A stretch of 64,000 nucleotides of DNA from NCBI RefSeq assembly GCF_001500065.1, contig NZ_LQIN01000001.1:496001-560000 (forward strand). Direction: 5' to 3'. Shown piece after piece: positions 1 to 64,000 of the stretch. How positions within the stretch are numbered: the first letter of the stretch is position 1; each line of letters starts with the position of its first letter. Under the pieces are notes generated by a model, which did no database searches, was not told the origin of the DNA, and saw nothing but the letters and a program-made list of their open reading frames with translations. The position numbers and the translations under genes are program-made. The DNA is from Mycobacterium sp. IS-3022 (GTDB taxonomy: Bacteria > Actinomycetota > Actinomycetes > Mycobacteriales > Mycobacteriaceae).

Positions 1-2
1 TT

Positions 3-473
3 GCTGTCACCACCCTCGACGGCCGCGACACCACGTTGGGCGAACTTGCCGACGGCGCCGCGCTGGTGGTCAACGTCGCTTCGAAATGCGGCCTGACGCC
101 GCAGTACACCGCGCTCGAGCAACTGGCCAAGGACTACCGCGACCGCGGCCTGACGGTGATCGGCGTGCCGTGCAATCAATTCATGGGCCAGGAGCCGGGT
201 ACTGCCCAGGAGATTCGGGAATTCTGCTCGACCACTTACGGAGTGACGTTCCCGCTGCTGGCCAAGACCGACGTCAACGGAGCCGACCGGCATCCGCTGT
301 ACGCTCAACTGACCAAGACCCCCGACGACAGCGGCGAGGCCGGCGACATCCAGTGGAACTTCGAAAAGTTTCTGCTCGCGCCGGGCGGAACGGTGGCCAA
401 GCGGTTCCGTCCCCGCACCGAGCCCGATTCTCCCGAGGTGATCGCGGCCATCGAGGACGTCCTGCCGCGATAG
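3..473 (+). CDS. Glutathione peroxidase family protein (5' end outside window)
   Basis: This is a thiol peroxidase of the glutathione peroxidase fold; such enzymes reduce hydroperoxides in the cytoplasm, in mycobacteria probably with thioredoxin because glutathione is absent (family knowledge). The reading frame is open to the window edge, so the N-terminus is missing. Visible marks are NVASKCGLTPQY with Cys in place of selenocysteine as peroxidatic residue, the NQFMGQEP segment with the catalytic Gln, and WNFEKFL with the catalytic Trp and Asn. About 155 residues are visible, close to the usual length of about 160, so little is lost. The stop is TAG at 471-473. Confidence 0.9.
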   Translation, partial: AVTTLDGRDTTLGELADGAALVVNVASKCGLTPQYTALEQLAKDYRDRGLTVIGVPCNQFMGQEPGTAQEIREFCSTTYGVTFPLLAKTDVNGADRHPLYAQLTKTPDDSGEAGDIQWNFEKFLLAPGGTVAKRFRPRTEPDSPEVIAAIEDVLPR

Positions 474-542
474 CACGCGATGGCCATGTGCCGTCAGCCC
501 GTCGTAAACCGTTGTGAAACCTGACGTTGCCATACTGGCCGC

Positions 543-1247
543 GTGGCTGGACAACTGATCGTCTCCGTCTCCGGGATCAGCGATCGCACGATGCCCGACG
601 TCGCGGAGTTCTGCGCGCAACTCGACGCGCGCGCAGTGCCGGTCTCGTTCCTGGTGGCGCCGAGGATAAAAGGCGGCTACCGGTTGGACGACGACGCCGC
701 CACGGTGCACTGGCTGGCACGCAGACGCGATGCCCGCGACGTGATTGTGCTGCACGGCTTCGACGAGGCTGCCACCAAGAATCGGCGCGGGGAGTTCGCG
801 ACACTGCCCGCGCACGAGGCGAATCTGCGGTTGACGGCCGCCGACCGCGTGATGGAGCACATGGGTTTGCGCACGCGGCTGTTCGCGGCGCCGGGTTGGA
901 CGGTGTCGCAGGGGACGCTGATGGCGCTGCCGCGCAACGGCTTTCGACTTCTCGCCGGCCTCACGGAGATCACCGATCTGGCCCGCGGGACGGCGGTGCG
1001 GTCGCGGGTCCTCGGCATCGGTGAAGGTTTCCTCAGCGAGCCGTGGTGGTGCCGGACCCTGGTGTTGTCCGCCGAGCGCATCGCGCGGCGAGGAGGGTTG
1101 GTTCGGGTGGCCGTCGCCGCGCGACACCTGCGCAGGCCGGGGCCGCGGCGGGCGATGCTCGACGCCGTCGACCTCGCGCTCATGCACCGGTGTGTACCCG
1201 GTGTCTACGAATGGCGGCCGTTCAGTGCATTGACAGACGCCGCGTAG
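543..1247 (+). CDS. DUF2334 polysaccharide deacetylase-like protein
   Basis: This 234-residue protein resembles the DUF2334 branch of the NodB-like polysaccharide deacetylases. I see an LHGF segment near residue 75, a beta-strand/helix rhythm as in these barrels, and FAAPGW near residue 115. The family removes N- or O-acyl groups from carbohydrates, but the substrate here is unknown. The start is GTG at 543. A CATACT sequence seven bases upstream could be a -10 box giving a leaderless transcript. It lies just before the FAD dehydrogenase, the same order as Rv0784-Rv0785. The metal ligands are not all obvious by eye, so enzymatic activity is uncertain. Confidence 0.7.
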   Translation: MAGQLIVSVSGISDRTMPDVAEFCAQLDARAVPVSFLVAPRIKGGYRLDDDAATVHWLARRRDARDVIVLHGFDEAATKNRRGEFATLPAHEANLRLTAADRVMEHMGLRTRLFAAPGWTVSQGTLMALPRNGFRLLAGLTEITDLARGTAVRSRVLGIGEGFLSEPWWCRTLVLSAERIARRGGLVRVAVAARHLRRPGPRRAMLDAVDLALMHRCVPGVYEWRPFSALTDAA

Positions 1248-1258
1248 CGTGCGCCCGC

Positions 1259-1264
1259 TAACGT
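1259..1264 (+). promoter_or_regulatory. -10 box (TAACGT), leaderless promoter
   Basis: A TANNNT hexamer ends six bases before the ATG of the FAD dehydrogenase at 1271, so transcription should start at or next to the start codon. Confidence 0.5.
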
Positions 1265-1270
1265 GGCGAC

Positions 1271-2908
1271 ATGGCAGATGCTGACGTCATTGTCGTCGGG
1301 GCCGGGCTTGCGGGCCTGGTGGCGGCATGCGAACTCGTCGAACGTGGCCGCCGCGTATTGATTGTCGACCAGGAGAACGCCAACAACATCGGCGGTCAGG
1401 CGTACTGGTCGTTCGGCGGGCTGTTCTTCGTCGACAGCCCCGAACAGCGTCGGCTGGGCATCCGGGACAGTCACGAGTTGGCTCTGCAGGACTGGCTGGG
1501 CTCGGCGGGATTCGACCGCCCGGAGGATCACTGGCCACGCCAATGGGCGCATGCCTACGTCGATTTCGCAGCGGGTGAGAAGCGCGGCTGGCTGCGCGAG
1601 CGTGGCCTGCAGACGTTCCCGATCGTCGGGTGGGCCGAGCGTGGCGGATACGACGCCCGCGGGCACGGCAACTCGGTGCCGCGGTTCCACATCACCTGGG
1701 GCACTGGACCGGCGATCGTCGACATCTTCGCGCGCCGACTGACCGGACGCGCCCGGTTCGCACATCGCCATCGGGTGGACGAGCTGATCGTCGAGAACGG
1801 AGCCGTCGTCGGTGTGCGCGGAACAGTCCTCGAGCCCTCGGACGAGCCGCGCGGTGTCGCGTCGACACGAAAAGCGGTTGCCGAGTTCGAGTTCCGTGCA
1901 CAGGCGGTCGTCGTCGCGAGTGGCGGCATCGGAGGCAACCACGACCTGGTGCGGCAGAACTGGCCCAAGCGGATGGGCCGGGTGCCCGAACAGTTGCTCT
2001 CCGGCGTGCCCGCGCACGTGGACGGACGGATGATCGGCATCACCGAGGCGGCCGGGGCGCGGGTGATCAACAGCGACCGGATGTGGCATTACACCGAGGG
2101 CATCACCAACTACGACCCGATCTGGCCGCTGCACGGGATCCGGATCCTGCCCGGGCCGTCGTCGTTGTGGTTGGACGCCAACGGCAACCGCCTGCCATCG
2201 CCGCTGTATCCCGGTTTCGACACGCTCGGCACGCTGGAGCACATCGCACAGACCGGGCAGGACTACACGTGGTTCATCCTCAATGCGCGGATCATCGCCA
2301 AGGAGTTCGCGCTTTCCGGTCAGGAACAGAACCCGGACCTCACCGGCCGCAGCGTCCGCGATGTCTTGGCGCGGGTACGTGCCGGCGCGCCGCGACCGGT
2401 GCAGGCGTTCGTCGACCGCGGTGTCGACTTCGTCAGCGCTGATTCGCTGCGCGAGTTGGTTTCTGCGATGAACGCCGTCCCCGATGTCCAGCCGCTGGAC
2501 TACGCGACCGTGCAAGCCGAGGTCACCGCTCGCGACCGGGAGGTCGCGAACAAGTTCACCAAGGACTTCCAGATCGCCTCGATCCGGGTGGCGCGCAACT
2601 ACCTCGGCGACCGGGTGAGTCGCGTCGTCGCACCGCACCGGTTGACCGATCCGAAAGCCGGTCCGCTGATCGCGGTGAAACTGCACATCCTTACGCGAAA
2701 GTCGCTGGGTGGCTTGGAAACCGACTTAGACGCGCGGGTGCTGCGACCCGACGGCGGCGTATTCGAGGGCTTGTTCGCCGCCGGGGAGGCCGCGGGATTC
2801 GGCGGTGGCGGCGTGCACGGATACCGGTCGCTGGAGGGTACCTTCCTCGGCGGGTGTGTGTTTTCCGGCCGCGCCGCCGGCCGCGCGGCAGCGCGCGACA
2901 CGGCCTAG
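1271..2908 (+). CDS. FAD-binding dehydrogenase (KstD/fumarate-reductase-like)
   Basis: This is a 545-residue flavoprotein of the fumarate reductase/3-ketosteroid dehydrogenase superfamily, matching Rv0785 in position and length. The Rossmann dinucleotide motif VVGAGLAGL is at residues 8-16, followed by an acidic residue that would hold the FAD ribose. A second FAD segment near the C-terminus reads FAAGEAAGFGGGGVHGYRS. The family dehydrogenates or reduces C-C bonds next to carbonyls, but the substrate of this clade is not known to me. The ATG start sits behind a leaderless-type -10 box. It is a single gene, ending before a large inverted repeat that separates it from the convergent metallohydrolase. 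Confidence 0.85.
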   Translation: MADADVIVVGAGLAGLVAACELVERGRRVLIVDQENANNIGGQAYWSFGGLFFVDSPEQRRLGIRDSHELALQDWLGSAGFDRPEDHWPRQWAHAYVDFAAGEKRGWLRERGLQTFPIVGWAERGGYDARGHGNSVPRFHITWGTGPAIVDIFARRLTGRARFAHRHRVDELIVENGAVVGVRGTVLEPSDEPRGVASTRKAVAEFEFRAQAVVVASGGIGGNHDLVRQNWPKRMGRVPEQLLSGVPAHVDGRMIGITEAAGARVINSDRMWHYTEGITNYDPIWPLHGIRILPGPSSLWLDANGNRLPSPLYPGFDTLGTLEHIAQTGQDYTWFILNARIIAKEFALSGQEQNPDLTGRSVRDVLARVRAGAPRPVQAFVDRGVDFVSADSLRELVSAMNAVPDVQPLDYATVQAEVTARDREVANKFTKDFQIASIRVARNYLGDRVSRVVAPHRLTDPKAGPLIAVKLHILTRKSLGGLETDLDARVLRPDGGVFEGLFAAGEAAGFGGGGVHGYRSLEGTFLGGCVFSGRAAGRAAARDTA

Positions 2909-2924
2909 ACCCGGCGAGCCCGAT

Positions 2925-2992
2925 CGCAATGTCAGCCTGAGAGCGTCGCCGTGCATATATAGCCGCGACGATGCTCTCAGGCCGACATTGCG
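2925..2992. repeat. Large inverted repeat between convergent genes
   Basis: Arms 2925-2947 and 2969-2992 are about 23 nt long with roughly two mismatches (left arm begins CGCAATGTC, right arm ends GACATTGCG). They flank a loop containing GTGCATATATAG. The repeat lies between the 3' ends of two convergent genes, so a bidirectional terminator is a natural reading. Its length and near-perfect symmetry also fit an interspersed palindromic element. It differs in sequence from the 60-bp palindromes at 5373 and 7999. Confidence 0.75.
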
Positions 2993-3031
2993 TCACCAAC
3001 AAAGCCTGTCGGGTCGGTCGGAGGCGGAAAG

Positions 3032-3685
3032 CTAGAACTCGGTGCCGTTCTCCGGGTCGAGCACCTGAAAGTCGGTGTCCGTCATCTCCGAGAGCCTGCC
3101 GTAGAAGATGCCGCGGGCGCTGGGATCGATGATCCCCTGGTGGATGGGCACCGCATGCGTCGGCGCCACGGCGCGTAGGTAATCCACCGCCTCGGCGATC
3201 TTCATCCACGGCGCGGCCGCGGGCGTCGCCAGCACGTCGACCGGTTCGCCAGGAGTGAACAGCGCGTCGCCCGGATGCATGAGACGGGCGCGATGCGAGC
3301 CGTCGCCGATCAGGTACGAGATGTTGTCGATCACGGGGATCTCCGGGTGGATCACGGCGTGCTTACCGCCGACACCGCGGACGGTGAGGTGGTCGATGGT
3401 GAACTCGTCGCCGACGTTGACCGCGCGCCACGGATCGCCGAGTTGCGCGGCGGTCTGCGGATCGGCGTACAGCGCGGCCTGCGGATTGGCGTCGAGCAGC
3501 GCGGGCAGCCGCTCGGTGTCGGCGTGGTCGGGATGCTGATGGGTGATAAGGATCGCCGACAGCCCCGTGATGCCCTCGAAACCGTGCGAGAACGTCCCTG
3601 GGTCGAAAAGAATCGTCGATTCGCCACCCGATTCACCCTTGAAATACGCGAGTAAGCATGAATGTCCGAAATGCGTCAATTCCAT
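3032..3685 (-). CDS. Metallo-beta-lactamase-fold hydrolase (UlaG-like)
   Basis: This 217-residue protein has the zinc hydrolase fold. It starts MELTHFGHSC, typical of the UlaG/RNase Z-like L-ascorbate-lactonase group, and carries the zinc-binding HxHxDH-type signature as THQHPDHAD near residues 50-58. The reading frame continues upstream to 3943, but that part overlaps a divergent gene and has no homologous character; the ATG at 3685 gives the normal family start. It corresponds to Rv0786c by position. Substrate unknown. Confidence 0.8.
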   Translation of the reverse strand: MELTHFGHSCLLAYFKGESGGESTILFDPGTFSHGFEGITGLSAILITHQHPDHADTERLPALLDANPQAALYADPQTAAQLGDPWRAVNVGDEFTIDHLTVRGVGGKHAVIHPEIPVIDNISYLIGDGSHRARLMHPGDALFTPGEPVDVLATPAAAPWMKIAEAVDYLRAVAPTHAVPIHQGIIDPSARGIFYGRLSEMTDTDFQVLDPENGTEF

Positions 3686-3731
3686 GCCTATATTGTGGCG
3701 GCGCTGGCCGTGTTCAGGGGGTACTTGAGTC

Positions 3732-4397
3732 GTGCGATTGCTGCTGGCAGTGGCGCTCACGGCGTTCGGTGTGGCGATGACACCTATCCCGCCGGCGGCC
3801 GCTGTCCCGGGCATCTGCCCGCCGATCTGCGACGCGATTCCCGATTCCGCGTGGCCGGTGTCCAGCGAGCTTCCGTTGTACTCGGTATACCGCTGGCCGG
3901 GCCTGGCCGGTTTGGCGGTCAGCGCGCCATCGCCAGGGTTCATGTTCGAGGAACTCTGCAGCAGCCCGCCGGTGACCGCCGACCCGCGCGACTATGTGGT
4001 TGCGGCAAGGGCGGAGGTCGGCAATCCGCCTGGTCAGTGGCAGCTACGGGCGCAGGTGTTGCACTGGCGCGGAGACGTCGCGCACAACGGTCCGCTCTCG
4101 CGGTCCGTGCTCGACACCGCGCGACACAGGCTGCGGACCTGCCAGTTGACGGCTCCGCTGGTGTCGCCGTCGATCACCACGAGCGACCCGGAGCGGCTGG
4201 CCGCGGTGATCAGTGTGGCCGGCCAACAGGTGGTCCATCAGTATCTGCTCGCGCATCCGACGAGCGGCACGATCGTCGAACTGGTGATGTGGTCGACCCT
4301 GCCGGTGCAGGTGCCCTGGGTCGCGGTGTCCGACGCCCGGGTTCTCGACGCGCTGACCGCCCCGCTGTGCGGCGCGTACCTGGGTTCGTGCCGGTGA
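3732..4397 (+). CDS. Exported protein of unknown function
   Basis: This is a 221-residue secreted protein. The GTG start is followed by a hydrophobic signal peptide with a likely cleavage site after PPAAA near residue 25. The mature part contains six cysteines (CPPIC, EELCS, RTCQL, APLCG and a terminal GSCR), which suggests disulfide bonds outside the membrane. No catalytic motif is recognised. It lies between the divergent metallohydrolase and purS, 35 bases from purS, roughly where Rv0787 sits. The function is open; a cell-envelope role is only an inference from export. Confidence 0.7.
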   Translation: MRLLLAVALTAFGVAMTPIPPAAAVPGICPPICDAIPDSAWPVSSELPLYSVYRWPGLAGLAVSAPSPGFMFEELCSSPPVTADPRDYVVAARAEVGNPPGQWQLRAQVLHWRGDVAHNGPLSRSVLDTARHRLRTCQLTAPLVSPSITTSDPERLAAVISVAGQQVVHQYLLAHPTSGTIVELVMWSTLPVQVPWVAVSDARVLDALTAPLCGAYLGSCR

Positions 4398-4420
4398 CTC
4401 GCGCCAGCCGACACCGCCGG

Positions 4421-4426
4421 TACAGT
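4421..4426 (+). promoter_or_regulatory. -10 box (TACAGT) of purSQ, leaderless
   Basis: TACAGT ends six bases before the GTG of purS at 4433. There is no Shine-Dalgarno sequence in between, consistent with a leaderless purSQ mRNA. Confidence 0.5.
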
Positions 4427-4432
4427 TGACGC

Positions 4433-4672
4433 GTGGCAAGGGTGGTGGTGCACGTGATGCCCAAGGCCGAGATCCTCGACCCGCAGGGGCAGGCGATCGT
4501 CGGCGCGTTGGGCCGGCTCGGTTTCGACGGTGTCTCAGATGTGCGGCAGGGCAAGCGCTTTGAGCTCGAGGTCGACGACAGCATCGACGACGACACCCTC
4601 GCCGAGATCGCCGAATCGCTGTTGGCGAACACCGTGATCGAGGACTGGTCGGTGAGCAGGGAGCAATCGTGA
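4433..4672 (+). CDS. purS: FGAM synthase subunit PurS
   Basis: PurS is the small subunit that joins the PurL synthetase and PurQ glutaminase in the multi-subunit phosphoribosylformylglycinamidine synthase, step four of purine synthesis. The 79-residue length, the early segment [16 protein letters not shown] and the [13 protein letters not shown] strand are typical. The GTG start at 4433 has a leaderless-type -10 box. Its stop overlaps the purQ start by four bases (GTGA), so the two are translationally coupled. purL lies about 7 kb downstream. Confidence 0.95.
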
Positions 4673-5343
4673 CCGCGCGTGTGGGCGTCATCACATTTCC
4701 CGGCACCCTCGACGACGTCGACGCCGCGCGCGCCGTTCGGTTGGCCGGTGCCGAAGCCGTTCCGCTCTGGCACGCCGACGCCGATCTGAAGAACGTCGAC
4801 GCGGTGGTGGTGCCCGGCGGGTTCTCCTACGGGGACTATCTGCGGGCCGGAGCCATCGCGAAGTTCGCGCCCGTGATGGGCGAAGTGGTGCGCGCCGCCG
4901 AGCAGGGCATGCCGGTGTTGGGTATTTGCAACGGTTTTCAGGTGCTGTGCGAGGCGGGTCTGCTGCCGGGCGCGCTGACGCGCAATGTCGGACTGCACTT
5001 CGTCTGCCGTGACATCTGGCTGGAAGTCGCGTCGAACTCCTCGGCGTGGACATCGCGTTACGAACAGGGCGCCGACCTGCTGATCCCTCTGAAGTCCGGC
5101 GAGGGCCGCTATGTGGCCAGCGACAAGGTGCTCGACGAGCTCGAGGGCGAGGGGCGGGTGGTGTTCCGCTATCGCGAGAACCCCAACGGCTCGCAACGCA
5201 ACATCGCCGGCATCAGCTCCGCAGACGGACGCGTCGTCGGCCTGATGCCGCATCCCGAGCACGCGACCGAGGCGCTCACCGGACCGTCCGACGACGGGCT
5301 CGGCCTGTTCTACTCCGCGCTGGACGGCGTGCTGAGCGTTTGA
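4669..5343 (+). CDS. purQ: FGAM synthase glutaminase subunit PurQ
   Basis: PurQ is a class I glutamine amidotransferase that supplies ammonia to PurL. The 224-residue protein has the oxyanion segment [17 protein letters not shown], the nucleophile elbow GICNGFQ with Cys near residue 87, and the catalytic His-x-Glu as MPHPEHA near residue 195. The start is GTG, overlapping the purS stop. In M. tuberculosis other genes follow here; in this window purQ is followed instead by a palindromic repeat and a T7SS module, which suggests an insertion point. Confidence 0.96.
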
Positions 5344-5372
5344 TCCTTTCTGCGCGAGCGTGACCTTTCTGC

Positions 5373-5432
5373 GCGAGAGTGCGTGGTCGCACACGACACG
5401 CCGCGCTTTTGCAGCACTTTCTGCACGCTCGC
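5373..5432. repeat. 60-bp palindromic repeat, copy 1
   Basis: The outer arms GCGAGAGTGC (5373-5382) and GCACGCTCGC (5423-5432) pair at nine of ten positions. The core at 5389-5405 is a 17-nt sequence starting GCACACGACACG that recurs exactly, in inverted orientation, at 8026-8042. The two 60-bp copies are about 80% identical by eye. The copy follows the purQ stop and precedes the accessory T7SS module. Confidence 0.8.
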
Positions 5433-5535
5433 CGGCTCTTCAGCGTGCAGATTTGGCGTCACGAGTGGTGTCGGACGACCGTTAGGGTCGGATCTGCGGG
5501 CAGTTAGTTGCCCAGCGTTGAGATGGAGGAACCTC

Positions 5536-5820
5536 ATGCTCGTCGACCCTGAACTATTGCGCGCCTTCGCAGGTCAGGTGGATACCGCTTCGGCCACCAT
5601 TCGCGGGACCGACGTTGGACACAAGACGACGACCGCAGCCGACGGGCTTCCCGCGTCGACCACACAGTGGGCCATGAGAGTAGTCGGCAAGCATGTGACA
5701 CAGCAGGTCAACGACATCGCCACGAATATCACCAAGATGGGCGGCGCGGTTCGCGGGGCCGGTGATAAGTACGAGGTGGAAGACACGGCGCTCGCCGGCG
5801 CGTTCGACGGGTTGTTCTAA
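5536..5820 (+). CDS. EspC-like T7SS substrate (DUF2580 type)
   Basis: This is a 94-residue helical protein of the EspC/DUF2580 kind, small partners co-secreted by ESX systems. It begins MLVDPELLRAFAGQVD. Near the C-terminus it has KYEVEDTAL, a good match to the YxxxD/E secretion signal of T7SS substrates. The ATG at 5536 is chosen because GGAGGA lies six to eleven bases upstream; the frame extends further up without family character. It is four bases from the next gene, so the two probably form a secreted pair, as EspC-type proteins do with larger partners. Confidence 0.75.
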   Translation: MLVDPELLRAFAGQVDTASATIRGTDVGHKTTTAADGLPASTTQWAMRVVGKHVTQQVNDIATNITKMGGAVRGAGDKYEVEDTALAGAFDGLF

Positions 5821-5823
5821 CAG

Positions 5824-7170
5824 GTGCTGCCTTCACGTTCACGTCTGCAGGGTTGGAATCCCGACTCTCTTCGCCCTGCAGCGGCGGCGCTCTGTGATGC
5901 GGGGCTTGCGGTGTACACAACGGCGCGCAATCTCGATGACGGATGTGACCGGATGCCCGAGGCGCGCGCCTGGGATGGGCCCGCGCACAAAGCTGCGACG
6001 GAGATGTTTCGCCGGGCGACCGACACGACCTCTGAATTCAGCCACTACACCGAAGGTGTGGCTGCCGCGCTGTCGAAGGGAGCGGGAACCATTGGCGCCG
6101 CCCGCACAACGCTGCTGAACCACGCAGACGAAGTCGATCGCGGCGAGCTCTCCGTCAACGACATGTGGGTGGTCCTCATCAAGCCTGCCCGTGTGTCGGC
6201 GGAGAAGGCGGCCAGCCTTCAGGCTGCGGCCAAGGCGGAGCAGGTGGAGATCAACCGCCTGCTCACTTCGCTCGGTGATGCCGACAGCGGGACTGCAGCA
6301 CAGGTACAGGCTGCTGCAAAGGATTTCGGCTTTGCCCTGCCCGGTCCGAACGATCCCCGCAGCCTCGACCCGACGTCGGGATTCGCCCAACCGGCAGACG
6401 AGGTACCCAATCCGATGACTCTGAACGGGCTGATCCAGCAGGGCATCGTTCGCGACAGCGACATGGCCCAATCCGTTCGGGAAAGCAAGGAATGGGTCAC
6501 CGAAGATGGCCAGGTGCGCAAGACGCTGTGGATGATGGATGGCAGCAGACATGAAATCTACGAGTGGAACGACTACGCCCCCTGCGTCGAGGACACCTAT
6601 TACGACAAGAACGGCAACATGGTGTCCAGCACGTTCTCTCAGGACAAGACGAACTACGACGGCACGAAGTTCACTTCCATCGAATTCGCCGACGGCACAC
6701 AGTTAACGATGACGCGAACCCCCGACGGCAAGTGCACCGGCGGGGTGATAACTCCCGACGGTCGCGAGGGCGTTCTGCCAGACGAGTTCTTCTCCCACCC
6801 GTCACTAACAACGGTCGGCGGTTCGCTCACCGGATTGGAGGAACAGTCAAAGCGCGGAATCCCGATGATGTCACCGCAATCCGTGGAGAATCTCGGTAAG
6901 GCCGCGAAGTACGGTGGTCCGACACTCGGTGTGGCAACCGCGCTCTACGACACCGTGACGGCGAGAACATTCGAAGACGCTTGCGTCGCCGCCATATCGG
7001 GGGGCACTGGTGTCGCGGGCGGAATCGCGACCGGCACACTTGCGGCTGGAGTGGCTACCGGACTGGGTGTCCCGCAATTCGCGCCTTTTGCAGCTGTTGG
7101 CGGAGACATGCTCGGCGGATGGACGTTCGGTTATGTGGGCGGCATCATAGGCAATATTGTGTGCCGTTGA
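5824..7170 (+). CDS. WxG-type T7SS effector with hydrophobic glycine-rich C-terminus
   Basis: This is a 448-residue protein. Residues 1-130 are helical with a WxG turn (AWDGPAHKAA near residue 49), as in ESX/LXG-type secretion domains. The middle third contains short YD and GT repeats (TYYDKNGNM, NYDGTKF, FADGTQL) resembling polymorphic-toxin linkers. From about residue 365 the chain is hydrophobic and rich in glycine and alanine (GGTGVAGGIATG, VGGIIGNIVC), as in membrane-inserting toxins. The start is GTG, and the 3' end overlaps the next gene by one base. I infer a secreted membrane-active effector; no experimentally known homologue is recognised. Confidence 0.65.
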   Translation: MLPSRSRLQGWNPDSLRPAAAALCDAGLAVYTTARNLDDGCDRMPEARAWDGPAHKAATEMFRRATDTTSEFSHYTEGVAAALSKGAGTIGAARTTLLNHADEVDRGELSVNDMWVVLIKPARVSAEKAASLQAAAKAEQVEINRLLTSLGDADSGTAAQVQAAAKDFGFALPGPNDPRSLDPTSGFAQPADEVPNPMTLNGLIQQGIVRDSDMAQSVRESKEWVTEDGQVRKTLWMMDGSRHEIYEWNDYAPCVEDTYYDKNGNMVSSTFSQDKTNYDGTKFTSIEFADGTQLTMTRTPDGKCTGGVITPDGREGVLPDEFFSHPSLTTVGGSLTGLEEQSKRGIPMMSPQSVENLGKAAKYGGPTLGVATALYDTVTARTFEDACVAAISGGTGVAGGIATGTLAAGVATGLGVPQFAPFAAVGGDMLGGWTFGYVGGIIGNIVCR

Positions 7171-7892
7171 TGAAGCTACTTCCGACCGCGATACTCGCCT
7201 GGCTGTTCTTCGGGACCTTCGGTGTCTTCAGTGCGGTGTGGACCGCGCTTTTCATCGTCCGCAGTGAGTTCCCCACTGCGCTTGTGGCGCTCGGCGTAGC
7301 GGTGTTCTGCTTCGGGCTGATCATTCCTCTGGTGAAGGTTGTTCGCGAGAACGTCGAACCGCGCGCGGAGATCGACGAAGATGGGACGACTTTCAGGCCC
7401 GATAGGTGGATCGACATACCGGTTCTGATGTCGCTGTCCGGACTGGTCGTGGCTAGCGCGATGATTACGGTGCTAGCGCCGCCTGGGAAATTGGACATCG
7501 CGATACCACCTTTCATGCGGTACTCGCTTCCGCTCGTGTGCGCGGTCGTGGTGCTTACCGGCGCGCCGACGCTGTGGCGGAACTTTCGCCGGGGCAGCAC
7601 CAGCTATCTGCGCCTGACGCTGGACGGATTCGAACTGGCCCAGGGATGGCGGTCAATGACCGGAGATTGGGCGGACGTCCAAGACGTCACCGATGAAGTC
7701 CCCGGCCAACAGGCGCACACACCTAATGCGATCGTATTCGTCATGTCCGATGACACCGCGCCCACGCTCGCGGCTGCATCCTATACACCCGACGCTGCGG
7801 CGATTCGAGACTTGGTCCGGTTCTACTGGAAGCACGCGGACTCGAGGGCCGAACTCACCGACGGCCGAGCCCTGCATCGACTCAACAGGTAG
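7170..7892 (+). CDS. Four-helix membrane protein, candidate immunity protein
   Basis: This 240-residue protein starts at the ATG whose A is the last base of the upstream stop (TGATG), so it is translationally coupled to the effector gene. Four hydrophobic segments lie at about residues 5-30, 36-57, 82-103 and 116-136. A soluble tail of about 100 residues follows, with a PH-domain-like strand pattern (YLRLTLDGFEL, then DWADVQDV). An integral membrane partner directly behind a membrane-active effector is the expected layout for an immunity protein. This is inference from context. Confidence 0.6.
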   Translation: MKLLPTAILAWLFFGTFGVFSAVWTALFIVRSEFPTALVALGVAVFCFGLIIPLVKVVRENVEPRAEIDEDGTTFRPDRWIDIPVLMSLSGLVVASAMITVLAPPGKLDIAIPPFMRYSLPLVCAVVVLTGAPTLWRNFRRGSTSYLRLTLDGFELAQGWRSMTGDWADVQDVTDEVPGQQAHTPNAIVFVMSDDTAPTLAAASYTPDAAAIRDLVRFYWKHADSRAELTDGRALHRLNR

Positions 7893-7998
7893 ACCGCAGA
7901 ACGGGCGTCATCCTATTTGGAGGTCACGAACTCGCGAGCGGTGGAGCGACTTGGATCGAAGGTATCGACCGCGTCATAATGAGCCCGTTCGCATCCCC

Positions 7999-8058
7999 GC
8001 GAGCATGCACAAACTGCCGAATTTCCGCGGCGTGTCGTGTGCAAACACGCACGCTCGC
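7999..8058. repeat. 60-bp palindromic repeat, copy 2 (inverted)
   Basis: The arms GCGAGCATGC (7999-8008) and GCACGCTCGC (8049-8058) pair at nine of ten positions. The core 8026-8042 is the exact reverse complement of 5389-5405. This copy lies just downstream of the T7SS module and next to the encapsulin 3' end. The module from 5536 to 7892 is therefore enclosed by inverted copies. Confidence 0.8.
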
Positions 8059-8074
8059 GGGAACGAAAAGAACC

Positions 8075-8872
8075 TCAGGGCGTCAGCGCGACCGAGGCTT
8101 CGGCAGTGTAGCACAGGAACGTCAGCGTCTCCTCCAGATACAGCTGGACTGTCCCTGCGTCGTGCGACAGATAGCCGATCGACACGTCGGTCCCCAGCTG
8201 TAGGTCGAAATCGCCTCCGCGCGTTGACAATACAAACGCCCCGTCGATAGCAGGCGCCCAGATGATGTCGCCGTCGACGAGCCGGTGAAGATGCTCGCGG
8301 ATCGGATATCCGTGCTGGGTGGTCTCGCTGACCTTGGTGTACACCTCGGCCGACAGCAGCACTGAGTACGGGCCGTCGACGCCGGAGAGCCGCAACTCGG
8401 ACAGCGCCTGGGAGATCACGTCGGGGATGTCGCGCTCGTCGTCGGGCAGTGCCAGCGCGGTGTTGGAACTGCATGCCCTGATGCCTTCGATCGACGCCGC
8501 CTCGTAGCCCTCGAAGATCGCTCGGTCCTCTGCGAAAGCCAGCTTCATCGCGGCGTCCTTGACCGGGTCCCAGTCCGAATCCTGTGAACCCCGCTCGACG
8601 TCGTCGATCGCAGTGCGGGACACGGTGAACGGCACCCGCAGCCGTACCAACGGTTTCGCTTCGCGCAGGTGCGCGATCACGCCGTCGCCAGGAGGCGCGA
8701 CGTCGCGCAGATGTCCCGTGCTGATCGCCGCGGTGGCCGGCCCGCCGGGCTCGCTGACGTCGACCACCCGACGCCCGGCGATGTGCCGTTTGAACGTGCG
8801 GCTGGCCTCCAATTCTATTTCCGCCCAAGCGGCTTCGGTGACCGGCGCCAGATCGCGGTACAGGTTGTTCAT
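8075..8872 (-). CDS. Encapsulin shell protein (Cfp29 type)
   Basis: This is the encapsulin nanocompartment shell protein, 265 residues, matching Rv0798c (Cfp29) in position and length. It has the HK97-like capsid fold and starts MNNLYRDLAPVTEAAW. The C-terminal strand LYLEETLTFLCYTAEASV is typical of the family. It self-assembles in the cytoplasm around the DyP peroxidase encoded just upstream. The start is the ATG at 8872, which overlaps the DyP stop by one base (TGATG); a TTG one codon earlier is less likely. Confidence 0.95.
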   Translation of the reverse strand: MNNLYRDLAPVTEAAWAEIELEASRTFKRHIAGRRVVDVSEPGGPATAAISTGHLRDVAPPGDGVIAHLREAKPLVRLRVPFTVSRTAIDDVERGSQDSDWDPVKDAAMKLAFAEDRAIFEGYEAASIEGIRACSSNTALALPDDERDIPDVISQALSELRLSGVDGPYSVLLSAEVYTKVSETTQHGYPIREHLHRLVDGDIIWAPAIDGAFVLSTRGGDFDLQLGTDVSIGYLSHDAGTVQLYLEETLTFLCYTAEASVALTP

Positions 8873-9915
8873 CAACGGATTCCTTTCAAGCTGCCGATGT
8901 CGAGCGAGCCTTCGTATTCGGCGGGAGTCACGGCGGGAGTCACCACGGCCACCGCCGGTGGATCCGCGTCGGCGACCGAATCAGGCAGTGGCGGAGGGTC
9001 GTCGAGGAAGTCGAGGGTCGGGGTGAAGAACATGCCGCCCGTCAGGGCGGTCGAGAAGTCCAGGATGCGGTCGGTGTTGCCCGGCGGGTCGCCGATGAAC
9101 ATGTTGTCCAGCATCCGTTCGGTGACCGCGGCGCTCCGCGAATACCCGATGAAATACGTGCCGAACTCGCCCTTTCCGATCTCGCCGAACGGCATGTTGT
9201 GCCGCACGATCTTCAGTTCGTTGCCGGCGTCGTCCTCGATCACGTTCAGCGCGACATGTGAATTGGCCGGCTTGACCGCATCGTCGAGTTCGATGTCGTC
9301 GAGTTTGGTGCGGCCGATCACCCGCTCCTGCTCCTCGACCGCCAACGAGTTCCACGCCGCCATGTCGTGCACGTACTTCTGCACGTGCACATAACAGCCG
9401 CCCGCGAAATCGGGGTCCTCGTCGCCGATCTGGGTTGCCGAGCGCGCGAGCGCACCATCGGGGTTCTCGGTCCCGTCGACGAAGCCCATCAGGTCGCGGT
9501 TGTCGAAGAACTTGAAGCCGTGCGTCTCGTCGACGATGGTGATCGCCCCGTCCATCGCCTCGACCAGCTTGGTGGCCAGCTCGAAGCAGACGTCCATCGA
9601 CTCGGCACGGATATGGAACAGCACGTCGCCCTCGGTCGCCGGGGCGTGGTGGCGCCCGCCGCGGATCTCGGTGAAGGGATGCAGCTCGGCCGGTCGAGGC
9701 CCGCTGAACAGCCGGTCCCAGGCATCGGAGCCGATCGACGTGACCGCCGAGAGCCGTTTTGTCGGATCGCGGAAACCGATGGCCCGCACCAGGCTCGAGA
9801 TCTCCGTCAGCGCGTCGTGCACGGTCTCCTCCCGGCCGGCGACGATGGTCGCCACCAGGAAGACGGCCGCCGGCGTCAACGGTTCGAGCACCGGCTGCGG
9901 CTGCATTTCGGGCAC
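8872..9915 (-). CDS. Dye-decolorizing peroxidase, encapsulin cargo
   Basis: This 347-residue DyP-type haem peroxidase matches Rv0799c. It contains the GFVDGTENP motif with the distal Asp near residue 155, and HVALNVIEDDAGNELKIVRH with the proximal haem-ligand His. The last residues LDIGSLKGIR are an encapsulin cargo-loading peptide, joined by a Pro/Ala/Val-rich linker, so the enzyme should be packed inside the shell encoded next. Such compartments protect against oxidative stress in mycobacteria (established). It is transcribed with the encapsulin gene and translationally coupled to it. Confidence 0.95.
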   Translation of the reverse strand: MPEMQPQPVLEPLTPAAVFLVATIVAGREETVHDALTEISSLVRAIGFRDPTKRLSAVTSIGSDAWDRLFSGPRPAELHPFTEIRGGRHHAPATEGDVLFHIRAESMDVCFELATKLVEAMDGAITIVDETHGFKFFDNRDLMGFVDGTENPDGALARSATQIGDEDPDFAGGCYVHVQKYVHDMAAWNSLAVEEQERVIGRTKLDDIELDDAVKPANSHVALNVIEDDAGNELKIVRHNMPFGEIGKGEFGTYFIGYSRSAAVTERMLDNMFIGDPPGNTDRILDFSTALTGGMFFTPTLDFLDDPPPLPDSVADADPPAVAVVTPAVTPAEYEGSLDIGSLKGIR

Positions 9916-9964
9916 AACTGGACCCTATCGCCAACGATCTTGAATCACCCGTAAAGATGAAGAG

Positions 9965-11227
9965 ATGGCAGCCAGCCCCCAGAGCCTGTGTGAGTTCATC
10001 GACGCCTCGCCCTCGCCGTACCACGTCTGCGAAACCGCCGCCGACCGGCTGCGCTCGGCCGGCTTCCGCGAACTCTCCGAAGCCGATCCCTGGCCGTCGT
10101 CCGGGGGCCGATTTTTCACCGTGCGTGCCGGCTCGCTGGTCGCCTGGCGGACCGATGCGCACAGCCAGGGCGCACCGTTCCGCATCGTCGGCGCCCACAC
10201 CGACAGCCCGAACCTGCGGGTCAAGCAGCACCCCGACCGATACGTCTCGGGATGGCGGGTGGTCGCGCTGCAGCCATACGGCGGCGCGTGGCTGAACTCG
10301 TGGCTGGACCGCGACCTCGGCGTCAGCGGCCGGCTCTCGGTACGCAACGGCAGCCGCCTGGTGCACCAACTCATCCGCATAGACGAACCGATCCTGCGTG
10401 TGCCGCAACTGGCCATCCACCTCGCCGAGGACCGCAAGGCCGTCGAGCTGAACCCGCAGCGCCATGTCAACGCCGTGTGGGGCGTCGGCGGCGGGCCCGA
10501 ATCGTTCCTCGACTACGTGGCCGAGCACGCCGGCGTGCCCGCAGGCGACGTGCTGGGCGCGGATCTGATGACCCACGACCTGACCCCCTCACGGCTCGTC
10601 GGCTCGGGCGGCAAGCTGGTCAGCGCGCCTCGCCTGGACAACCAGGCGACCTGCTACGCCGGGCTGGAAGCGTTCTTGGCCGCCGAACCGCGCGCGTACC
10701 TGCCGGTGCTGGTGCTTTTCGACCACGAGGAGGTCGGCTCGCAATCCGACCACGGCGCCCAGTCCGATCTGCTGGCGACGGTGCTGGAGCGCATCACACT
10801 GGGCGAGGGCGGCGGGCGGGAGGAGTTTCTGCGTCGGCTACCGGACTCGATGGTGGCTTCCGGCGACATGGCGCACGCGACCCATCCGAACTACCCCGAG
10901 CGACACGAACCGGGGCACCTCATCGAGGTCAACGCGGGACCGGTGCTCAAGGTGCAGCCGAACCTGCGCTACGCCACCGACGGCCGTACCGCCGCGGCGT
11001 TCGCGCTCGCGTGCGCGCAGGCCGGGGTGCCGCTGCAGCGCTACGAGCACCGCGCGGATCTGCCGTGCGGCTCGACGGTCGGGCCGATGACCGCGGCTCG
11101 CACCGGCATCCCGACCGTCGATGTGGGTGCACCGCAGCTGGCCATGCATTCGGCCCGGGAGGTGATGGGCGCCGATGACGTCACCGCTTACGCCGCGGCG
11201 TTGACGACGTTCTTGTCACCGCAGTGA
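9965..11227 (+). CDS. pepC: M18 family aminopeptidase
   Basis: This is a zinc metalloaminopeptidase of family M18, 420 residues, matching Rv0800 (pepC). Metal and catalytic motifs are visible: [12 protein letters not shown] (first His ligand), LFDHEEVGS (Asp and catalytic Glu pair) and [10 protein letters not shown] (later His ligand). It removes N-terminal acidic or neutral residues from peptides in the cytoplasm. It is divergent from the DyP-encapsulin pair with 49 bases between, so the two promoters are close together. Confidence 0.93.
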
Positions 11228-11229
11228 TC

Positions 11230-11235
11230 TAGGGT
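11230..11235 (+). promoter_or_regulatory. -10 box (TAGGGT), leaderless promoter
   Basis: TAGGGT ends seven bases before the ATG at 11243, implying a leaderless transcript of the VOC protein gene. Confidence 0.45.
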
Positions 11236-11242
11236 CGGCGCC

Positions 11243-11599
11243 ATGACCCTCGCCATCGTGAACGTCACCTTCGACAGCACGGATCCCGACAGGCTCGCCG
11301 AGTGGTGGGCTCGCGCCTTGGGCGGCCAGGTAAACGCCGTTGCGCCAGGCCTTTTCGTCACCGTGTCCAGGCCGGGCGGCGGCCCCGGCCTGGGCTTCCA
11401 CAAGGTCGACGATCCCACGCCGGGCAAGAACCGGGTACACCTCGACTTCGGCGTCGGCGACACCGAGGCGGAGGTCGAACGGCTGGTCGAAATCGGCGCC
11501 ACTGAAACCGCCCGGCACAGCATCGGCGAGTTCGGCTGGGTGGTGCTCGCCGACCCGGACGGCAACCTGTTCTGTATCGGCTCGGCCGATCACCCGTAG
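11243..11599 (+). CDS. Glyoxalase/VOC family protein
   Basis: This 118-residue protein belongs to the vicinal oxygen chelate superfamily and corresponds to Rv0801. Paired beta-alpha-beta-beta-beta repeats are visible: IVNVTFDSTDPDRLAEWW at the start, then VHLDFGVGDTEAEVERL, and the closing strand WVVLADPDGNLFCIG. Members bind a metal and act on small molecules or give antibiotic resistance; the role here is unknown. It has a leaderless-type promoter. A hairpin with a six to seven base stem (about 11606-11630) follows the stop and may end both this gene and the convergent one. Confidence 0.8.
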   Translation: MTLAIVNVTFDSTDPDRLAEWWARALGGQVNAVAPGLFVTVSRPGGGPGLGFHKVDDPTPGKNRVHLDFGVGDTEAEVERLVEIGATETARHSIGEFGWVVLADPDGNLFCIGSADHP

Positions 11600-11644
11600 C
11601 CCCGGCGGCGACACAGGTGGGCCGTCGCCGGGACCGGATGCTGG

Positions 11645-11875
11645 TTACTTGATCCTGCTGGCCAGCAGGCGCTTGCCTTCTTCGGCGCCCTTCCTGCTGT
11701 CAGCCTGCGCCTTGCGGAACAGCTCTGCGAGCTCATCGTCGCCGTCGCGCTCGGCGTCCCGGACGTAGGTCTCCATCCGCAGCGCGTTCTCGAGGCACTG
11801 CTCGGTGTACCAGATGAGGTTGTAGTTCTTGTCCTTCGTCCCGGTCACCTGGCCGGTTTCGGTGGATGTGCTCAT
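11645..11875 (-). CDS. Small conserved hypothetical protein
   Basis: This is a 76-residue, charged, probably all-helical protein without signal peptide or membrane segment. The centre (LIWYTEQCLENALRMETYV) and the end (ADSRKGAEEGKRLLASRIK) are amphipathic helices. The ATG has GGAGG upstream. The gene sits alone between the VOC protein and purL on the opposite strand. Small helical proteins of this kind are common in mycobacteria near here, but I recognise no function. Confidence 0.75.
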   Translation of the reverse strand: MSTSTETGQVTGTKDKNYNLIWYTEQCLENALRMETYVRDAERDGDDELAELFRKAQADSRKGAEEGKRLLASRIK

Positions 11876-11966
11876 TGGTCGCCTCCTTCCATTGGTGACG
11901 AGATTCGCCTACCCGGAGCGACCACAGCCAAACCCGTGTCGGGGGGCTGGGTCGGGCGGCCCAAAC

Positions 11967-11972
11967 TAGACT
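11967..11972 (+). promoter_or_regulatory. -10 box (TAGACT) of purL, leaderless
   Basis: TAGACT ends six bases before the purL GTG at 11979, and there is no ribosome-binding sequence between. Confidence 0.55.
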
Positions 11973-11978
11973 GGCCAC

Positions 11979-14288
11979 GTGACGTCGGAGCTAACCCACG
12001 CCTTGGACACCGTCGACCGCGCCGCCGCCACCCCGGATCAGCCGCAACCGTTTCGTGAACTCGGGCTCAAGGACGACGAGTACCAGCGGATCCGCCAAAT
12101 TCTGGGCCGCAGGCCCACCGACGCCGAGCTGGCGATGTACTCCGTGATGTGGAGCGAGCACTGCTCCTACAAGTCGTCGAAGGTGCATCTGCGCTACTTC
12201 GGCGAGACCACCACCGACGAGATGCGCAAGACGATGCTGGCCGGCATCGGGGAGAACGCCGGCGTCGTGGACATCGGTGACGGGTGGGCCGCCACCTTCA
12301 AGGTGGAATCGCACAACCACCCCTCCTACATCGAGCCCTATCAGGGTGCGGCTACCGGCGTCGGCGGGATCGTGCGCGACATCATGGCGATGGGCGCCCG
12401 ACCGGTCGCGGTCATGGACCAGTTGAGGTTCGGCGCGGCCGACGCGCCCGACACCCGCCGCGTCGTCGACGGGGTGGTGCGCGGAATCGGCGGGTACGGT
12501 AACTCGTTGGGACTGCCCAACATCGGCGGCGAGACGGTGTTCGACGCGTCCTACGGGGGTAACCCGCTGGTGAACGCGCTGTGCGTCGGGGTGCTGCGCA
12601 AGGAGGACCTGCACCTGGCGTTCGCGTCGGGTACCGGCAACAAGATCATTCTGTTCGGCGCCCGCACCGGTCTCGACGGCATCGGCGGCGTGTCGGTGCT
12701 GGCCTCGGAGACCTTCGGCGGCGACGAAAGCGGCGCGCCCGGGCGCAAGAAGCTGCCCAGCGTGCAGGTGGGCGACCCGTTCATGGAGAAGGTGCTCATC
12801 GAGTGCTGCCTCGAGCTGTACGCCAACGACCTGGTGGTCGGCATCCAGGACCTCGGTGGCGCCGGACTGTCCTGCGCCACAAGTGAACTGGCCTCCGCAG
12901 GCGACGGCGGCATGCGCATCGAACTGGACACGGTGCCGCTGCGGGCGGCCAACATGACGCCCGCCGAGATCCTGTCGAGCGAATCGCAGGAGCGGATGTG
13001 CGCGGTCGTCACGCCCGACAACGTCGACAGATTCATGGCCGTCTGCCGCAAGTGGGAGGTGCTGGCCACCGTCATCGGCGAGGTGACCGACGGCGACCGG
13101 CTGCAGATCACCTGGCACGGCGAGACCGTCGTCGACGTACCACCGCGCACCGTCGCGCACGAGGGACCGGTCTACGAACGGCCGGTACAGCGGCCCGACA
13201 CGCAGGATGCGCTCAACGCCGACACCACGGCGAGGCTGCCGCGGCCGTCGACCGGTGCGGAGCTCAAAGCGACTCTGCTTGCGCTGCTGGGCAGTCCGCA
13301 TCTGTGCAGCCGCGCTTTCATCACCGAACAGTACGACCGCTATGTGCGCGGCAACACCGTGTTAGCGGAGGACGCCGACGGCGGGTTGCTGCGCGTCGAC
13401 GAGAGCAGCGGCCGCGGCATCGCGATATCGACCGACGCATCGGGCCGCTACACCGCACTCGACCCGTACGCCGGGGCGCAGTTGGCGCTGGCCGAGGCAT
13501 ACCGCAACGTCGCGGTCACCGGCGCGACTCCCGTCGCGGTGACGAACTGCCTGAACTTCGGCTCGCCGGAGGATCCGGGCGTGATGTGGCAGTTCAGCCA
13601 GGCCGTGCGCGGGTTGGCGGACGGTGCTGCGGCGCTGGGCATTCCGGTCACCGGCGGCAACGTCAGCTTCTACAACCAGACCGGCACCACCGCGATCCTG
13701 CCGACACCGGTGGTCGGTGTGCTCGGCGTGATCGACGACGTGAAACGACGCATTCCCACCGGTTTCGGCAACGAACCAGGCGAGACGCTGATGCTGCTCG
13801 GCGACACCCGCGACGAGTTCGACGGATCCATCTGGGCGCAGGTCACCGCCGACCACCTGGGTGGGCTGCCGCCCGCGGTGGATCTCGCGCGCGAGAAACT
13901 GCTCGCCGAGGTGTTGACCGCCGCGTCCCGCGACGGTCTTGTCTCAGCTGCGCACGACCTGTCCGAAGGCGGACTGATCCAGGCCGTCGTCGAGGCCGCG
14001 CTGCGCGGTGAAACCGGCTGTCGCATCGTGCTTCCCGAGGGCTGGCAAGAAGGTTCTGGTCCATTCACGTTCTTGTTCTCCGAATCCGCGGGACGCGTGC
14101 TGGTGGCGGTGCCGCGCACCGAAGAGAGCCGGTTCCGCGCCATGTGCGAGGCCCGCGGTCTGCCCGCCATCCGCATCGGCGTGGTCGATGCGGCCAGCGA
14201 TGCGATCGAGGTCCAAGGCCTGTTCACCGTCACTCTGGAGGACCTGCGCAGCACGTCAGAAAGTGTGCTGCCCGGGTTGTTCGGGTGA
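11979..14288 (+). CDS. purL: FGAM synthase subunit PurL
   Basis: This is the ATP-dependent synthetase subunit of phosphoribosylformylglycinamidine synthase, 769 residues, the small form that needs PurS and PurQ (both present at 4433-5343). Marks include the N-terminal [15 protein letters not shown], the ATP-site [10 protein letters not shown], the [14 protein letters not shown] loop, and AHDLSEGGL near residue 655. It acts in the cytoplasm at step four of purine synthesis. The GTG start sits behind a leaderless-type promoter. Its stop overlaps the next start (GTGA). Confidence 0.97.
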
Positions 14289-16009
14289 GCGAACACACGC
14301 GACAACGACACCCGATACACGTCTGGGCGTGGCGCCTGGTCCGCCTCGACTTCGTCGGCGTCGCGTTCGCCGCATTGTTCTTCTGCCTGTCGTTGACGCC
14401 GTCGCTGTTGCCGCGCGACTGGCTGTTCGCGGGCCTGATCGGCGGCCTCAACGCCGCGATCGGCTACGGTATCGGCGTCTTCCTCGCAAAAATGTTGCGC
14501 CGCTTCGTGTTACGCCGTCGCACCTGGTGGCCTCCATCGAGGCGGGTGCTGTTGGTGCTCAAGACCGCGACGGTGGTGCTGTCGATCGCCGCCAGCATCC
14601 TGATGGTGATCCCGGCCGCGGCGTGGCAGCGACAGGTGTCGGCGGTGATGGGAATCGAGGGGCCGGCCACCCTCGGGTATCTGCGCACCCTGGTCATCGC
14701 GTTGCTGGTCGGCGGGATGTGCGTGGCCGTCGCGCGCGTGCTGCTCGATTTGATCAAGACGATGGCCCGGTTCTTCATCCGGCGCTGGCGCCTGCACGAC
14801 GAGGTGGCGCTGTTCATCGGCACCGCCATCGTCGTCGTGCTCGCCATCACGCTGATCAACGGTGTGCTGGTGCGTGGCTTCCTCGCCGGCGCGAACCGGG
14901 TTTTCCAGCCGCAGAACACCACCACCCGGGAAGGCGTCATCCAACCGGCCGAACCCGAAAGATCCGGCAGCCCAGAGTCTTTCGCGGCCTGGGACACGCT
15001 GGGCTATCAGGGCCGCAACTTCGTCGCCACCGGTCCGCACGCCGATGAGCTCAGCGAACTCAACGGCGCGCCCGCCAAGGAACCGATCCGGGTGTATGTC
15101 GGGCTGCAGACCGCCGAAACCGCCGAACAGCGAATGGCGGTCCTGCTCAGCGAGCTCGAGCGCACCGGCGCGTTCGAGCGTGAGCTGCTGGTCATCATCC
15201 CCACCACCGGCACCGGCTGGATCAATCCGGTGGCGGCCCGGGCGCTGGAGATGATGTACAACGGCGACACCGCGCTGGTCGGATCGCAGTACTCCTTCCT
15301 GCCGAGCTGGATCTCCTTCCTCGGTGATCAGCAGAAGTCGATGGTGTCGGGGCGCATGATGATCGACGCCGTTCAGCAACGCTGGGAAGAACTTCCGCAG
15401 GACCGGCGGCCGAAACTCGTGCTCTACGGGGAGAGCCTGGGCTCGATGGCCGGCCAGGGCGCGTTCGACTGGCTGCCCGACATCTCGCGGATGGGCTTCT
15501 CGTCGGTGCTGTGGGTCGGTCCACCGAACGCCAGCCCGCTGTGGAAAGCCATCACCGAGCGGCGCGATCCGGGCACCCCGCAAGTCGAGCCGCGGTACGA
15601 CAACGGCCGCACCGTCCGGTTTTCCGAGGCCACCGATCCCGCCGAGATCGAGCGGGACACGGCGCCGCCGTGGGAGGGTACGCGCGTGCTGTTCCTGCAG
15701 CACCCGTCCGATCCGATCGTGTGGTGGTCGCCGGACCTGCTGTTCAGCCGGCCGGACTGGCTGCGCGAACCGCCCGGTCGCGACCGCACGGCCTCCATGC
15801 GGTGGTATCCGATCGTGACGTTCGGTCAGGTTGCGGCCGACATGACCAACGCCAGTTCGGTCCCGGGAGGGCACGGCCACAACTACGGCGATCTCGTGCT
15901 CGACGGCTGGGCCGCCGTCGCACCGCCCGACGGCTGGACCCGTGAGGACACCGAACGGATCCGCACCGCGCTGACCAAGACCGAGAGCGAAGACGGACCA
16001 GAATACTGA
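14285..16009 (+). CDS. Membrane-anchored alpha/beta-hydrolase family protein
   Basis: This is a 574-residue protein. The N-terminal 200 residues contain about five hydrophobic segments ([33 protein letters not shown] and others). The C-terminal 350 residues are a hydrolase domain with the nucleophile elbow [11 protein letters not shown] and a late GHGHNYGD that may hold the catalytic His. Family proteins of this layout (DUF2319 type) are membrane-bound esterase-like proteins of unknown substrate. The GTG start overlaps the purL stop, and the end overlaps the next start by one base, so it is read with purL. Confidence 0.8.
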
Positions 16010-16632
16010 TGGCGGCGAACAAGTTTCGTGCGACAGCGGTGGCCGTCGCTCTGGTGGGATGGAGCTTCGTCGCACCCCGGGTTCGGTTTCATCCGATTGC
16101 GAACGCCGCGCTGGGCACCGGGCTGTACGCGCTCGCCCGCCCCCCGCTGGGACTGCGTCCGCCTGCACTGTGGTCCGGCCTGCGCCACGGCCTGGCCGCG
16201 GGCGCACTGATCGCGCTCGGGGTGGCGGCGACGACCGCGGTTCCGTCGGTGCGACGCGGAATGGCCGCGCGTGAACTGCCCGACCGCCCGGTGCGGTGGA
16301 TGGCCTTCGACATTCCGGTGGGAACCGTCTGGCCCGAGGAGGTCGCCTATCGGGCGACGCTGGGTACCGCCGCCGAGACCGCGTTCGAACCGGTCGGCGG
16401 GCGCTTTCTGCAGTCGGTGGCGTTCGGCCTGTGGCACATCATGGATGCCCGCCTCACCCGCAACCCGGTGTTGGGCACGGTCCTTCTCACCGGCGTTGCG
16501 GGTTGGGCGTTCGGGTGGCTGCATGCCCGCTCGGGCAGCCTCGCCGCGCCGATGCTGGCCCATCTGGCCGCCAACGAGGCCGCGGCGTTGGCAGCGCTCG
16601 CCATTCAGCGGCGCATAGAGTCCCGGGCATGA
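16009..16632 (+). CDS. CPBP family intramembrane metalloprotease
   Basis: This 207-residue membrane protein has the CPBP/ABI signature: EExxxR as PEEVAYRA near residue 105, FGLWHIMDA with the first metal-site His, and the late MLAHLAANE helix with the second His/Asn pair. The family includes type II CAAX prenyl endopeptidases, and several bacterial members cleave membrane proteins or give bacteriocin self-immunity. It probably corresponds to Rv0804. It overlaps both neighbours by one to four bases, so purL through the SDR at 16629 forms one transcription unit. Confidence 0.82.
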   Translation: MAANKFRATAVAVALVGWSFVAPRVRFHPIANAALGTGLYALARPPLGLRPPALWSGLRHGLAAGALIALGVAATTAVPSVRRGMAARELPDRPVRWMAFDIPVGTVWPEEVAYRATLGTAAETAFEPVGGRFLQSVAFGLWHIMDARLTRNPVLGTVLLTGVAGWAFGWLHARSGSLAAPMLAHLAANEAAALAALAIQRRIESRA

Positions 16633-17420
16633 GCACCGCCGAGCGCGACCGTCCGCGCACCATCGTCGTGACCGGGGCTGCGTCGGGCATCGGCCTGGCC
16701 ACCGTCAAGCGCCTGCTCGCCCGCGGCGACACCGTGATCGGCGCCGACGTGGCGCCACCACCCGAGGAACCGGGCGAGCGCTTCGAGTTCGTCACCGCCG
16801 ACATCACCGATGAAGCTGCCGTGGCATCGGTGTTCGCCGCGATTCGCGGACGGCTCGACGGCGTCGTGCACTCGGCCGGGGTCGCCGGCGGCGGGCCGGT
16901 GCACCTGCTCGACCGCGCCGAGTGGGAACGCGTGATCGCGGTCAACCTCACCGGAACGTTCCTGGTGGCCAAGGCCGCGGTGGCGAAGATGATCGACCAA
17001 CCGCGCGTCGACGGCGAGCGCGGGTCAATCGTCACCCTGTCCAGCGTCGAAGGTCTGGAGGGCACCGCCGGCGGCAGCAGCTACAACGCCGCCAAGGGCG
17101 GCGTCGTGCTGCTCACCAAGAACATCGCCGTCGACTACGGCCCGAGCGGTATCCGCGCCAACGCCATCTGCCCCGGGTTCATCGACACCCCGATGCTCCA
17201 GAGCGTGATGGGCCTCGAAGGCATGGCGGGTCCACTGCGGTCCATCACCGAGGAGCACGCTCTGCAACGGCGCGGCCGGCCCGACGAGATCGCCGCCGTC
17301 GCAGCGTTTCTCGTGTCGGCCGATGCGTCGTTCGTGACCGGCCAGGCCATCGCGGTCGACGGTGGCTACACCGCCGGACGCGACCACGGCGTGGTCAAGC
17401 TGTTCGGTTTCCCCGACTGA
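16629..17420 (+). CDS. Short-chain dehydrogenase/reductase
   Basis: This is a classical SDR of 263 residues. It has the NAD(P) motif TGAASGIG near residue 17, a catalytic Ser in TLSSVEG, and the YNAAK pair (YxxxK) near residue 155. The C-terminal ASFVTGQAIAVDGGY is the usual closing motif. The ATG at 16629 overlaps the CPBP stop (ATGA). The reading frame extends upstream to 16296 but that part is inside the protease gene. Substrate unknown. Confidence 0.88.
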   Translation: MSTAERDRPRTIVVTGAASGIGLATVKRLLARGDTVIGADVAPPPEEPGERFEFVTADITDEAAVASVFAAIRGRLDGVVHSAGVAGGGPVHLLDRAEWERVIAVNLTGTFLVAKAAVAKMIDQPRVDGERGSIVTLSSVEGLEGTAGGSSYNAAKGGVVLLTKNIAVDYGPSGIRANAICPGFIDTPMLQSVMGLEGMAGPLRSITEEHALQRRGRPDEIAAVAAFLVSADASFVTGQAIAVDGGYTAGRDHGVVKLFGFPD

Positions 17421-17433
17421 ACCTCACGGGTTG

Positions 17434-17838
17434 ATGGTGAACACCTCTCGACGGGCCCGTACTGCCGATCCGGCGAAGACTCGCACCGCGGTCGCGGCGC
17501 TGGCGGAGTGGTTACGCGACGATGAGCGGCCCGCGCCGGCGAGATCCGAACTCGCCGAGGCGGTCCGGTTGACGGCCCGCATGCTCGCGGCTGTCGCGCC
17601 GGGTTCCAGCGTCGAGGTCCGCGTACCGCCGTTCATCGCGGTGCAGTGCATCGCGGGGCCGGCGCACCGGCGCGGCAACCCGCCCAATGTGGCCGAGACG
17701 GATCCGCGGACCTGGCTGCTGCTCGCCTGCGGGATGCTGGCGCTGAACGACGCCGTGGCAGACGGCGGGTTGACGCTGTCGGGGTCACGCGCCGGCGAGA
17801 TCGCGAGCTGGTTACCGCTGGTCGACCTCGACGGTTAA
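17434..17838 (+). CDS. Sterol-carrier-like conserved hypothetical protein
   Basis: This 134-residue protein corresponds by position to Rv0807, whose family carries a sterol carrier-like label in mycobacteria. It has a basic N-terminus (VNTSRRARTADPAKTR), an amphipathic middle (SVEVRVPPFIAVQCIAGPAH) and a segment TWLLLACGMLALNDAV near the C-terminus. There is no signal peptide. The second codon is GTG and could also serve as start. It lies 13 bases after the SDR and 211 bases before purF. The biochemical role is unknown. Confidence 0.72.
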   Translation: MVNTSRRARTADPAKTRTAVAALAEWLRDDERPAPARSELAEAVRLTARMLAAVAPGSSVEVRVPPFIAVQCIAGPAHRRGNPPNVAETDPRTWLLLACGMLALNDAVADGGLTLSGSRAGEIASWLPLVDLDG

Positions 17839-17862
17839 CTTGGCCACACCACTTCCGTCGGG

Positions 17863-17911
17863 GATTTTGGTGTAGTTCGTCGCGCTGAGCGCTACCAAGT
17901 ACACCGAAATC
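17863..17911. terminator. Inverted repeat upstream of purF
   Basis: Arms 17863-17874 and 17900-17911 match at eleven of twelve positions (GATTTTGGTGTA and TACACCGAAATC), and a smaller five-base stem sits in the loop. It follows the stop at 17838 and precedes the purF promoter, so it may end the upstream unit; there is no T-run. An interspersed palindrome is the alternative. Confidence 0.45.
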
Positions 17912-18049
17912 GCAGGTTAACGCGGAAATGCAGGCGCTCGAGGGCGCGTTGTTCCGACCACGGCGACACCCCCGCCGCATTCGGTGAATGACCCGTGATG
18001 TACGTAGACTGAGGCGGTCTACCCATTCCGCCCTGGGAGCAGCCATATC

Positions 18050-19573
18050 GTGACCGGCCCGCAGACCGATCCAGAACCCCGCGAAGAGTGTGGCGTATTC
18101 GGCGTGTGGGCGCCGGGTGAAGAGGTCGCCAAGCTCACCTACTACGGCCTGTATGCGCTTCAGCACCGTGGCCAGGAAGCCGCGGGGATCGCCGTCGCCG
18201 ACGGCTCCCAGGTGCTGGTCTTCAAGGATCTGGGGCTGGTCAGCCAGGTCTTCGACGAGCAGACGCTGGCCGCGATGGAAGGTCACGTCGCCATCGGACA
18301 CTGCCGCTACTCGACCAGCGGTTCGACGACTTGGGAGAACGCCCAGCCGGTGTTCCGCAACACCGCGGCGGGCACCGGCGTCGCGCTGGGACACAACGGC
18401 AACCTCGTCAACGCGGCCGAACTGGCCGCCCGCGCCCGCGAGGCCGGATTGCTCGGCACCAGGGGCGCTCCGGCGGCGACCACCGACTCCGACATCCTCG
18501 GCGCGCTGCTCGCCCACGGGGCGGCCGACGCCACGCTGGAGCAGGCCGCGCTGGAACTGCTGCCGACCGTTCGCGGCGCGTTCTGCCTGACGTGGATGGA
18601 CGAGAACACGCTGTATGCGGCGCGCGATCCGTACGGGGTGCGACCGTTGGCGTTGGGGCGGTTGGACCGCGGCTGGGTCGTCGCGTCGGAGACTGCGGCG
18701 CTCGACATCGTCGGCGCCTCGTTCGTCCGTGACATCGAGCCCGGTGAGTTGCTGGCCATCGACGCCGACGGGGTGCGCTCCACCCGGTTCGCCAACCCCG
18801 AACCCAAGGGCTGCGTCTTCGAATACGTCTATCTGGCGCGCCCGGACAGCACTCTGGCCGGCCGTTCGGTGCACGCCACCCGCGTCGACATCGGCCGCCG
18901 GCTGGCCAGGGAGATGCCGGTCGAGGCGGATCTGGTGATCGGCGTGCCGGAGTCGGGCACCCCCGCCGCGGTGGGTTATGCGCAGGAGTCCGGCATCCCC
19001 TACGGCCAAGGCCTGATGAAGAACGCCTACGTGGGACGTACGTTCATCCAACCGTCGCAGACCATCCGCCAACTCGGCATCCGGCTCAAGCTCAACCCGC
19101 TCAAGGAAGTGATTCGGGGTAAGCGGCTGATCGTCGTCGACGACTCGATCGTGCGCGGCAACACCCAGCGCGCCCTGATCCGGATGCTGCGCGAGGCGGG
19201 CGCCGTGGAGGTGCACGTCCGCATCGCGTCGCCGCCCGTCAAATGGCCGTGCTTCTACGGCATCGACTTCGCCACCCCGGCCGAACTGATCGCCAACGCC
19301 GTCGAGGACCAGGGGGAGATGCTCGAGGCGGTGCGCCACGCCATCGGCGCCGACACCCTCGGCTACATCAGCCAGCAGGGCATGATCGCCGCGACCGAGC
19401 AGCCCGCTTCGCGGTTGTGCAGCGCCTGCTTCGACGGCAAGTACCCGATCGAGTTGCCGGGCGAATCGGCGTTGGGCAAGAACGTGATCGAGCACATGCT
19501 CGCCACGGCCGCCAAGACCGGTGTGCCGCTGCAGTCCGACAACGACAACGTCTCGGCGCTGCGCAGGCCGTAA
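18050..19573 (+). CDS. purF: Amidophosphoribosyltransferase PurF
   Basis: PurF makes phosphoribosylamine from PRPP and glutamine, the first committed step of purine synthesis. The 507-residue protein begins with a short propeptide ending before Cys14 of ECGVFGVW, which becomes the N-terminal nucleophile. The PRPP loop is LIVVDDSIVRGNTQ near residue 365. Cysteines in EPKGCVFEY, KWPCFYG and RLCSACFDG match the [4Fe-4S] ligands of the Bacillus-type enzyme. The start is GTG; a TAGACT about 40 bases upstream may be the -10 box. purM follows downstream with one gene on the other strand between. Confidence 0.97.
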   Translation: MTGPQTDPEPREECGVFGVWAPGEEVAKLTYYGLYALQHRGQEAAGIAVADGSQVLVFKDLGLVSQVFDEQTLAAMEGHVAIGHCRYSTSGSTTWENAQPVFRNTAAGTGVALGHNGNLVNAAELAARAREAGLLGTRGAPAATTDSDILGALLAHGAADATLEQAALELLPTVRGAFCLTWMDENTLYAARDPYGVRPLALGRLDRGWVVASETAALDIVGASFVRDIEPGELLAIDADGVRSTRFANPEPKGCVFEYVYLARPDSTLAGRSVHATRVDIGRRLAREMPVEADLVIGVPESGTPAAVGYAQESGIPYGQGLMKNAYVGRTFIQPSQTIRQLGIRLKLNPLKEVIRGKRLIVVDDSIVRGNTQRALIRMLREAGAVEVHVRIASPPVKWPCFYGIDFATPAELIANAVEDQGEMLEAVRHAIGADTLGYISQQGMIAATEQPASRLCSACFDGKYPIELPGESALGKNVIEHMLATAAKTGVPLQSDNDNVSALRRP

Positions 19574-20530
19574 CTACCGGCCGACGTGGGCCCAGCGCGG
19601 ATCGCCGGGCAGCGGGCCGCGCTGCAACGCCTTCGCCACCGCGTCGCGATAACCCGTCAGGCCGCCGGGCGGCGGCGCGATGACGTCATCGATGTCGTGG
19701 TTGGCCATCACCGCCTCGCACTCCAGCGACTCGACGAGCGGGCGTGCCAGCGCCCCGGGCAGCGGCGTCACCAACCCGATCCACCAACTCGCCAACGTCG
19801 GTGTCAGCCAAGGTAAGTCGATGATCAGCCGCCGTCGCAGACCGGCCACTTCGGCGTACACCTGCATCGCCTCCTGGTATTCGAGCACGTCGGGTCCGCC
19901 GATATCCCATGTGCGCGATGCCGGCACCGGCGCAGCGGCGGCCCCGGCCAGATAGTGCAGCGCGTCGTCGATCGCGATCGGCTGAATCTTGTTGTGCACC
20001 CACCTTGGTGTCGTCATCACCGGCAAGCGGTTGGTCAGGTGCCGGATCATCTCGAACGACGCCGATCCGGATCCGATCACGATTCCGGCCTGCAGGACGA
20101 CGGTCTCGATGCCGGACCCGATCAGGATCTCGCCGACGTCGGTCCGCGACCGCAGATGCGGCGACAGGTCGGCTTCTGCCGGGTGCAGGCCGCCCAGATA
20201 CACCAACCGCCTGATTCCCACGTCGCGTGCAGCGTCGACGACGTTGCGGGCCGACCGGGCCTCTTCTTCGACGAAATTGGGTGAGGTGCCCATTGAGTGC
20301 ACCAGGTAGTAGACGACGTCCATGCCCTCGAACGCGTCGCGCAGCGACTCCGTTTCGCCGAGGTCGCCGCGTGCCACTTCGGCCCGGTCGCGCCACGGCG
20401 CGTCGTCGAGTTTGTCGGGGTCACGCGCCAACGCCCGCACCGCGTGACCGCGGTCGAGCAGGGCGGGCACCAACCGGCCGCCGATGTAGCCGGTCGCACC
20501 CGTCACCAAGCAGCGAATCGCGTCTGTCAC
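19574..20530 (-). CDS. NAD(P)H-binding SDR-like protein
   Basis: This is a 318-residue atypical SDR. The nucleotide motif VTGATGYIGGRLVPALL is at residues 8-24 from the chosen start, and ARDPDKL follows the second strand. The body (YYLVHSMGT, GDLGETESLRDAF) resembles NmrA/complex I assembly-type SDRs, which often bind NADP without turning over a substrate. Two consecutive GTG codons (20530 and 20533) are possible starts; the longer frame to 20644 would overlap purM. It converges on purF with no gap. Confidence 0.8.
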   Translation of the reverse strand: MTDAIRCLVTGATGYIGGRLVPALLDRGHAVRALARDPDKLDDAPWRDRAEVARGDLGETESLRDAFEGMDVVYYLVHSMGTSPNFVEEEARSARNVVDAARDVGIRRLVYLGGLHPAEADLSPHLRSRTDVGEILIGSGIETVVLQAGIVIGSGSASFEMIRHLTNRLPVMTTPRWVHNKIQPIAIDDALHYLAGAAAAPVPASRTWDIGGPDVLEYQEAMQVYAEVAGLRRRLIIDLPWLTPTLASWWIGLVTPLPGALARPLVESLECEAVMANHDIDDVIAPPPGGLTGYRDAVAKALQRGPLPGDPRWAHVGR

Positions 20531-20601
20531 CACGGCGGGATCGCCGGTTTGGCACTCGGGCAAACCCAAGAAGGCGGTTACCGCGGCGCGGCGAACACCG
20601 G

Positions 20602-20607
20602 TAGCCT
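20602..20607 (+). promoter_or_regulatory. -10 box (TAGCCT) of purM
   Basis: TAGCCT ends eight bases before the purM ATG, so the transcript is probably leaderless. Confidence 0.45.
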
Positions 20608-20615
20608 TTATCGCG

Positions 20616-21689
20616 ATGAGCGAACGCGCCGAACCTGCCGGCATCTCCTACGCGTCGGCCGGGGTCGACATCGAAGCCGGTGACCGGGCCGTCGAACTCC
20701 TCAAACCACTCGCCGAGAAGGCCACCAGGCCCGAGGTGCGCGCCGGCATCGGCGGCTTTGCGGGGCTGTTCGCGCTGCGCGGCGGTTACCGGGAACCGGT
20801 GCTGGCCTCGTCGACCGACGGCGTCGGCACCAAACTGGCGGTCGCGCAGGCCATGGACAAGCACGACACGGTCGGAATCGACCTGGTCGCGATGGTCGTC
20901 GACGACCTCGTGGTCTGTGGCGCAGAACCGCTGTTCCTGCAGGACTACATCGCGGTCGGGCGCACGGTTCCCGAGCGGATCGGCGAACTGGTGGCCGGCA
21001 TCGCCAACGGTTGCCAGCTGGCCGGTTGCGCGCTGCTGGGCGGCGAGACGGCCGAGCATCCCGGCCTGATGGCGCCCGACCACTACGACATCTCCGCGAC
21101 CGGGGTGGGCATCGTCGAGGCCGACGACGTGCTCGGTCCGGACCGGGTCAAGCCCGGGGACGTGCTCATCGCGATGGCCTCGACCGGCCTGCACTCCAAC
21201 GGCTATTCACTGGCCCGCAAGGTGCTGCTGGAAATCGACCGGATGAACTTGGCCGGTCACGTCGAAGAGTTCGGTCGCACGCTGGGCGAAGAACTGCTGG
21301 AGCCGACCCGCATCTACGCCAAGGACTGCCTGGCCCTGGCCGCCGAGACGCAGGTACGCACCTTCTGCCACGTCACCGGCGGCGGGTTGGCCGGCAATCT
21401 CGAGCGGGTGGTCCCGCACGGGCTGGTCGCCGAGATCGACCGCGGCACTTGGACGCCGGCACCGGTGTTCGCGATGATCGGGCAACGGGGACGGGTCGAG
21501 CGCAGTGAGATGGAGAAGACCTTCAACATGGGTGTCGGGATGGTCGCGGTCGTCGCACCGGAGGACACCGACCGCGCGTTGGCCATCCTGACCGCGCGTC
21601 ACCTGAATTGCTGGACGCTGGGCACCGTCAAGAAGGGCGGCAAGAACGGTCCCCGAGCCAGGCTCGTGGGTCAGCACCCGCGCTTCTGA
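20616..21689 (+). CDS. purM: Phosphoribosylformylglycinamidine cyclo-ligase PurM
   Basis: PurM (AIR synthetase) closes the imidazole ring in step five of purine synthesis, using ATP. The 357-residue protein has SYASAGVDIEAGDRAVE at the N-terminus, LASSTDGVGTKL in the ATP site, and GGETAEHPG near residue 145, all standard. The ATG is preceded by a leaderless-type -10 box. It stands alone, convergent with the DUF3073 gene whose end is 15 bases away. With purS, purQ, purL and purF this covers three pathway steps in one 17-kb stretch. Confidence 0.97.
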   Translation: MSERAEPAGISYASAGVDIEAGDRAVELLKPLAEKATRPEVRAGIGGFAGLFALRGGYREPVLASSTDGVGTKLAVAQAMDKHDTVGIDLVAMVVDDLVVCGAEPLFLQDYIAVGRTVPERIGELVAGIANGCQLAGCALLGGETAEHPGLMAPDHYDISATGVGIVEADDVLGPDRVKPGDVLIAMASTGLHSNGYSLARKVLLEIDRMNLAGHVEEFGRTLGEELLEPTRIYAKDCLALAAETQVRTFCHVTGGGLAGNLERVVPHGLVAEIDRGTWTPAPVFAMIGQRGRVERSEMEKTFNMGVGMVAVVAPEDTDRALAILTARHLNCWTLGTVKKGGKNGPRARLVGQHPRF

Positions 21690-21704
21690 GCCTCAGCTCC
21701 GAGC

Positions 21705-21884
21705 TCAGCGGCGCCAGTCGTCGTCGTCGACCCAGTCGTCGGCCACCGGGTCGGTACCGGCCATGTCGTCTTCGGGAGCGCCCGACAGCTCGCGCTGAAG
21801 CCGCTCGAAGTCGGTCTGCGGTGAGCTGTATTTGAGCTCACGAGCAACCTTGGTCTGCTTTGCCTTTGCCCGGCCGCGGCCCAT
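21705..21884 (-). CDS. DUF3073 small acidic protein
   Basis: This 59-residue protein matches the actinobacterial DUF3073 family and Rv0810c by position. It begins with a strongly basic MGRGRAKAKQTKVARELKYS and ends with a very acidic stretch of Asp and Trp (DDWVDDDDWRR). A family role is not known to me. The gene is easy to miss because of its size. The ATG at 21884 follows a run of G. It converges on purM. Confidence 0.88.
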   Translation of the reverse strand: MGRGRAKAKQTKVARELKYSSPQTDFERLQRELSGAPEDDMAGTDPVADDWVDDDDWRR

Positions 21885-22011
21885 GGGGGGACCCCCTCGC
21901 GCAATAACGGAGCGGCCCGATTTGCAGGCGGCTCCGATCTGATCTGTCTATTTATCGTCCTGCCGACACTTTACCGTGCCTGGCTGCGGTGCGCTGCCAG
22001 GCCCTCGGCGG

Positions 22012-23088
22012 TCAGCGGTTTCCGCCGCGCAGCTGTTCGACCGCGCGACGCCCGGCACCTGCGACGTCGGGCGGCGGCATCGAGTCCGCGTCGATCAGAG
22101 CGGGCACTCCTGCGACGGTGAGTTCGGTCTCCGGCGGCAGCCCTCGCTTGAGCAGTGCCAGCGCGACGGGGCCTTCGTCCACGTGGTCGACCACGGTGCC
22201 GAGCCGACCGACCGTCCGGCCGCCGGCGAGCACCGGGTCGCCGGTGCTGGGCCGGTCCGTCGAACCGTCGAGATACAACCGCACCAGCATCCGCGGCGGT
22301 TTACCCAGGTTGTGCACCCGGGCGACGGTCTCCTGCCCTCGGTAGCAGCCCTTGTCCAGATGCACGGCGGGGCCGATCCAGCCGACCTCGTGCGGGATCG
22401 TCCGCTCGTCGGTGTCCACACCCAGCCGCGGGCGAAGCGCGGCCACCCGGTGGGCCTCGTAGGCCCACACCCCGGCGGGCCGGACCCCGGCATCGTCGAG
22501 TCGCCGGCGCCAGCGGTCGACCTGTTCGCGGGGCACCACGAGGTCGAGTTCGAGCGCCGATCCGCCGAGGCGACGCAGGAAGCCGCCTTCGGGACGCGCG
22601 ACGGCCGTGCGTTCCGCCGGCAGCGAACCGACACCGAGCGCGTCGAGCACCGCGGCGTCGGCCAACCGCGGTCCGAGCAGGGACAGCACCGCCAGGTCGG
22701 CCGGTTCGACCGCGACGTCGGACCAGAACACCATCTTGCGCAGGTAGCTCAGCAGCGCCTCACCGCGCCACGCTTCGGTGTCGAGATAGGTGACGCCGCC
22801 GAGTTCGGTTTGCAGCCAGTGATCTTCGACACGGCCCTGGCCGTCGAGGCTGAGATTTTCGGTGACCGTGCCGTCGCTCATGTCGCTGACGTGCTGGGTG
22901 GTCAGATTGTGCAGCCACGTCTTGCGGTCGCTGCCGGTGAGGGTGAGCACAGCGCGGTGTGAGCGGTCCACGACGACCGCCGCGTCCGCCGCCGCCCGTT
23001 GCTCGGCCAGCGGATCGCCGTAGTGCCAGACGGCGCCGGCGTCGGGTCCGGTGTCGGCTGCGGGGACGGCTGACCCAGAGAATGTCAC
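22012..23088 (-). CDS. ygfZ: YgfZ/GcvT-like folate-binding protein
   Basis: This 358-residue protein corresponds to Rv0811c. It has the YgfZ signature KGCYRGQETVARVHN near residue 240, which marks the folate-dependent iron-sulfur maintenance proteins related to the glycine cleavage T-protein. The N-terminal DRSHRAVLTLTGSDR is typical of the fold. These proteins help repair or assemble certain Fe-S enzymes using tetrahydrofolate (family knowledge). The start is GTG at 23088. Divergent to it lies the folate-pathway gene pabC, 51 bases away. Confidence 0.9.
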   Translation of the reverse strand: MTFSGSAVPAADTGPDAGAVWHYGDPLAEQRAAADAAVVVDRSHRAVLTLTGSDRKTWLHNLTTQHVSDMSDGTVTENLSLDGQGRVEDHWLQTELGGVTYLDTEAWRGEALLSYLRKMVFWSDVAVEPADLAVLSLLGPRLADAAVLDALGVGSLPAERTAVARPEGGFLRRLGGSALELDLVVPREQVDRWRRRLDDAGVRPAGVWAYEAHRVAALRPRLGVDTDERTIPHEVGWIGPAVHLDKGCYRGQETVARVHNLGKPPRMLVRLYLDGSTDRPSTGDPVLAGGRTVGRLGTVVDHVDEGPVALALLKRGLPPETELTVAGVPALIDADSMPPPDVAGAGRRAVEQLRGGNR

Positions 23089-23125
23089 ACGTCAACTCTA
23101 CGTTCGGCGCTCGACGGGTCGCGGC

Positions 23126-23131
23126 TACGCT
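23126..23131 (+). promoter_or_regulatory. -10 box (TACGCT) of pabC-like gene
   Basis: TACGCT ends eight bases before the ATG at 23140, consistent with a leaderless mRNA. Confidence 0.4.
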
Positions 23132-23139
23132 GTGGGCCC

Positions 23140-24027
23140 ATGGCTGGCGAACCCGGGGTCGTGGTGACGCTGGACGGGCGGTTGCACGATCCGGCGGCGC
23201 CGCTGCTGCACGCCGACGACCTCGCAGCGGTACGCGGCGACGGTGTCTTCGAGACGCTGCTGATCCGCAACGGCCGGCCCTGCCTGCTCGAAAGCCACCT
23301 GGCCCGGCTCAGCCAGTCGGCGCGGATGACCGACTTGCCTGCACCCGACCTGCCGCGGTGGCGGGCCGCGGTGTCCGCAGCGGTCGAGGAATGGAACGCG
23401 CGCGCCGTCGGCGAGGGCGTTCTGCGGCTGGTGTACAGCCGGGGCCGCGAAGGCGGGTCGCCCCCGACGGCGTTCGCCACGATCGGCACGTTGCCGGCGC
23501 GGGTGGCCCACGTGCGCCGCCACGGGCTTGCGGCGCTGACGCTGCCCCGCGGACTACCGACCGAGGGCACCGCCGAGATGCCCTGGCTGCTGGCCGGCGC
23601 GAAGACGTTGTCGTACGCGGTGAACATGGCCGCGCTGCGGCATGCCGAGCGCTACGGCGCCGGCGATGTGATCTTCGTCGGCGCCGACGGTTACCTCCTC
23701 GAGGGACCGCGTTCGACGGTGGTGATCGCCGCCGAGTCCGAACCGGGCGCGGGCGACGTCGCGTTCTTCACGCCGCCGCCGTGGTTTCCGATCCTGCGTG
23801 GCACCACGCAGCAGGCGCTGTTCGAGGTGGCGCGCAACAAGGGGTACGACTGCGACTACCGCTTGTTGCGACCCACGGATCTACTTACCGCTCAAGGTGT
23901 TTGGCTGGTGTCGAGTATCACACTGGCCGCGCGGGTGCACACCCTCGACGGCAGAGCGCTGCCGCCGAGCCCATTGGCGGCGGAATTCGCCGAACTCGTC
24001 GACGTCGCAATCGTCAGCGATCGCTGA
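23140..24027 (+). CDS. pabC: Aminodeoxychorismate lyase-like class IV aminotransferase
   Basis: This is a 295-residue PLP enzyme of fold type IV, matching Rv0812. Visible parts are RGDGVFETLLI near residue 30, the PLP-lysine segment LLAGAKTLSYAVNMA near residue 155, and the phosphate-cup region LLEGPRSTVVIA near residue 190. PabC releases p-aminobenzoate for folate; branched-chain or D-amino-acid aminotransferases share the fold, so the exact activity is an inference. It is followed by a 289-base gap that holds a short ORF and RNA hairpins. Confidence 0.82.
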   Translation: MAGEPGVVVTLDGRLHDPAAPLLHADDLAAVRGDGVFETLLIRNGRPCLLESHLARLSQSARMTDLPAPDLPRWRAAVSAAVEEWNARAVGEGVLRLVYSRGREGGSPPTAFATIGTLPARVAHVRRHGLAALTLPRGLPTEGTAEMPWLLAGAKTLSYAVNMAALRHAERYGAGDVIFVGADGYLLEGPRSTVVIAAESEPGAGDVAFFTPPPWFPILRGTTQQALFEVARNKGYDCDYRLLRPTDLLTAQGVWLVSSITLAARVHTLDGRALPPSPLAAEFAELVDVAIVSDR

Positions 24028-24094
24028 ACGCTGAAACGGCCGAAATTCGGTTGTCGCCTCTCACTCGCGCGGGTACCGTCGCTCGTACACAGGG

Positions 24095-24107
24095 AAGGAG
24101 GTGGTCC
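24095..24107 (+). promoter_or_regulatory. Unusually extended Shine-Dalgarno sequence
   Basis: AAGGAGGTGGTCC matches the complement of the bacterial 16S rRNA 3' tail (AAGGAGGTGATCC) at twelve of thirteen positions, far more than normal mycobacterial genes show. The following codons are ATT (24111) and TTG (24114), at spacings of about 9 and 12 bases from GGAGG. Confidence 0.7.
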
Positions 24108-24110
24108 GAG

Positions 24111-24152
24111 ATTTTGAGTGACTTATGGACTTGTGAGGTGGCTGCGAGCTAG
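24111..24152 (+). CDS. Mini-ORF, 12-13 codons, possible leader peptide
   Basis: Starting at TTG 24114 the peptide is LSDLWTCEVAAS, then TAG at 24150-24152; ATT 24111 would add one residue. It contains one Trp and one Cys. The reasons to take it seriously are the 13-base Shine-Dalgarno match and the hairpin that overlaps its last codons. It could be a leader peptide, a ribosome-trapping RNA or a short functional peptide. No downstream gene on this strand is obviously regulated, since the next genes are convergent. Confidence 0.45.
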   Translation: MLSDLWTCEVAAS

Positions 24153-24219
24153 CAGCGCCAGGGGATGAGCTGACGGCTCTTCGCGTTCTGCGCGCACTGG
24201 CGAATTCCCCGCAGTCACC

Positions 24220-24272
24220 CGGCCCCCGAGCCCCTCGGTCTTGTCCGCCAGGAACACACGGCTCGGGGGCCG
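24220..24272. terminator. Strong 13-bp stem hairpin
   Basis: The arms CGGCCCCCGAGCC and GGCTCGGGGGCCG are perfectly complementary, with a 27-base loop. It sits between convergent transcripts and could end either or both. A U-run is lacking, as is common in mycobacteria. Confidence 0.6.
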
Positions 24273-24316
24273 CCCCATACCTGGGGGCGAATCGGTAACG
24301 AGCCGTTGCGGTTTGC

Positions 24317-24574
24317 TCAGCCGGCGGGTCCGGGCGCGAACGACGCGCAAGCCTGCATGGCCCGATGCCAGGTGTCGGGATCGACGCCCGACGGCGGAGC
24401 GGCCGCAGGACCGGGAGCGGCGGGCACCCCGTGGTCGTTGAGGCACTGCGCCAGCGACCCGTGGCCGGCCGGGGCGTTCGATGTGGTGGTCTGCTGCTCG
24501 GCCGGCGGGTCCGATGCGCAGCCGGCCAGGATCGCGGCCGCGACGACGCCGGTGGCGAGCCAGATCGCCCGCAT
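24317..24574 (-). CDS. Small lipoprotein
   Basis: This 85-residue protein has a short signal peptide ([19 protein letters not shown]) with a lipobox ILAGC, so Cys19 should be acylated and the protein anchored in the membrane. The mature part is proline- and alanine-rich with two further Cys (LAQCLNDHG and QACASF). Its ATG overlaps the stop of the nitrobindin gene (ATGA), so it is the last gene of the sulfur-linked unit. Function unknown. Confidence 0.75.
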   Translation of the reverse strand: MRAIWLATGVVAAAILAGCASDPPAEQQTTTSNAPAGHGSLAQCLNDHGVPAAPGPAAAPPSGVDPDTWHRAMQACASFAPGPAG

Positions 24575-25203
24575 CAGCCGACGAACCTCGACAGCCGGGC
24601 CGACAGGTGCGGAACCAGGCCGCCGTCGGCGTCGACGCGCTCCTCGACGTACGCGAGATCGCCGCCCTCGACGATGCCGTAGAGCCGTTTCGCCCCACCG
24701 ACCAGCATCCCGGACTTACTGCGCGCCAACGCATCGGTGACGAGTTCCCACGACGACTGGGTGAGCGGACGGCCGTAGAACAGCTCGATGTAGCCGGCGG
24801 AATGGGCCAACAGCAGTTCGATGGCCTGCGACTCGGACGGATCAGCCGGGTCGTTGACGAACCGCCAGTAGCCCGACTCGCGAAGCGACGGCTGGTCATA
24901 GTCGCCCGACTCGGTCAGCCGCCACGAGCGCGCTTCCCAGATCAGGTAGTCGCCGCCGTCGTGGGAGACCACGATCTGCTGGCCGAACCGGTAGTCGCCG
25001 TCGGTACCGCGGCCCTCACCCTCACCGCGCCAGACTCCGACCAGCGGCAGCAGCGCCAGCAGCGCGTCGTTGAGGTTCACGCCTTCGCGCAGATTGGCGG
25101 TGTCGGACGGCGCCGGCAGATCACCGAAGACCGGGATGTTCCGCGCGGCTGTCGTTTTCGCGCGTTCGGCGGCCGCCGCTACTGCGTCGTCCCCCGACGT
25201 CAC
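24574..25203 (-). CDS. Nitrobindin-like haem protein
   Basis: This 209-residue protein matches Rv0813c, a nitrobindin: a ten-stranded beta-barrel that binds ferric haem and nitric oxide or peroxynitrite (established for the family). The hallmark GVWRGEGEG is near residue 56, and the barrel strands ([21 protein letters not shown]) are clear. The haem-binding proximal His is expected near the C-terminus, where [11 protein letters not shown] fits. The start is GTG, overlapping the upstream stop. Sulfur genes lie upstream. Confidence 0.87.
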
Positions 25204-25298
25204 GACTCGTCGGTGATCAGCCGGTACAGCGCGTACAACGCGAACCAGGTGATAACCCCCGTCGCGGCCACGAGCAAGAGTTCGAAGAACAGCACCAC
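25200..25298 (-). CDS. 32-residue single-pass membrane peptide
   Basis: GTG at 25298 opens a 32-codon frame: a hydrophobic stretch ([20 protein letters not shown]) then [12 protein letters not shown]. It should span the membrane once. The -10 box TAGACT (25306-25311) ends seven bases before the GTG, a good leaderless promoter. The stop TGA overlaps the nitrobindin GTG (GTGA), which argues for coupled translation. No function is recognised. Confidence 0.65.
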
Positions 25299-25305
25299 GG
25301 GGTGC

Positions 25306-25311
25306 AGTCTA
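25306..25311 (-). promoter_or_regulatory. -10 box (TAGACT), internal leaderless promoter
   Basis: Read on the minus strand, TAGACT lies seven bases before the GTG of the 32-residue membrane peptide. It could drive that gene, nitrobindin and the lipoprotein independently of the sulfurtransferase operon. Confidence 0.5.
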
Positions 25312-25418
25312 TCCTCCGGCTCGTCGCCGGGTTCGCCGGGCCCAGCCCGCCGAATCTGAACCTGTGCGCGAGATTTTCACGAATTCTCAAGCACAAGCTC
25401 AGTTTCGACGTAGAACGG

Positions 25419-25721
25419 CTAGGCGACCTTGACGTCGACCTCGTGGATCCCCGCACCGGACGGCGCCACGACGGCATCCCCGTTGCCGACCTTCGACAAC
25501 GCGCGCAGCGTCCACGTGCCGGGTGCGGCGAAGAACCGGAAGTCGCCGGTGGCCGAGGCGACCACCTCGGCGGTGAACTCGTCAGAGCTGTCCAGCAGCC
25601 GCACGAACGCGCCGCCGACGGCCTGTCCCGACCCGTCCACGACGCGGCCGGTGATCACCGTCTCCTTCTCCAAGTCGACGCTGGCGGGCAACGTCAGGCC
25701 TTGTTTCGGGGCAGAGCACAT
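25419..25721 (-). CDS. sseC2: SseC-like DUF1416 protein
   Basis: This 100-residue protein matches SseC (DUF1416), encoded next to thiosulfate sulfurtransferase in mycobacteria. It has a CNA-B/carboxypeptidase regulatory-like beta-sandwich pattern (ITGRVVDGSGQAVGGAFVRLLD, FRFFAAPGTWTLRAL). The protein begins MCSAPKQG. The start at 25721 lies one base after the cysA2 stop, so the pair is coupled. A role in sulfur transfer is inferred from the conserved pairing. The frame extends upstream inside cysA2 but without family character. Confidence 0.88.
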   Translation of the reverse strand: MCSAPKQGLTLPASVDLEKETVITGRVVDGSGQAVGGAFVRLLDSSDEFTAEVVASATGDFRFFAAPGTWTLRALSKVGNGDAVVAPSGAGIHEVDVKVA

Positions 25722-25722
25722 A

Positions 25723-26556
25723 TCAACTTCCCAACTCGATCGGGGCACCCACGAGGGAGCCGTATTCGGTCCAACTACCGTCGTAGTTCTTGACGTTCTT
25801 GTGTCCGAGCAACTCCTGCAGCACGAACCACGTGTGCGACGACCGCTCACCGATGCGGCAGTAGGCGATCGTCTCCTTCTCACCGTCCAGGCCGGCCTCG
25901 GCGTACAGCTTCGCGAGGTCCTCGTCGGACTTGAACGTGCCGTCGTCGTTGGCCGCCTTGCTCCACGGAACGTTGATCGCGCCCGGGATATGCCCGGGCC
26001 GCTGGCTCTGCTCCTGGGGCAGGTGCGCGGGAGCCAGAATCTTGCCGGAGAACTCGTCGGGAGAACGCACGTCGACGAGGTTCTTGCTGTTGATCGCGGC
26101 GATCACCTCGTCGCGGAAGGCCCGGATGCTGTTGTCGGGCGCCTTGGCCGTGTAGCTGGTCGCCGGCCGCTTGACCACCTCGGTGGACAGCGGACGACCG
26201 TCGAGTTCCCACTTCTTGCGGCCGCCGTCGAGCAGCTTGACGTTCTGGTGCCCGTACAGCTTGAAGTACCAGTAGGCGTACGCGGCGAACCAGTTGTTGT
26301 TGCCGCCGTAGAGGATCACCGTGTCGTCGTTGGAGATTCCGCGTTCGCTCAGCAGTTTCGAGAACTGTTGCTGGTCAACGAAATCGCGGCGCACGGGATC
26401 CTGCAGATCGGTCTTCCAGTCGATCTTGACGGCGCCCTCGATGTGGCCGGTGTCGTAGGCGCTGGTGTCCTCGTCGACCTCGACGAAGACGGTGTTCGGC
26501 GCGTTGAGATTGCTCTCGGCCCAGTCAACCGTGACCAGGACGTCGGAGCGTGCCAT
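25723..26556 (-). CDS. cysA2: Thiosulfate sulfurtransferase (rhodanese) CysA2
   Basis: This 277-residue enzyme has two rhodanese domains; the C-terminal one carries the active-site loop CRIGERSSHTW with the sulfur-accepting Cys near residue 233. It transfers sulfane sulfur from thiosulfate to acceptors. The N-terminal domain has DWAESNLNAPNTVFVEVDED, typical of the mycobacterial enzymes. The operon order is leader peptide, DUF4395, cysA2, sseC2. The ATG at 26556 is preceded by a short gap of 36 bases. Confidence 0.95.
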   Translation of the reverse strand: MARSDVLVTVDWAESNLNAPNTVFVEVDEDTSAYDTGHIEGAVKIDWKTDLQDPVRRDFVDQQQFSKLLSERGISNDDTVILYGGNNNWFAAYAYWYFKLYGHQNVKLLDGGRKKWELDGRPLSTEVVKRPATSYTAKAPDNSIRAFRDEVIAAINSKNLVDVRSPDEFSGKILAPAHLPQEQSQRPGHIPGAINVPWSKAANDDGTFKSDEDLAKLYAEAGLDGEKETIAYCRIGERSSHTWFVLQELLGHKNVKNYDGSWTEYGSLVGAPIELGS

Positions 26557-26592
26557 GTAGGGGATCCTTTCGGTTGCTTCGGTTTCGAAGTT

Positions 26593-27084
26593 CTATGCGG
26601 GTGACGGTGTGCCGGCGTCCTTTCGAACGCGTACGACGAGCGGGTAGAGCTGACAGCCAAGGCAGATGCCGAAGGCCGCGTTCAGGAAGGCCGCCACGAG
26701 CGCGAAGCCGGTGGCGATGAGGCCCAGCAGCGGATGGGCGGACACGAAGCCGGCGACGCCGACCACCGCGAACCCCAAGCCGACGAGTTGGGCGAACTTG
26801 AGCGGCGGGACGGGTTCCTTCTCGGTGGCGGGTCCGAGCCGCGGGGCGACGAAGCGGCCGAAGATCACGCCGTAGGGATGCGATCGCGGCCCGCGCCACG
26901 CGCCGACGGCGAAGACGACCGCCTGGGCGCCCAGCAGCACAGCCGAGGCGACCGGGCTCAGCGGCCACACCAGCAGCGTCGCCGCGAGGACCCCGGTGGT
27001 GAGCCACGCGGCGAAGCGCGGTCCGCGCACGTCCACCTGATCGGGTGTCCGGGTCTTCGTTGTCGACATATCCGTCGCTGACAT
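26593..27084 (-). CDS. DUF4395 membrane protein
   Basis: This 163-residue protein has about four hydrophobic segments (FAAWLTTGVLAATLLVW, ASAVLLGAQAVVFAVGAW, FAQLVGLGFAVVGVAGF, LLGLIATGFALVAAFLNA) and a membrane-side CLGCQLY cysteine pair near the C-terminus, the pattern of DUF4395. Such proteins accompany sulfurtransferases and are thought to work in sulfur or redox transfer; this is inference. The ATG at 27084 is chosen because AGGAG lies seven bases upstream. It is the first full gene behind the polycysteine leader. Confidence 0.85.
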   Translation of the reverse strand: MSATDMSTTKTRTPDQVDVRGPRFAAWLTTGVLAATLLVWPLSPVASAVLLGAQAVVFAVGAWRGPRSHPYGVIFGRFVAPRLGPATEKEPVPPLKFAQLVGLGFAVVGVAGFVSAHPLLGLIATGFALVAAFLNAAFGICLGCQLYPLVVRVRKDAGTPSPA

Positions 27085-27173
27085 TCATGTGCTCCTGTGG
27101 GCTGTCATGGGCTGGGCTGGGATTGACCACAGAGGTCGCTCCCGAGTGCGGCGCGAAGAAACGGCGCGGCTAC

Positions 27174-27263
27174 TCAGCAGCTACAACAACAGCAAGAACC
27201 CGCGACGCGGCACAGATCGACTGCGCGGCGCTTGGTGAGCATCGGCTCGAGGCGGGCGGACAC
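27174..27263 (-). CDS. Polycysteine leader peptide (cysteine attenuator)
   Basis: GTG at 27263 (or ATG at 27242) opens a short frame ending CRVAGSCCCCSC before TGA at 27176-27174: 29 or 22 residues with six Cys in all. The -10 box TAAGCT at 27271-27276 ends seven bases before the GTG, giving a leaderless ORF. Polycysteine leaderless ORFs upstream of this same operon are established in mycobacteria as attenuators that sense cysteine by ribosome stalling. Here it precedes DUF4395-cysA2-sseC2. Confidence 0.85.
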   Translation of the reverse strand: MSARLEPMLTKRRAVDLCRVAGSCCCCSC

Positions 27264-27292
27264 GCCGGACAGCTTACCAACCGACTCGGCGA

Positions 27293-27715
27293 TCAAGCCA
27301 ACAGCGGTTCCAACGCCGAGCGCAGGTCAGCGGCCTTCGGGACACCGTGGGTCCGGTACCGGGGCCTGCCGTCCTTGTCGAAGACGATCGTGGTGGGCAG
27401 CGAGAGCACCGAAAGCCGCCGCGCCGCCTGCGGGTTGGCGTCCATGTCGATCTCGATGTGCGCCACCGCGGGCAACTCGGCGCACACCTCGTCGACCACC
27501 CTGCGCACCGCCGCGCAGGGACCGCACCATTCGGCGGAGAAGTGCAGGACCGTCGGTCCGGTCGATGACAAGCCGAGGTCACTGGTGTCGACGTTGGCCG
27601 CGGCTTCGCTCGCCTTGAGCAGCCCGGACCGCAGCGCGAGCAGCCGGCCGATCACATACGCCACGCCCAGCGCCGCGACGAGCACGGTGATCGCCAACAC
27701 CCAGGAGGAGCTCAT
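27293..27715 (-). CDS. thiX: Membrane-anchored thioredoxin-like protein ThiX
   Basis: This 140-residue protein has an N-terminal hydrophobic helix (VLAITVLVAALGVAYVIGRLL) followed by a thioredoxin fold with the active site AEWCGPCAAV near residue 65 and the cis-proline SLPTTIVF near residue 105. It corresponds to Rv0816c. The helix predicts attachment to the membrane, so the redox site may face outside; orientation is not proven. It overlaps the lmeA stop (ATGA). It reads toward the polycysteine leader region, so it lies just upstream of the sulfur operon. Confidence 0.87.
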   Translation of the reverse strand: MSSSWVLAITVLVAALGVAYVIGRLLALRSGLLKASEAAANVDTSDLGLSSTGPTVLHFSAEWCGPCAAVRRVVDEVCAELPAVAHIEIDMDANPQAARRLSVLSLPTTIVFDKDGRPRYRTHGVPKAADLRSALEPLLA

Positions 27716-28509
27716 GATCGGTTGAACTCGTCGAGGACGACGGTTACTCCCTCGGCGATGCCCTCGATGATGATGTCGGAGCCCCGCGCGCCCTGCGCTG
27801 TGGGTGCCAGCCCGAACGGCAGCTTCTGGCCGGGCAGGCTCGCGGTGAACGCCGCCAACACCGCCTCCTTCTTGTCGTCGGGCACCTCCTGGTCGGCGGT
27901 GCCCGGCCCGGTCAGCACGCCGGTGGCCGTCATCACCAGCGTCGTCTGATCCGGCCCGGCTACGTCGAGGTCAACGGCGATGCTCACCTTGCTGTGAAAG
28001 TCCGCCTTCTCGGGCGTCCCGGTGAACACCACGCCCCGGTTGCTCGAGATACCCGATTCCGTGGTGCCGCCGGTGGCGTCGTTGCTCTCTCCCGTCGGCG
28101 CCTCGACCAGCAGGTCGGGGATGTCCATGAAGCGGCCGAGATGCGTCGAGTCGATGATGATGCGGCTCTCGGCCTTGCCGACCGGCAACACGGCGTCGGG
28201 TCCGATGAGCCAGGAGTCGTCTGGCAGATCGATGTCGTGCAGCGTGGCCTCCAGCGAGGCCTTGCCCACCACGGGGTGATCGACACCGTTGGCCCTGATC
28301 TCGACCTCGTCGTAATGGTGATCCATCGCCTGGGTGGCGAATGGGAATCCGAGGATCGCCACCGACGGGTCGTGCTGTAGTTCGGCGGCGCTGCGCACGC
28401 TTCTGGCCAGCCGGTATTCGGCGTAGATCGCCGCCCCGAAGTCCGCCCCGACGGCACAGACGGCGACGGCCAGCACCGTCGCGACCACCCCGAGCAGCAG
28501 CTTGCGCAC
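27712..28509 (-). CDS. lmeA: LmeA-like mannan chain elongation factor (DUF2993)
   Basis: This protein of about 265 residues corresponds to Rv0817c/LmeA, a cell-envelope DUF2993 protein required for mannan elongation of lipomannan and lipoarabinomannan in mycobacteria (established). The N-terminus RKLLLGVVATVLAVAVCAVG is a signal or anchor. The body is beta-rich with the DUF2993 rhythm (VAILGFPFATQAMDHHYDEV, then VEIRANGV). Two GTG codons (28509, 28515) are plausible starts; the longer frame to 28647 overlaps the divergent control region. Coupled to thiX. Confidence 0.85.
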   Translation of the reverse strand: MRKLLLGVVATVLAVAVCAVGADFGAAIYAEYRLARSVRSAAELQHDPSVAILGFPFATQAMDHHYDEVEIRANGVDHPVVGKASLEATLHDIDLPDDSWLIGPDAVLPVGKAESRIIIDSTHLGRFMDIPDLLVEAPTGESNDATGGTTESGISSNRGVVFTGTPEKADFHSKVSIAVDLDVAGPDQTTLVMTATGVLTGPGTADQEVPDDKKEAVLAAFTASLPGQKLPFGLAPTAQGARGSDIIIEGIAEGVTVVLDEFNRS

Positions 28510-28687
28510 CCGCACATTCTGGCCCACCTTCGCCGCGTCGGTGCGTTCGACGCAGCTGACCGGCAGGTTGCGCGCTATCGTTAAGGCACCATCGGCCGGG
28601 TAACGGCCGGATGTCGAGCATGAATCTGGGAAGTCACCGACAGACAAAGTTGTCCAGGCGAGGTCCCTGTGGCTGCTGGAGGGCCAG
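28510..28687. promoter_or_regulatory. Divergent control region lmeA / glnR
   Basis: About 180 bases between divergent genes must hold both promoters. GGAGG at 28679-28683 is a clear ribosome site for glnR. I see no certain operator; no long palindrome stands out. Confidence 0.4.
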
Positions 28688-30357
<1,670 letters not shown>

Positions 30358-30387
30358 CTGGGAAACCACGACGAACTAACTGAACGT

Positions 30388-30405
30388 GTTCACCGGCCGT
30401 TCACC
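30388..30405 (+). promoter_or_regulatory. Pho-box-like direct repeat upstream of pstS
   Basis: GTTCACC occurs at 30388-30394 and again at 30399-30405, exactly 11 bases apart, 79 bases before the pstS start. Such 11-bp direct repeats are the binding pattern of PhoB-type regulators, in mycobacteria RegX3. The same motif is found inverted before phoY2. Confidence 0.7.
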
Positions 30406-30483
30406 TGCCATCCGGCAGCTGTCCACCGGCGCCGCATACGTTGCGAGGGAGTTTGAAGCCGTCCAAAGTCGAAAGTGGGATAA

Positions 30484-31602
30484 GTGAAGCTCAACCTTGG
30501 CAAGACACTCGGAACCACGCTGTCGGTGACCGCGATCGCCGCGTTGACCCTGTCCGCGTGCGGCAGCGACAACAACGCCGGCACGACCGCGACGGGCGGC
30601 AACGGGGCGGCGTCGGCCGCGGAGTGCGGTGGCAAGGATTCCGTCACCGCCGAGGGCTCGACAGCTCAGCAGAACGCGATCGCCGAGTTCAGCAAGGTCT
30701 GGGGCCAGCTGTGCGAGGGCAAGAACCTGTCGTACAACCCCACGGGTTCGGGCGCGGGTCGCGAGCAGTTCATCGCCAAGCAGGTCGACTTCGCCGGGTC
30801 GGATTCGGCGCTCAAGGGCGACCAGGTCAAGCAGGCCGCCGAGCGCTGCGGCGGCAATCCGGCGTGGAACCTCCCGCTGGTGTTCGGCCCCGTCGCGCTG
30901 GCCTACAACCTCGAGGGGGTCGACAAGCTGGTGCTCAACGCCGACCTGCTCGCCAAGATCTTCCAGGGGCAGATCACCAAGTGGAACGATCCCGCCATCG
31001 CGGCGCTGAACGCGGGCACCAACCTGCCGGACACCGCGATCACCCCGATCTACCGCTCGGACTCGTCGGGCACCACCGACAACTTCCAGAAGTACCTGGC
31101 GACCGCGGCCCCACAGAGCTGGACCAAGGGCGAGGGCAGCGAGTTCCAGGGCGGCGCGGGCGAGGGCGCCCAGAAGTCTGCGGGCGTCGTGCAGGCCGTC
31201 CAGGCCACGGGCGGTGCGATCGGTTACGTGGAGAAGGGTTTCGCCGAGCAGGCAGGTGCGCCGTTCGCTCAAATCGACAGTGGCGCAGGGGCTGTCGCGT
31301 TGACCGACGAATCGGCCAAGAAGGCGATCGACGCCGCCGAGTTCGCCGCCGAAGGCAATGACCTGACGCTGGACTTGAACTCGCTGTACGGAACCAAGGA
31401 GCCGGGCGCCTACCCGCTGGTGCTCGCCACCTACGAGATCGTCTGCTCGAAGGGCTACGACGCGGAAACCTCGGCGGCGGTCAAGTCGTTCCTGACGGTC
31501 GCCGCGAACGAGGGCCAACAGAATCTCTCGCCTGCGGGCTACGTGCCGCTTCCGGACCGGTTCAAGGAGCGTCTGCTGACGTCCATCGAAGCTATTGCCT
31601 AG
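30484..31602 (+). CDS. pstS: Phosphate-binding lipoprotein PstS
   Basis: PstS captures phosphate outside the membrane for the PstCAB transporter. The 372-residue protein has a lipobox LTLSAC near residue 22, the phosphate-binding TAEGSTAQQNA segment (SVTAEGST), SYNPTGSGAGREQF and the RSDSSGTTDNFQKYL motif. The GTG start lies behind the Pho-box-like repeats. It heads pstS-pstC-pstA-pstB. Mycobacteria often have several pstS genes; which paralogue this is cannot be told from sequence alone. Confidence 0.96.
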   Translation: MKLNLGKTLGTTLSVTAIAALTLSACGSDNNAGTTATGGNGAASAAECGGKDSVTAEGSTAQQNAIAEFSKVWGQLCEGKNLSYNPTGSGAGREQFIAKQVDFAGSDSALKGDQVKQAAERCGGNPAWNLPLVFGPVALAYNLEGVDKLVLNADLLAKIFQGQITKWNDPAIAALNAGTNLPDTAITPIYRSDSSGTTDNFQKYLATAAPQSWTKGEGSEFQGGAGEGAQKSAGVVQAVQATGGAIGYVEKGFAEQAGAPFAQIDSGAGAVALTDESAKKAIDAAEFAAEGNDLTLDLNSLYGTKEPGAYPLVLATYEIVCSKGYDAETSAAVKSFLTVAANEGQQNLSPAGYVPLPDRFKERLLTSIEAIA

Positions 31603-31649
31603 TGCGTGGCGCGCCGGCACGGATACGGTGAGGATGGGTCCTGGGACCG

Positions 31650-32693
31650 ATGACCGATAGGCTCGAAGTGACAATCCCCAATCCGGCCGACGCGGGATCG
31701 GGTGAAGCGCTTGCTTCACCCTTTCCCGAGCCGACTCCGATCTCCACCAGCCCGTCGAGGAACGCCAAAGAGCGTGTCGGCGACCGCATCTTCCGCGGAT
31801 TGGCGGAGGGTTCCGGCGCGTTCATCGTCGCTCTGATCGCGGCGATCGGCGGATTCCTGCTGTGGCGGGCGATTCCGGCGCTGGCACGCAACGAGGAGAA
31901 CTTCTTCCTCTACGGCGGCAATTGGATCACCACCGACACGTCGGCGATGCACTTCGGCATCCTCGACCTGCTGCAGGTGACGGTGTTCGTGTCGGTGTTC
32001 GCGTTGGTACTCGCCATGCCTGTGGCGCTGGGCATCGCAATCTTTTTGACCCAGTACGCGCCGCGGCGGGTGGGCGGACCGCTCGCGTACATGGTCGACC
32101 TGCTCGCCGCGGTTCCGTCGATCATCTACGGCGTCTGGGGCCTTTACGTCCTTGCGCCCGTTCTGAAACCGATCGCGTTGTGGCTCAACGAAAATCTCGG
32201 TTGGCTGTTTCTCTTCAAGACCGGAACCGCGTCGGTGGCCGGCGGCGGCACGATCTTCACCGCCGGAATCGTGTTGGCGGTGATGATCCTGCCGATAATC
32301 ACCGCGGTGACAAGGGAAGTGTTCGTTCAGACACCGCGGGGTCAGATCGAGGCGGCGCTGGCGCTGGGCGCGACCCGCTGGGAGGTGGTGCGGACCACCG
32401 TGCTGCCCTTCGGCATGTCGGGCTACATCAGCGGCGCCATGCTCGGCCTCGGCCGTGCGCTCGGTGAGACGATCGCGCTGCTGATCATCCTGCGTGGCAC
32501 GCAGCAGGCGTTCGGGTGGTCGCTGTTCGACGGCGGATACACATTCGCCAGCCTGATCGCCGCCACGGCAAGCGAATTCAACGACCAGTACAAGGCGGGC
32601 GCCTACATCGCGGCCGGCCTCGTTCTGTTCATCCTGACGTTCGTGGTGAACTCGCTGGCGCGCGCAGCGGTCGCCGGGAAGGCAGCGAAATGA
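31650..32693 (+). CDS. pstC: Phosphate ABC transporter permease PstC
   Basis: PstC is one of the two membrane subunits of the high-affinity phosphate importer. The 347-residue protein has a cytoplasmic N-terminal stretch of about 55 residues, six hydrophobic segments, and the permease coupling loop [20 protein letters not shown] near residue 235. It lies 47 bases after pstS and its stop overlaps the pstA ATG. The long polar N-terminus is normal for mycobacterial PstC. Confidence 0.95.
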
Positions 32694-33604
32694 CCTCGAC
32701 GCTGGACCGCCCGGTCAAGGCGACGACATTCCAAGGGGTCGGGCTTCGGCGCAAGCTGGCCAACAACGTCGCGACGGTTCTGGTCACGCTGTCGGTGCTG
32801 ATCGCTCTGGTGCCGCTGCTGTGGGTGCTGTACTCGGTGGTCGTCAAGGGCTTCACGGCGCTGACTTCACCGGTCTGGTTCACCAATTCGCAGGCGGGCA
32901 TGACGGCCTTCGAGGCCGGGGGCGGCGTGTACCACGCGATAGTGGGCACGCTGTTGCAGGGTTTGGTGTGCGCGGTCATCTCGATCCCGATCGGCGTGTT
33001 CGTCGGGATCTATCTCGTCGAGTACGGCGGCGGAACGCGATTCGCCAAAGTGACCACCTTCATGGTCGACATCCTCACCGGTGTTCCGTCGATCGTCGCC
33101 GCGCTGTTCATCTACGCGTTGTGGGTGGCGACGCTGGGATTTCCGCGGTCGGGTTTCGCGGTGTCACTCTCGCTGGTGTTGTTGATGATCCCGGTCATCG
33201 TGCGTGCCACCGAGGAGATGCTGCGCATCGTTCCGATGGATCTACGGGAAGCCAGCTACGCGCTCGGCGTTCCGAAGTGGAAGACCATTGCGCGCATCGT
33301 GATTCCGACCGCGTTGTCGGGCATCGTGACCGGAATCATGCTGGCGCTGGCGCGCGTCATGGGTGAAACGGCGCCGTTGCTCGTTCTGGTCGGCTATGCG
33401 CAGGCGATGAACTTCGACATGTTCGACGGCTTCATGGGCTCGCTGCCCGGCATGATGTACGACCAGACATCGGCGGGCGCCGGCGCCAATCCTGTTCCCA
33501 CCGACCGGCTGTGGGGCGCTGCCCTGACCCTCATCCTGCTGATCGCGATACTCAACATCGGGGCCCGGTTCCTCGCGAAGATCTTTGCCCCCAAGAAGGT
33601 TTAG
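32690..33604 (+). CDS. pstA: Phosphate ABC transporter permease PstA
   Basis: PstA is the second permease of the importer, 304 residues, with six hydrophobic segments and the coupling loop [21 protein letters not shown] near residue 190. The ATG at 32690 overlaps the pstC stop (ATGA); the frame runs on upstream to 32516 only inside pstC. The C-terminal half contains the conserved MGETAPLL segment. The gene is followed by pstB after nine bases. Confidence 0.95.
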
Positions 33605-33613
33605 GAGCTTTCG

Positions 33614-34390
33614 ATGGCCAAGCGTTTGGACCTCAAGGACGTCAACATCTTCTACGGCTCATTTCACGCCGTCGCCGACGTCTCGCTGGCGGTTCCGCCC
33701 CGCAACGTGACGGCGTTCATCGGTCCGTCGGGCTGCGGCAAGTCGACGGTGCTGCGGACGCTCAACCGCATGCACGAGGTGATCCCGGGCGCGCGGGTCG
33801 AGGGGTCGGTGCTGCTCGACGGCGAGGACATCTATGCCGCCGGGGTGGATCCGGTCGGTGTGCGTAAGACGATCGGCATGGTGTTCCAGCGGCCGAACCC
33901 GTTCCCCACCATGTCGATTCGCGACAACGTCGTCGCCGGGCTCAAGCTCCAAGGCGTCCGCAACAAGAAGACGCTCGACGAGGTGGCCGAGCGGTCGCTG
34001 CGGGGCGCCAATCTGTGGAACGAGGTCAAGGACCGGCTGGACAAGCCCGGCGGCGGGCTGTCCGGCGGTCAGCAGCAGCGGTTGTGCATCGCCCGAGCGA
34101 TCGCCGTGCAACCCGACGTGCTGCTGATGGACGAGCCGTGCTCGGCGCTCGACCCCATTTCGACGCTGGCGATCGAGGATTTGATCGCCACGCTCAAGCA
34201 GGAGTTCACGATCGTCATCGTCACGCACAACATGCAGCAGGCCGCTCGGGTGAGTGATCAGACGGCGTTCTTCAACCTCGAGGCTACCGGCAAGCCGGGA
34301 CGCCTGATCGAGATCGACGACACGGAGAAGATCTTCTCCAATCCGACGCAGAAGGCCACCGAGGACTACATCTCCGGCCGGTTCGGCTGA
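33614..34390 (+). CDS. pstB: Phosphate ABC transporter ATPase PstB (PhoT)
   Basis: This 258-residue ATPase drives PstCA. The Walker [10 protein letters not shown] is near residue 40, the signature LSGGQQQR near residue 152, Walker [14 protein letters not shown] near residue 172, and the switch His in TIVIVTHNM near residue 207. It corresponds to Rv0820 (phoT) by position. The ribosome site GGAG lies close upstream. A palindromic element and tandem repeat follow and separate it from the convergent phoY2. Confidence 0.96.
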
Positions 34391-34411
34391 CCATCTGCCC
34401 CGCTTTTCTGC

Positions 34412-34472
34412 GCGAGCAGACGCACAGTGTCCCTATCTGTCGCCATTTGTGCGGCACTATGCGACTGCTCGC
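34412..34472. repeat. 61-bp palindromic repeat (third element)
   Basis: The arms GCGAGCAGACGC (34412-34423) and GCGACTGCTCGC (34461-34472) pair at eleven of twelve positions. The ends match the GCGAG...CTCGC ends of the elements at 5373 and 7999 and the length is nearly the same, but the interior differs. It lies between convergent pstB and phoY2. Confidence 0.65.
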
Positions 34473-34520
34473 GGGTAAACGCGGGTAAGCGCGGGTAAGC
34501 GCGGGTAAGCGCGGGTCAGC
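34471..34520. repeat. 10-bp tandem repeat, five units
   Basis: The unit GCGGGTAAGC occurs in tandem five times (first unit GCGGGTAAAC, last GCGGGTCAGC). The last unit contains the phoY2 stop codon (34516-34518, minus strand), so the repeat touches the 3' end of the gene. Confidence 0.85.
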
Positions 34521-35184
34521 GCGGCGCGGGGATCTCCTCTTCCGCCGGATGCTTACCCGTGACCTGGAAGATCACCCGCCGGGCGACCTCGACGGCGTGA
34601 TCGGCGAACCGCTCGTAGAAGCGGCCCAGCAGGGTCACGTCGACCGCCGCGGCCACCCCGTGCTTCCACTCGCGGTCCATCAGCACGGTGAACAGATGGC
34701 GGTGCAGGTCGTCCATCGCATCGTCTTCTTCGCCGATCCGGGCCGCCTTCTCCGGGTCGCGGGTGACCAGCACCTCCTGGGCACTGTTACCGAGTTCGAC
34801 TGCGAGACGCCCCATTTCGGCGAAGTAACCGTTCACCTCTTCGGGCAGGGCGTGCTGGGGATGGCGGCGGCGGGCGATCTTGGCGACGTGCAGTGCGAGC
34901 GCGCCCATGCGGTCCACGTCGGCGACGATCTGAATCGAGCCCACGATTGCGCGGAGGTCCCCGGCGACCGGTGCCTGCAGTGCGAGCAGCACGAACGCCG
35001 CCTCTTCGGCGCGGGCGCTCATCGCGGCGATCTGTTCGTGGTCGGTGATGACCTGTTCGGCCAGCACCAGGTCGGCCTGCAACAGGGCCTGGGTCGCGCG
35101 CTCCATCGCTGCGCCGGCCAGTCCGCACATCTCGCCCAGCTGACTGGTCAGGGCATCCAACTGCTCGTGGTACGCGGTACGCAT
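34516..35184 (-). CDS. phoY2: PhoU-like phosphate regulator PhoY2
   Basis: PhoU proteins are helical regulators that link the Pst transporter to the sensor kinase and repress the Pho response when phosphate is plentiful. The 222-residue protein has the two three-helix repeats of the family, starting [19 protein letters not shown] and with [14 protein letters not shown] near residue 190. It corresponds to Rv0821c (phoY2), linked in mycobacteria to persistence. It converges on pstB. Pho-box-like repeats lie upstream. Confidence 0.93.
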
Positions 35185-35229
35185 GGCTCCAGCCTACGGG
35201 CTTTGCTGCCCGAACGGCATGAGGCGACC

Positions 35230-35247
35230 GGTGAACGACCGGTGAAC
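35230..35247 (-). promoter_or_regulatory. Pho-box-like direct repeat upstream of phoY2
   Basis: GGTGAAC at 35230-35236 and 35241-35247 (GTTCACC on the minus strand) are 11 bases apart, 46 bases before the phoY2 start. This is the same motif and spacing as before pstS. Confidence 0.7.
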
Positions 35248-35278
35248 GCCGACCGCCCAAACGCGGTGGTGAGGGCCG

Positions 35279-37363
35279 CTACTCGCAGGTGGTGTCGGCG
35301 GCGTTGGTGACCGCGAGATCCTCGGGAAGCTGCGTCGGAGTGCTATGGGTGCCCCGCACGACCTGCACCTGGACCGGCGACCCGCTCGGCGACGGCGGGT
35401 TCACCGTGTAGAAGTCGCTGCCCAGCACGACACGCACGGTGTCGCCCATGCCCGAGACCCGCTCGATCATCGGGTTGGCGAAGGAGGAGGCCACCGTCGC
35501 GGCCGCCTCTTCGTTGCCCGGAGAGAAGAACACCGTCGTCGAGTCCAGCGGATCCGGGTAGTCGTCGGGGGTGGTGACGTTGAAACCGTGGGTTTGCAAT
35601 TCGCTGGCCGCGGTCGCGGCGAGGCCGGTCTCGCCGGTGGAGTTCGACACCTGAACCGTGATGTCGGCCGGATTCGTGGTGATCGCGTCGACCAGTTCGC
35701 TCGACGGCGCTGAGTCGTGGGTCGGTGCCGCCGAGTCGGGTTGGGCGCTCATCGACTCGGGTGTGCCCGGCACCGGGGTGTTGTCGGCGTTCTTCTCCTC
35801 GGGCAGCGGATCGTCGTTGATGATCGCGTCGAAGATCGCGCGGGTGTCTTCCTCGCGGAGATGCTCGTTGCCGTACTCGTCCATGTAGCCCGTCGTCGGG
35901 ACGGTCAGGAACGTGATCCGGCCCGCCGCGATGCCCTGAATCGACTGGCCGAGCCGGACCAGGTCCTTGGTGTCCATGTTGTCGACGTAGCTGTCGTTGA
36001 TGAACATGTTCACGACGTTGTTGAGCTTGGACAGCGAGAAGAACACTTCCTTGGAAATCATCTCGCGCATCAGCGAGGACAGGAACAGCTGCTGACGTTT
36101 GATTCGCCCGTAGTCGCCGTTGGTTTCGGTGGTCACCTGGCGGGCGCGAACGTACTGCAGCGCGGTGTGCCCGTCGACGATCTGGCGGCCGGCCGTCGGC
36201 AGCACCGTGCCCAGCTCGTAGTCCTCGAGCGGTGTGGTGCTACACACTTCAACGCCGCCGAGAGCGTCGACCATCTTGGAGAAGCCCGCGAAATCGACTG
36301 CCATGAAACGGTTTATCGACAGACCCGACATCTTCTGGATGACCTTCACCAGACACTTGGGGCCGCCGACGGCGTACGCCGAGTTGAGCTTGTACTCGGT
36401 GTAGACCTCTTCGGCCCCGTACATCGGCGAGTCCGGATCGGTGATCGGTCCGTACGTGCGGGTCTTGGGATCCCACGGCTCGCACTTCATCGGCTCGATG
36501 GCGAGGTCCCGCGGAAACGACACAGCCACAACACGTTCCCGGTTCGCCGGGATGTTCACCAGCATCACGGTGTCCGACCGCGCGCCGGCGGCGTCCTCGG
36601 TGGTGCCGGCACCCATGTCGCTGTTCTCGCCGATTCGGCTGTCGACGCCGACGATCAGGAAGTTCTCGTCACCGAACTGTGCGTTCGGGTCGAGGATGTC
36701 GCGGGAGTCCGGGTCGAGCGCGGAGATCCGGTTGAGCATGTTGTTCTTGGCGGACTGCCACTGCCATGCCCCGCCGGTCAGCGCGAGCGCGAGCACGGCG
36801 ATCACGGCTGCGACCGCGCGTCCCGCGATGACCGCCGTGCGCCGGCGGCGTGGTTTCGAGCGCGTGCGGCGGGTGACCGAGTGCGCCGCGGGCACCCTGC
36901 TCGGGCGGCGCACCAGCGCCAGATCGGGGATGTCCGGGTGGTCGTGCAATACCGGCAAGATCTCGGTGTCGTTGTCGTCCGCCCCGGCTTCGGCTGGTGC
37001 GTCCGGTCCGGGCACCGCGTCGATGATCTCGGTGGGCGGCGAGGGCGGGGCGGGAGGTTCGGTGGGTGTCGGTGGTTCGGGTTCGCGGCGCCGACGGCGC
37101 AACTCCGGCGGGACCGCGGTGTCGCCCGACAGCTTGGCGATCAGGTCGGCGACGGTGACGCCGTCGGTGTGGTTGCCGGTGGGCTCACCATCGTCCGGGT
37201 CGACGTCTGCTGGGAATGGGTCTGACCTGTCAGGACGGGGGGAGATGCCGGTGCGCTCCCACGGCGCTGAACCCGCCGCCGGTCGCTGGTTTCGGGTGAG
37301 CCATTGGTTGTCCCCGCCGGTCGGGTCCTCGGGGCCAGGAGTGGCGTTGTCGCCGTCACTCAT
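35279..37363 (-). CDS. LytR-CpsA-Psr (LCP) family protein
   Basis: LCP proteins attach arabinogalactan and other polymers to peptidoglycan. The 694-residue protein has a disordered acidic-proline N-terminus of about 170 residues, one membrane helix (AVIAGRAVAAVIAVLALALTG), an LCP domain starting FLIVGVDSRIG with the catalytic Arg/Asp segments (RSDTVMLVNI, VAVSFPRDLAI), and a C-terminal LytR_C domain. It matches Rv0822c in position. The long cytoplasmic N-terminus may be regulated by phosphorylation (inference). The active domain lies outside the membrane. Confidence 0.92.
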   Translation of the reverse strand: MSDGDNATPGPEDPTGGDNQWLTRNQRPAAGSAPWERTGISPRPDRSDPFPADVDPDDGEPTGNHTDGVTVADLIAKLSGDTAVPPELRRRRREPEPPTPTEPPAPPSPPTEIIDAVPGPDAPAEAGADDNDTEILPVLHDHPDIPDLALVRRPSRVPAAHSVTRRTRSKPRRRRTAVIAGRAVAAVIAVLALALTGGAWQWQSAKNNMLNRISALDPDSRDILDPNAQFGDENFLIVGVDSRIGENSDMGAGTTEDAAGARSDTVMLVNIPANRERVVAVSFPRDLAIEPMKCEPWDPKTRTYGPITDPDSPMYGAEEVYTEYKLNSAYAVGGPKCLVKVIQKMSGLSINRFMAVDFAGFSKMVDALGGVEVCSTTPLEDYELGTVLPTAGRQIVDGHTALQYVRARQVTTETNGDYGRIKRQQLFLSSLMREMISKEVFFSLSKLNNVVNMFINDSYVDNMDTKDLVRLGQSIQGIAAGRITFLTVPTTGYMDEYGNEHLREEDTRAIFDAIINDDPLPEEKNADNTPVPGTPESMSAQPDSAAPTHDSAPSSELVDAITTNPADITVQVSNSTGETGLAATAASELQTHGFNVTTPDDYPDPLDSTTVFFSPGNEEAAATVASSFANPMIERVSGMGDTVRVVLGSDFYTVNPPSPSGSPVQVQVVRGTHSTPTQLPEDLAVTNAADTTCE

Positions 37364-37517
37364 GTTCCTACCGGCCTCCGACTCGTATCGCGTGCAGCAC
37401 AGGAGTGTGCGCCGGTGCCGCGCGCCGTTGCGTCGGCACCTGGGTGGCCCCGCGACGGGAGCTCATTACAGACGAGACTCATATCGTACTGAGACATCCT
37501 GAGAGATGTGATGTCGG

Positions 37518-37541
37518 AGTCGTCTCGGAAAAGAGACGACT
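37518..37541. repeat. 9-bp perfect inverted repeat
   Basis: AGTCGTCTC (37518-37526) and GAGACGACT (37533-37541) flank GGAAAA. It lies between the dus 3' end and the LCP start on the same strand, in a 199-base gap also rich in GAGAC motifs. It could end dus transcription or bind a regulator of the LCP gene. Confidence 0.5.
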
Positions 37542-37562
37542 GCGAGACGGCCGGGAAGCGGG

Positions 37563-38735
37563 TCAGCCCCCGGAGTGCATGACCTCGGCGCCGGCGGGCA
37601 CGGTGCAGTCGTCCGGATCGGTCAACCAGCCCTCCGGCAGAGCGACCGCGGCTGCGGAACCCTGGCGCCCGCGCGGTCCGGTCGCCGCGTCGGGAAACGG
37701 CACGGTGGCGTCGAGCCTGCCGAGCAGCGTCTCCAGCTCGGCGAGGGATTTGACCAGCGCCAACGACCGCCGCAACTCGGCGCCGGCGGGGAATCCGTGC
37801 AGATACCAGGCGATGTGCTTGCGAATGTCGCGCATGCCCTTGTCCTCGCCGAAATGTGCGGACAGCAACTCGCCGTGCCGCAGGATGATCGACGCCACCT
37901 CGCCGAGCGTTGGGGGCGTGGGCGCCGGGCGTCCGGTGAAGGCCGCCGACAACTCGGCGAACAGCCACGGCCTGCCGAGGCAGCCACGACCGATCACCAC
38001 GCCGTCGCACCCGGTCGCCGACATCATCGCCAGCGCGTCCGCGGCTTCGAAGATGTCGCCGTTGCCCAGCACGGACACGCTGGTGACGTGTTGCTTGAGC
38101 GCCGCGATCTGCTCCCAGTCCGCCGTGCCGGAGTAGCGCTGGGCCGCGGTGCGGGCGTGCAAGGCGACGGCTGCGGCGCCCTCCTCGGCGGCGATCCGGC
38201 CCGCATCGAGATGGGTGCGGTGGGCGTCGTCGATGCCGATGCGGAACTTCACCGTCACTGGAATATCGGTGCCTTCGGTCGCGGCAACCGCAGCCCCCAC
38301 AATCTGCCCGAACAACCTGCGCTTGAACGGCAATGCCGCGCCGCCGCCGCGCCGGGTGACCTTGGGCACCGGGCAGCCGAAGTTCATGTCGATATGGTCG
38401 GCCAGCCCCTCGTCGGCGATCATCTTCGCCGCGGCGTAGGTGTTCTGCGGATCGACCGAGTACAGCTGCAGTGACCGCGGGCTCTCATCGGCTGCGAACG
38501 TCACCATGTGCATGGTCGCCGGATGCCGTTCGACGAGGGCCCGCGCAGTGACCATCTCGCACACGTACAGGCCGCTGATCGTGCCCGCCCGGGCCAACTC
38601 GAGTTCGCGGCACAGGGTGCGGAACGCCACGTTGGTCACACCGGCCATCGGGGCCAGTACGACGGGGCTGTGGAGCCGAAGCGGGCCGATCTGCAGTTCG
38701 TGCTTGTCGGCCAGGACCGTCATGACGCCAGTCAC
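37563..38735 (-). CDS. dus: tRNA-dihydrouridine synthase
   Basis: This FMN enzyme reduces uridine to dihydrouridine in tRNA D-loops. The 390-residue protein has VVLAPMAGVTNVAFR near residue 25, MNFGCPVPKVTRRGGGAAL with the catalytic Cys near residue 120, the FMN-binding KFRIGIDD, and GNGDIFEA near the C-terminal phosphate site. It matches Rv0823c. The GTG at 38735 overlaps the desA1 stop (GTGA), so the two are coupled; an ATG at 38723 is the alternative start. Confidence 0.93.
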   Translation of the reverse strand: MTGVMTVLADKHELQIGPLRLHSPVVLAPMAGVTNVAFRTLCRELELARAGTISGLYVCEMVTARALVERHPATMHMVTFAADESPRSLQLYSVDPQNTYAAAKMIADEGLADHIDMNFGCPVPKVTRRGGGAALPFKRRLFGQIVGAAVAATEGTDIPVTVKFRIGIDDAHRTHLDAGRIAAEEGAAAVALHARTAAQRYSGTADWEQIAALKQHVTSVSVLGNGDIFEAADALAMMSATGCDGVVIGRGCLGRPWLFAELSAAFTGRPAPTPPTLGEVASIILRHGELLSAHFGEDKGMRDIRKHIAWYLHGFPAGAELRRSLALVKSLAELETLLGRLDATVPFPDAATGPRGRQGSAAAVALPEGWLTDPDDCTVPAGAEVMHSGG

Positions 38736-39730
38736 GTCGAGGTGGCGGCGAGGACCTTCTTCGCGGACAGCTTCTCGGCTTTGCGCGCCTCGCGCTCGAG
38801 GCGGCGCTGCTTGGACTCCTCGAACTTCTGCGAGGCCTCCTCCAGCTCCTCGACGAGCACACCGAGGTCGTCGCGCATCCGGGCGGCCTCACCGGTGAAG
38901 TCCTCGCGTTCGAAGATGCGCCACTTCTTCAGCACCGGCATCACCACGTCGTCGAGGTGGATGCGCGGGTCGTAGACGCCGCCCACCGCGATGATGACGG
39001 CTTTGCGGCGGAACTCCGGAACCGTGTAGCCGGGCATCTTGAAGTTGCGCAGCACCCGGTGCAGGGAATGCATCGCCTGGTCCGGGGCGATCTCGAAGCC
39101 GGCTTCGCTGACGTCGCGGTAGAAGATCATGTGCAGGTTCTCGTCGGCCGAGACCCGGGCCAGCAGCTGGTCGGCGACGGACTCGTTGCACGCCTTGCCG
39201 GTGTTGCGGTGCGAGACGCGGGTCGCCAGTTCCTGGAAAGTGACGTAGATGACCGAATCGAAGAGGCTTTCGGCGAAGAGGTCGCCCTGCTGGTTCTGGC
39301 CGGGGGAGAAGCCGCGGGTGACCTGCTCGACGCGCAGCTGTTCCAGCTGCACGGGGTCGACCGCGCGGGTGACGACGAGGTAGTCGCGCAATGCGATGCC
39401 GTGGCGGTTCTCCTCGGCCGTCCAGCGGTTCACCCACTGACCCCAGGCGCCGTCCATGCCGAAGTTCATCGCGATCTCGCGGTGGTACGACGGCAGGTTG
39501 TCCTCGGTCAGCAGGTTCTGGATCATCGCGACCTGGGCGACCTCTGACAGCTGGGCCTGCTCGGGGTGCCAATCCTGGCCGCCGAGCGCGTAGTAGTTCT
39601 TTCCGTCCGACCACGGGATGTAGTCGTGGGGGTTCCAGTCCTTGCGCATCGACAGGTGCCGGTTGAGGTTCTTCTCAACCACCGGCTCGAGCTCATGCAG
39701 CAGGTGCAGGTCGGTCAAGTTCTCGTGCAT
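38732..39730 (-). CDS. desA1: Acyl-ACP desaturase DesA1
   Basis: DesA1 is a soluble diiron acyl-carrier-protein desaturase needed for mycolic acid synthesis in mycobacteria (established). The 332-residue protein has both iron-binding helices, EENRHG near residue 106 and DENLHM near residue 194. It matches Rv0824c. The ATG is preceded by GAGGAGGA. Upstream lies a duplicated ribosome-site segment and a 13-codon ORF that overlaps the start out of frame, which could tune translation. Confidence 0.95.
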   Translation of the reverse strand: MHENLTDLHLLHELEPVVEKNLNRHLSMRKDWNPHDYIPWSDGKNYYALGGQDWHPEQAQLSEVAQVAMIQNLLTEDNLPSYHREIAMNFGMDGAWGQWVNRWTAEENRHGIALRDYLVVTRAVDPVQLEQLRVEQVTRGFSPGQNQQGDLFAESLFDSVIYVTFQELATRVSHRNTGKACNESVADQLLARVSADENLHMIFYRDVSEAGFEIAPDQAMHSLHRVLRNFKMPGYTVPEFRRKAVIIAVGGVYDPRIHLDDVVMPVLKKWRIFEREDFTGEAARMRDDLGVLVEELEEASQKFEESKQRRLEREARKAEKLSAKKVLAATST

Positions 39731-39756
39731 CGGTCCTCAGTCCTCCTCGCGTGCAT
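39715..39756 (-). promoter_or_regulatory. 13-codon uORF overlapping the desA1 start
   Basis: ATG at 39756 begins MHARRTEDRCTRT and stops at 39715-39717, inside desA1 in another frame. It has its own GGAGGA site. A 14-base direct repeat (TCCTCCTCGCGTGC on the plus strand, 39741-39754 and 39767-39780) supplies a ribosome site to each start. Confidence 0.45.
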
Positions 39757-39963
39757 GGGTCGTTCGTCCTCCTCGCGTGCGGGAAGCCCCTCCAGTTATC
39801 TGTACCTGTTGGTTGCACTCAATATATCTGTGAACCCCGGTGACATTCAAGTTCCGTCAGCCGTGTCACGTATGCACCACCAGTCGCATCTGTGCGTTGT
39901 AGTATCCCGGCGGGCAAGCATCGACGCCCGGGCCGAAGCTTCACGAGTCTTGGAGGGCGGGCG

Positions 39964-40422
39964 TTGCTCAAGCCGCGGAACCTACTGGCGGCCGCGCTCG
40001 CGGCGGCGGCAGCCTCAGGTGTTGCGCTTGTCGGCGCAGGCGAGGCGGCCGCCGTCCCCGACGTCGTCGACCGGACCTACAGCGACGCACAGAAGATCAT
40101 CCAGCGGGCAGGCGGAAACGCCGTGATCGCGACGCGGGTGGGAAGCGGCGCCGACGAAGCCGAGTGCTTGGTGACGAACGCGTGGGATGCGGCGGTCCGG
40201 CGGCCGAACTCGCGTGGGCGCCCGGTCGCGAACTCCGATGTGATGGTGGCGCTGAACTGCAACGCGGCCGTGGCCGCCCCCGGCGCACCGGGCAACTCGG
40301 CGATGAGCCCGGTCGGCCGCGACGCCAAGGCCGAGCAGCAACGCCAGGCGGCCAAGGCCGCGCGTGAAGCGGCCAGGCTGGAAGAACAGGAGTTGGCCCG
40401 GGCGGAGACGCCGAACACCTGA
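39964..40422 (+). CDS. Secreted PASTA-like protein 1 of 3
   Basis: This 152-residue protein starts at TTG 39964, behind GGAGGG. A signal peptide (NLLAAALAAAAASGVALVGA) precedes a PASTA-like domain VPDVVDRTYSDAQKIIQRAGG and VIATRVGSGADEAECLVTNAWD. A second Cys in ALNCNAA may form a disulfide. The tail is charged and helical (KAEQQRQAAKAAREAARLEE). PASTA domains bind peptidoglycan fragments in other proteins; here they stand alone. It is the first of three related tandem genes. -10 box candidate TAGTAT at 39900-39905. Confidence 0.75.
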   Translation: MLKPRNLLAAALAAAAASGVALVGAGEAAAVPDVVDRTYSDAQKIIQRAGGNAVIATRVGSGADEAECLVTNAWDAAVRRPNSRGRPVANSDVMVALNCNAAVAAPGAPGNSAMSPVGRDAKAEQQRQAAKAAREAARLEEQELARAETPNT

Positions 40423-40526
40423 CCTTCTGCTATTTCGCAGCGGTGGCGGCATACACCCTCACGCAATAGACTTCCACCAGCTATTCACATGGCGGTCATC
40501 GCCCGGACATGCAGGTTGGCGGCATC

Positions 40527-40952
40527 GTGAAAAAGGTCATCTCGATTGCGTTCCTGTCGGCGACGACTGCCGCGGCGGCATGGGCCGCCCTGTGTGGGGC
40601 GGGTATCGCCGCCGCCGCGCCCGATGTGGTCGGGATGAAGTATTCCGATGCGCAGCAGGAGATCGAGGACAGCGGCGGGACGGCGGTGATTGCCACCCGG
40701 GTCGGTGACAAGCTCGAAGAGGGCGACTGCATCGTGACGAATGCCTGGGACTCCTCGTTCCTGCGTATCGCCGAGCCCGACAGCGACGAGATTTCCGTCG
40801 CACTGAACTGTGCCGGCGAATACGCCACGGCGACCAATCCCGGTGCTTCGGTCGCCAGTCCTGAGGGCCGACAGGCGAAGTCGGAGGCCGAAGAGGAAGC
40901 CGCAAAGCAGGAAGAACAGGAACTCGAAAACCCCGTCACGCCCGACGAGTAA
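40527..40952 (+). CDS. Secreted PASTA-like protein 2 of 3
   Basis: This paralogue of the preceding gene has a signal peptide KKVISIAFLSATTAAAAW, then APDVVGMKYSDAQQEIEDSG, VIATRVGDKLEEGDCIVTNA and LNCAGEY. The C-terminus is acidic (EAEEEAAKQEEQEL, ending VTPDE). GTG at 40527 gives a normal signal peptide start; an ATG at 40509 adds six residues. Length from GTG is 141 residues. The two conserved Cys suggest an extracellular disulfide. Function unknown. Confidence 0.72.
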   Translation: MKKVISIAFLSATTAAAAWAALCGAGIAAAAPDVVGMKYSDAQQEIEDSGGTAVIATRVGDKLEEGDCIVTNAWDSSFLRIAEPDSDEISVALNCAGEYATATNPGASVASPEGRQAKSEAEEEAAKQEEQELENPVTPDE

Positions 40953-41112
40953 CGCGGTATCCGCCTGCCGCAACGGTTTTCACTTTCGATCAATACTAAC
41001 GTTGCGCTGCGTTCATCTGTCTTCGTGAAAGTTGCGTGGAATCCACACCGGGTCGGCCGGCGATACCTCTCGCCTGCACTCGCCCCGGAGCACACCACGG
41101 AGGCGGGCGGTC

Positions 41113-41541
41113 ATGCGATTGCGGTACTTGGGGATCGGTGTGGTGGCTTCGGCTGCGGCGGCGCTGGTGCTGTTCGGCACCGCGACTGCCACCGCCGACG
41201 ACTATGTCGGCAAGACGTATGCCGACGCGTCGGAGGCGATGGACGAAGAAGGCCTCGACCCGATCGTCGCGACCAGGGTCGGCGACAAGCTGGAGGATGA
41301 CGACTGCATCGTGGTCGCCGCCTGGGAGCCGCCGTTCCTGCGCGGGGTCGGAGATGATTTCGAGCACTCCGAGGACGAGATGCTGGTGTCGCTGAACTGC
41401 GCGGGTCCGTTCGCGACGGCGACGAAACCCGGTGCCTCCGTTGCTAATCCGCTTGGCCGGGCGGCCAAGTCCGAGGCCGAAGAGGAAGCCGCCGAACAAG
41501 AGGAAGAAGAGCTCGAAGCGCCGGTCACTCCCGACGAGTAG
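41113..41541 (+). CDS. Secreted PASTA-like protein 3 of 3
   Basis: The third tandem copy has 142 residues from ATG 41113, which has GGAGG eight to ten bases upstream. The signal peptide is followed by DDYVGKTYADASEAMDEEG, VATRVGDKLEDDDCIVVAAW and LNCAGPFATATKPGASV. The acidic tail ends with the same APVTPDE-like sequence as copy 2. Copies 2 and 3 are closer to each other than to copy 1. The proline-poor PASTA-like fold and paired cysteines suggest an exported ligand-binding role (inference). Confidence 0.75.
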   Translation: MRLRYLGIGVVASAAAALVLFGTATATADDYVGKTYADASEAMDEEGLDPIVATRVGDKLEDDDCIVVAAWEPPFLRGVGDDFEHSEDEMLVSLNCAGPFATATKPGASVANPLGRAAKSEAEEEAAEQEEEELEAPVTPDE

Positions 41542-41544
41542 CGG

Positions 41545-42168
41545 TCAGTAACTGGACACGCGGCCGAGCAACATCGCGACGCAGTGGTCGATGAACTGCT
41601 CCCGCGTGACGGCGAGCCTGCCGTTGAGATACGCGGTGAACAGCGCGGTCAGCGCCCCGATCAACCCCGTGGCGACCATGGCCGCCAGCGCGGGATCGGT
41701 GATGCGGGTGAGCTTTCGTTGCAGCAGTTCGATGAAGCTGGGCATCCACTCGGCACCTGATCGGGTCAGCACCGGTTCACTGGCCGGTGCGAGCAGCAGC
41801 ACCCTCCCCCGGGTCGGATCGTCGACCATCAGTTCCACGAACCGCTCGACGGCGTCGCGCGGGGTCTCGGCCGTCATCAAGGTCGACATGGCCCGCGCGC
41901 ACACGTCGTCGTAGACCGCACGGACGAACTCATCGCGGTCGGTGAAGCTCTCGTAGAAGTAGCGTTCGGTCAGCCCGGCGGCCCGGCACACAGCGCGGAC
42001 GGTGAGGGAAGGGCCCTGCGCGCTGCCGAGAAGCTCGACCCCCGCGGCGATGAGTTCGTCGCGGCGCAACACCTGACGGTCTTGCAGCGGCACGCCGGAC
42101 CATCGGCCCCGTCGTTGACCCGAAGGCACATCCCTCCTAAGCTCGCCGATGACAACGCCCGTAGTCAA
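41545..42168 (-). CDS. TetR family regulator
   Basis: This 207-residue regulator has an N-terminal helix-turn-helix (LTVRAVCRAAGLTERYFYESF near residues 55-75) and a helical ligand domain. It corresponds to Rv0825c. It is divergent from the DUF2236 oxygenase gene with only 33 bases between, and is expected to control it. The first 30 residues are basic and polar, so a later start is possible. Ligand unknown. Confidence 0.85.
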   Translation of the reverse strand: MTTGVVIGELRRDVPSGQRRGRWSGVPLQDRQVLRRDELIAAGVELLGSAQGPSLTVRAVCRAAGLTERYFYESFTDRDEFVRAVYDDVCARAMSTLMTAETPRDAVERFVELMVDDPTRGRVLLLAPASEPVLTRSGAEWMPSFIELLQRKLTRITDPALAAMVATGLIGALTALFTAYLNGRLAVTREQFIDHCVAMLLGRVSSY

Positions 42169-42201
42169 AATCTTGCGACGGACCCGGACGGAAGTACATC
42201 A

Positions 42202-43206
42202 GTGACTCAAGATACGTCTGAGACGTGCCCGATGACCAGCGCCTCCCCGATGGCGGCCGGCTGCCCGGTGACGTCTGGCGGCTATGACGTCCCGCCACTT
42301 CCGCTGGGGCTGGACTCGCTGACGTGGCGGTACTTCGGTCAGTGGACGGGGCTGTTTCAGGGCACCTGGGCCGGCTCGATGCAGAACATGCATCCGCAGT
42401 TGGGTGCCGCGGTGCAGGAGCACTCGATCTTCTTCATGGAGCGAATCCCTCGGCTGCTGCGGTCGATCTATCCGATCGGCGGCGTGGTCTTCGACGGGGA
42501 CCGGGCTCCGATGACCGGTGCAGAGGTGCGCGATTACCACATCGGGATCAAGGGCGTCGACGAGCAGGGTCGGCGATACAGCGCGCTCAACCCCGACGTC
42601 TTCTACTGGGCGCACGCGACGTTCTTCAAGTCGACGCTGCTGGCGGCCGAGAAGTTCGGCGGCGGGCTGACCGAGGACCAGAAGCGTCAACTGTTCGACG
42701 AGCACATCACCTGGTATCGGATGTACGGGATGAGCATGCGCCCGGTGCCGAAAACCTGGGAGGAATTCCAGGAGTACTGGGATCACATGTGCCACAACGT
42801 CTTGGAGAACAACTGGGCGGCACGCGAGGTGATGGATCTTTCGACCATGCCCAAACACCCGTCGCTGGAGTGGATTCCGGATCCGCTGTGGCGGCTGAAC
42901 CTGAAGGTGATGCAGCGCTTCCTGACGTTCATGACCGTGGCCCTGTACGACCCGCCCGTGCGCGAGCTGATGGGCTATACGTGGTCGCCCCGCCAGGAGT
43001 GGCTGCACCGGAGGTTCTGTGACGTGATCACTTTCGCCGGCAAGGTGCTGCCCAAGCGCATGCTGATGCATCCGCGGAAGCGCTCTGCGGTTGATCGCGC
43101 GACGGGTCGGCTGCCGATAGACGCCCCACTGGTGCAGACGCCGGCGCGCAATTTGCCGCCGGTCGAGTACCGCGGTCAGCCGCAGTTCTACTGCCCGCAG
43201 GTCTGA
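42202..43206 (+). CDS. DUF2236/MpaB-type oxygenase
   Basis: This 334-residue protein belongs to the DUF2236 (mycophenolic acid MpaB/latex-clearing oxygenase-like) family and matches Rv0826. The conserved His region YWAHATFFKSTLLAAEKFGG near residue 135 and FDEHITWYRMYG near residue 170 are typical; these oxygenases bind haem b with conserved His and Arg. The N-terminus has three Cys within a short polar stretch (TCPMTSASPMAAGCPVT). GTG at 42202 is chosen; the frame upstream runs through the TetR gene. Substrate unknown. Confidence 0.85.
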   Translation: MTQDTSETCPMTSASPMAAGCPVTSGGYDVPPLPLGLDSLTWRYFGQWTGLFQGTWAGSMQNMHPQLGAAVQEHSIFFMERIPRLLRSIYPIGGVVFDGDRAPMTGAEVRDYHIGIKGVDEQGRRYSALNPDVFYWAHATFFKSTLLAAEKFGGGLTEDQKRQLFDEHITWYRMYGMSMRPVPKTWEEFQEYWDHMCHNVLENNWAAREVMDLSTMPKHPSLEWIPDPLWRLNLKVMQRFLTFMTVALYDPPVRELMGYTWSPRQEWLHRRFCDVITFAGKVLPKRMLMHPRKRSAVDRATGRLPIDAPLVQTPARNLPPVEYRGQPQFYCPQV

Positions 43207-43216
43207 TCCGCGGTCG

Positions 43217-43621
43217 TCAGGCAGTTGGCGGAATCCCGAGTTCGTGCAGCAGTATTCGGACGCGCTGCTCGATCTCGTCTCGAAGCGGGCGGACGTCGTG
43301 GACGGATTGGCCGGCCGGGTCAGGCAATTCCCAGTTCTCGTAACGTTTGCCGGGAAGCAGCGGGCAGGTGTCACCGCAGCCCATGGTGACAACGACGTTC
43401 GCCTCTCGAAGCATGTCGTCGGTCCACTGCTTGGGCTGCGCGGATGCGATGTCGATGCCCTTCTCGGCCATCGCAGCGACTGCCGAGGGATTCACCTGAT
43501 CGGCCGGCTCGGACCCGCCGGAGAATACCGAAACACGCTCGCCGCCAAGGAATTCAGCGAAACCCATTGCCATTTGCGAGCGGCCAGCGTTGTGAGTGCA
43601 CAAGAACAGCACGGAGGTCAT
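43217..43621 (-). CDS. arsC: Arsenate reductase ArsC (LMW phosphatase type)
   Basis: This 134-residue enzyme reduces arsenate to arsenite. The phosphatase loop FLCTHNAGRSQ is at residues 6-16 with the nucleophilic Cys8, and the resolving Cys pair lies in VTMGCGDTCP near residue 80, as in thioredoxin- or mycothiol-coupled ArsC. It begins at ATG 43621, overlapping the acr3 stop (ATGA). It is last in the cadI-acr3-arsC operon, divergent from arsR. Confidence 0.94.
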   Translation of the reverse strand: MTSVLFLCTHNAGRSQMAMGFAEFLGGERVSVFSGGSEPADQVNPSAVAAMAEKGIDIASAQPKQWTDDMLREANVVVTMGCGDTCPLLPGKRYENWELPDPAGQSVHDVRPLRDEIEQRVRILLHELGIPPTA

Positions 43622-44700
43622 CGGCTCACCACCGGTGCGATCCCTGCGAACCGTCGGCGTAGAAACAAGGAGACATATACGAGCCCGACGAGTACCGGCA
43701 CCTCGATCAGCGGCCCGACCACGCCGGCGAGAGCCTGTCCGGAAGTCGCGCCGTACGTGGCAATGGCCACCGCGATGGCGAGTTCGAAGTTGTTGCCCGC
43801 GGCGGTGAACGCCAGCGTCGTGGTGCGCTCATATCCCATGTCGAGCAGCAAGCCGAGACCGTAGCCGCCTGCCCACATGATCGCGAAATAGGCGAGCAGC
43901 GGCAGGGCGATACGAGCGACATCCAGGGGGCGGCTGATGATCTGGTCTCCCTGCAACGCGAACAGGACGACGATCGTGAACAGCAGACCGTAGAGCGCCC
44001 AAGGGCCGATCCGGGGCAGGAATTTCGACTCATACCAGTCGCGTCCTTTGGCCCGTTCACCCATCCGACGCGACAGATAACCCGCCAAGAGCGGGATGCC
44101 CAAGAAGATCAGCACAGACTTCGCGATCTGCCAGGGCGACGTGTCGATTGTCGTCTGCTCGAGACCCAGCCAGCCGGGTAGCACGGAAAGGTAGAACCAA
44201 CCGAGAACCGCGAACATCAGGACTTGGAAGACGGAGTTGAGCGCCACCAGGACGGCGGCGGCCTCCCGGTCCCCACATGCGAGGTCGTTCCAGATGATCA
44301 CCATCGCGATACAGCGCGCCAGGCCGACGATGATCAGGCCGGTGCGGTACTCGGGCAGATCCGGCAACAACAGCCAAGCCAGCGCGAACATCAGCGCGGG
44401 ACCGAGGAGCCAGTTGAGCACCAGAGAGCTGATGAGCAGCTTGCGGTCGGCCGTTACGGTGTCGAGCCTGTCGTAGCGGACCTTCGCCAGCACCGGGTAC
44501 ATCATGATGAGCAGTCCGAGCGCGATCGGCACCGAGATACCGTCTACCTGAACATGATTGAGCACCCCGTTCACACCGGGTGTGAGCCGGCCGATGAGTA
44601 AACCCGCGACCATCGCAATGCCGATCCAGACCGGCAGCAGACGGTCCAGCGGCGAGAGCCTCTCCACGACGTGCGTCTCGCGGACGACGGGACCGCTCAC
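43618..44700 (-). CDS. acr3: Arsenite efflux permease ACR3
   Basis: ACR3 expels arsenite through the membrane. The 360-residue protein has ten hydrophobic segments; the conserved LGLARCIAMVIIWNDLACGD carries the essential Cys, and TAAGNNFELAIAVAIA near residue 295 is the second signature. The GTG at 44700 is chosen because it overlaps the stop of an upstream 46-codon frame (GTGA). It is coupled to arsC downstream. Confidence 0.94.
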   Translation of the reverse strand: MSGPVVRETHVVERLSPLDRLLPVWIGIAMVAGLLIGRLTPGVNGVLNHVQVDGISVPIALGLLIMMYPVLAKVRYDRLDTVTADRKLLISSLVLNWLLGPALMFALAWLLLPDLPEYRTGLIIVGLARCIAMVIIWNDLACGDREAAAVLVALNSVFQVLMFAVLGWFYLSVLPGWLGLEQTTIDTSPWQIAKSVLIFLGIPLLAGYLSRRMGERAKGRDWYESKFLPRIGPWALYGLLFTIVVLFALQGDQIISRPLDVARIALPLLAYFAIMWAGGYGLGLLLDMGYERTTTLAFTAAGNNFELAIAVAIATYGATSGQALAGVVGPLIEVPVLVGLVYVSLFLRRRFAGIAPVVSR

Positions 44701-44837
44701 GCTGGCGTTCCGACGGTTTCGTTGCTGTCGGCGGCCACGACGGACAACAGTTTCCGGTCCATGGATGAATAGTCGCAGTCGGACAGTGTGCAATCGCACT
44801 GGGTGCCCGGCGGGCCCGCGCCAGTCGTCAGCAGCAC
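44697..44837 (-). CDS. 46-codon overlapping ORF of uncertain status
   Basis: A GTG inside the end of cadI (44837) opens 46 codons ending at a TGA that overlaps the acr3 GTG. The frame contains CDCTLSDCDYSS, three Cys in seven residues. Overlaps at both ends suggest translational coupling from cadI to acr3; whether the peptide itself matters is unknown. Without it, the cadI-acr3 gap is 127 bases. Confidence 0.3.
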   Translation of the reverse strand: MLLTTGAGPPGTQCDCTLSDCDYSSMDRKLLSVVAADSNETVGTPA

Positions 44838-45298
44838 GCGGACTCCGGCGCCGTCGCGTCGTCCGACGCCGCGGCGCCGCAGCACCCGGCCTGGCCGTGG
44901 CCGTCGGCGCGCTGTGGGCTGGTGCCGAACGTGTCGGAGTCGGCGAGCACGGTGTAGACCTCCCACTTCTCGCCGGCCGGACCGGTGACCCACACCTTGT
45001 CCTGCTTGGCGAAGCAACAGGTGGTGCCGATCTCCTCGTCGGTGAAGAGGCCCTCGTCGGTCAGTCGAGCGATCTCGGCATGCACCGTGTCGCTGGACTC
45101 GACCTCGACGCCGAGGTGGTTGATGGTGCCGCCCTTGCCGGGGTTCTGCAGCAGGACGAGTTTCAGGGGCGGTTCCGCGACGGCGAAGTTGGCGTAGCCC
45201 TCTTTGACCTTGGCGGGTGGGGTGTTGAACAACTTCGAGTAGAAAGTGATGGCCTCGTCGAGGTCGTCGACGTTCAGTGCGAGTTGGACGCGGGACAT
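44828..45298 (-). CDS. CadI/ArsI-family VOC protein
   Basis: This 156-residue protein is of the CadI/ArsI group: vicinal oxygen chelate dioxygenases, some of which cleave C-As bonds (ArsI), others induced by cadmium (CadI). It has the paired Cys TTCCFAKQDK near residue 90 that binds the metalloid, and a Cys-rich tail (QAGCCGAA, ESACC). Start MSRVQLALNVDDLDEAI at ATG 45298. Given acr3, arsC and arsR next to it, an organoarsenical role is plausible. Confidence 0.85.
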   Translation of the reverse strand: MSRVQLALNVDDLDEAITFYSKLFNTPPAKVKEGYANFAVAEPPLKLVLLQNPGKGGTINHLGVEVESSDTVHAEIARLTDEGLFTDEEIGTTCCFAKQDKVWVTGPAGEKWEVYTVLADSDTFGTSPQRADGHGQAGCCGAAASDDATAPESACC

Positions 45299-45319
45299 GA
45301 TGCTTCCTCCGTACCTGTG

Positions 45320-45376
45320 TGACATATATCGAAATAGCGGCTGCAGCCAGGATGCGCACCTTTTCGATATATGTCA
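45320..45376. promoter_or_regulatory. Perfect 15-bp inverted repeat, ArsR operators
   Basis: TGACATATATCGAAA (45320-45334) and TTTCGATATATGTCA (45362-45376) are exact reverse complements separated by 27 bases, in the gap between divergent cadI and arsR. Each arm probably forms or overlaps one operator facing its own gene. Confidence 0.8.
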
Positions 45377-45399
45377 ACACCCTGTGGCAACATGGTTGC

Positions 45400-45759
45400 A
45401 TGCCCAAGGCGCTACCAGTGATCGACATGTCCGCCCCGGTGTGCTGCGCGCCCGTGGCGGCGGGCCCGATCAGCGACGACGACGCGCTGCACGTCGCGCT
45501 GCGGCTCAAGGCCCTCGCCGACCCGGCCCGGGTCAAGATCATGTCGTATCTGTTCAGCTCGGCTACCGGCGAAGAGACCAGCAGCGAGCTTGCCACTGTT
45601 CTGGGCTTGACCGAGTCGACGGTCAGTCACCACATCAGCCAGCTTCGGCGGGCTGGGCTCGTCGAGTCCGAGCGTCGGGGCATGAACGTCTACCACCGCG
45701 CGCACCGCGACGCCCTCGTCGCGCTGTGCGCTGTGCTGGATCCGACCTGTTGTCGGTAG
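45400..45759 (+). CDS. arsR: ArsR/SmtB family metalloregulator
   Basis: This 119-residue repressor has the winged helix-turn-helix SSELATVLGLTESTVSHHISQLRRAGLV near residues 67-94. Cys pairs lie at the N-terminus (APVCCAPV) and the C-terminus (DPTCCR), likely binding As(III) or another metal across the dimer. It is divergent from cadI-acr3-arsC, and strong inverted repeats in the gap are its probable operators. The ATG at 45400 is chosen; upstream codons overlap the operator. Confidence 0.92.
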   Translation: MPKALPVIDMSAPVCCAPVAAGPISDDDALHVALRLKALADPARVKIMSYLFSSATGEETSSELATVLGLTESTVSHHISQLRRAGLVESERRGMNVYHRAHRDALVALCAVLDPTCCR

Positions 45760-45918
45760 GCGTAACTACGTTGAGGTCGACAGACGAGTCGGGGAGGGCG
45801 ATGTGAGACCGTCGCGCAGCGGTCCTCTGCCGATCAACGACCTAAACCTCTATCACGACGTGTTTGGCGATTCATTAACAATCGCGGAAGCCGCGTGTCG
45901 CATCACGTCAGTTGTCGC

Positions 45919-45949
45919 GGATGGCGTACCTGCTGAGGCAACGCCATCC
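45919..45949 (-). terminator. Hairpin downstream of tRNA-Lys
   Basis: GGATGGCGT (45919-45927) and ACGCCATCC (45941-45949) form a perfect 9-bp stem with a 13-base loop, ten bases after the tRNA 3' end on the minus strand. Probable transcript end; no U-run. Confidence 0.6.
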
Positions 45950-45958
45950 CGCCATGGG

Positions 45959-46247
45959 TGGGCCCTGTGGGACTCGAACCCACAACCTACGGATTAACCT
46001 GCCACTTCGGCTTTCGCCGCCGCTACGAATAGCGTTCGTGGTCTGGACCGTCCCTTCACCATGACTGACGTCGTAGGTGCCACCCGTCCGGTCTCTACAC
46101 CTTCCGAGGAAACCCTCGGCTTGGCTCGGGATTGCCATCTGACCGGAGTCAGGAAGGGTTCCCCGACTTTGAGTGGTGTCATCCACGGGGTTTCCCCCGT
46201 GGCGCTCCTATTGAAGTCCGCAGCTCTGCCAATTGAGCTAAAGGCCC
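45959..46247 (-). tRNA. lysT: tRNA-Lys(TTT) gene interrupted by a group I intron
   Basis: The 5' exon is 46247-46214 (34 nt, GGGCCTTTAGCTCAATTGGC...) and the 3' exon is 45997-45959 (39 nt, ending CACAGGGCCCA). Joined, they make a normal 73-nt tRNA: acceptor GGGCCTT with AGGGCCC, T-arm GTGGG/CCCAC, anticodon stem GCGGA/TCCGT and loop CTTTTAA with anticodon TTT. The intron sits between anticodon positions 34 and 35, the usual site of cyanobacterial tRNA-Leu introns. CCA is not encoded in full. A -10 box TAGACT (46264-46259) precedes the gene. Confidence 0.9.
45998..46213 (-). ncRNA. Group I (IC3-like) self-splicing intron
   Basis: The 216-nt insert has group I architecture. P2 is an 8-bp stem with GAAA loop (46202-46183); P3 pairs CCACTC (46176-46171) with GGGTGG (46085-46080); P5 CTGAC/GTCAG (46152-46139); the core GCAATCCCGAGCCAAGCC follows; P6 CCGAGG/CCTCGG (46119-46104); P7 pairs GACCG (46093-46089) with CGGTC (46050-46046); then a UUCG-capped stem (46034-46021) and a GAAA-capped stem (46019-46008). 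The 5' exon ends in T and the intron in G. No ORF inside. Confidence 0.88.
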
Positions 46248-46258
46248 TTGCGGGGAGG

Positions 46259-46264
46259 AGTCTA
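46259..46264 (-). promoter_or_regulatory. -10 box (TAGACT) of tRNA-Lys
   Basis: Read on the minus strand, TAGACT lies 11 bases before the tRNA 5' end, a proper distance for a promoter with a short trimmed leader. Confidence 0.55.
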
Positions 46265-46324
46265 ACGCAGTGTGCTCCGGTGGTTTCTCACTCTCCCTCG
46301 TTCGCGGTCCGAACCGGGCGGCGG

Positions 46325-46345
46325 CCTACCAACTGAGCTATGAAG
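46325..46345 (-). pseudogene. tRNA 5'-half relic
   Basis: The minus strand reads GCTTCATAGCTCAGTTGGTAG, a typical tRNA acceptor plus D-arm start. No anticodon stem, T-arm or matching 3' acceptor (ATGAAGC) follows. It sits between tRNA-Lys and the TnpB element, so it may be a tRNA gene cut by insertion or deletion. Confidence 0.5.
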
Positions 46346-46358
46346 CGTGTCAGTCGAC

Positions 46359-47771
46359 TCAGTGAGTCGCCGTCACCGCCCTTCTCGGGCGTCCAACGTT
46401 CACACACGGGGTGCGTGAACGTTGGTTCCCGCTTCTTCCGGGCTGGCGTCGCCTGCACGCCGAGCGTGCTGGATGGCGCCGGCCCGTCGGCGGGCATTGG
46501 TAGCCCGGCCTCCTGCTTGGGAGTCCGGGGATCGATCGACGTCGTAGCGGGCCTGGGCCCAGCGCGCCAGGGTTCACTGCGGCGTTGTGGTCGCGGTCGG
46601 CAGAAAATCCACAATCGCAAGTGAACCGTCGGTCCGCCAGAGTCATATGGGTGCTGATCGAACCACACGCCGCACAGGTCTTAGTCGACGGGAAGAACCG
46701 GTCGGCACGCGCCAGCTGCCCGCCCCTCCAGGCTTGCTTATAGCACAGTATCCGGGCAAACTCGGCCCATCCGGCGTCTGAGATCGCTTGAGCGAGGCGG
46801 TGATTGGCGAGCATGCCGGTTACGTTCAGATCTTCTACGACGAGCCGGTCGTGGGTCTTGACCAGCGCGTTGGAGACCTGGTGTAGAAAGTGCCGCCGGA
46901 TGTTCGCGATGCGGTGGAGGTGACGTTGTACTGCTAAAACAGCCTTTTGGTGGTGGCGCGATCCTTTCCTCTTGCGTGACAAATTACGGGTCAACTGTCG
47001 GTGTCGCGTCATTGCGGAGCGGAGAGGTTTGGGTGCGGCGTCGAAGCGTGCGACTTCTGTGCCGTCCACATCAGCGGCGACTGCGAATGCGGTGAGCCCA
47101 CGATCGACACCGACCCAACTACCGTGATCTCCGTCGGTGCGGGTCGGATGGCAGTGCAGCGGATGCAGGTCGGCCGCCTCGACGGTCAAGGAAGCCCACC
47201 AGCGTCCACCACGATGGCTGATCGTGACAGCGAGAATCCTGGCGCGGTCCTTGGCTAGCATTCGCCGCAATGGACGGGTGTCATTGTGAACGGCGATCGC
47301 GCCAATTCGGGGCAAAGTGATCGAGCGGGGCCGGTTGTCGTCCCCGACGCGGATCGCTGGTCGTCGGCCATCGCGATTCGTGTTGCGCAGTCGGAACGGC
47401 CGCGGCCCACTTGCCTTCTTCTTGAACCTCGAAAATCCAACGCGTTTACCGTTGCACCGTCCAGAGCGTGAATCCGCCCACGCTTTGAGGGCACGGCCAC
47501 AGTCGACGGCAGCTTCCTCGAAAACCTGCTGACAGACGTCGCCTCGCCACGCGAGGCCAGTCGCCGCAAGTTCAATCACTCCATCGCGGCCTACGGCCCA
47601 TAGCCGGCCGGCGGCCTCGGTCTTTTTCCACGCATTGAACGCGTTGATCAGGTCGAACCCGGTCCATGGCACCACCACCGTTGGGTCTGCGCGACGGGCG
47701 GTCAACGCGGTTTTGACCATTCGCAGGCATTCGTTGTACGCGAATCGGACCGCGCCTGAGTGCCGAGCCAA
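46359..47771 (-). CDS. tnpB: TnpB RNA-guided nuclease-like protein (IS605/IS607 type), 5' end defective
   Basis: TnpB proteins are RuvC-type nucleases guided by an RNA from the element's right end. Visible are RuvC Asp in WVGVDRGLTAFAV, Glu in LVVEDLNVTGM, the zinc ribbon CAACGS...CDCG, and the last Asp in SADRDHNAAVNP, so all catalytic residues remain. The frame upstream continues the normal N-terminus (RFRFCLNPTAEQRIAL) to about 47810 but contains no ATG, GTG or TTG. An ATG at 47830 is in another frame, so a small frameshift is likely. TTG 47771 is the first formal start. Confidence 0.8.
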   Translation of the reverse strand: MARHSGAVRFAYNECLRMVKTALTARRADPTVVVPWTGFDLINAFNAWKKTEAAGRLWAVGRDGVIELAATGLAWRGDVCQQVFEEAAVDCGRALKAWADSRSGRCNGKRVGFSRFKKKASGPRPFRLRNTNRDGRRPAIRVGDDNRPRSITLPRIGAIAVHNDTRPLRRMLAKDRARILAVTISHRGGRWWASLTVEAADLHPLHCHPTRTDGDHGSWVGVDRGLTAFAVAADVDGTEVARFDAAPKPLRSAMTRHRQLTRNLSRKRKGSRHHQKAVLAVQRHLHRIANIRRHFLHQVSNALVKTHDRLVVEDLNVTGMLANHRLAQAISDAGWAEFARILCYKQAWRGGQLARADRFFPSTKTCAACGSISTHMTLADRRFTCDCGFSADRDHNAAVNPGALGPGPLRRRSIPGLPSRRPGYQCPPTGRRHPARSACRRRQPGRSGNQRSRTPCVNVGRPRRAVTATH

Positions 47772-47830
47772 CGCAATGCGCTGCTCGGCGGTCGGGTTCA
47801 GACAAAATCTGAATCGGTGTGGCGGGCCAT
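46380..47830 (-). mobile_element. TnpB-only insertion element (no TnpA seen)
   Basis: The element consists of tnpB alone; no TnpA or serine recombinase gene is nearby. Its right end carries the hairpin at 46393-46425. It lies between tRNA-Lys and tRNA-Glu, which are adjacent in M. tuberculosis. Ends are approximate because target site and left end cannot be defined by eye. Confidence 0.55.
46393..46425 (-). repeat. Perfect 11-bp stem at TnpB right end (possible omega RNA)
   Basis: CCAACGTTCAC (46393-46403) and GTGAACGTTGG (46415-46425) are exact reverse complements around an 11-base loop. The hairpin overlaps the 3' end of tnpB, the place where the right-end hairpin and guide-RNA scaffold lie in IS200/IS605 elements. 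Confidence 0.65.
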
Positions 47831-47972
47831 GTTGTTTACGAGCGTTCCACGAGGCACCGACAACCGCCTTGTCCCGCCGCCGACCGTCGTTTGAGGATTC
47901 GGGTGCCGGTACCCTAAGCTATCGAGGCTCCCAACGTCATCGCGTTGCGAGTACCCCGGAGAGATTCGGCTG

Positions 47973-48045
47973 GCCCCCTTCGTCTAGCGGCCTAGGACGC
48001 CGCCCTTTCAAGGCGGTAGCGCGGGTTCGAATCCCGTAGGGGGTA
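47973..48045 (+). tRNA. gluT: tRNA-Glu(TTC)
   Basis: A 73-nt cloverleaf: acceptor GCCCCCT with AGGGGGT, anticodon stem CCGCC/GGCGG with loop CTTTCAA (anticodon TTC), T-arm GCGGG TTCGAAT CCCGT. CCA is not encoded. First of three tRNA genes in a row. Confidence 0.95.
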
Positions 48046-48079
48046 CACGTGGCGGCCCGTACGATGGGACGCACAGCAA

Positions 48080-48153
48080 GGCCCTGTGGCGCAGTTGGTT
48101 AGCGCGCCGCCCTGTCACGGCGGAGGTCGCGGGTTCAAGTCCCGTCAGGGTCG
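48080..48153 (+). tRNA. aspT: tRNA-Asp(GTC)
   Basis: A 74-nt cloverleaf: acceptor GGCCCTG with CAGGGTC (one G-T pair) and discriminator G, anticodon stem CCGCC/GGCGG with loop CTGTCAC (anticodon GTC), T-arm GCGGG TTCAAGT CCCGT. It lies 34 bases after tRNA-Glu. Confidence 0.95.
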
Positions 48154-48198
48154 CCATTACGGCGAGGCATCTGGGGTTGTGCACGACCGGTGCCTTCC

Positions 48199-48272
48199 GG
48201 CCAGGTAGCTCAGTTGGTACGAGCGTCCGCCTGAAAAGCGGAAGGTCGCCGGTTCGATCCCGGCCCTGGCCA
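48199..48272 (+). tRNA. pheU: tRNA-Phe(GAA)
   Basis: A 74-nt cloverleaf: acceptor GGCCAGG with CCTGGCC, anticodon stem CCGCC.../GCGG with loop CTGAAAA (anticodon GAA), T-arm GCCGG TTCGATC CCGGC. CCA is encoded (48273-48275), unlike its two neighbours. A T7SS locus follows directly, so this 3' end is a possible integration site. Confidence 0.94.
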
Positions 48273-48380
48273 CCACGATCGGCCTGCGCACCCACGCGCT
48301 TCCTCCAAAACTCGTGTCGATGGCGGTGCAAATCGTCCGGTAGCGTCATCACCAGCTTTGTGGGCTGTTCGGGGATTGGC

Positions 48381-48656
48381 ATGGCAAACGAACTTGAAGT
48401 CGACGCGGCCGGATTGCGGACCGCCGCCGCCGGCAGTGAGGCTGTTGCCGCGGCTCTGACGACTGGTATCGCCGATGGTGCGTCTGGCACCTGCCCAAGT
48501 CAGGCGGGCGTGGCCGCCGTTCTTGCCGCAGCCCAGTCCGTCCGCACCCGCCAGTCCCACCGCATCACCGGACAGGCCAATGACCTCTCGGTAGGCAGCG
48601 CTCGGTACGAAGCCACGGATTCCGACGCCGCGGACACCATCACGGTGACTGTGTGA
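48381..48656 (+). CDS. EspC-like T7SS substrate, second locus
   Basis: This 91-residue protein starts MANELEVDAAGLRTAAAGSE and is helical in the EspC/DUF2580 manner. Near its C-terminus RYEATDSDAAD gives a YxxxD secretion signal. The frame is open further upstream through the tRNA-Phe, which is not coding. Its stop overlaps the GTG of the effector gene (GTGA), so the two are made together. The layout mirrors the locus at 5536. Confidence 0.75.
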   Translation: MANELEVDAAGLRTAAAGSEAVAAALTTGIADGASGTCPSQAGVAAVLAAAQSVRTRQSHRITGQANDLSVGSARYEATDSDAADTITVTV

Positions 48657-50713
48657 GCGCTGCTCCTACCGGGGCCGTCGTGCTGCCCAGCCGGTCGGAT
48701 ATCGAGAACTGGCCGACCGAGCACCTTGACAACGCGGCGGTCCGGCTGCGGACGTCGGGCAACCAGTCCGTCACGTTGTTCGAGCAACACCGACAGAACA
48801 TCGTCGCTCCCGGCAAAACAACCTGGGAGGGTGACGCGATGGACGCCGCGCTGAATCGGGTGACCACCGACACCGCGGTGGTGCGCCGGCAGACGGCCGT
48901 TCAGGATGAGGCCGCCAACATCGCGGAGAACGGCAGCCATGACCTGCGAGGGGCCAAGCGGGCGGTACTGGACGCTATCGCCGAGGCCGAGGCTGATGGG
49001 TTCCACGTCGGTGAGGGCTTGTCGCTCACCGACACGCGCGACGTTTCCCCGGATGCCATGGCCGCTCGACAGACCGCCGCGAGTGAGCACACCGAATACA
49101 TCCGCTGGAATGCCGAGCAGCTGGTTTAAGTCGACAGCCTCATCGGCCAGCGGTTGCAGGACAAAGCCGTTGAGCTGGAAGGCATCCGGTTCGATGGCGA
49201 GGGCGAGCGACATGACAGCGAGGGCACGGTTCAACTCGTTGACAACACGGTCAAACTGAATCCTTCAGACCAGCCGGCCGAGGAGGGCAAAGATGAGCCG
49301 GACGGCCAGCCCGATGCGGCGCCTGAGCAAGCACCTGGACAGATCGGACCGTTCCCGGTGCCCAAGTCCGTCGACGATGCGGCGAAGAAACCAGAGGCTG
49401 AGTCCGACGGGAAGCCCTCTGCCACGAGCGACGTCGGGGGCACACTCGAAGACCTGTTGAATCCAGGAGAAGCCGCGCCCGGTGAATCCGGCGACGGTCC
49501 GCCCAGTGGCCTTCCGCCGGCGCTCAGCCAGCAGCCGCCGCGGAGCCCACTGGATCAGATCCTCAACCAACACGCCGGAAACGGCAAAGGGGACGGCCAG
49601 GATGGGCGCTACACCAAGTCCCCGTTGACCGCGCCGATCGTGGAGGCCGACCCGTCGGTGGTCGATCGACAAGCCGCCCGAGTCGATGCTGCCCGCGAGG
49701 CCCTCGACGCTGCGCAAGCCGAGTTGGACGCCGACGCCGGACAGACCTACTCGCAGGGCGCGGGGGCGGGTCCCGGCCGCGACGTCACCGACCCGTTGAG
49801 CCAAGCGGTGTTCGACGCCCGCCGAGAACTGACTGAGCAGACTGCGATACTCCAAGATCTCACCCAGGCCCGGAGCGAACTCGGTGGCCAGGCCGTGCCG
49901 ATCCCGCCGCTGCCGGAAAACGCTGACGTGCAAGCGTTCGCGCCGGAACCACCGGTCTTCGAGCGAGCGACCGGGGCGTTTGCCGAGGGCATGAAGGACA
50001 CCTCGAAGACCATCTGGGATCTGACGATGCCCGACGTGGGCAACATGTATGACGTCGCCACCAACTGGGACGAGGCCTCTGGCGCCGAGCGAGCCCAAGC
50101 CATCGCCGACGCGGCCGGCATGGCTCCCATCCCCGGCGGCAAAATCCTCGGCGAAGGCATCGAACACGGACTCGACGCCCTCGGCGGGGCATCCCGTCAC
50201 GTCGATGACGTCCCCACGCCCCACGTCGACGTCGATCCGCCGCCTACGCCGCACAGCCACGGCGACGCACCCTCTGGCAGTCATGGGCCGCTCGACACGT
50301 CTCCTGCACCGCATACTCATGTCGAGACGCCCACGTTCGACCTGACTACCGACCACGCCCTGGCCTTGGGAGCCGACCCAGCCAGAGGTGGGTCGTTTGT
50401 TGCAAGCGAAGCCGAGACCGGCCTCAGAATTGAACATGAATTGGGCGTGAACCTTTCGCGAGCTGAAGCGGGTGCCTCCCACGACTGGGTTGACGCCAGC
50501 GGAAGGACATACGACGCGGTGGGAAACTTCCCCTCAAAGTTCTTTGACGCTCAGTGGTCGAACTTGCAAGATCAAATAATCCGCCACGCAGACCTCAAAG
50601 CCGAGATAGTTCCCGTAGATGTTTCTAGGTTCACCGCCGCGCAGCAAGAAACGGTAAGAGAGTTTGTGCGAAGCCTGAATAATCCCAACATCATCGTTAT
50701 AGGAGGACAGTGA
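48653..50713 (+). pseudogene. T7SS polymorphic toxin gene with in-frame TAA
   Basis: One reading frame runs from GTG 48653 to TGA 50713 but is broken by TAA at 49127-49129. The first part (158 codons) has a WxG turn (TTWEGDAMDAA) and ends RWNAEQLV; the second resumes with SLIGQRLQDKAVELEGI and continues through a Pro/Asp/Gly linker to a C-terminal domain of about 120 residues (RIEHELGVNLSRAEAGASHD, DWVDASGRTYDAVGNFPSKF, PVDVSRFTAAQQETVREFV). No start with a ribosome site follows the TAA (TTG 49154 is formal). Total would be 686 codons. Toxin activity is inferred from layout. Confidence 0.65.
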
Positions 50714-50714
50714 A

Positions 50715-51035
50715 ATGAGCGGATTCGTCCGATTTATTGAGGATGACTGGTCCTGGAGCTCATCGATGACGCGACTTTTGTTTGATTTTCTGGTTGACCA
50801 ACTCCCCGAAGGCCATGCGAGATCCTACATTGAAGAGTTGCGGGACAATAATGTAATGATGTTGGATTTGCGCGACCCTTCACAGGACCTGATCGTGGCG
50901 GCGATCGTTGATGACTTTCCGCGGTACCTAGAAGGCCTGGATTCTAATTTACGGATGTCTCTTCAACCGGGCTTTACCGAGTTGCTTCAACTTGCAAATT
51001 CCCAGCACAGGCATAATCAAGCGACAACGGCGTAG
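50715..51035 (+). CDS. Candidate immunity protein
   Basis: This 106-residue acidic soluble protein begins one base after the toxin frame ends. Its DNA is clearly richer in A and T than the surroundings (for instance around 50720-51000), a sign of recent transfer. Sequence features: MTRLLFDFLVDQLPEGHARS and LDLRDPSQDLIVAAIVDDFP. The small size, position and composition fit an immunity gene for the upstream toxin domain. No family is recognised. Confidence 0.6.
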   Translation: MSGFVRFIEDDWSWSSSMTRLLFDFLVDQLPEGHARSYIEELRDNNVMMLDLRDPSQDLIVAAIVDDFPRYLEGLDSNLRMSLQPGFTELLQLANSQHRHNQATTA

Positions 51036-51243
51036 TTCGTCACACCATCGAATGTCATTGATTTACTGCGGCGACGGCGGTGCTGGCCGTCAACGAACTC
51101 GATGATGTGCCGCTAGAGCTGCGTGTGCACGTGGCTGCGGGCTGTGTAGCGGTCGGACGACGCTTTCCACGACACCGGACGACTGGGATGCCGCACATGG
51201 GCGGCTTCAGCACGCCGCCGCGATCGAGAACGGCAGGGTCTAG

Positions 51244-51276
51244 AACTTATGCAGTACCGGCGGTACTGTATAAGTT
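51244..51276. promoter_or_regulatory. 33-bp palindromic operator before first P450
   Basis: AACTTATGCAGTACCG (51244-51259) and CGGTACTGTATAAGTT (51261-51276) are reverse complements with one mismatch. The site abuts the probable GTG start (51278). It contains CGGTAC, also present in the operator of the second P450. Confidence 0.75.
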
Positions 51277-51277
51277 C

Positions 51278-52774
51278 GTGGGCGTCAACGCAGAACTTCA
51301 TCCGCCGAGCTGGGCCCCCACCTTTGTCCGCTGGCAGCACACGCAGATCGGCTGGCTCAGGTCCTGGCAGCTGACGTTCAAGGGGCTGTGGGCGGGATAC
51401 CGCCACACCATCTTCGACTACGCCTCGCAGCTGCCGGGCCAGGACGACATCGTGGTGGCTCGAGCGCCGCTGGCAAAGTTCGTCGTCGTCCGCAATCCCG
51501 ACATCGCCCGCCACGTCCTGGTCTCCAATCAGGACAACTACGCGAAGAACGCCGAATACGATCTTCTCGCAGTGGCTTTCGGTCGCGGCCTGGTCACCGA
51601 CCTCAACGATGAGCAGTGGCAACGCAATCGCCGATTGGTGCAGCCGATCTTCGCTAAGCGACAGGTCGACACCCTCGCCCCACAGATGACCGCCGCGGCA
51701 GTTGCCGCCGCCGAACGGTGGCAACGCCATGCCGCCGCCGGCCAGCCCCTCGACATTGCCGCCGAGATGAACTACATCACCATGGACGTCATCGCCCGCA
51801 CCATGTTCGGCATCGAGCTGAGCGGCCGGCTCGCCGAACAGATGCGGATCGACTTCTCCAGGCTCCTCACGCTTTTCGGCTACGGGTTCATCGGAGCAGC
51901 GGCGCGGCCGTGGCGTCGGCTCAGCGACCGGTTGGGCTCACCGCGGCTGGCCATCAAGGCGCTACGCGCCGGTGCCTCGGTCACCGCCCCACGCACCATG
52001 CGCGGGCTACGCCGCATCGAGCGGTTCATCGACGGACTGATCGCCGAGTACCGCAGTGGACGCATCGACCGCACCGACAATCTGCTGGCGCTGCTGATCG
52101 CCGCCGAGGACCCCGAAACGGGTTACCGCTACAGCGATGTGGAGATCCGCGACGAGCTGATGACGTTCCTCGGCGCGGGCTTCGAAACCACGGCGGCCGC
52201 CTTGGCTTGGACCTGGTATCTGCTGTCGCAGAATCCGCAGGCACGAAACCGGCTCGGCCGCGAGCTCGACGAGGTACTCGCCGGCCGCGAGCCCGCCGCT
52301 GATGACGTCGACAACTTGCCGTGGACCCAGGCGGTGGTCGCGGAGGCAATGCGCAGGTATCCGCCGATCATGGGGCTGGGCAGGGTGGCCAAGGCCGACG
52401 ACGTACTCGGCGACTATCCGATCGAGCGCGGCACCAACGTCGCAATCCTCATCCACGGCGTGCACCACAACGACCGGGTATGGGAGAACCCGCAGGACTT
52501 CCACCCGGAGCGCTTCTTGAAAGAGAACCTCGACCCGCACCAGCGTCGCGCTCACATCCCGTTCGGCGCCGGGAAGCGGATGTGCGTCGCCTCGGGCTTC
52601 GCCACCCTGGAGGCGAACCTCGTGGTGGCGACTTTGGCGCAGCGATTCGAACTCGATCTCGTCCCCGGCCAGCGACTGCGCCGCGAACTCACCTTCACCG
52701 GCGGTCCGGACGGGCCCCTGATGATGTCGCTTCGGCCGCGGGCGCACGCGGACTTGCGCCCCGCCAGGGGGTGA
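51278..52774 (+). CDS. Cytochrome P450 (first)
   Basis: This haem monooxygenase has about 498 residues from GTG 51278. The oxygen-binding helix reads FLGAGFETTAAALAW near residue 297, the ExxR motif is AEAMRRYPP, and the haem loop is IPFGAGKRMCVASG with the axial Cys near residue 438. The N-terminal region (PTFVRWQHTQIGWLRSW) is hydrophobic-aromatic, perhaps membrane-touching. The frame is open upstream to 51080 across the operator. Substrate unknown; a lipid or terpenoid is a guess from cluster context. Confidence 0.9.
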   Translation: MGVNAELHPPSWAPTFVRWQHTQIGWLRSWQLTFKGLWAGYRHTIFDYASQLPGQDDIVVARAPLAKFVVVRNPDIARHVLVSNQDNYAKNAEYDLLAVAFGRGLVTDLNDEQWQRNRRLVQPIFAKRQVDTLAPQMTAAAVAAAERWQRHAAAGQPLDIAAEMNYITMDVIARTMFGIELSGRLAEQMRIDFSRLLTLFGYGFIGAAARPWRRLSDRLGSPRLAIKALRAGASVTAPRTMRGLRRIERFIDGLIAEYRSGRIDRTDNLLALLIAAEDPETGYRYSDVEIRDELMTFLGAGFETTAAALAWTWYLLSQNPQARNRLGRELDEVLAGREPAADDVDNLPWTQAVVAEAMRRYPPIMGLGRVAKADDVLGDYPIERGTNVAILIHGVHHNDRVWENPQDFHPERFLKENLDPHQRRAHIPFGAGKRMCVASGFATLEANLVVATLAQRFELDLVPGQRLRRELTFTGGPDGPLMMSLRPRAHADLRPARG

Positions 52775-52817
52775 CGCCGCACAGGGCGCTACGGGGAGCC
52801 GCCCCCTTGTCATCTTC

Positions 52818-52856
52818 GGTACCACCACGTACCGTAAATCGGTACCTTGGTGTACC
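52818..52856. promoter_or_regulatory. Imperfect palindrome with repeated GGTAC before second P450
   Basis: GGTACCACCACGTACCG (52818-52834) and CGGTACCTTGGTGTACC (52840-52856) match at 13 of 17 positions and contain repeated GTACC/GGTAC. It resembles the core of the operator at 51244, so both P450 genes may answer to one regulator. Confidence 0.6.
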
Positions 52857-52879
52857 ACCGCGCAGTAGGAAGGCGGCTC

Positions 52880-54238
52880 ATGGCCGAAGCGACGACGGAC
52901 CCCGTGCGTCTCCCGCCCGGGCCTCGGCTCCCCAAGGCGGCGGTCGGACTGGCATTCCTGACCGCCCGGCACAGGGCGATCGTGGCGCTCGGCCGCAAGT
53001 ACGGTGGTGCGTTCAGCGTCGAACTGCCGGTCTTTGGCCCCGCCCTCGTGATCAGCGAGCGAAGCCTCATCAAGGAACTGTTCACCTCGAACAGTGACCT
53101 GGTCGCCAGGGCATCCAACCTCGGGCAGGTGCTCGGACCGGGGTCGACGTTCAGCCTCGACGGCGACGAGCATCGCGAACGGCGAAAGCTGCTGGTCCCC
53201 CCGTTTCACGGCAAGCGGATGGTCGGTTACGAGGCGATCGTCGAGGAAGAGGTGATGCGCGAGATCGCCACATGGCCCGAAGGCCGCGAGTTCGAGACGT
53301 TGGAGCCGATGATGCGCATCACGCTCAACGCGATCCTGCGCACGGTCTTCGGCGCCGAGGGTGGCGCTCTCGACGAGCTGCGCGAGTTGCTGCCGCCGAT
53401 GGTGCCGCTGGCATCACGAATGGCCCTGCTACCCAGGGCGCTGCGGCGAGACCTCGGGCCCTGGAGCCCGTGGGGCCGGGTGCAGCGCGCTCGCCGGCGC
53501 TACGACGAGATCATCGCGACGCTCATCTCCGAGGCGCGCGCCGACCCCGGATTCGAACACCGCACCGACATCCTCGCCCTGCTGTTGCAGGCCCGCTACG
53601 AGGACGGTTCGCCGATCTCCGACGGTCACGTCGCCGATGAACTGCTCACGCTGCTGGCCGCCGGCCACGAGACGACCGCGACCACGCTGGCGTGGGCGGT
53701 GGAACGGCTGCGCCGCCATCCACGGCTGCTGTCGCGGCTGACCGCCGAAGTCGACGCCGGCGGTACCGAGTTGACCCAGGCCACGGTGTGGGAGGTGCAG
53801 CGGACGAGACCCGTCGTCGAGGCGACGATCAGGGTCACCCGTGATCGGCTTCGGCTGGGCGAGTGGGTGGTTCCGAAGGGCCACACCGTCATCGCCAGCA
53901 TCGGGATGGCCCACGAGTCCCCGCAGAACTTCACCGACCCCGCCGTGTTCAACCCGGACCGCTTCCTCGGGGCCAACCCCGACACCCACACCTGGATTCC
54001 CTACGGCGGGGGCATCCGCCGCTGTATCGGTGCCGCGTTCGCGAACATGGAAATGAACGTCACACTGCGAACCCTGTTGCGGCAGTTCGAGTTCGGCACG
54101 ACATATGCACCGGGGGAGCGTCGGCGCTCACGCGGGGTCGCCTCGGCGCCCGCCCGCGGTGGTCGCGCCGTCGTGTTCCGGCGGCCGACGGCGACCCGGA
54201 TGACTCCCAAAAGCGATGAACAGCGGGTGTCGGCGTGA
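52880..54238 (+). CDS. Cytochrome P450 (second)
   Basis: This 452-residue P450 starts MAEATTDPVRLPPGPRLPK at ATG 52880. Visible are LLAAGHETTATTLAW in the I-helix and the haem loop IPYGGGIRRCIGAAFA with the axial Cys. A standard ExxR reads VEATIR near residue 315, later than usual spacing from EVQRTRPV but within the normal K-helix. Its stop overlaps the hydrolase GTG (GTGA). It belongs to a different subfamily from the first P450. Confidence 0.92.
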   Translation: MAEATTDPVRLPPGPRLPKAAVGLAFLTARHRAIVALGRKYGGAFSVELPVFGPALVISERSLIKELFTSNSDLVARASNLGQVLGPGSTFSLDGDEHRERRKLLVPPFHGKRMVGYEAIVEEEVMREIATWPEGREFETLEPMMRITLNAILRTVFGAEGGALDELRELLPPMVPLASRMALLPRALRRDLGPWSPWGRVQRARRRYDEIIATLISEARADPGFEHRTDILALLLQARYEDGSPISDGHVADELLTLLAAGHETTATTLAWAVERLRRHPRLLSRLTAEVDAGGTELTQATVWEVQRTRPVVEATIRVTRDRLRLGEWVVPKGHTVIASIGMAHESPQNFTDPAVFNPDRFLGANPDTHTWIPYGGGIRRCIGAAFANMEMNVTLRTLLRQFEFGTTYAPGERRRSRGVASAPARGGRAVVFRRPTATRMTPKSDEQRVSA

Positions 54239-55119
54239 TCGGGCCAGAGAGGATCGCCGACGTCGGCCGCGGCATCGAGCTGTGTTATCAGCAGATCGGC
54301 GATCCGACAGGCACGCCGTTGCTGCTCATCGCCGGCCTCGGTCAGCAGTTGCATTCCTGGCCGGACGATTTCGTCACCGCCCTGGCTGCCCGCGGGCTCT
54401 GTGTGACACGCTTCGACAACCGCGACGCGGGCCGGTCCACGCACATGACCCACCGGCCGCCGAACCCCGTCGCGATGTTCCGCGGCCGCAACTCCTACCA
54501 CCTGGGCGACATGGCACGCGACACCATCGGGCTGATGGACGCGCTCGGTTACGCCGACGCGCATCTGGTCGGAATTTCGATGGGCGGCATGATCGCTCAG
54601 ACCGTCGCCGCGCATCACCCCGGTCGTGTCCGCACGCTGACCTCGATCATGTCGACCACGGGTGCCTCCCGCCTCGGCAGGCCCGCGTGGTCGACCTGGC
54701 GGCGCATATTGACGGCTCGGCCGCCGCGCACCCGCGCCGAGGCGATGGACCGTGCAGCGAACATGTTCCGCCACATCGGCTCTCACGGCTACCCGTATGA
54801 CGAGCGCGCGGTCCGCGAAGCCGCCGCCATCGCCTGGGACCGCGACCCGACCAACGGCGGCATCGTGCGCCAACTCGCGGGCATCTTCGCCTCCGGCGAC
54901 CGAACCGCCGAACTGGCCCACATCGACGTGCCCACCCTGGTCATCCACGGCGACCGTGACCGCATGGTGCACCCGACCGGCGGCGCTGCGACCGCGCGCG
55001 CGATCCCGGGCGCTCGATTGGAAACCATCCAAGGCCTCGGCCATGACCTGCCCACCGGTGCGTGGGACCGCGTGATTGACCTCATCATCGACCACACCAC
55101 CGTCAAGGAGTCAGCATGA
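54235..55119 (+). CDS. Alpha/beta hydrolase
   Basis: This 294-residue hydrolase has the oxyanion segment LLLIAGLGQQLHSW, the nucleophile elbow VGISMGGMIAQ with Ser near residue 115, the acid in VIHGDRDRMVH and the catalytic His in IQGLGHDLP near residue 265. The fold and length fit esterases or epoxide/haloalkane-type hydrolases. It overlaps the P450 upstream and the SDR downstream by four bases each, so all three are co-translated. Confidence 0.9.
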   Translation: MIGPERIADVGRGIELCYQQIGDPTGTPLLLIAGLGQQLHSWPDDFVTALAARGLCVTRFDNRDAGRSTHMTHRPPNPVAMFRGRNSYHLGDMARDTIGLMDALGYADAHLVGISMGGMIAQTVAAHHPGRVRTLTSIMSTTGASRLGRPAWSTWRRILTARPPRTRAEAMDRAANMFRHIGSHGYPYDERAVREAAAIAWDRDPTNGGIVRQLAGIFASGDRTAELAHIDVPTLVIHGDRDRMVHPTGGAATARAIPGARLETIQGLGHDLPTGAWDRVIDLIIDHTTVKESA

Positions 55120-55961
55120 GCAAGCAGCGCAGAACGATAAGCGGCCGCACCGCGGTCATCACCGGCGCCGCATCAGGCATCGGTCGTGCACTGGCACAAC
55201 GTCTTTCGTCGTACAGCTGCCCGGTGGCCATCGCCGACGTCGATGAGCGCGGGCTCAAGGAGACAGAGGCGTCGCTGCGCGGTCCGGCCCTGCTGCGGGT
55301 ACTCGACGTGCGCGACGCCTACGCGCAGCGCGACTTCGCCGCCGAGGTGCGTGAGTGGGCGCCGCAGCCGATCGGCGCGGTGTTCAACAACGCGGGTGTC
55401 GCGGTGGCATCAAAAGTGCTGGACGCAGTGCCCGAAGACGATCAGTGGCTGTGGGACATCAACTTCGGTGGTGTGGTCAACGGCACCAGGGCGTTCCTGC
55501 CGATCCTCGTCGAACAGGACGAAGGCGTTGTCGTCAACACCTCGAGCGTGTTCGGTCTCGTCGGCATGCCGACGCAAAGCGCCTACTGTGCAGCCAAGTT
55601 CGCGGTCCGCGGGTTCACCGACTCGCTTCGCCAGGAATTGCGCGGCACCGGGGTATCGGCAGTCAACGTGCATCCCGGCGGCATCAACACCAACATCGTG
55701 CGCAACGCCCGGTACCGGCAGGATCCCGACGGCCGCGGCCGCACCCAGGAACAGATGGCCCAGGAGTTCGCCGCGATCACGATGACGCAACCGGACAAGG
55801 CGGCGGCAATCATTCACCGCGGCGTGGAGGCAGGCAAGGCCCGCATCCTCGTCGGCCCCGACGCCTACCTGTTCGACGCGCTCGGGCGCATCGCGCCGAC
55901 CCGCTACTACGACGCCCTCGGCGGTCTGGAGTCCTTCCTGCGCAAGCGCGCGAGCCGCTAG
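55116..55961 (+). CDS. Short-chain dehydrogenase/reductase
   Basis: This 281-residue SDR has [11 protein letters not shown] near residue 16, [10 protein letters not shown], catalytic Ser in VNTSSVFG and YCAAK (YxxxK) near residue 155. The ATG overlaps the hydrolase stop. It is the last gene of the P450-hydrolase-SDR unit; a P450-made alcohol could be its substrate (inference). The last bases overlap the stop of the convergent metallohydrolase. Confidence 0.9.
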
Positions 55962-56746
55962 GCGGTCCTGACCGCGAGGTCCAACAGGCCCGGATCGTGG
56001 GAACAGATCAGGAACAGGTCGGGCTCGTTGCGGCCGTACAACTCGGTGAGCCGGGCGTGGTTGTCGCGGACCCGTTTGCGGTCGAACGCCGCGAACTTCT
56101 CGAAGGCGCCCAGCAGCCAGGGAATTCGACCGTCGCCGCCGATGGTACTGGGGTGGTAGAACGCGTCCCCGCAGTGCAGCAGCCAGCGGCTGCCTGCATC
56201 GACGGCGACACAGGCGTGGCCGCGGGTATGGCCAGGCAGCGAGACCAGCACGAGTCCCGCTGAGATTGCGGTCAACTCCTTGGCGGCGGCGAAGCCGCGC
56301 CACGGCTCGCCGTCGGGATCGTGTTCGACGATTTTGGGACGGTGCGCCCACTGCGCGGGCCGGAACCTGAACTTCTCCGCCCGGGTGGGCGCTTGCATCG
56401 CGCCGAGCGCTTCTGCTGCGGTGCAATGAATTTCGGCGTCCGGAAAGTCCGCGATGCCGCCGATGTGGTCGGTGTCGAAGTGGGTGACGACGATGTGCCG
56501 CACATCGTCGCGGCGAAATCCCAACCGCTGCACCTGTCGAACGGCGCTCTCGTCGCGGTCGAAGACCGGTCGGGTGACCCGTCGGATCGGGCCGGTGCGC
56601 GGCGCTGGAGCGTCGCAGTCGCGCAAGCCGTAGCCGCTGTCGACGAGTACCAGACCGTTGTCGGTCTCGACGAGCAGCACATGGCACACCAGGCGACGCA
56701 CGCTCGGCGGTCGCATCGATCCGCAGTTGAGGTGGTGCACCTTCAC
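55958..56746 (-). CDS. Metallo-beta-lactamase-fold hydrolase
   Basis: This 262-residue protein is of the lactonase/quorum-quenching-like MBL group. It has HHLNCGSM at the start, LVDSGYGL, the zinc motif [10 protein letters not shown] near residue 105, [10 protein letters not shown] near residue 180 and GDAFYHPS with the bridging Asp. GTG at 56746 is chosen; the frame upstream to 57397 overlaps another gene. Lactone or ester hydrolysis is likely but the substrate is unknown. Confidence 0.88.
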
Positions 56747-56793
56747 GGCGCGCCGTCGGTGATCATCTCCGCACTGTACGGCCGGAAGCGGCG

Positions 56794-57288
56794 TCAGGCG
56801 GTCGACTTGACCTCCGCCGCCGACAGCTGATGTCGGCGTTGCCGCTCGATCGTGGCCAGGTAGAACGCCCAGGCGAACGCCGAACTGGCGAACAGGATGA
56901 AGCCGAGATACAGCCAGGCGTGTTTGATTCCGCGCCTGCGGCCGTCGACCAGCAACCACGCCGGGAAGAGCAGCAGGCTCATGATCGTGTAGTCCTGGCT
57001 CGCCGAGCCGGCGGCCGGGTTGTCGTAGCCCAGCGCGATGAACTCCGACCAACTGCCGGGTCCCCAGATGAAGTTGTGCAGCCCACCCGGCGGCGCGTAC
57101 TCGGCCACGAACTGGTTGTTGAAGTAGTAGCCGAGCAGCACCGAGGCGATGCCTGCGACGTAGTAGAACAACTCGAGCTTGGTGACCCGCGGGCCCGAGG
57201 AGTAGCGCGCGAAGACCGCCGGATTCGCCTTGACGATCACGGCGAGCGTGGCGAACCCGAGGACGAGGTGAACGATCAGCGAGACCAT
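56794..57288 (-). CDS. DUF2834-like membrane protein
   Basis: This 164-residue protein has four hydrophobic segments ([67 protein letters not shown]). The pattern and length resemble DUF2834 proteins of unknown function. ATG at 57288 is preferred over 57333 because the longer start would run through the TetR operator. It is divergent from the TetR gene and probably repressed by it. Confidence 0.72.
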
Positions 57289-57312
57289 AGCGGGGAGTCT
57301 GGCCACCGTCTG

Positions 57313-57338
57313 AAGTTTTGTCAATCGTGACATAACTT
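57313..57338. promoter_or_regulatory. TetR operator 1
   Basis: AAGTTTTGTCA (57313-57323) and TGACATAACTT (57328-57338) are reverse complements with one mismatch around ATCG. It lies between the divergent membrane protein and tetR genes, so it can control both. Confidence 0.75.
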
Positions 57339-57353
57339 GGGTCGGGTACCTTC

Positions 57354-57953
57354 ATGGACATGCCACGGCCGGCCCACACCGCACGCAGTGAACGCACGCG
57401 CGACGCGCTGCGAAGGGCGGCGGTCGTCCGGTTCCTGGCCCAGGGTGTCGAGGAGACCTCCGCTGAACAGATCGCCGCCGACGCCGGCGTCTCGCTGCGG
57501 ACCTTCTACCGGCACTTCGCGTCCAAGCACGATCTGCTGTTCGCGGACTACGCCGGGTTGGACTGGTTCCGGGCGGCGCTGGCGGCGCGAAACCCGGACG
57601 AGTCCATCGTCGAGTCGGTCCAGTCCGCGATCATGGCACGCCCGTACGACGACTGGGCGGTCGCGCAGACCGCCGCGTTGCGCGCGCAGGAACTCGAACC
57701 GGGCCGGGTCGTGCGGCACATGCGACAGGTCGAGGCCGACTTCGCCCAGGCGATCGAGGAGCACTTGAGCGAGGCCGGTCCACCAACCGTCTCCGCCGAT
57801 GAGCGAATGCGGATCACCATCACCGCGCGGTGCATCGCCGCCGCGGTTTTCGGCGCGATGGAGGTGTGGATGCTCGGGCAGGAGCGGTCCCTGCCGGAGT
57901 TGTCGCGGCTCACCGGAGAGGCGCTGAGGGCCGTGGCCGGGGGAATCGACTGA
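57354..57953 (+). CDS. TetR family regulator of the flavoprotein cluster
   Basis: This 199-residue regulator has a helix-turn-helix [20 protein letters not shown] near residues 37-56 and a helical ligand domain. Matching palindromes flank the gene, one before it and one between it and the flavoprotein gene, indicating autoregulation and control of both neighbours. Ligand unknown. Confidence 0.9.
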
Positions 57954-57957
57954 CAAG

Positions 57958-57979
57958 GTTTTGTCATCATTGACAAAAC
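57958..57979. promoter_or_regulatory. TetR operator 2
   Basis: GTTTTGTCA (57958-57966) and TGACAAAAC (57971-57979) are perfect reverse complements around TCAT, with the same TTTGTCA-N4-TGACA core as operator 1. It lies 27 bases before the flavoprotein ATG. A further half-site TGACAA is at 57951. Confidence 0.8.
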
Positions 57980-58005
57980 ATTGCACGCCGTGTCAGCCTC
58001 GGCCG

Positions 58006-59595
58006 ATGAGCGACTTCGACGTGATCGTCATCGGCGCGGGGCACAACGGGTTGACCGCGGCCACGCTGCTTCAGAAGCACGGATTGCGGACGCTCTGCCT
58101 GGACACCAAGCTGTACGCCGGCGGCATGGCCTCCACGGTGGAGTTGTTCGACGGGTTCAGATTCGAGATCGCCGGCTCGGTGCAGATCCCGACGTCGGCG
58201 GTGGTCAGCCGGGAACTCGGGCTCGACGAGTTGCCGACCGTCGACCTCGACGTGATGTCGGTGTCGTTGCGCGGTGTCGGTGATGAGCCGCTGATCTACT
58301 ACACCGATCCGATGAAGCTGCTGGAGCACCTCAACGAGGTGCACGGCGCCGAAGCCGTCAACGGGATGGCCGGTCTGATGGCATGGTGTCAGGCGCCCAC
58401 CCGAGCGCTGGGCCGGTTCGACGCGGGTCAGCCACCGAAGACACTCGACGAGATGTATGCCTGTGCGACAAACGAATTCGAACGCTCCGCGATCACCGAC
58501 ATGTTGTTCGGCTCGGTCACCGACGTCCTCGACCGCTATCTTCCGGACAAGGAGAAGTTCGGCGCGCTGCGCGGCATGCTGTCGCTGCTTGCGTGCAACA
58601 CCACATACCGCGGACCCGCCACACCGGGCACCGCCGCAGCGCTCGCGTACGGCTTCGCCGTTCCCGACGAGAACGCGCTGCTGGTGAAGAAGCTGCGCGG
58701 CGGGATCGGCGCGCTCACGTCGCATCTGTGCGATGTGTTCACCGCCGGCGGGGGCGAGCTGCGGTTACGCAGCAAGGTCGTGGAGGTCACCGTCGTCGCC
58801 GGCCGCGTGACCGGCGTGCGCCTCGAAGACGGCACGACGTTGACCGCGCAGATCGTCGTCTCCGGGATCGCACCGGATGTCACCGTCAACCATCTGGTCG
58901 ATCCGGCCGCGCTGCCCGCCGACGTGCGAGACAGGTTCGCCCGGCTGGACCATCGCGGCAGCTATCTGCAGATGCACTTCGCGCTCGAGGGCGTGCCCGA
59001 GTTCGCAGCACCCTACGAACTGCTCAACGACCCGGCGATGCAGTCCAACATCGGGATCTTCAGCACACCTGAGGAGCTTCAGCAACAGTGGGAGGACTGC
59101 AGGCGTGGTGTCGTGCCCGCCGACCCGGCCATCGCGCTACAGATCCCGTCGGTCAACGACCCCGGCCTCGCGCCACCGGGCAAGCATGCGGCGTCGGCGT
59201 TCTCGCTGTGGTTCCCGCCCGCGGACGCGAGGAGCGGAGACGCCGGAGAGGACGGCCCGTCGAGCTACGGCGCGATGAAGGCGGAGATGGGACAACGGGT
59301 GATCGACAAGATCACCAGGCTGGCGCCCAATTTCGAAAGTCTGATCACGAAGCACACGACGTTCACGCCCAAGCACATGGGCACCATGTTCGGCGCACCC
59401 GGCGGCGACTACTGCCACGGATTGATCCACCCCGAACAGATGGGTCCGAACCGGCCGGGGCCGAAAGGCTATCGGGATCAACCGATTCCGATCGACGGGC
59501 TCTACCTCGCCAGCGCGGGTTGCCACGGTGGCCCGGGTATCACGTTCGTTCCCGGGTACAACGCGGCCAAGCAGGTGCTGGCCGACAGGTGCTGA
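58006..59595 (+). CDS. FAD-dependent phytoene-desaturase-like oxidoreductase
   Basis: This 529-residue flavoprotein has the dinucleotide motif DVIVIGAGHNGLTAA at residues 5-19, the GG-segment YAGGMASTVELFDGF, and the C-terminal FAD segment GLYLASAGCHGGPGITF. It resembles CrtO/CrtI-type carotenoid oxidoreductases and related NAD(P)/FAD proteins common in mycobacteria. The ATG at 58006 follows the second TetR operator. The substrate may be a polyisoprenoid or lipid, but no carotenoid synthesis gene is in the window. Confidence 0.87.
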   Translation: MSDFDVIVIGAGHNGLTAATLLQKHGLRTLCLDTKLYAGGMASTVELFDGFRFEIAGSVQIPTSAVVSRELGLDELPTVDLDVMSVSLRGVGDEPLIYYTDPMKLLEHLNEVHGAEAVNGMAGLMAWCQAPTRALGRFDAGQPPKTLDEMYACATNEFERSAITDMLFGSVTDVLDRYLPDKEKFGALRGMLSLLACNTTYRGPATPGTAAALAYGFAVPDENALLVKKLRGGIGALTSHLCDVFTAGGGELRLRSKVVEVTVVAGRVTGVRLEDGTTLTAQIVVSGIAPDVTVNHLVDPAALPADVRDRFARLDHRGSYLQMHFALEGVPEFAAPYELLNDPAMQSNIGIFSTPEELQQQWEDCRRGVVPADPAIALQIPSVNDPGLAPPGKHAASAFSLWFPPADARSGDAGEDGPSSYGAMKAEMGQRVIDKITRLAPNFESLITKHTTFTPKHMGTMFGAPGGDYCHGLIHPEQMGPNRPGPKGYRDQPIPIDGLYLASAGCHGGPGITFVPGYNAAKQVLADRC

Positions 59596-59634
59596 CGGCC
59601 GTTTCAACAGGGCGGCGCGGGGAATGCATCGTCC

Positions 59635-60615
59635 ATGGGATTGACCGTGGCTGTCACCGGGCCCACCGGCGAAATCGGCAAGTCGGCCGTGGAGGCACTC
59701 GAGGGTGTGGCCGAGGTCGACGAGATCGTCGGCATGGCACGTCGACCTTTCGACCCCGCCGACCACGGTTGGTCGAAGACCACGTACCAGCAGGGCGACA
59801 TCCTCGACCGGGACGCGGTCGACGCACTGGTCGCGCGCGCCGACGTGGTCGTCCACCTGGCCTTCATCATCATGGGCTCGCGGGAGGAGAGTGCGCGGGT
59901 GAACCTGCAGGGCACCCGAAACGTCTTCGAGGCGACGGTGGCCGCGGCACGCCCGCAGCGGCTGGTGTACACCTCGTCGGTCGCGGCCTACGGGTACCAC
60001 TCCGACAATCCCGTGCCGATCACCGAAAGTGTCCCGCCGCGAGGGTCGCCCGAGCACTACTACTCGCAACAGAAGGCCGCATGTGAGGCCACGCTGGCCG
60101 AGGTCACCGACGGAACGCCGCTGGAGGTCTATGTGCTGCGGCCATGCATCGTCGCCGGGCCGAAGGCGACCGCGCTGGCCGACGCCATGCCGTGGAACAA
60201 ACTGCCCGGACCGGTCAAGCGCATCACGCGTGGGCTGCCGCTGTTCAAACCGCCGATCCCCGACCCCGGCATACCGCTGCAGTTGGTTCATCACGACGAC
60301 GTGGCGACCGCAATAGCGTTGGCCGCCACGACATCTGCGCCGTCGGGCGCGTACAACATCGCCGGTGACGGCGTGGTGTCGATGTCCGACGTCACCGGCA
60401 AGCTCGGGGCTCGCCCGGTGCGGGTGCCGAAGGTCTCGGCGGCCGTGGCGTCGGAGATCGTGGCGCGGCTGCCGTTCGTCCCGTCGATGCTCGAATGGCT
60501 ACACGTCGGACGCACATCGGTCGTCATGGACACGACCAAGGCGAAGACTCAGCTCGGCTGGACGCCGAAATACACTGCCGCCGAAACACTGTCGCAGCTG
60601 GCCGACTCCCTCTGA
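59635..60615 (+). CDS. NAD-dependent epimerase/dehydratase-like protein
   Basis: This extended SDR has 326 residues: the nucleotide motif VTGPTGEIGKSAVEAL near residue 8, VYTSSVAAYGY with Ser, and YYSQQKAACE (YxxxK) near residue 142. The C-terminal half (GAYNIAGDGVVSMSDV, LGWTPKYTAAETL) is usual for nucleotide-sugar or sterol dehydrogenase-like members. It follows the flavoprotein by 39 bases and is probably in the same unit. Confidence 0.87.
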   Translation: MGLTVAVTGPTGEIGKSAVEALEGVAEVDEIVGMARRPFDPADHGWSKTTYQQGDILDRDAVDALVARADVVVHLAFIIMGSREESARVNLQGTRNVFEATVAAARPQRLVYTSSVAAYGYHSDNPVPITESVPPRGSPEHYYSQQKAACEATLAEVTDGTPLEVYVLRPCIVAGPKATALADAMPWNKLPGPVKRITRGLPLFKPPIPDPGIPLQLVHHDDVATAIALAATTSAPSGAYNIAGDGVVSMSDVTGKLGARPVRVPKVSAAVASEIVARLPFVPSMLEWLHVGRTSVVMDTTKAKTQLGWTPKYTAAETLSQLADSL

Positions 60616-60616
60616 A

Positions 60617-60808
60617 TCACTGTGTCGGGTCGCCGGTGTCGGCGGGACCGCTCGGTGTCGCGCCGCCCTCATCCGACCAGTCCACGCCCTCCTCGGTGCC
60701 GTCCGTACCGCGCGCCGGATCGCTCTGCACGTCGTCGTCGGCCTCCGACGGACCGGCGTCGGTATCCGTGGTGTCGGGATTGTTCTTCTTGTGGTCGCTC
60801 ACCGGCAC
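60617..60808 (-). CDS. Small acidic hypothetical protein
   Basis: This 63-residue frame encodes a very acidic, disordered protein (NNPDTTDTDAGPSEADDDVQ and GTEEGVDWSDEGG). GTG codons at 60808 and 60802 can start it. Its last base pairs nearly touch the convergent epimerase gene. Low-complexity acidic peptides of this size are common in mycobacteria, but the coding evidence is moderate. Confidence 0.5.
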   Translation of the reverse strand: MPVSDHKKNNPDTTDTDAGPSEADDDVQSDPARGTDGTEEGVDWSDEGGATPSGPADTGDPTQ

Positions 60809-60853
60809 CGAGTACCCGCGGAGTCGAGGTTTCAGTCGCCGCTTTTCTGCCCC

Positions 60854-61297
60854 CTAACGCGCCATCGCAGAGTTCGGCGCGCTCCAGTCGGTCGAGACGA
60901 AGCGGTGGCGGATGAGCCAGTTGTCTCCGATCGGGACGAACGTGTCGCGGTAGCGGCCGTAGTGGTCCAGACCGATCTCGGTGAACACCGTGAAATAGCA
61001 AGCGACATGCGCCTCGTGCGGCGTCACCCCGGTGAACCGGATGTTGGTCACATTGTGTCGCACGATGCGTTTGACGTTCGACTGCGACGCGGCCGGTTTC
61101 GGCGCCGCGACAGCGCCGCCCAAGAACTCGACGATCGCATCGTGGCCCTGCACCGGTTCGCTGCCGCGCACCTCGAGGACGCCGTCGTCGCAGAACGCGG
61201 CGGCAAGCTCGGTGAGGCGCAGGGCATCTCCCGACCAGTTGTACTGAGCCAGCGTGTCCCTGATGCGTTCGCGGGCGCAAAGCTCCCAAAGCTCCAT
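60854..61297 (-). CDS. SnoaL-like (NTF2-fold) protein
   Basis: This 147-residue protein has the cone-shaped NTF2/SnoaL pattern: an N-terminal helix pair (CARERIRDTLAQYNWSGDALR), FCDDGVLEV, GHDAIVEFLGG, and the strands HNVTNIRFTG and WLIRHRFVSTDW. Members isomerise, hydrate or merely bind small molecules. Divergent to it lies an SRPBCC protein. No catalytic role can be named. Confidence 0.8.
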   Translation of the reverse strand: MELWELCARERIRDTLAQYNWSGDALRLTELAAAFCDDGVLEVRGSEPVQGHDAIVEFLGGAVAAPKPAASQSNVKRIVRHNVTNIRFTGVTPHEAHVACYFTVFTEIGLDHYGRYRDTFVPIGDNWLIRHRFVSTDWSAPNSAMAR

Positions 61298-61317
61298 GTC
61301 GTCAACCGTAACGGCGC

Positions 61318-61323
61318 TAGGGT
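61318..61323 (+). promoter_or_regulatory. -10 box (TAGGGT), leaderless promoter
   Basis: TAGGGT ends six bases before the ATG at 61330. Confidence 0.4.
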
Positions 61324-61329
61324 CAGGCC

Positions 61330-61773
61330 ATGGCTACCAGCGATTCGCGCGAGGTCGTGATCGAGGCGAGCCCGGCCGAGATCCTCGACGTCATCGCCGA
61401 CGTCGAGTCCGCACCGGACTGGTCGTCCCAACACCAGGGCGCCGAAGTGCTCGACAGAGACGCCGATGGCCGGCCGGGCCGGGTGCGGCTCAAGCTGAAA
61501 ACCATGGGCATCTCCGACGAGCAGGTGGTGCAGTACACCTGGACGGAGAACAAGGCCAGCTGGACGCTGCTGGAATCGACTCAGCTCAAGACCCAGAGCG
61601 CGTCGTACACACTCACCCCCGACGGCGACAAGACCAAGGTGCGTTTCGAGATCACCGTTGACCCGGCGGTGCCGATCCCCGGTTTCGTGTTGAAGCGTGC
61701 GATGAAGGGCGGGTTGGAGTCGGCCACCGACGGCCTGCGCAAGCAGGTGCTCAAGGTCAAGAAGAACCGCTAG
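61330..61773 (+). CDS. SRPBCC (polyketide cyclase-like) protein
   Basis: This 147-residue START-like protein begins SREVVIEASPAEILDVIADV and DWSSQHQGAEVLDRDADGRP, the SRPBCC pattern that forms a deep hydrophobic pocket. Mycobacterial relatives bind lipids or act with polyketide enzymes. A close paralogue starts at 63874. The last 17 bases overlap the convergent cation-efflux gene. Confidence 0.87.
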   Translation: MATSDSREVVIEASPAEILDVIADVESAPDWSSQHQGAEVLDRDADGRPGRVRLKLKTMGISDEQVVQYTWTENKASWTLLESTQLKTQSASYTLTPDGDKTKVRFEITVDPAVPIPGFVLKRAMKGGLESATDGLRKQVLKVKKNR

Positions 61774-62719
61774 CCGACGACGCTTCCAGCTCGTCGGGTT
61801 CGGCGATGGTCAACACGGCGTCGACGATGTAGGGGTCGGCCTGCAGCTGCGTCTCCAGGCGCCGAAGCGTCTCGGCGACCCGTGATTCGCTCGCATCGCC
61901 CTCGAGATCGACGCTTGCCACCAGGAATAGTTGCTTCGGCCCAACGAACACCAAGCGCACGAAGCGCACCGCGGCGACGTCGGGTAATCGTTCGATGCGC
62001 CTGATCGCGGCCTCGCGCACCCGCGGATTGGCGGGCTCGCCGACCAGAAAGCGGCGGTTGCGGTCAATCAGCACCACCGCTATCACCCCGAGCAGCAGCC
62101 CCACCATGATTGACCCGACTGCGTCCCAGGCGGCGTTGCCGGTGAGCTGATGCAGGCCAATTCCCAACGCAGCCAAGATGATTCCGATCAACGCGGCAGT
62201 GTCCTCGGCGAACACCGCGCGGGTGGTCGGATCCGAGGTCTCGAGCACGTGGTCGAGCAGATCGCGCTCGAAGCGACGAGCTTCTGTGCGCAGCTGGCGC
62301 ACAGCCTGGACTAGTGACACCGACTCGAGTCCGAACGCAACGGCCAGCACGATGTAGGCGACGAGATAGTCCTCGGGTCCGGTTTCGCCGCGCAGCAATT
62401 CGGTGATGCCGTGCCAGACGGAAAGCGAACCGCCAACGACGAACAACCCGACGGCCGCCAACAACGACCACACGTACGCTTCTCGGCCGTAGCCGAACGG
62501 ACGGTCGGCGTCTGGCGGTCGGCGGCTTCGGCGGTTGGCGATGGCCAGCAAGCCCTGGTTGCCCGCGTCGGCCCAGGAGTGCGCAGCCTCCGCGGTCATC
62601 GACGCCGAACCCGTCAGGACGGCGGCCACCGTTTTGGCGACGGCCACCGCCAGGTTGGCGCCGAATGCGACGAGGACGGTCAGCGTGCTCTCGCCGGAGC
62701 GCTGGTCGGTTTCGGTCAT
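61757..62719 (-). CDS. Cation diffusion facilitator family transporter
   Basis: This 320-residue CDF protein has six hydrophobic segments. The metal-site helix reads MTAEAAHSWADAGNQGLL near residue 45 (HxxxD type) and a second site is FAEDTAALIGI near residue 165 (D residues). The C-terminal cytoplasmic domain ends in a beta-alpha-beta fold (VASVDLEGD). CDF proteins export zinc, iron or manganese by proton exchange. The ATG at 62719 is chosen; the frame upstream to 63679 is antisense to the next gene. Confidence 0.88.
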   Translation of the reverse strand: MTETDQRSGESTLTVLVAFGANLAVAVAKTVAAVLTGSASMTAEAAHSWADAGNQGLLAIANRRSRRPPDADRPFGYGREAYVWSLLAAVGLFVVGGSLSVWHGITELLRGETGPEDYLVAYIVLAVAFGLESVSLVQAVRQLRTEARRFERDLLDHVLETSDPTTRAVFAEDTAALIGIILAALGIGLHQLTGNAAWDAVGSIMVGLLLGVIAVVLIDRNRRFLVGEPANPRVREAAIRRIERLPDVAAVRFVRLVFVGPKQLFLVASVDLEGDASESRVAETLRRLETQLQADPYIVDAVLTIAEPDELEASSASGSS

Positions 62720-62724
62720 CCCAC

Positions 62725-62730
62725 TAGTCT
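62725..62730 (+). promoter_or_regulatory. -10 box (TAGTCT), leaderless promoter
   Basis: TAGTCT ends seven bases before the ATG at 62738. Confidence 0.45.
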
Positions 62731-62737
62731 GCGACTC

Positions 62738-63826
62738 ATGACGACCCAAGGACCCCTCGCCGGAGTGAAGGTCATCGAGCTCGGCGGCATCGGGCCCGGA
62801 CCGCACGCCGCGATGATGCTGGCCGACCTCGGCGCCGACGTGGTGCGGGTGCGTAGGCCCGGCGGGTTGCAGATGCCGGCAGAGAACGTCGACCTGCTGC
62901 ACCGCGGCAAGCGCGTCGTCGACCTGGACTTGAAAAAGGACCCGGCCTCGCTGCTGGCTTTGGCTGCCAAGGCCGACGTGCTCATCGACGCGTTCCGGCC
63001 CGGCACCTGTGAACGACTGGGCATCGGACCCGACGACTGCGCGGCGGTGAACCCGCGGCTGATCTTCGCTCGAATCACCGGCTGGGGTCAGCACGGCCCG
63101 CTGGCGCGGACCGCCGGCCACGACATCAACTACCTGTCGCAGACGGGCGCGTTGGCGGCCATCGGCTACCGCGACCGGCCGCCGGTGACGCCGCTGAACC
63201 TGGTGGCCGATTTCGGCGGTGGCTCGATGCTGGTGCTGGTGGGCATCGTGTCGGCGCTCTACGAGCGGGAGCGCTCCGGCCAAGGGCAAGTGATCGACGC
63301 GGCGATGGTCGACGGCGTTTCCGTGCTGGTTCAGGACATGTGGACGATGAAGTCGACCGGCACGCTGCGCGACGAACGGGAGTCGTTCATGCTCGACGGC
63401 AGCGCACCGTTCTACCGCACCTACGAGACCGCCGACGGCAAGTACATGGCGGTCGGCGCGATCGAACCGCAGTTCTTCGCGCAGTTGCTTCACGGCCTCG
63501 GGTTGAGCGCCGACGAGGTGCCGCGACAGTCGGACAAAGCGGCGTTTCCACGGATGCACAAGCTGTTCGCCGACCGGTTTGCGAGCAAGACTCGTGACGA
63601 ATGGGCGGCGATCTTTGCGGGTACCGACGCGTGCGTGACACCGGTACTGACATGGAGTGAGGCCGCGCAGAACGACCACCTGCGCGACCGGTCAACTCTG
63701 GTGCAGGTCAACGGCGTCGACCAGGCGGCGCCGGCGCCGCGCTTCTCCCGGACGCCGGCGGGTCCGATCGGTTCCCCGCCGCAGGCCGCGACTCCGATCG
63801 CCGACATCGACTGGCCTGAGAATTAG
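62738..63826 (+). CDS. Alpha-methylacyl-CoA racemase-like CoA transferase (CaiB/BaiF)
   Basis: This 362-residue protein is of the family III CoA-transferase fold and closest in layout to mycobacterial alpha-methylacyl-CoA racemase. It has GVKVIELGGIGPGPHAAMML at the start, the catalytic-region AGHDINYLSQTGAL with His and Asp, and DGSAPFYRTYETADGKYM near residue 225. Such enzymes invert 2-methyl branched acyl-CoA for beta-oxidation of sterol side chains and methyl-branched lipids. The length equals the family norm of about 360. Divergent from the CDF gene. Confidence 0.88.
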   Translation: MTTQGPLAGVKVIELGGIGPGPHAAMMLADLGADVVRVRRPGGLQMPAENVDLLHRGKRVVDLDLKKDPASLLALAAKADVLIDAFRPGTCERLGIGPDDCAAVNPRLIFARITGWGQHGPLARTAGHDINYLSQTGALAAIGYRDRPPVTPLNLVADFGGGSMLVLVGIVSALYERERSGQGQVIDAAMVDGVSVLVQDMWTMKSTGTLRDERESFMLDGSAPFYRTYETADGKYMAVGAIEPQFFAQLLHGLGLSADEVPRQSDKAAFPRMHKLFADRFASKTRDEWAAIFAGTDACVTPVLTWSEAAQNDHLRDRSTLVQVNGVDQAAPAPRFSRTPAGPIGSPPQAATPIADIDWPEN

Positions 63827-63861
63827 CTGGAAGGTCCTATACACGAGGCTGTCGAGCTACT

Positions 63862-63867
63862 TACGAT
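63862..63867 (+). promoter_or_regulatory. -10 box (TACGAT), leaderless promoter
   Basis: TACGAT ends six bases before the ATG at 63874. Confidence 0.4.
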
Positions 63868-63873
63868 TGCCAC

Positions 63874-64000
63874 ATGGCGGTGCGGGCATCGAGGGAAGTG
63901 GTTTTCGAAGCGCCCAAGGATGCGATCTTGGACGCGCTCGCCGACATCGACGCCGTTCCCACGTGGTCGCCTGTGCACAAACGCGTCGAAGTGCTCGACC
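63874..64000 (+). CDS. SRPBCC protein, partial (window edge)
   Basis: The frame starts MAVRASREVVFEAPKDAIL and continues LADIDAVPTWSPVHKRVEVL to the window end, so only 42 residues are seen. It is closely similar to the start of the SRPBCC protein at 61330 (SREVV, then W-S, then EVLD), so the two are paralogues. Confidence 0.8.
   Translation, partial: MAVRASREVVFEAPKDAILDALADIDAVPTWSPVHKRVEVLD

What the first reader, a model, noticed from the sequence alone, without database searches (positions are those of the whole stretch)
45959..46247. Group I intron splitting a mycobacterial tRNA-Lys(TTT) anticodon
Both tRNA halves are intact and join exactly to a normal tRNA-Lys. The 216-nt insert folds by eye into P2, P3, P5, P6, P7 and two terminal stems, with GAAA loops on P2 and a late stem and the core GCAATCCCGAGCCAAGCC expected of IC3 introns. 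Group I introns are established in bacterial tRNA-Leu(UAA), tRNA-Ile(CAU) and tRNA-Arg(CCU). I am not aware that one in tRNA-Lys of a mycobacterium is well described. If this is the only tRNA-Lys(TTT), the cell depends on splicing.
Basis: partly seen in the sequence, partly recalled or inferred. Interest (0 to 1): 0.93.

Follow-up and report, generated by a model that had tools for sequence, protein, structure and literature searches.

The report
Ribozyme intron inside essential tRNA-Lys
The only gene found in this genome for the lysine tRNA that reads AAA codons is cut in two by an RNA predicted to splice itself out, and the gene likely arrived with a mobile element and replaced the cell's own broken copy.

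Summary
Confirmed and extended. Window 45959-46247 (minus) is a tRNA-Lys(UUU) gene split after U34 by a 216-nt group I intron. A covariance model built without it scores it 239.5 bits; its core covaries in 46 relatives. Rfam gives only 35.6 bits against a cut-off of 50. It is the only tRNA-Lys(UUU) found in the 99.99%-complete assembly. The same kind of split gene was confirmed in 43 of 62 pattern hits in genomes, mostly Actinomycetota, and 20 of 35 in viral contigs. The gene looks foreign: a 16-nt scrap of native lysT lies 78 bp upstream, and a second mycobacterium (G322) carries the split tRNA inside a 4.4-kb two-recombinase element that cuts its native lysT. This is the logic of tRNA-dependent lysogeny, with an intron-split rescue tRNA. 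Gordonia phage Daredevil, reported to lack a rescue tRNA, has one split by this intron beside its integrase. The intron follows directly on the CTT best kept in the att core of such integrases. Splicing and att-blocking are untested.

The parts
46214..46247 (-). 5' exon of tRNA-Lys(UUU), ends ...GGACUU (U34)
45998..46213 (-). 216-nt group I intron, from C after U34 to the terminal G
   Evidence: Rfam 35.6 bits; hold-out model 239.5 bits; covariation
45959..45997 (-). 3' exon of tRNA-Lys(UUU), UUAAUCCG... to discriminator A
46205..46207 (-). internal guide GAG; pairs with exon C32 U33 U34 as a 3-bp P1 with a terminal U-G pair
   Evidence: 3 of 3 pairs invariant in 46 sequences
46183..46202 (-). 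P2 hairpin with GAAA loop
   Evidence: 8 of 8 pairs with changes on both sides
46046..46093 (-). P7 pseudoknot strands (46093-46090 with 46049-46046) around the P3 3' strand and P8
   Evidence: 100% paired; UA in 42 and CG in 4 of 46 sequences at one pair
46259..46265 (-). -10-like TTAGACT of the tRNA's likely promoter (by eye); G322 has GTAGACT here
46326..46341 (-). scrap of the native lysT 5' half (ATAGCTCAGTTGGTAG)
46359..47771 (-). TnpB-type gene (OrfB_IS605, Cas12f1-like_TNB) between the native lysT scrap and gluT; a similar sequence lies here in G011, G040, G039
47973..48275 (+). gluT-aspT-pheU, the conserved neighbours that mark the native lysT locus

Best explanation
Window 45959-46247 (minus strand) is the only tRNA-Lys(UUU) gene found in this genome, it is split after U34 by a 216-nt group I intron that is predicted to splice itself out, and it likely came in with a mobile element as a rescue tRNA that replaced the cell's own lysT, of which a 5' scrap remains. 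Shown: the intron's conserved and covarying fold, the intact exons, the absence of another tRNA-Lys(UUU) in the assembly, the native lysT scrap, and in G322 the same kind of split tRNA inside a 4.4-kb element that cuts the native lysT. Inferred: exogenous G attacks after U34, held in the 3-bp P1 (CUU/GAG), then the freed U34 attacks after the terminal G, joining CUU to UUAA. Also inferred: the window's copy comes from an element like G322's that has since lost its recombinases and the native 3' half, so that growth now depends on this ribozyme.
For: Fold. Sole gene: 44 RF00005 hits, Lys-CTT only; no contiguous GACTTTTAATCC in G000; G000 and G322 show the same 42 isotype-anticodon pairs, both without Lys-TTT. 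The model finds one intron copy in each of 8 of 12 genomes searched (5 of the 8 gave training sequences; G000, G322 and G756 did not); the 4 others (G002, G011, G039, G040) have none. Locus: in 26 of 30 loci read, the own included in the 30, lysT lies divergent from gluT-aspT-pheU; the window's split gene has the same orientation, beyond a TnpB gene. G322: native pieces at both ends of a 4,445-bp element with an 8-bp inverted end repeat, two PF00589 recombinases and a DUF6262 gene; 90.4% identity to the window over 345 columns including 52 bp upstream of the tRNA. Foreign: exons match the native gene of G002 at 55 of 73 but Tsukamurella at 71 of 73 and Phytoactinopolyspora at 70 of 73; the intron groups with G322, then Phytoactinopolyspora (support 100/99 and 97/87, bootstrap not fully settled).
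Against: No RNA data: splicing in vivo is untested. In the window's genome no close relative of G322's larger recombinase was found (an empty answer without positive control) and no native 3' half (for the window, for the genome), so the element origin of this copy rests on G322. The three near relatives G011, G040, G039 have an intronless tRNA-Lys of another type at this locus (identical in all three; phage-like), so the history here may have had two steps. Gordonia phage Daredevil, with a rescue-like split tRNA, is reported to make clear plaques (PMC10865867, section 10), which speaks against efficient rescue there. Rfam scores are below the gathering cut-off. In 19 of 20 phage contigs no contiguous lysT core lies in the stretch held, so they show no link to integration. 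G322's recombinase was not seen in 118 genomes of the genus, so the element is known from one genome.
Confidence: 0.8

Rival explanations
1. The intron is a neutral passenger. It is an old resident of the native lysT of other Actinomycetota, and the split gene moved into this mycobacterium by ordinary gene transfer, without any element whose job is to break and replace lysT.
For: The intron-split gene looks like the resident lysT in many chromosomes: 12 of 13 held named genomes and G610 show no contiguous tRNA-Lys(UUU) by pattern; in Frankiaceae or Frankiales MAGs L123 and L124 it lies divergent from gluT as the native gene does. No recombinase was found in the window's locus.
Against: G322 shows the split tRNA inside a recombinase element inserted in native lysT; the native scrap in the window.
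Confidence: 0.3
2. The gene yields tRNA-Asn(GUU), by splicing one base earlier, as ARAGORN's intron mode suggests.
For: ARAGORN call in intron mode; in the window the base before the terminal G is also G.
Against: The last G is invariant in 46 sequences and the base before it is not; the P1 pairs U34-G, U33-A, C32-G are invariant; a normal tRNA-Asn(GTT) exists; an uninterrupted relative with matching halves is Lys.
Confidence: 0.02
3. The split gene is dead, and lysine AAA codons are read by another tRNA that the draft assembly lacks.
For: The assembly has 51 contigs.
Against: 99.99% completeness; the same lack in G322, whose main contig is 5.8 Mb; intact exons and promoter-like box in both and a covarying core.
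Confidence: 0.04

Closest known systems
Group I introns of bacterial tRNA-Leu(UAA), tRNA-Ile(CAU), tRNA-Arg(CCU), tRNA-fMet
   Same: Small intron in the anticodon loop, P1-P9 fold with P7, GAAA loops, terminal G. The unannotated plasmid tRNA-Leu(UAA) intron has the same site after U34 and scores 197.4 bits with the hold-out model.
   Different: Host gene is tRNA-Lys(UUU); hosts are Actinomycetota and phages, whereas a 2014 review lists only cyanobacteria, alpha- and betaproteobacteria (PMC4033280, passages). Another 2014 review says all phage introns observed to date were in protein-coding genes (PMC3984707, passages).
tRNA-dependent lysogeny (Fionnbharth and kin; PMC10865867)
   Same: lysT is broken by integration and an isoacceptor carried by the element is the only remaining gene. 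G011's replacement tRNA region matches Fionnbharth at 85% over 100 bases.
   Different: The rescue tRNA is intron-split; G322's element is a 4.4-kb two-recombinase element, not a phage, and it enters 9 bases before the intron site rather than at CTT.
Tn554-like elements (tnpA, tnpB, tnpC; recalled)
   Same: Two tyrosine recombinases plus a small DUF6262 gene in a row.
   Different: Target and tRNA cargo; membership not tested.
IStrons (group I intron joined to an IS605-type transposase gene)
   Same: A TnpB gene lies close to a group I intron.
   Different: TnpB is outside the intron, 111 bp beyond the tRNA's 5' end, and relatives have the TnpB without the intron.

Membership tests
Group I intron | Conserved core P3-P8 with P7 pseudoknot | tested here: met
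   96.5% of cells paired over the whole structure, P3 and P7 100% paired, covariation beyond 500 shuffles
Group I intron | P1 with U-G pair at the 5' splice site and terminal G | tested here: met
   invariant in 46 sequences
Group I intron | Score above the Rfam gathering cut-off | tested here: not met
   35.6 of 50 bits; relatives 48.9, 41.2 and 32.7 also below; L115 not reported; Daredevil only a 15.4-bit part match. This is a curator's threshold, not a property of the fold; the hold-out model gives 239.5 bits
Group I intron | Self-splicing with guanosine | not testable with these tools
   needs RNA
Subgroup IC3 | Subgroup-specific peripheral elements | not tested
   assignment recalled from resemblance to tRNA introns
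tRNA-dependent lysogeny | Host tRNA gene broken and not rebuilt | tested here: met
   scrap in the window; both pieces in G322
tRNA-dependent lysogeny | Element carries an isoacceptor of the broken tRNA | tested here: met
   met for G322; for the window inferred, as no element end was found
tRNA-dependent lysogeny | The element is a temperate phage with a tyrosine integrase | tested here: not met
   G322's element has two recombinases; 3 of 4 frames scanned had Pfam matches and none was a phage structural gene; so it works like it but is not filed as a member
tRNA-dependent lysogeny | Isoacceptor is needed for survival of the integrant | not testable with these tools
   needs deletion

The most novel reading that the evidence does not exclude
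The intron armours the rescue tRNA against integration. For the Fionnbharth integrase the only part of the core kept at all secondary sites is CTT (PMC10865867, sections 8 and 11), and the intron enters exactly after the CTT of the lysT anticodon loop, so it splits the att site in DNA while splicing restores the tRNA in RNA. Elements and hosts would thus keep an essential tRNA that incoming elements, and their own integrase, cannot use as a target.
Probability: 0.25. Interest if true: 0.93.

Novelty: new variant of a known kind. Interest (0 to 1): 0.82.

Why it matters
An essential tRNA of a mycobacterium, and of many other Actinomycetota, seems to depend on a ribozyme that the standard models score below their cut-off, so such genomes appear to lack tRNA-Lys(UUU). 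It adds a host gene, a phylum and phage tRNA genes to the reported range of bacterial group I introns. It joins two separate fields, self-splicing introns and tRNA-gene integration, and offers a test of whether an intron can protect an att site. It also bears on the published view that phage Daredevil lacks a rescue tRNA.

Tried and rejected
Rfam over 4 kb and over whole genomes misses the intron; a short stretch and a model of my own were needed. An IStron reading was rejected because the TnpB lies outside the intron and occurs without it in relatives. [quoted passage not shown] A search for G322's larger recombinase in 118 genomes of the genus at E<=1e-100 found none, without a positive control. 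The native 3' half was not found in the window with up to 3 mismatches. Literature: searches gave no paper; one search gave one, off topic by its listing; one search gave one, on introns in mycobacteriophage capsid and tail genes (listing only); some searches gave lists (at most 20 shown), of which I opened PMC5733544, PMC4390854, PMC8450103 and PMC4033280 as passages; one search listed 18 papers on tRNA-dependent lysogeny, of which I had opened PMC10865867.

Full report
Observation. The minus strand of 45959-46247 holds two tRNA halves that join to a normal tRNA-Lys(ttt). Between them lie 216 bases, 46213-45998. The 12-base junction GACTTTTAATCC that an uninterrupted gene of this kind would have is absent from the genome.

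Is it a group I intron? Rfam RF00028 matches its whole length at 35.6 bits, E 1.5e-7, in a 451-base search, below the gathering score of 50 and unseen in wider searches. I therefore aligned 46 intron-split tRNA-Lys genes, chosen from 68 loci by dropping near-copies, and counted a hand-written structure with P1 to P9 and the P7 pseudoknot. 96.5% of 2737 cells pair; 39 of 63 pairs change on both sides; none of 500 shuffles reaches any measure; slid versions fall to 28.8-46.0% paired. Two cautions: the shuffles do not keep relatedness, and the structure was drawn from the window, which favours it against slid versions, on cells paired above all. A model from 20 sequences with its own RNAalifold structure, the window, G322 and Daredevil left out, finds the window at 239.5 bits, G322 at 228.9 and Daredevil at 169.4.

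Splice sites. C32 U33 U34 pair with GAG in the intron, 46 of 46 for each pair, and the last intron base is an invariant G. From recall, a three-base guide of this kind is known from Azoarcus tRNA-Ile (there GUG with CAU), and the place after U34 is that of tRNA-Leu(UAA) introns. ARAGORN's intron mode shifts by one base and reports tRNA-Asn(GTT); the invariant G and the existing tRNA-Asn speak against it.

Only gene. RF00005 gives 44 hits in the own genome. ARAGORN on their loci shows 42 isotype-anticodon pairs with Lys-CTT and no Lys-TTT. G322, with 45 hits and a 5.8-Mb main contig, shows the same 42 and the same lack. tRNA-Lys(CUU) is not expected to read AAA (established knowledge), and AAA codons are present in 6 of 7 window frames counted. 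So if the assembly is complete the cell depends on splicing.

Distribution. One pattern (P7 to 3' exon) found 35 viral contigs and 62 genome contigs; 20 of 35 and 43 of 62 give a whole tRNA-Lys(ttt) after joining. By record title the 43 loci are 22 Microbacterium, 6 Nesterenkonia (two, L121 and L131, in one genome), 4 Frankiales or Frankiaceae, 3 unnamed Actinomycetota, 2 Tsukamurella, 2 Prauserella, 1 Phytoactinopolyspora and 3 alphaproteobacterial MAGs, two of them Sphingomonadales. The pattern asks for exact bases, so these are lower bounds. In the window's genus 2 of 396 genomes have it (G000, G322); in the order sample 5 of 397, the own genome included. Of 13 named genomes held, 12 show no contiguous tRNA-Lys(UUU) by a second pattern; Nesterenkonia alba (G766) has one; one further locus (L174) was not held.

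Where it came from. In 26 of 30 loci read around gluT-aspT-pheU, a native lysT lies divergent just upstream. The other four are the window, G011, G040 and G039: they have a TnpB-type sequence there, then a scrap of lysT, then a different tRNA-Lys. In those three the other tRNA is intronless, identical among them, and for G011 85% identical to phage Fionnbharth over 100 bases. In the window it is the split gene, whose exons match native lysT at only 55 of 73 positions. G322 gives the clearest picture: 25 bases of native lysT, then a 4,445-bp element with ends GTTATCTG/CAGATAAC, holding the split tRNA-Lys, a DUF6262 gene and two tyrosine recombinases, then the rest of native lysT. Window and G322 are 90.4% identical over the tRNA and 52 bases upstream, and their introns group together with support 100/99, next to Phytoactinopolyspora of another family (40 rows; its bootstrap had not fully settled and the tool warns of long branches among the phage rows). 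The plain reading is a rescue tRNA brought by an element that breaks lysT. For the window itself the element is inferred, and the element is so far known from one genome.

Known frame. Guerrero-Bustamante and Hatfull (PMC10865867; abstract, sections 5, 8, 10, 11 and passages read) showed phages that break lysT and bring an isoacceptor. Their text says that Daredevil integrates at tRNA-Lys-TTT, does not rebuild it, and that only its relative Mollymur encodes its own tRNA, while Daredevil makes clear plaques; a figure legend says instead that Daredevil lacks tRNA-Ile2-CAT. Its genome has a copy of the lysT anticodon arm (TACGGACTTTTAATCCGCAG) between its integrase and a tRNA-Lys(UUU) gene split by this intron. 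So a tRNA is there but split; whether it is spliced is unknown, and the clear plaques count against it.

The att idea. The same paper finds CTT the only part of the core present at all secondary sites, and urges caution because those events are rare. The only CTT in the native lysT strand is that of the anticodon loop, and the intron starts right after it. This fits an intron that hides an att site, but anticodon loops are common targets for both introns and integrases (recalled), so the match may be chance. Against it, 19 of 20 phage contigs show no contiguous core in the stretch held and 7 of 20 have seven or more other tRNA genes there, and G322's element enters 9 bases before the intron site. 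I put it at one in four.

Novelty. tRNA introns of group I are known; [quoted passage not shown] My searches for tRNA-Lys introns in mycobacteria, Actinobacteria or Microbacterium gave no paper. The library holds open-licence papers only, so a print elsewhere is possible. The organism is called a mycobacterium from context: the genus holds at least 396 genomes and the three best plasmid matches are Mycobacterium and Mycolicibacterium records at 79.5-81.8%; no name was given.

Noticed in passing
L074:6001-6231 (pCTX-M3) and L077:5001-5241 (pLAO43): An unannotated tRNA-Leu(UAA) gene split by a related group I intron. 1,251 of 72,556 plasmid records have a place covering at least 80% of the query; nearly all matching records lie in the 60-80% identity band. 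Only these two were read; in pCTX-M3 it lies near aac(3)-IId.
   Followed up: partly
window 46326-47771: The 16-nt lysT scrap just past the TnpB gene is kept whole in G011, with one base missing in G040 and 14 of 16 in G039, although these TnpB regions are only 67-74% identical to the window's. It sits where a TnpB guide would lie (recalled) and mismatches both replacement tRNAs; it could be a guide against native lysT. Against this, two other sites in the own genome match it with one mismatch.
   Followed up: partly
G011, G039, G040 (L218-L220): Three mycobacterial chromosomes whose lysT locus holds the same intronless tRNA-Lys of a phage-like type.
   Followed up: partly
L142:2187-7156: Tsukamurella ocularis has about 4.4 kb between its split lysT and gluT, against about 130 bp in Tsukamurella sp. 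8F (L115); tblastn at 1e-6 finds no relative of G322's recombinases there.
   Followed up: partly
L121 and L131: Nesterenkonia alkaliphila F10 carries two different intron-split tRNA-Lys(UUU) genes on two contigs.
   Followed up: no
L076:2401-3104 (LR756511): A large uncultured phage with two model matches about 310 bases apart and an HNH-like frame (by eye) near the second; the 3' exon reads as tRNA-Leu(UAA).
   Followed up: no
window 49154-50713: 519-aa frame with a C-terminal CdiA_C_tRNase domain (E 6.9e-7), about 0.9 kb past the tRNA genes.
   Followed up: no
window 43217-45759: An arsenic-type gene set (ArsC-like, SBF/ACR3-type, CadI-like, ArsR-like) directly beside the split tRNA; whether it came with it is open.
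   Followed up: no
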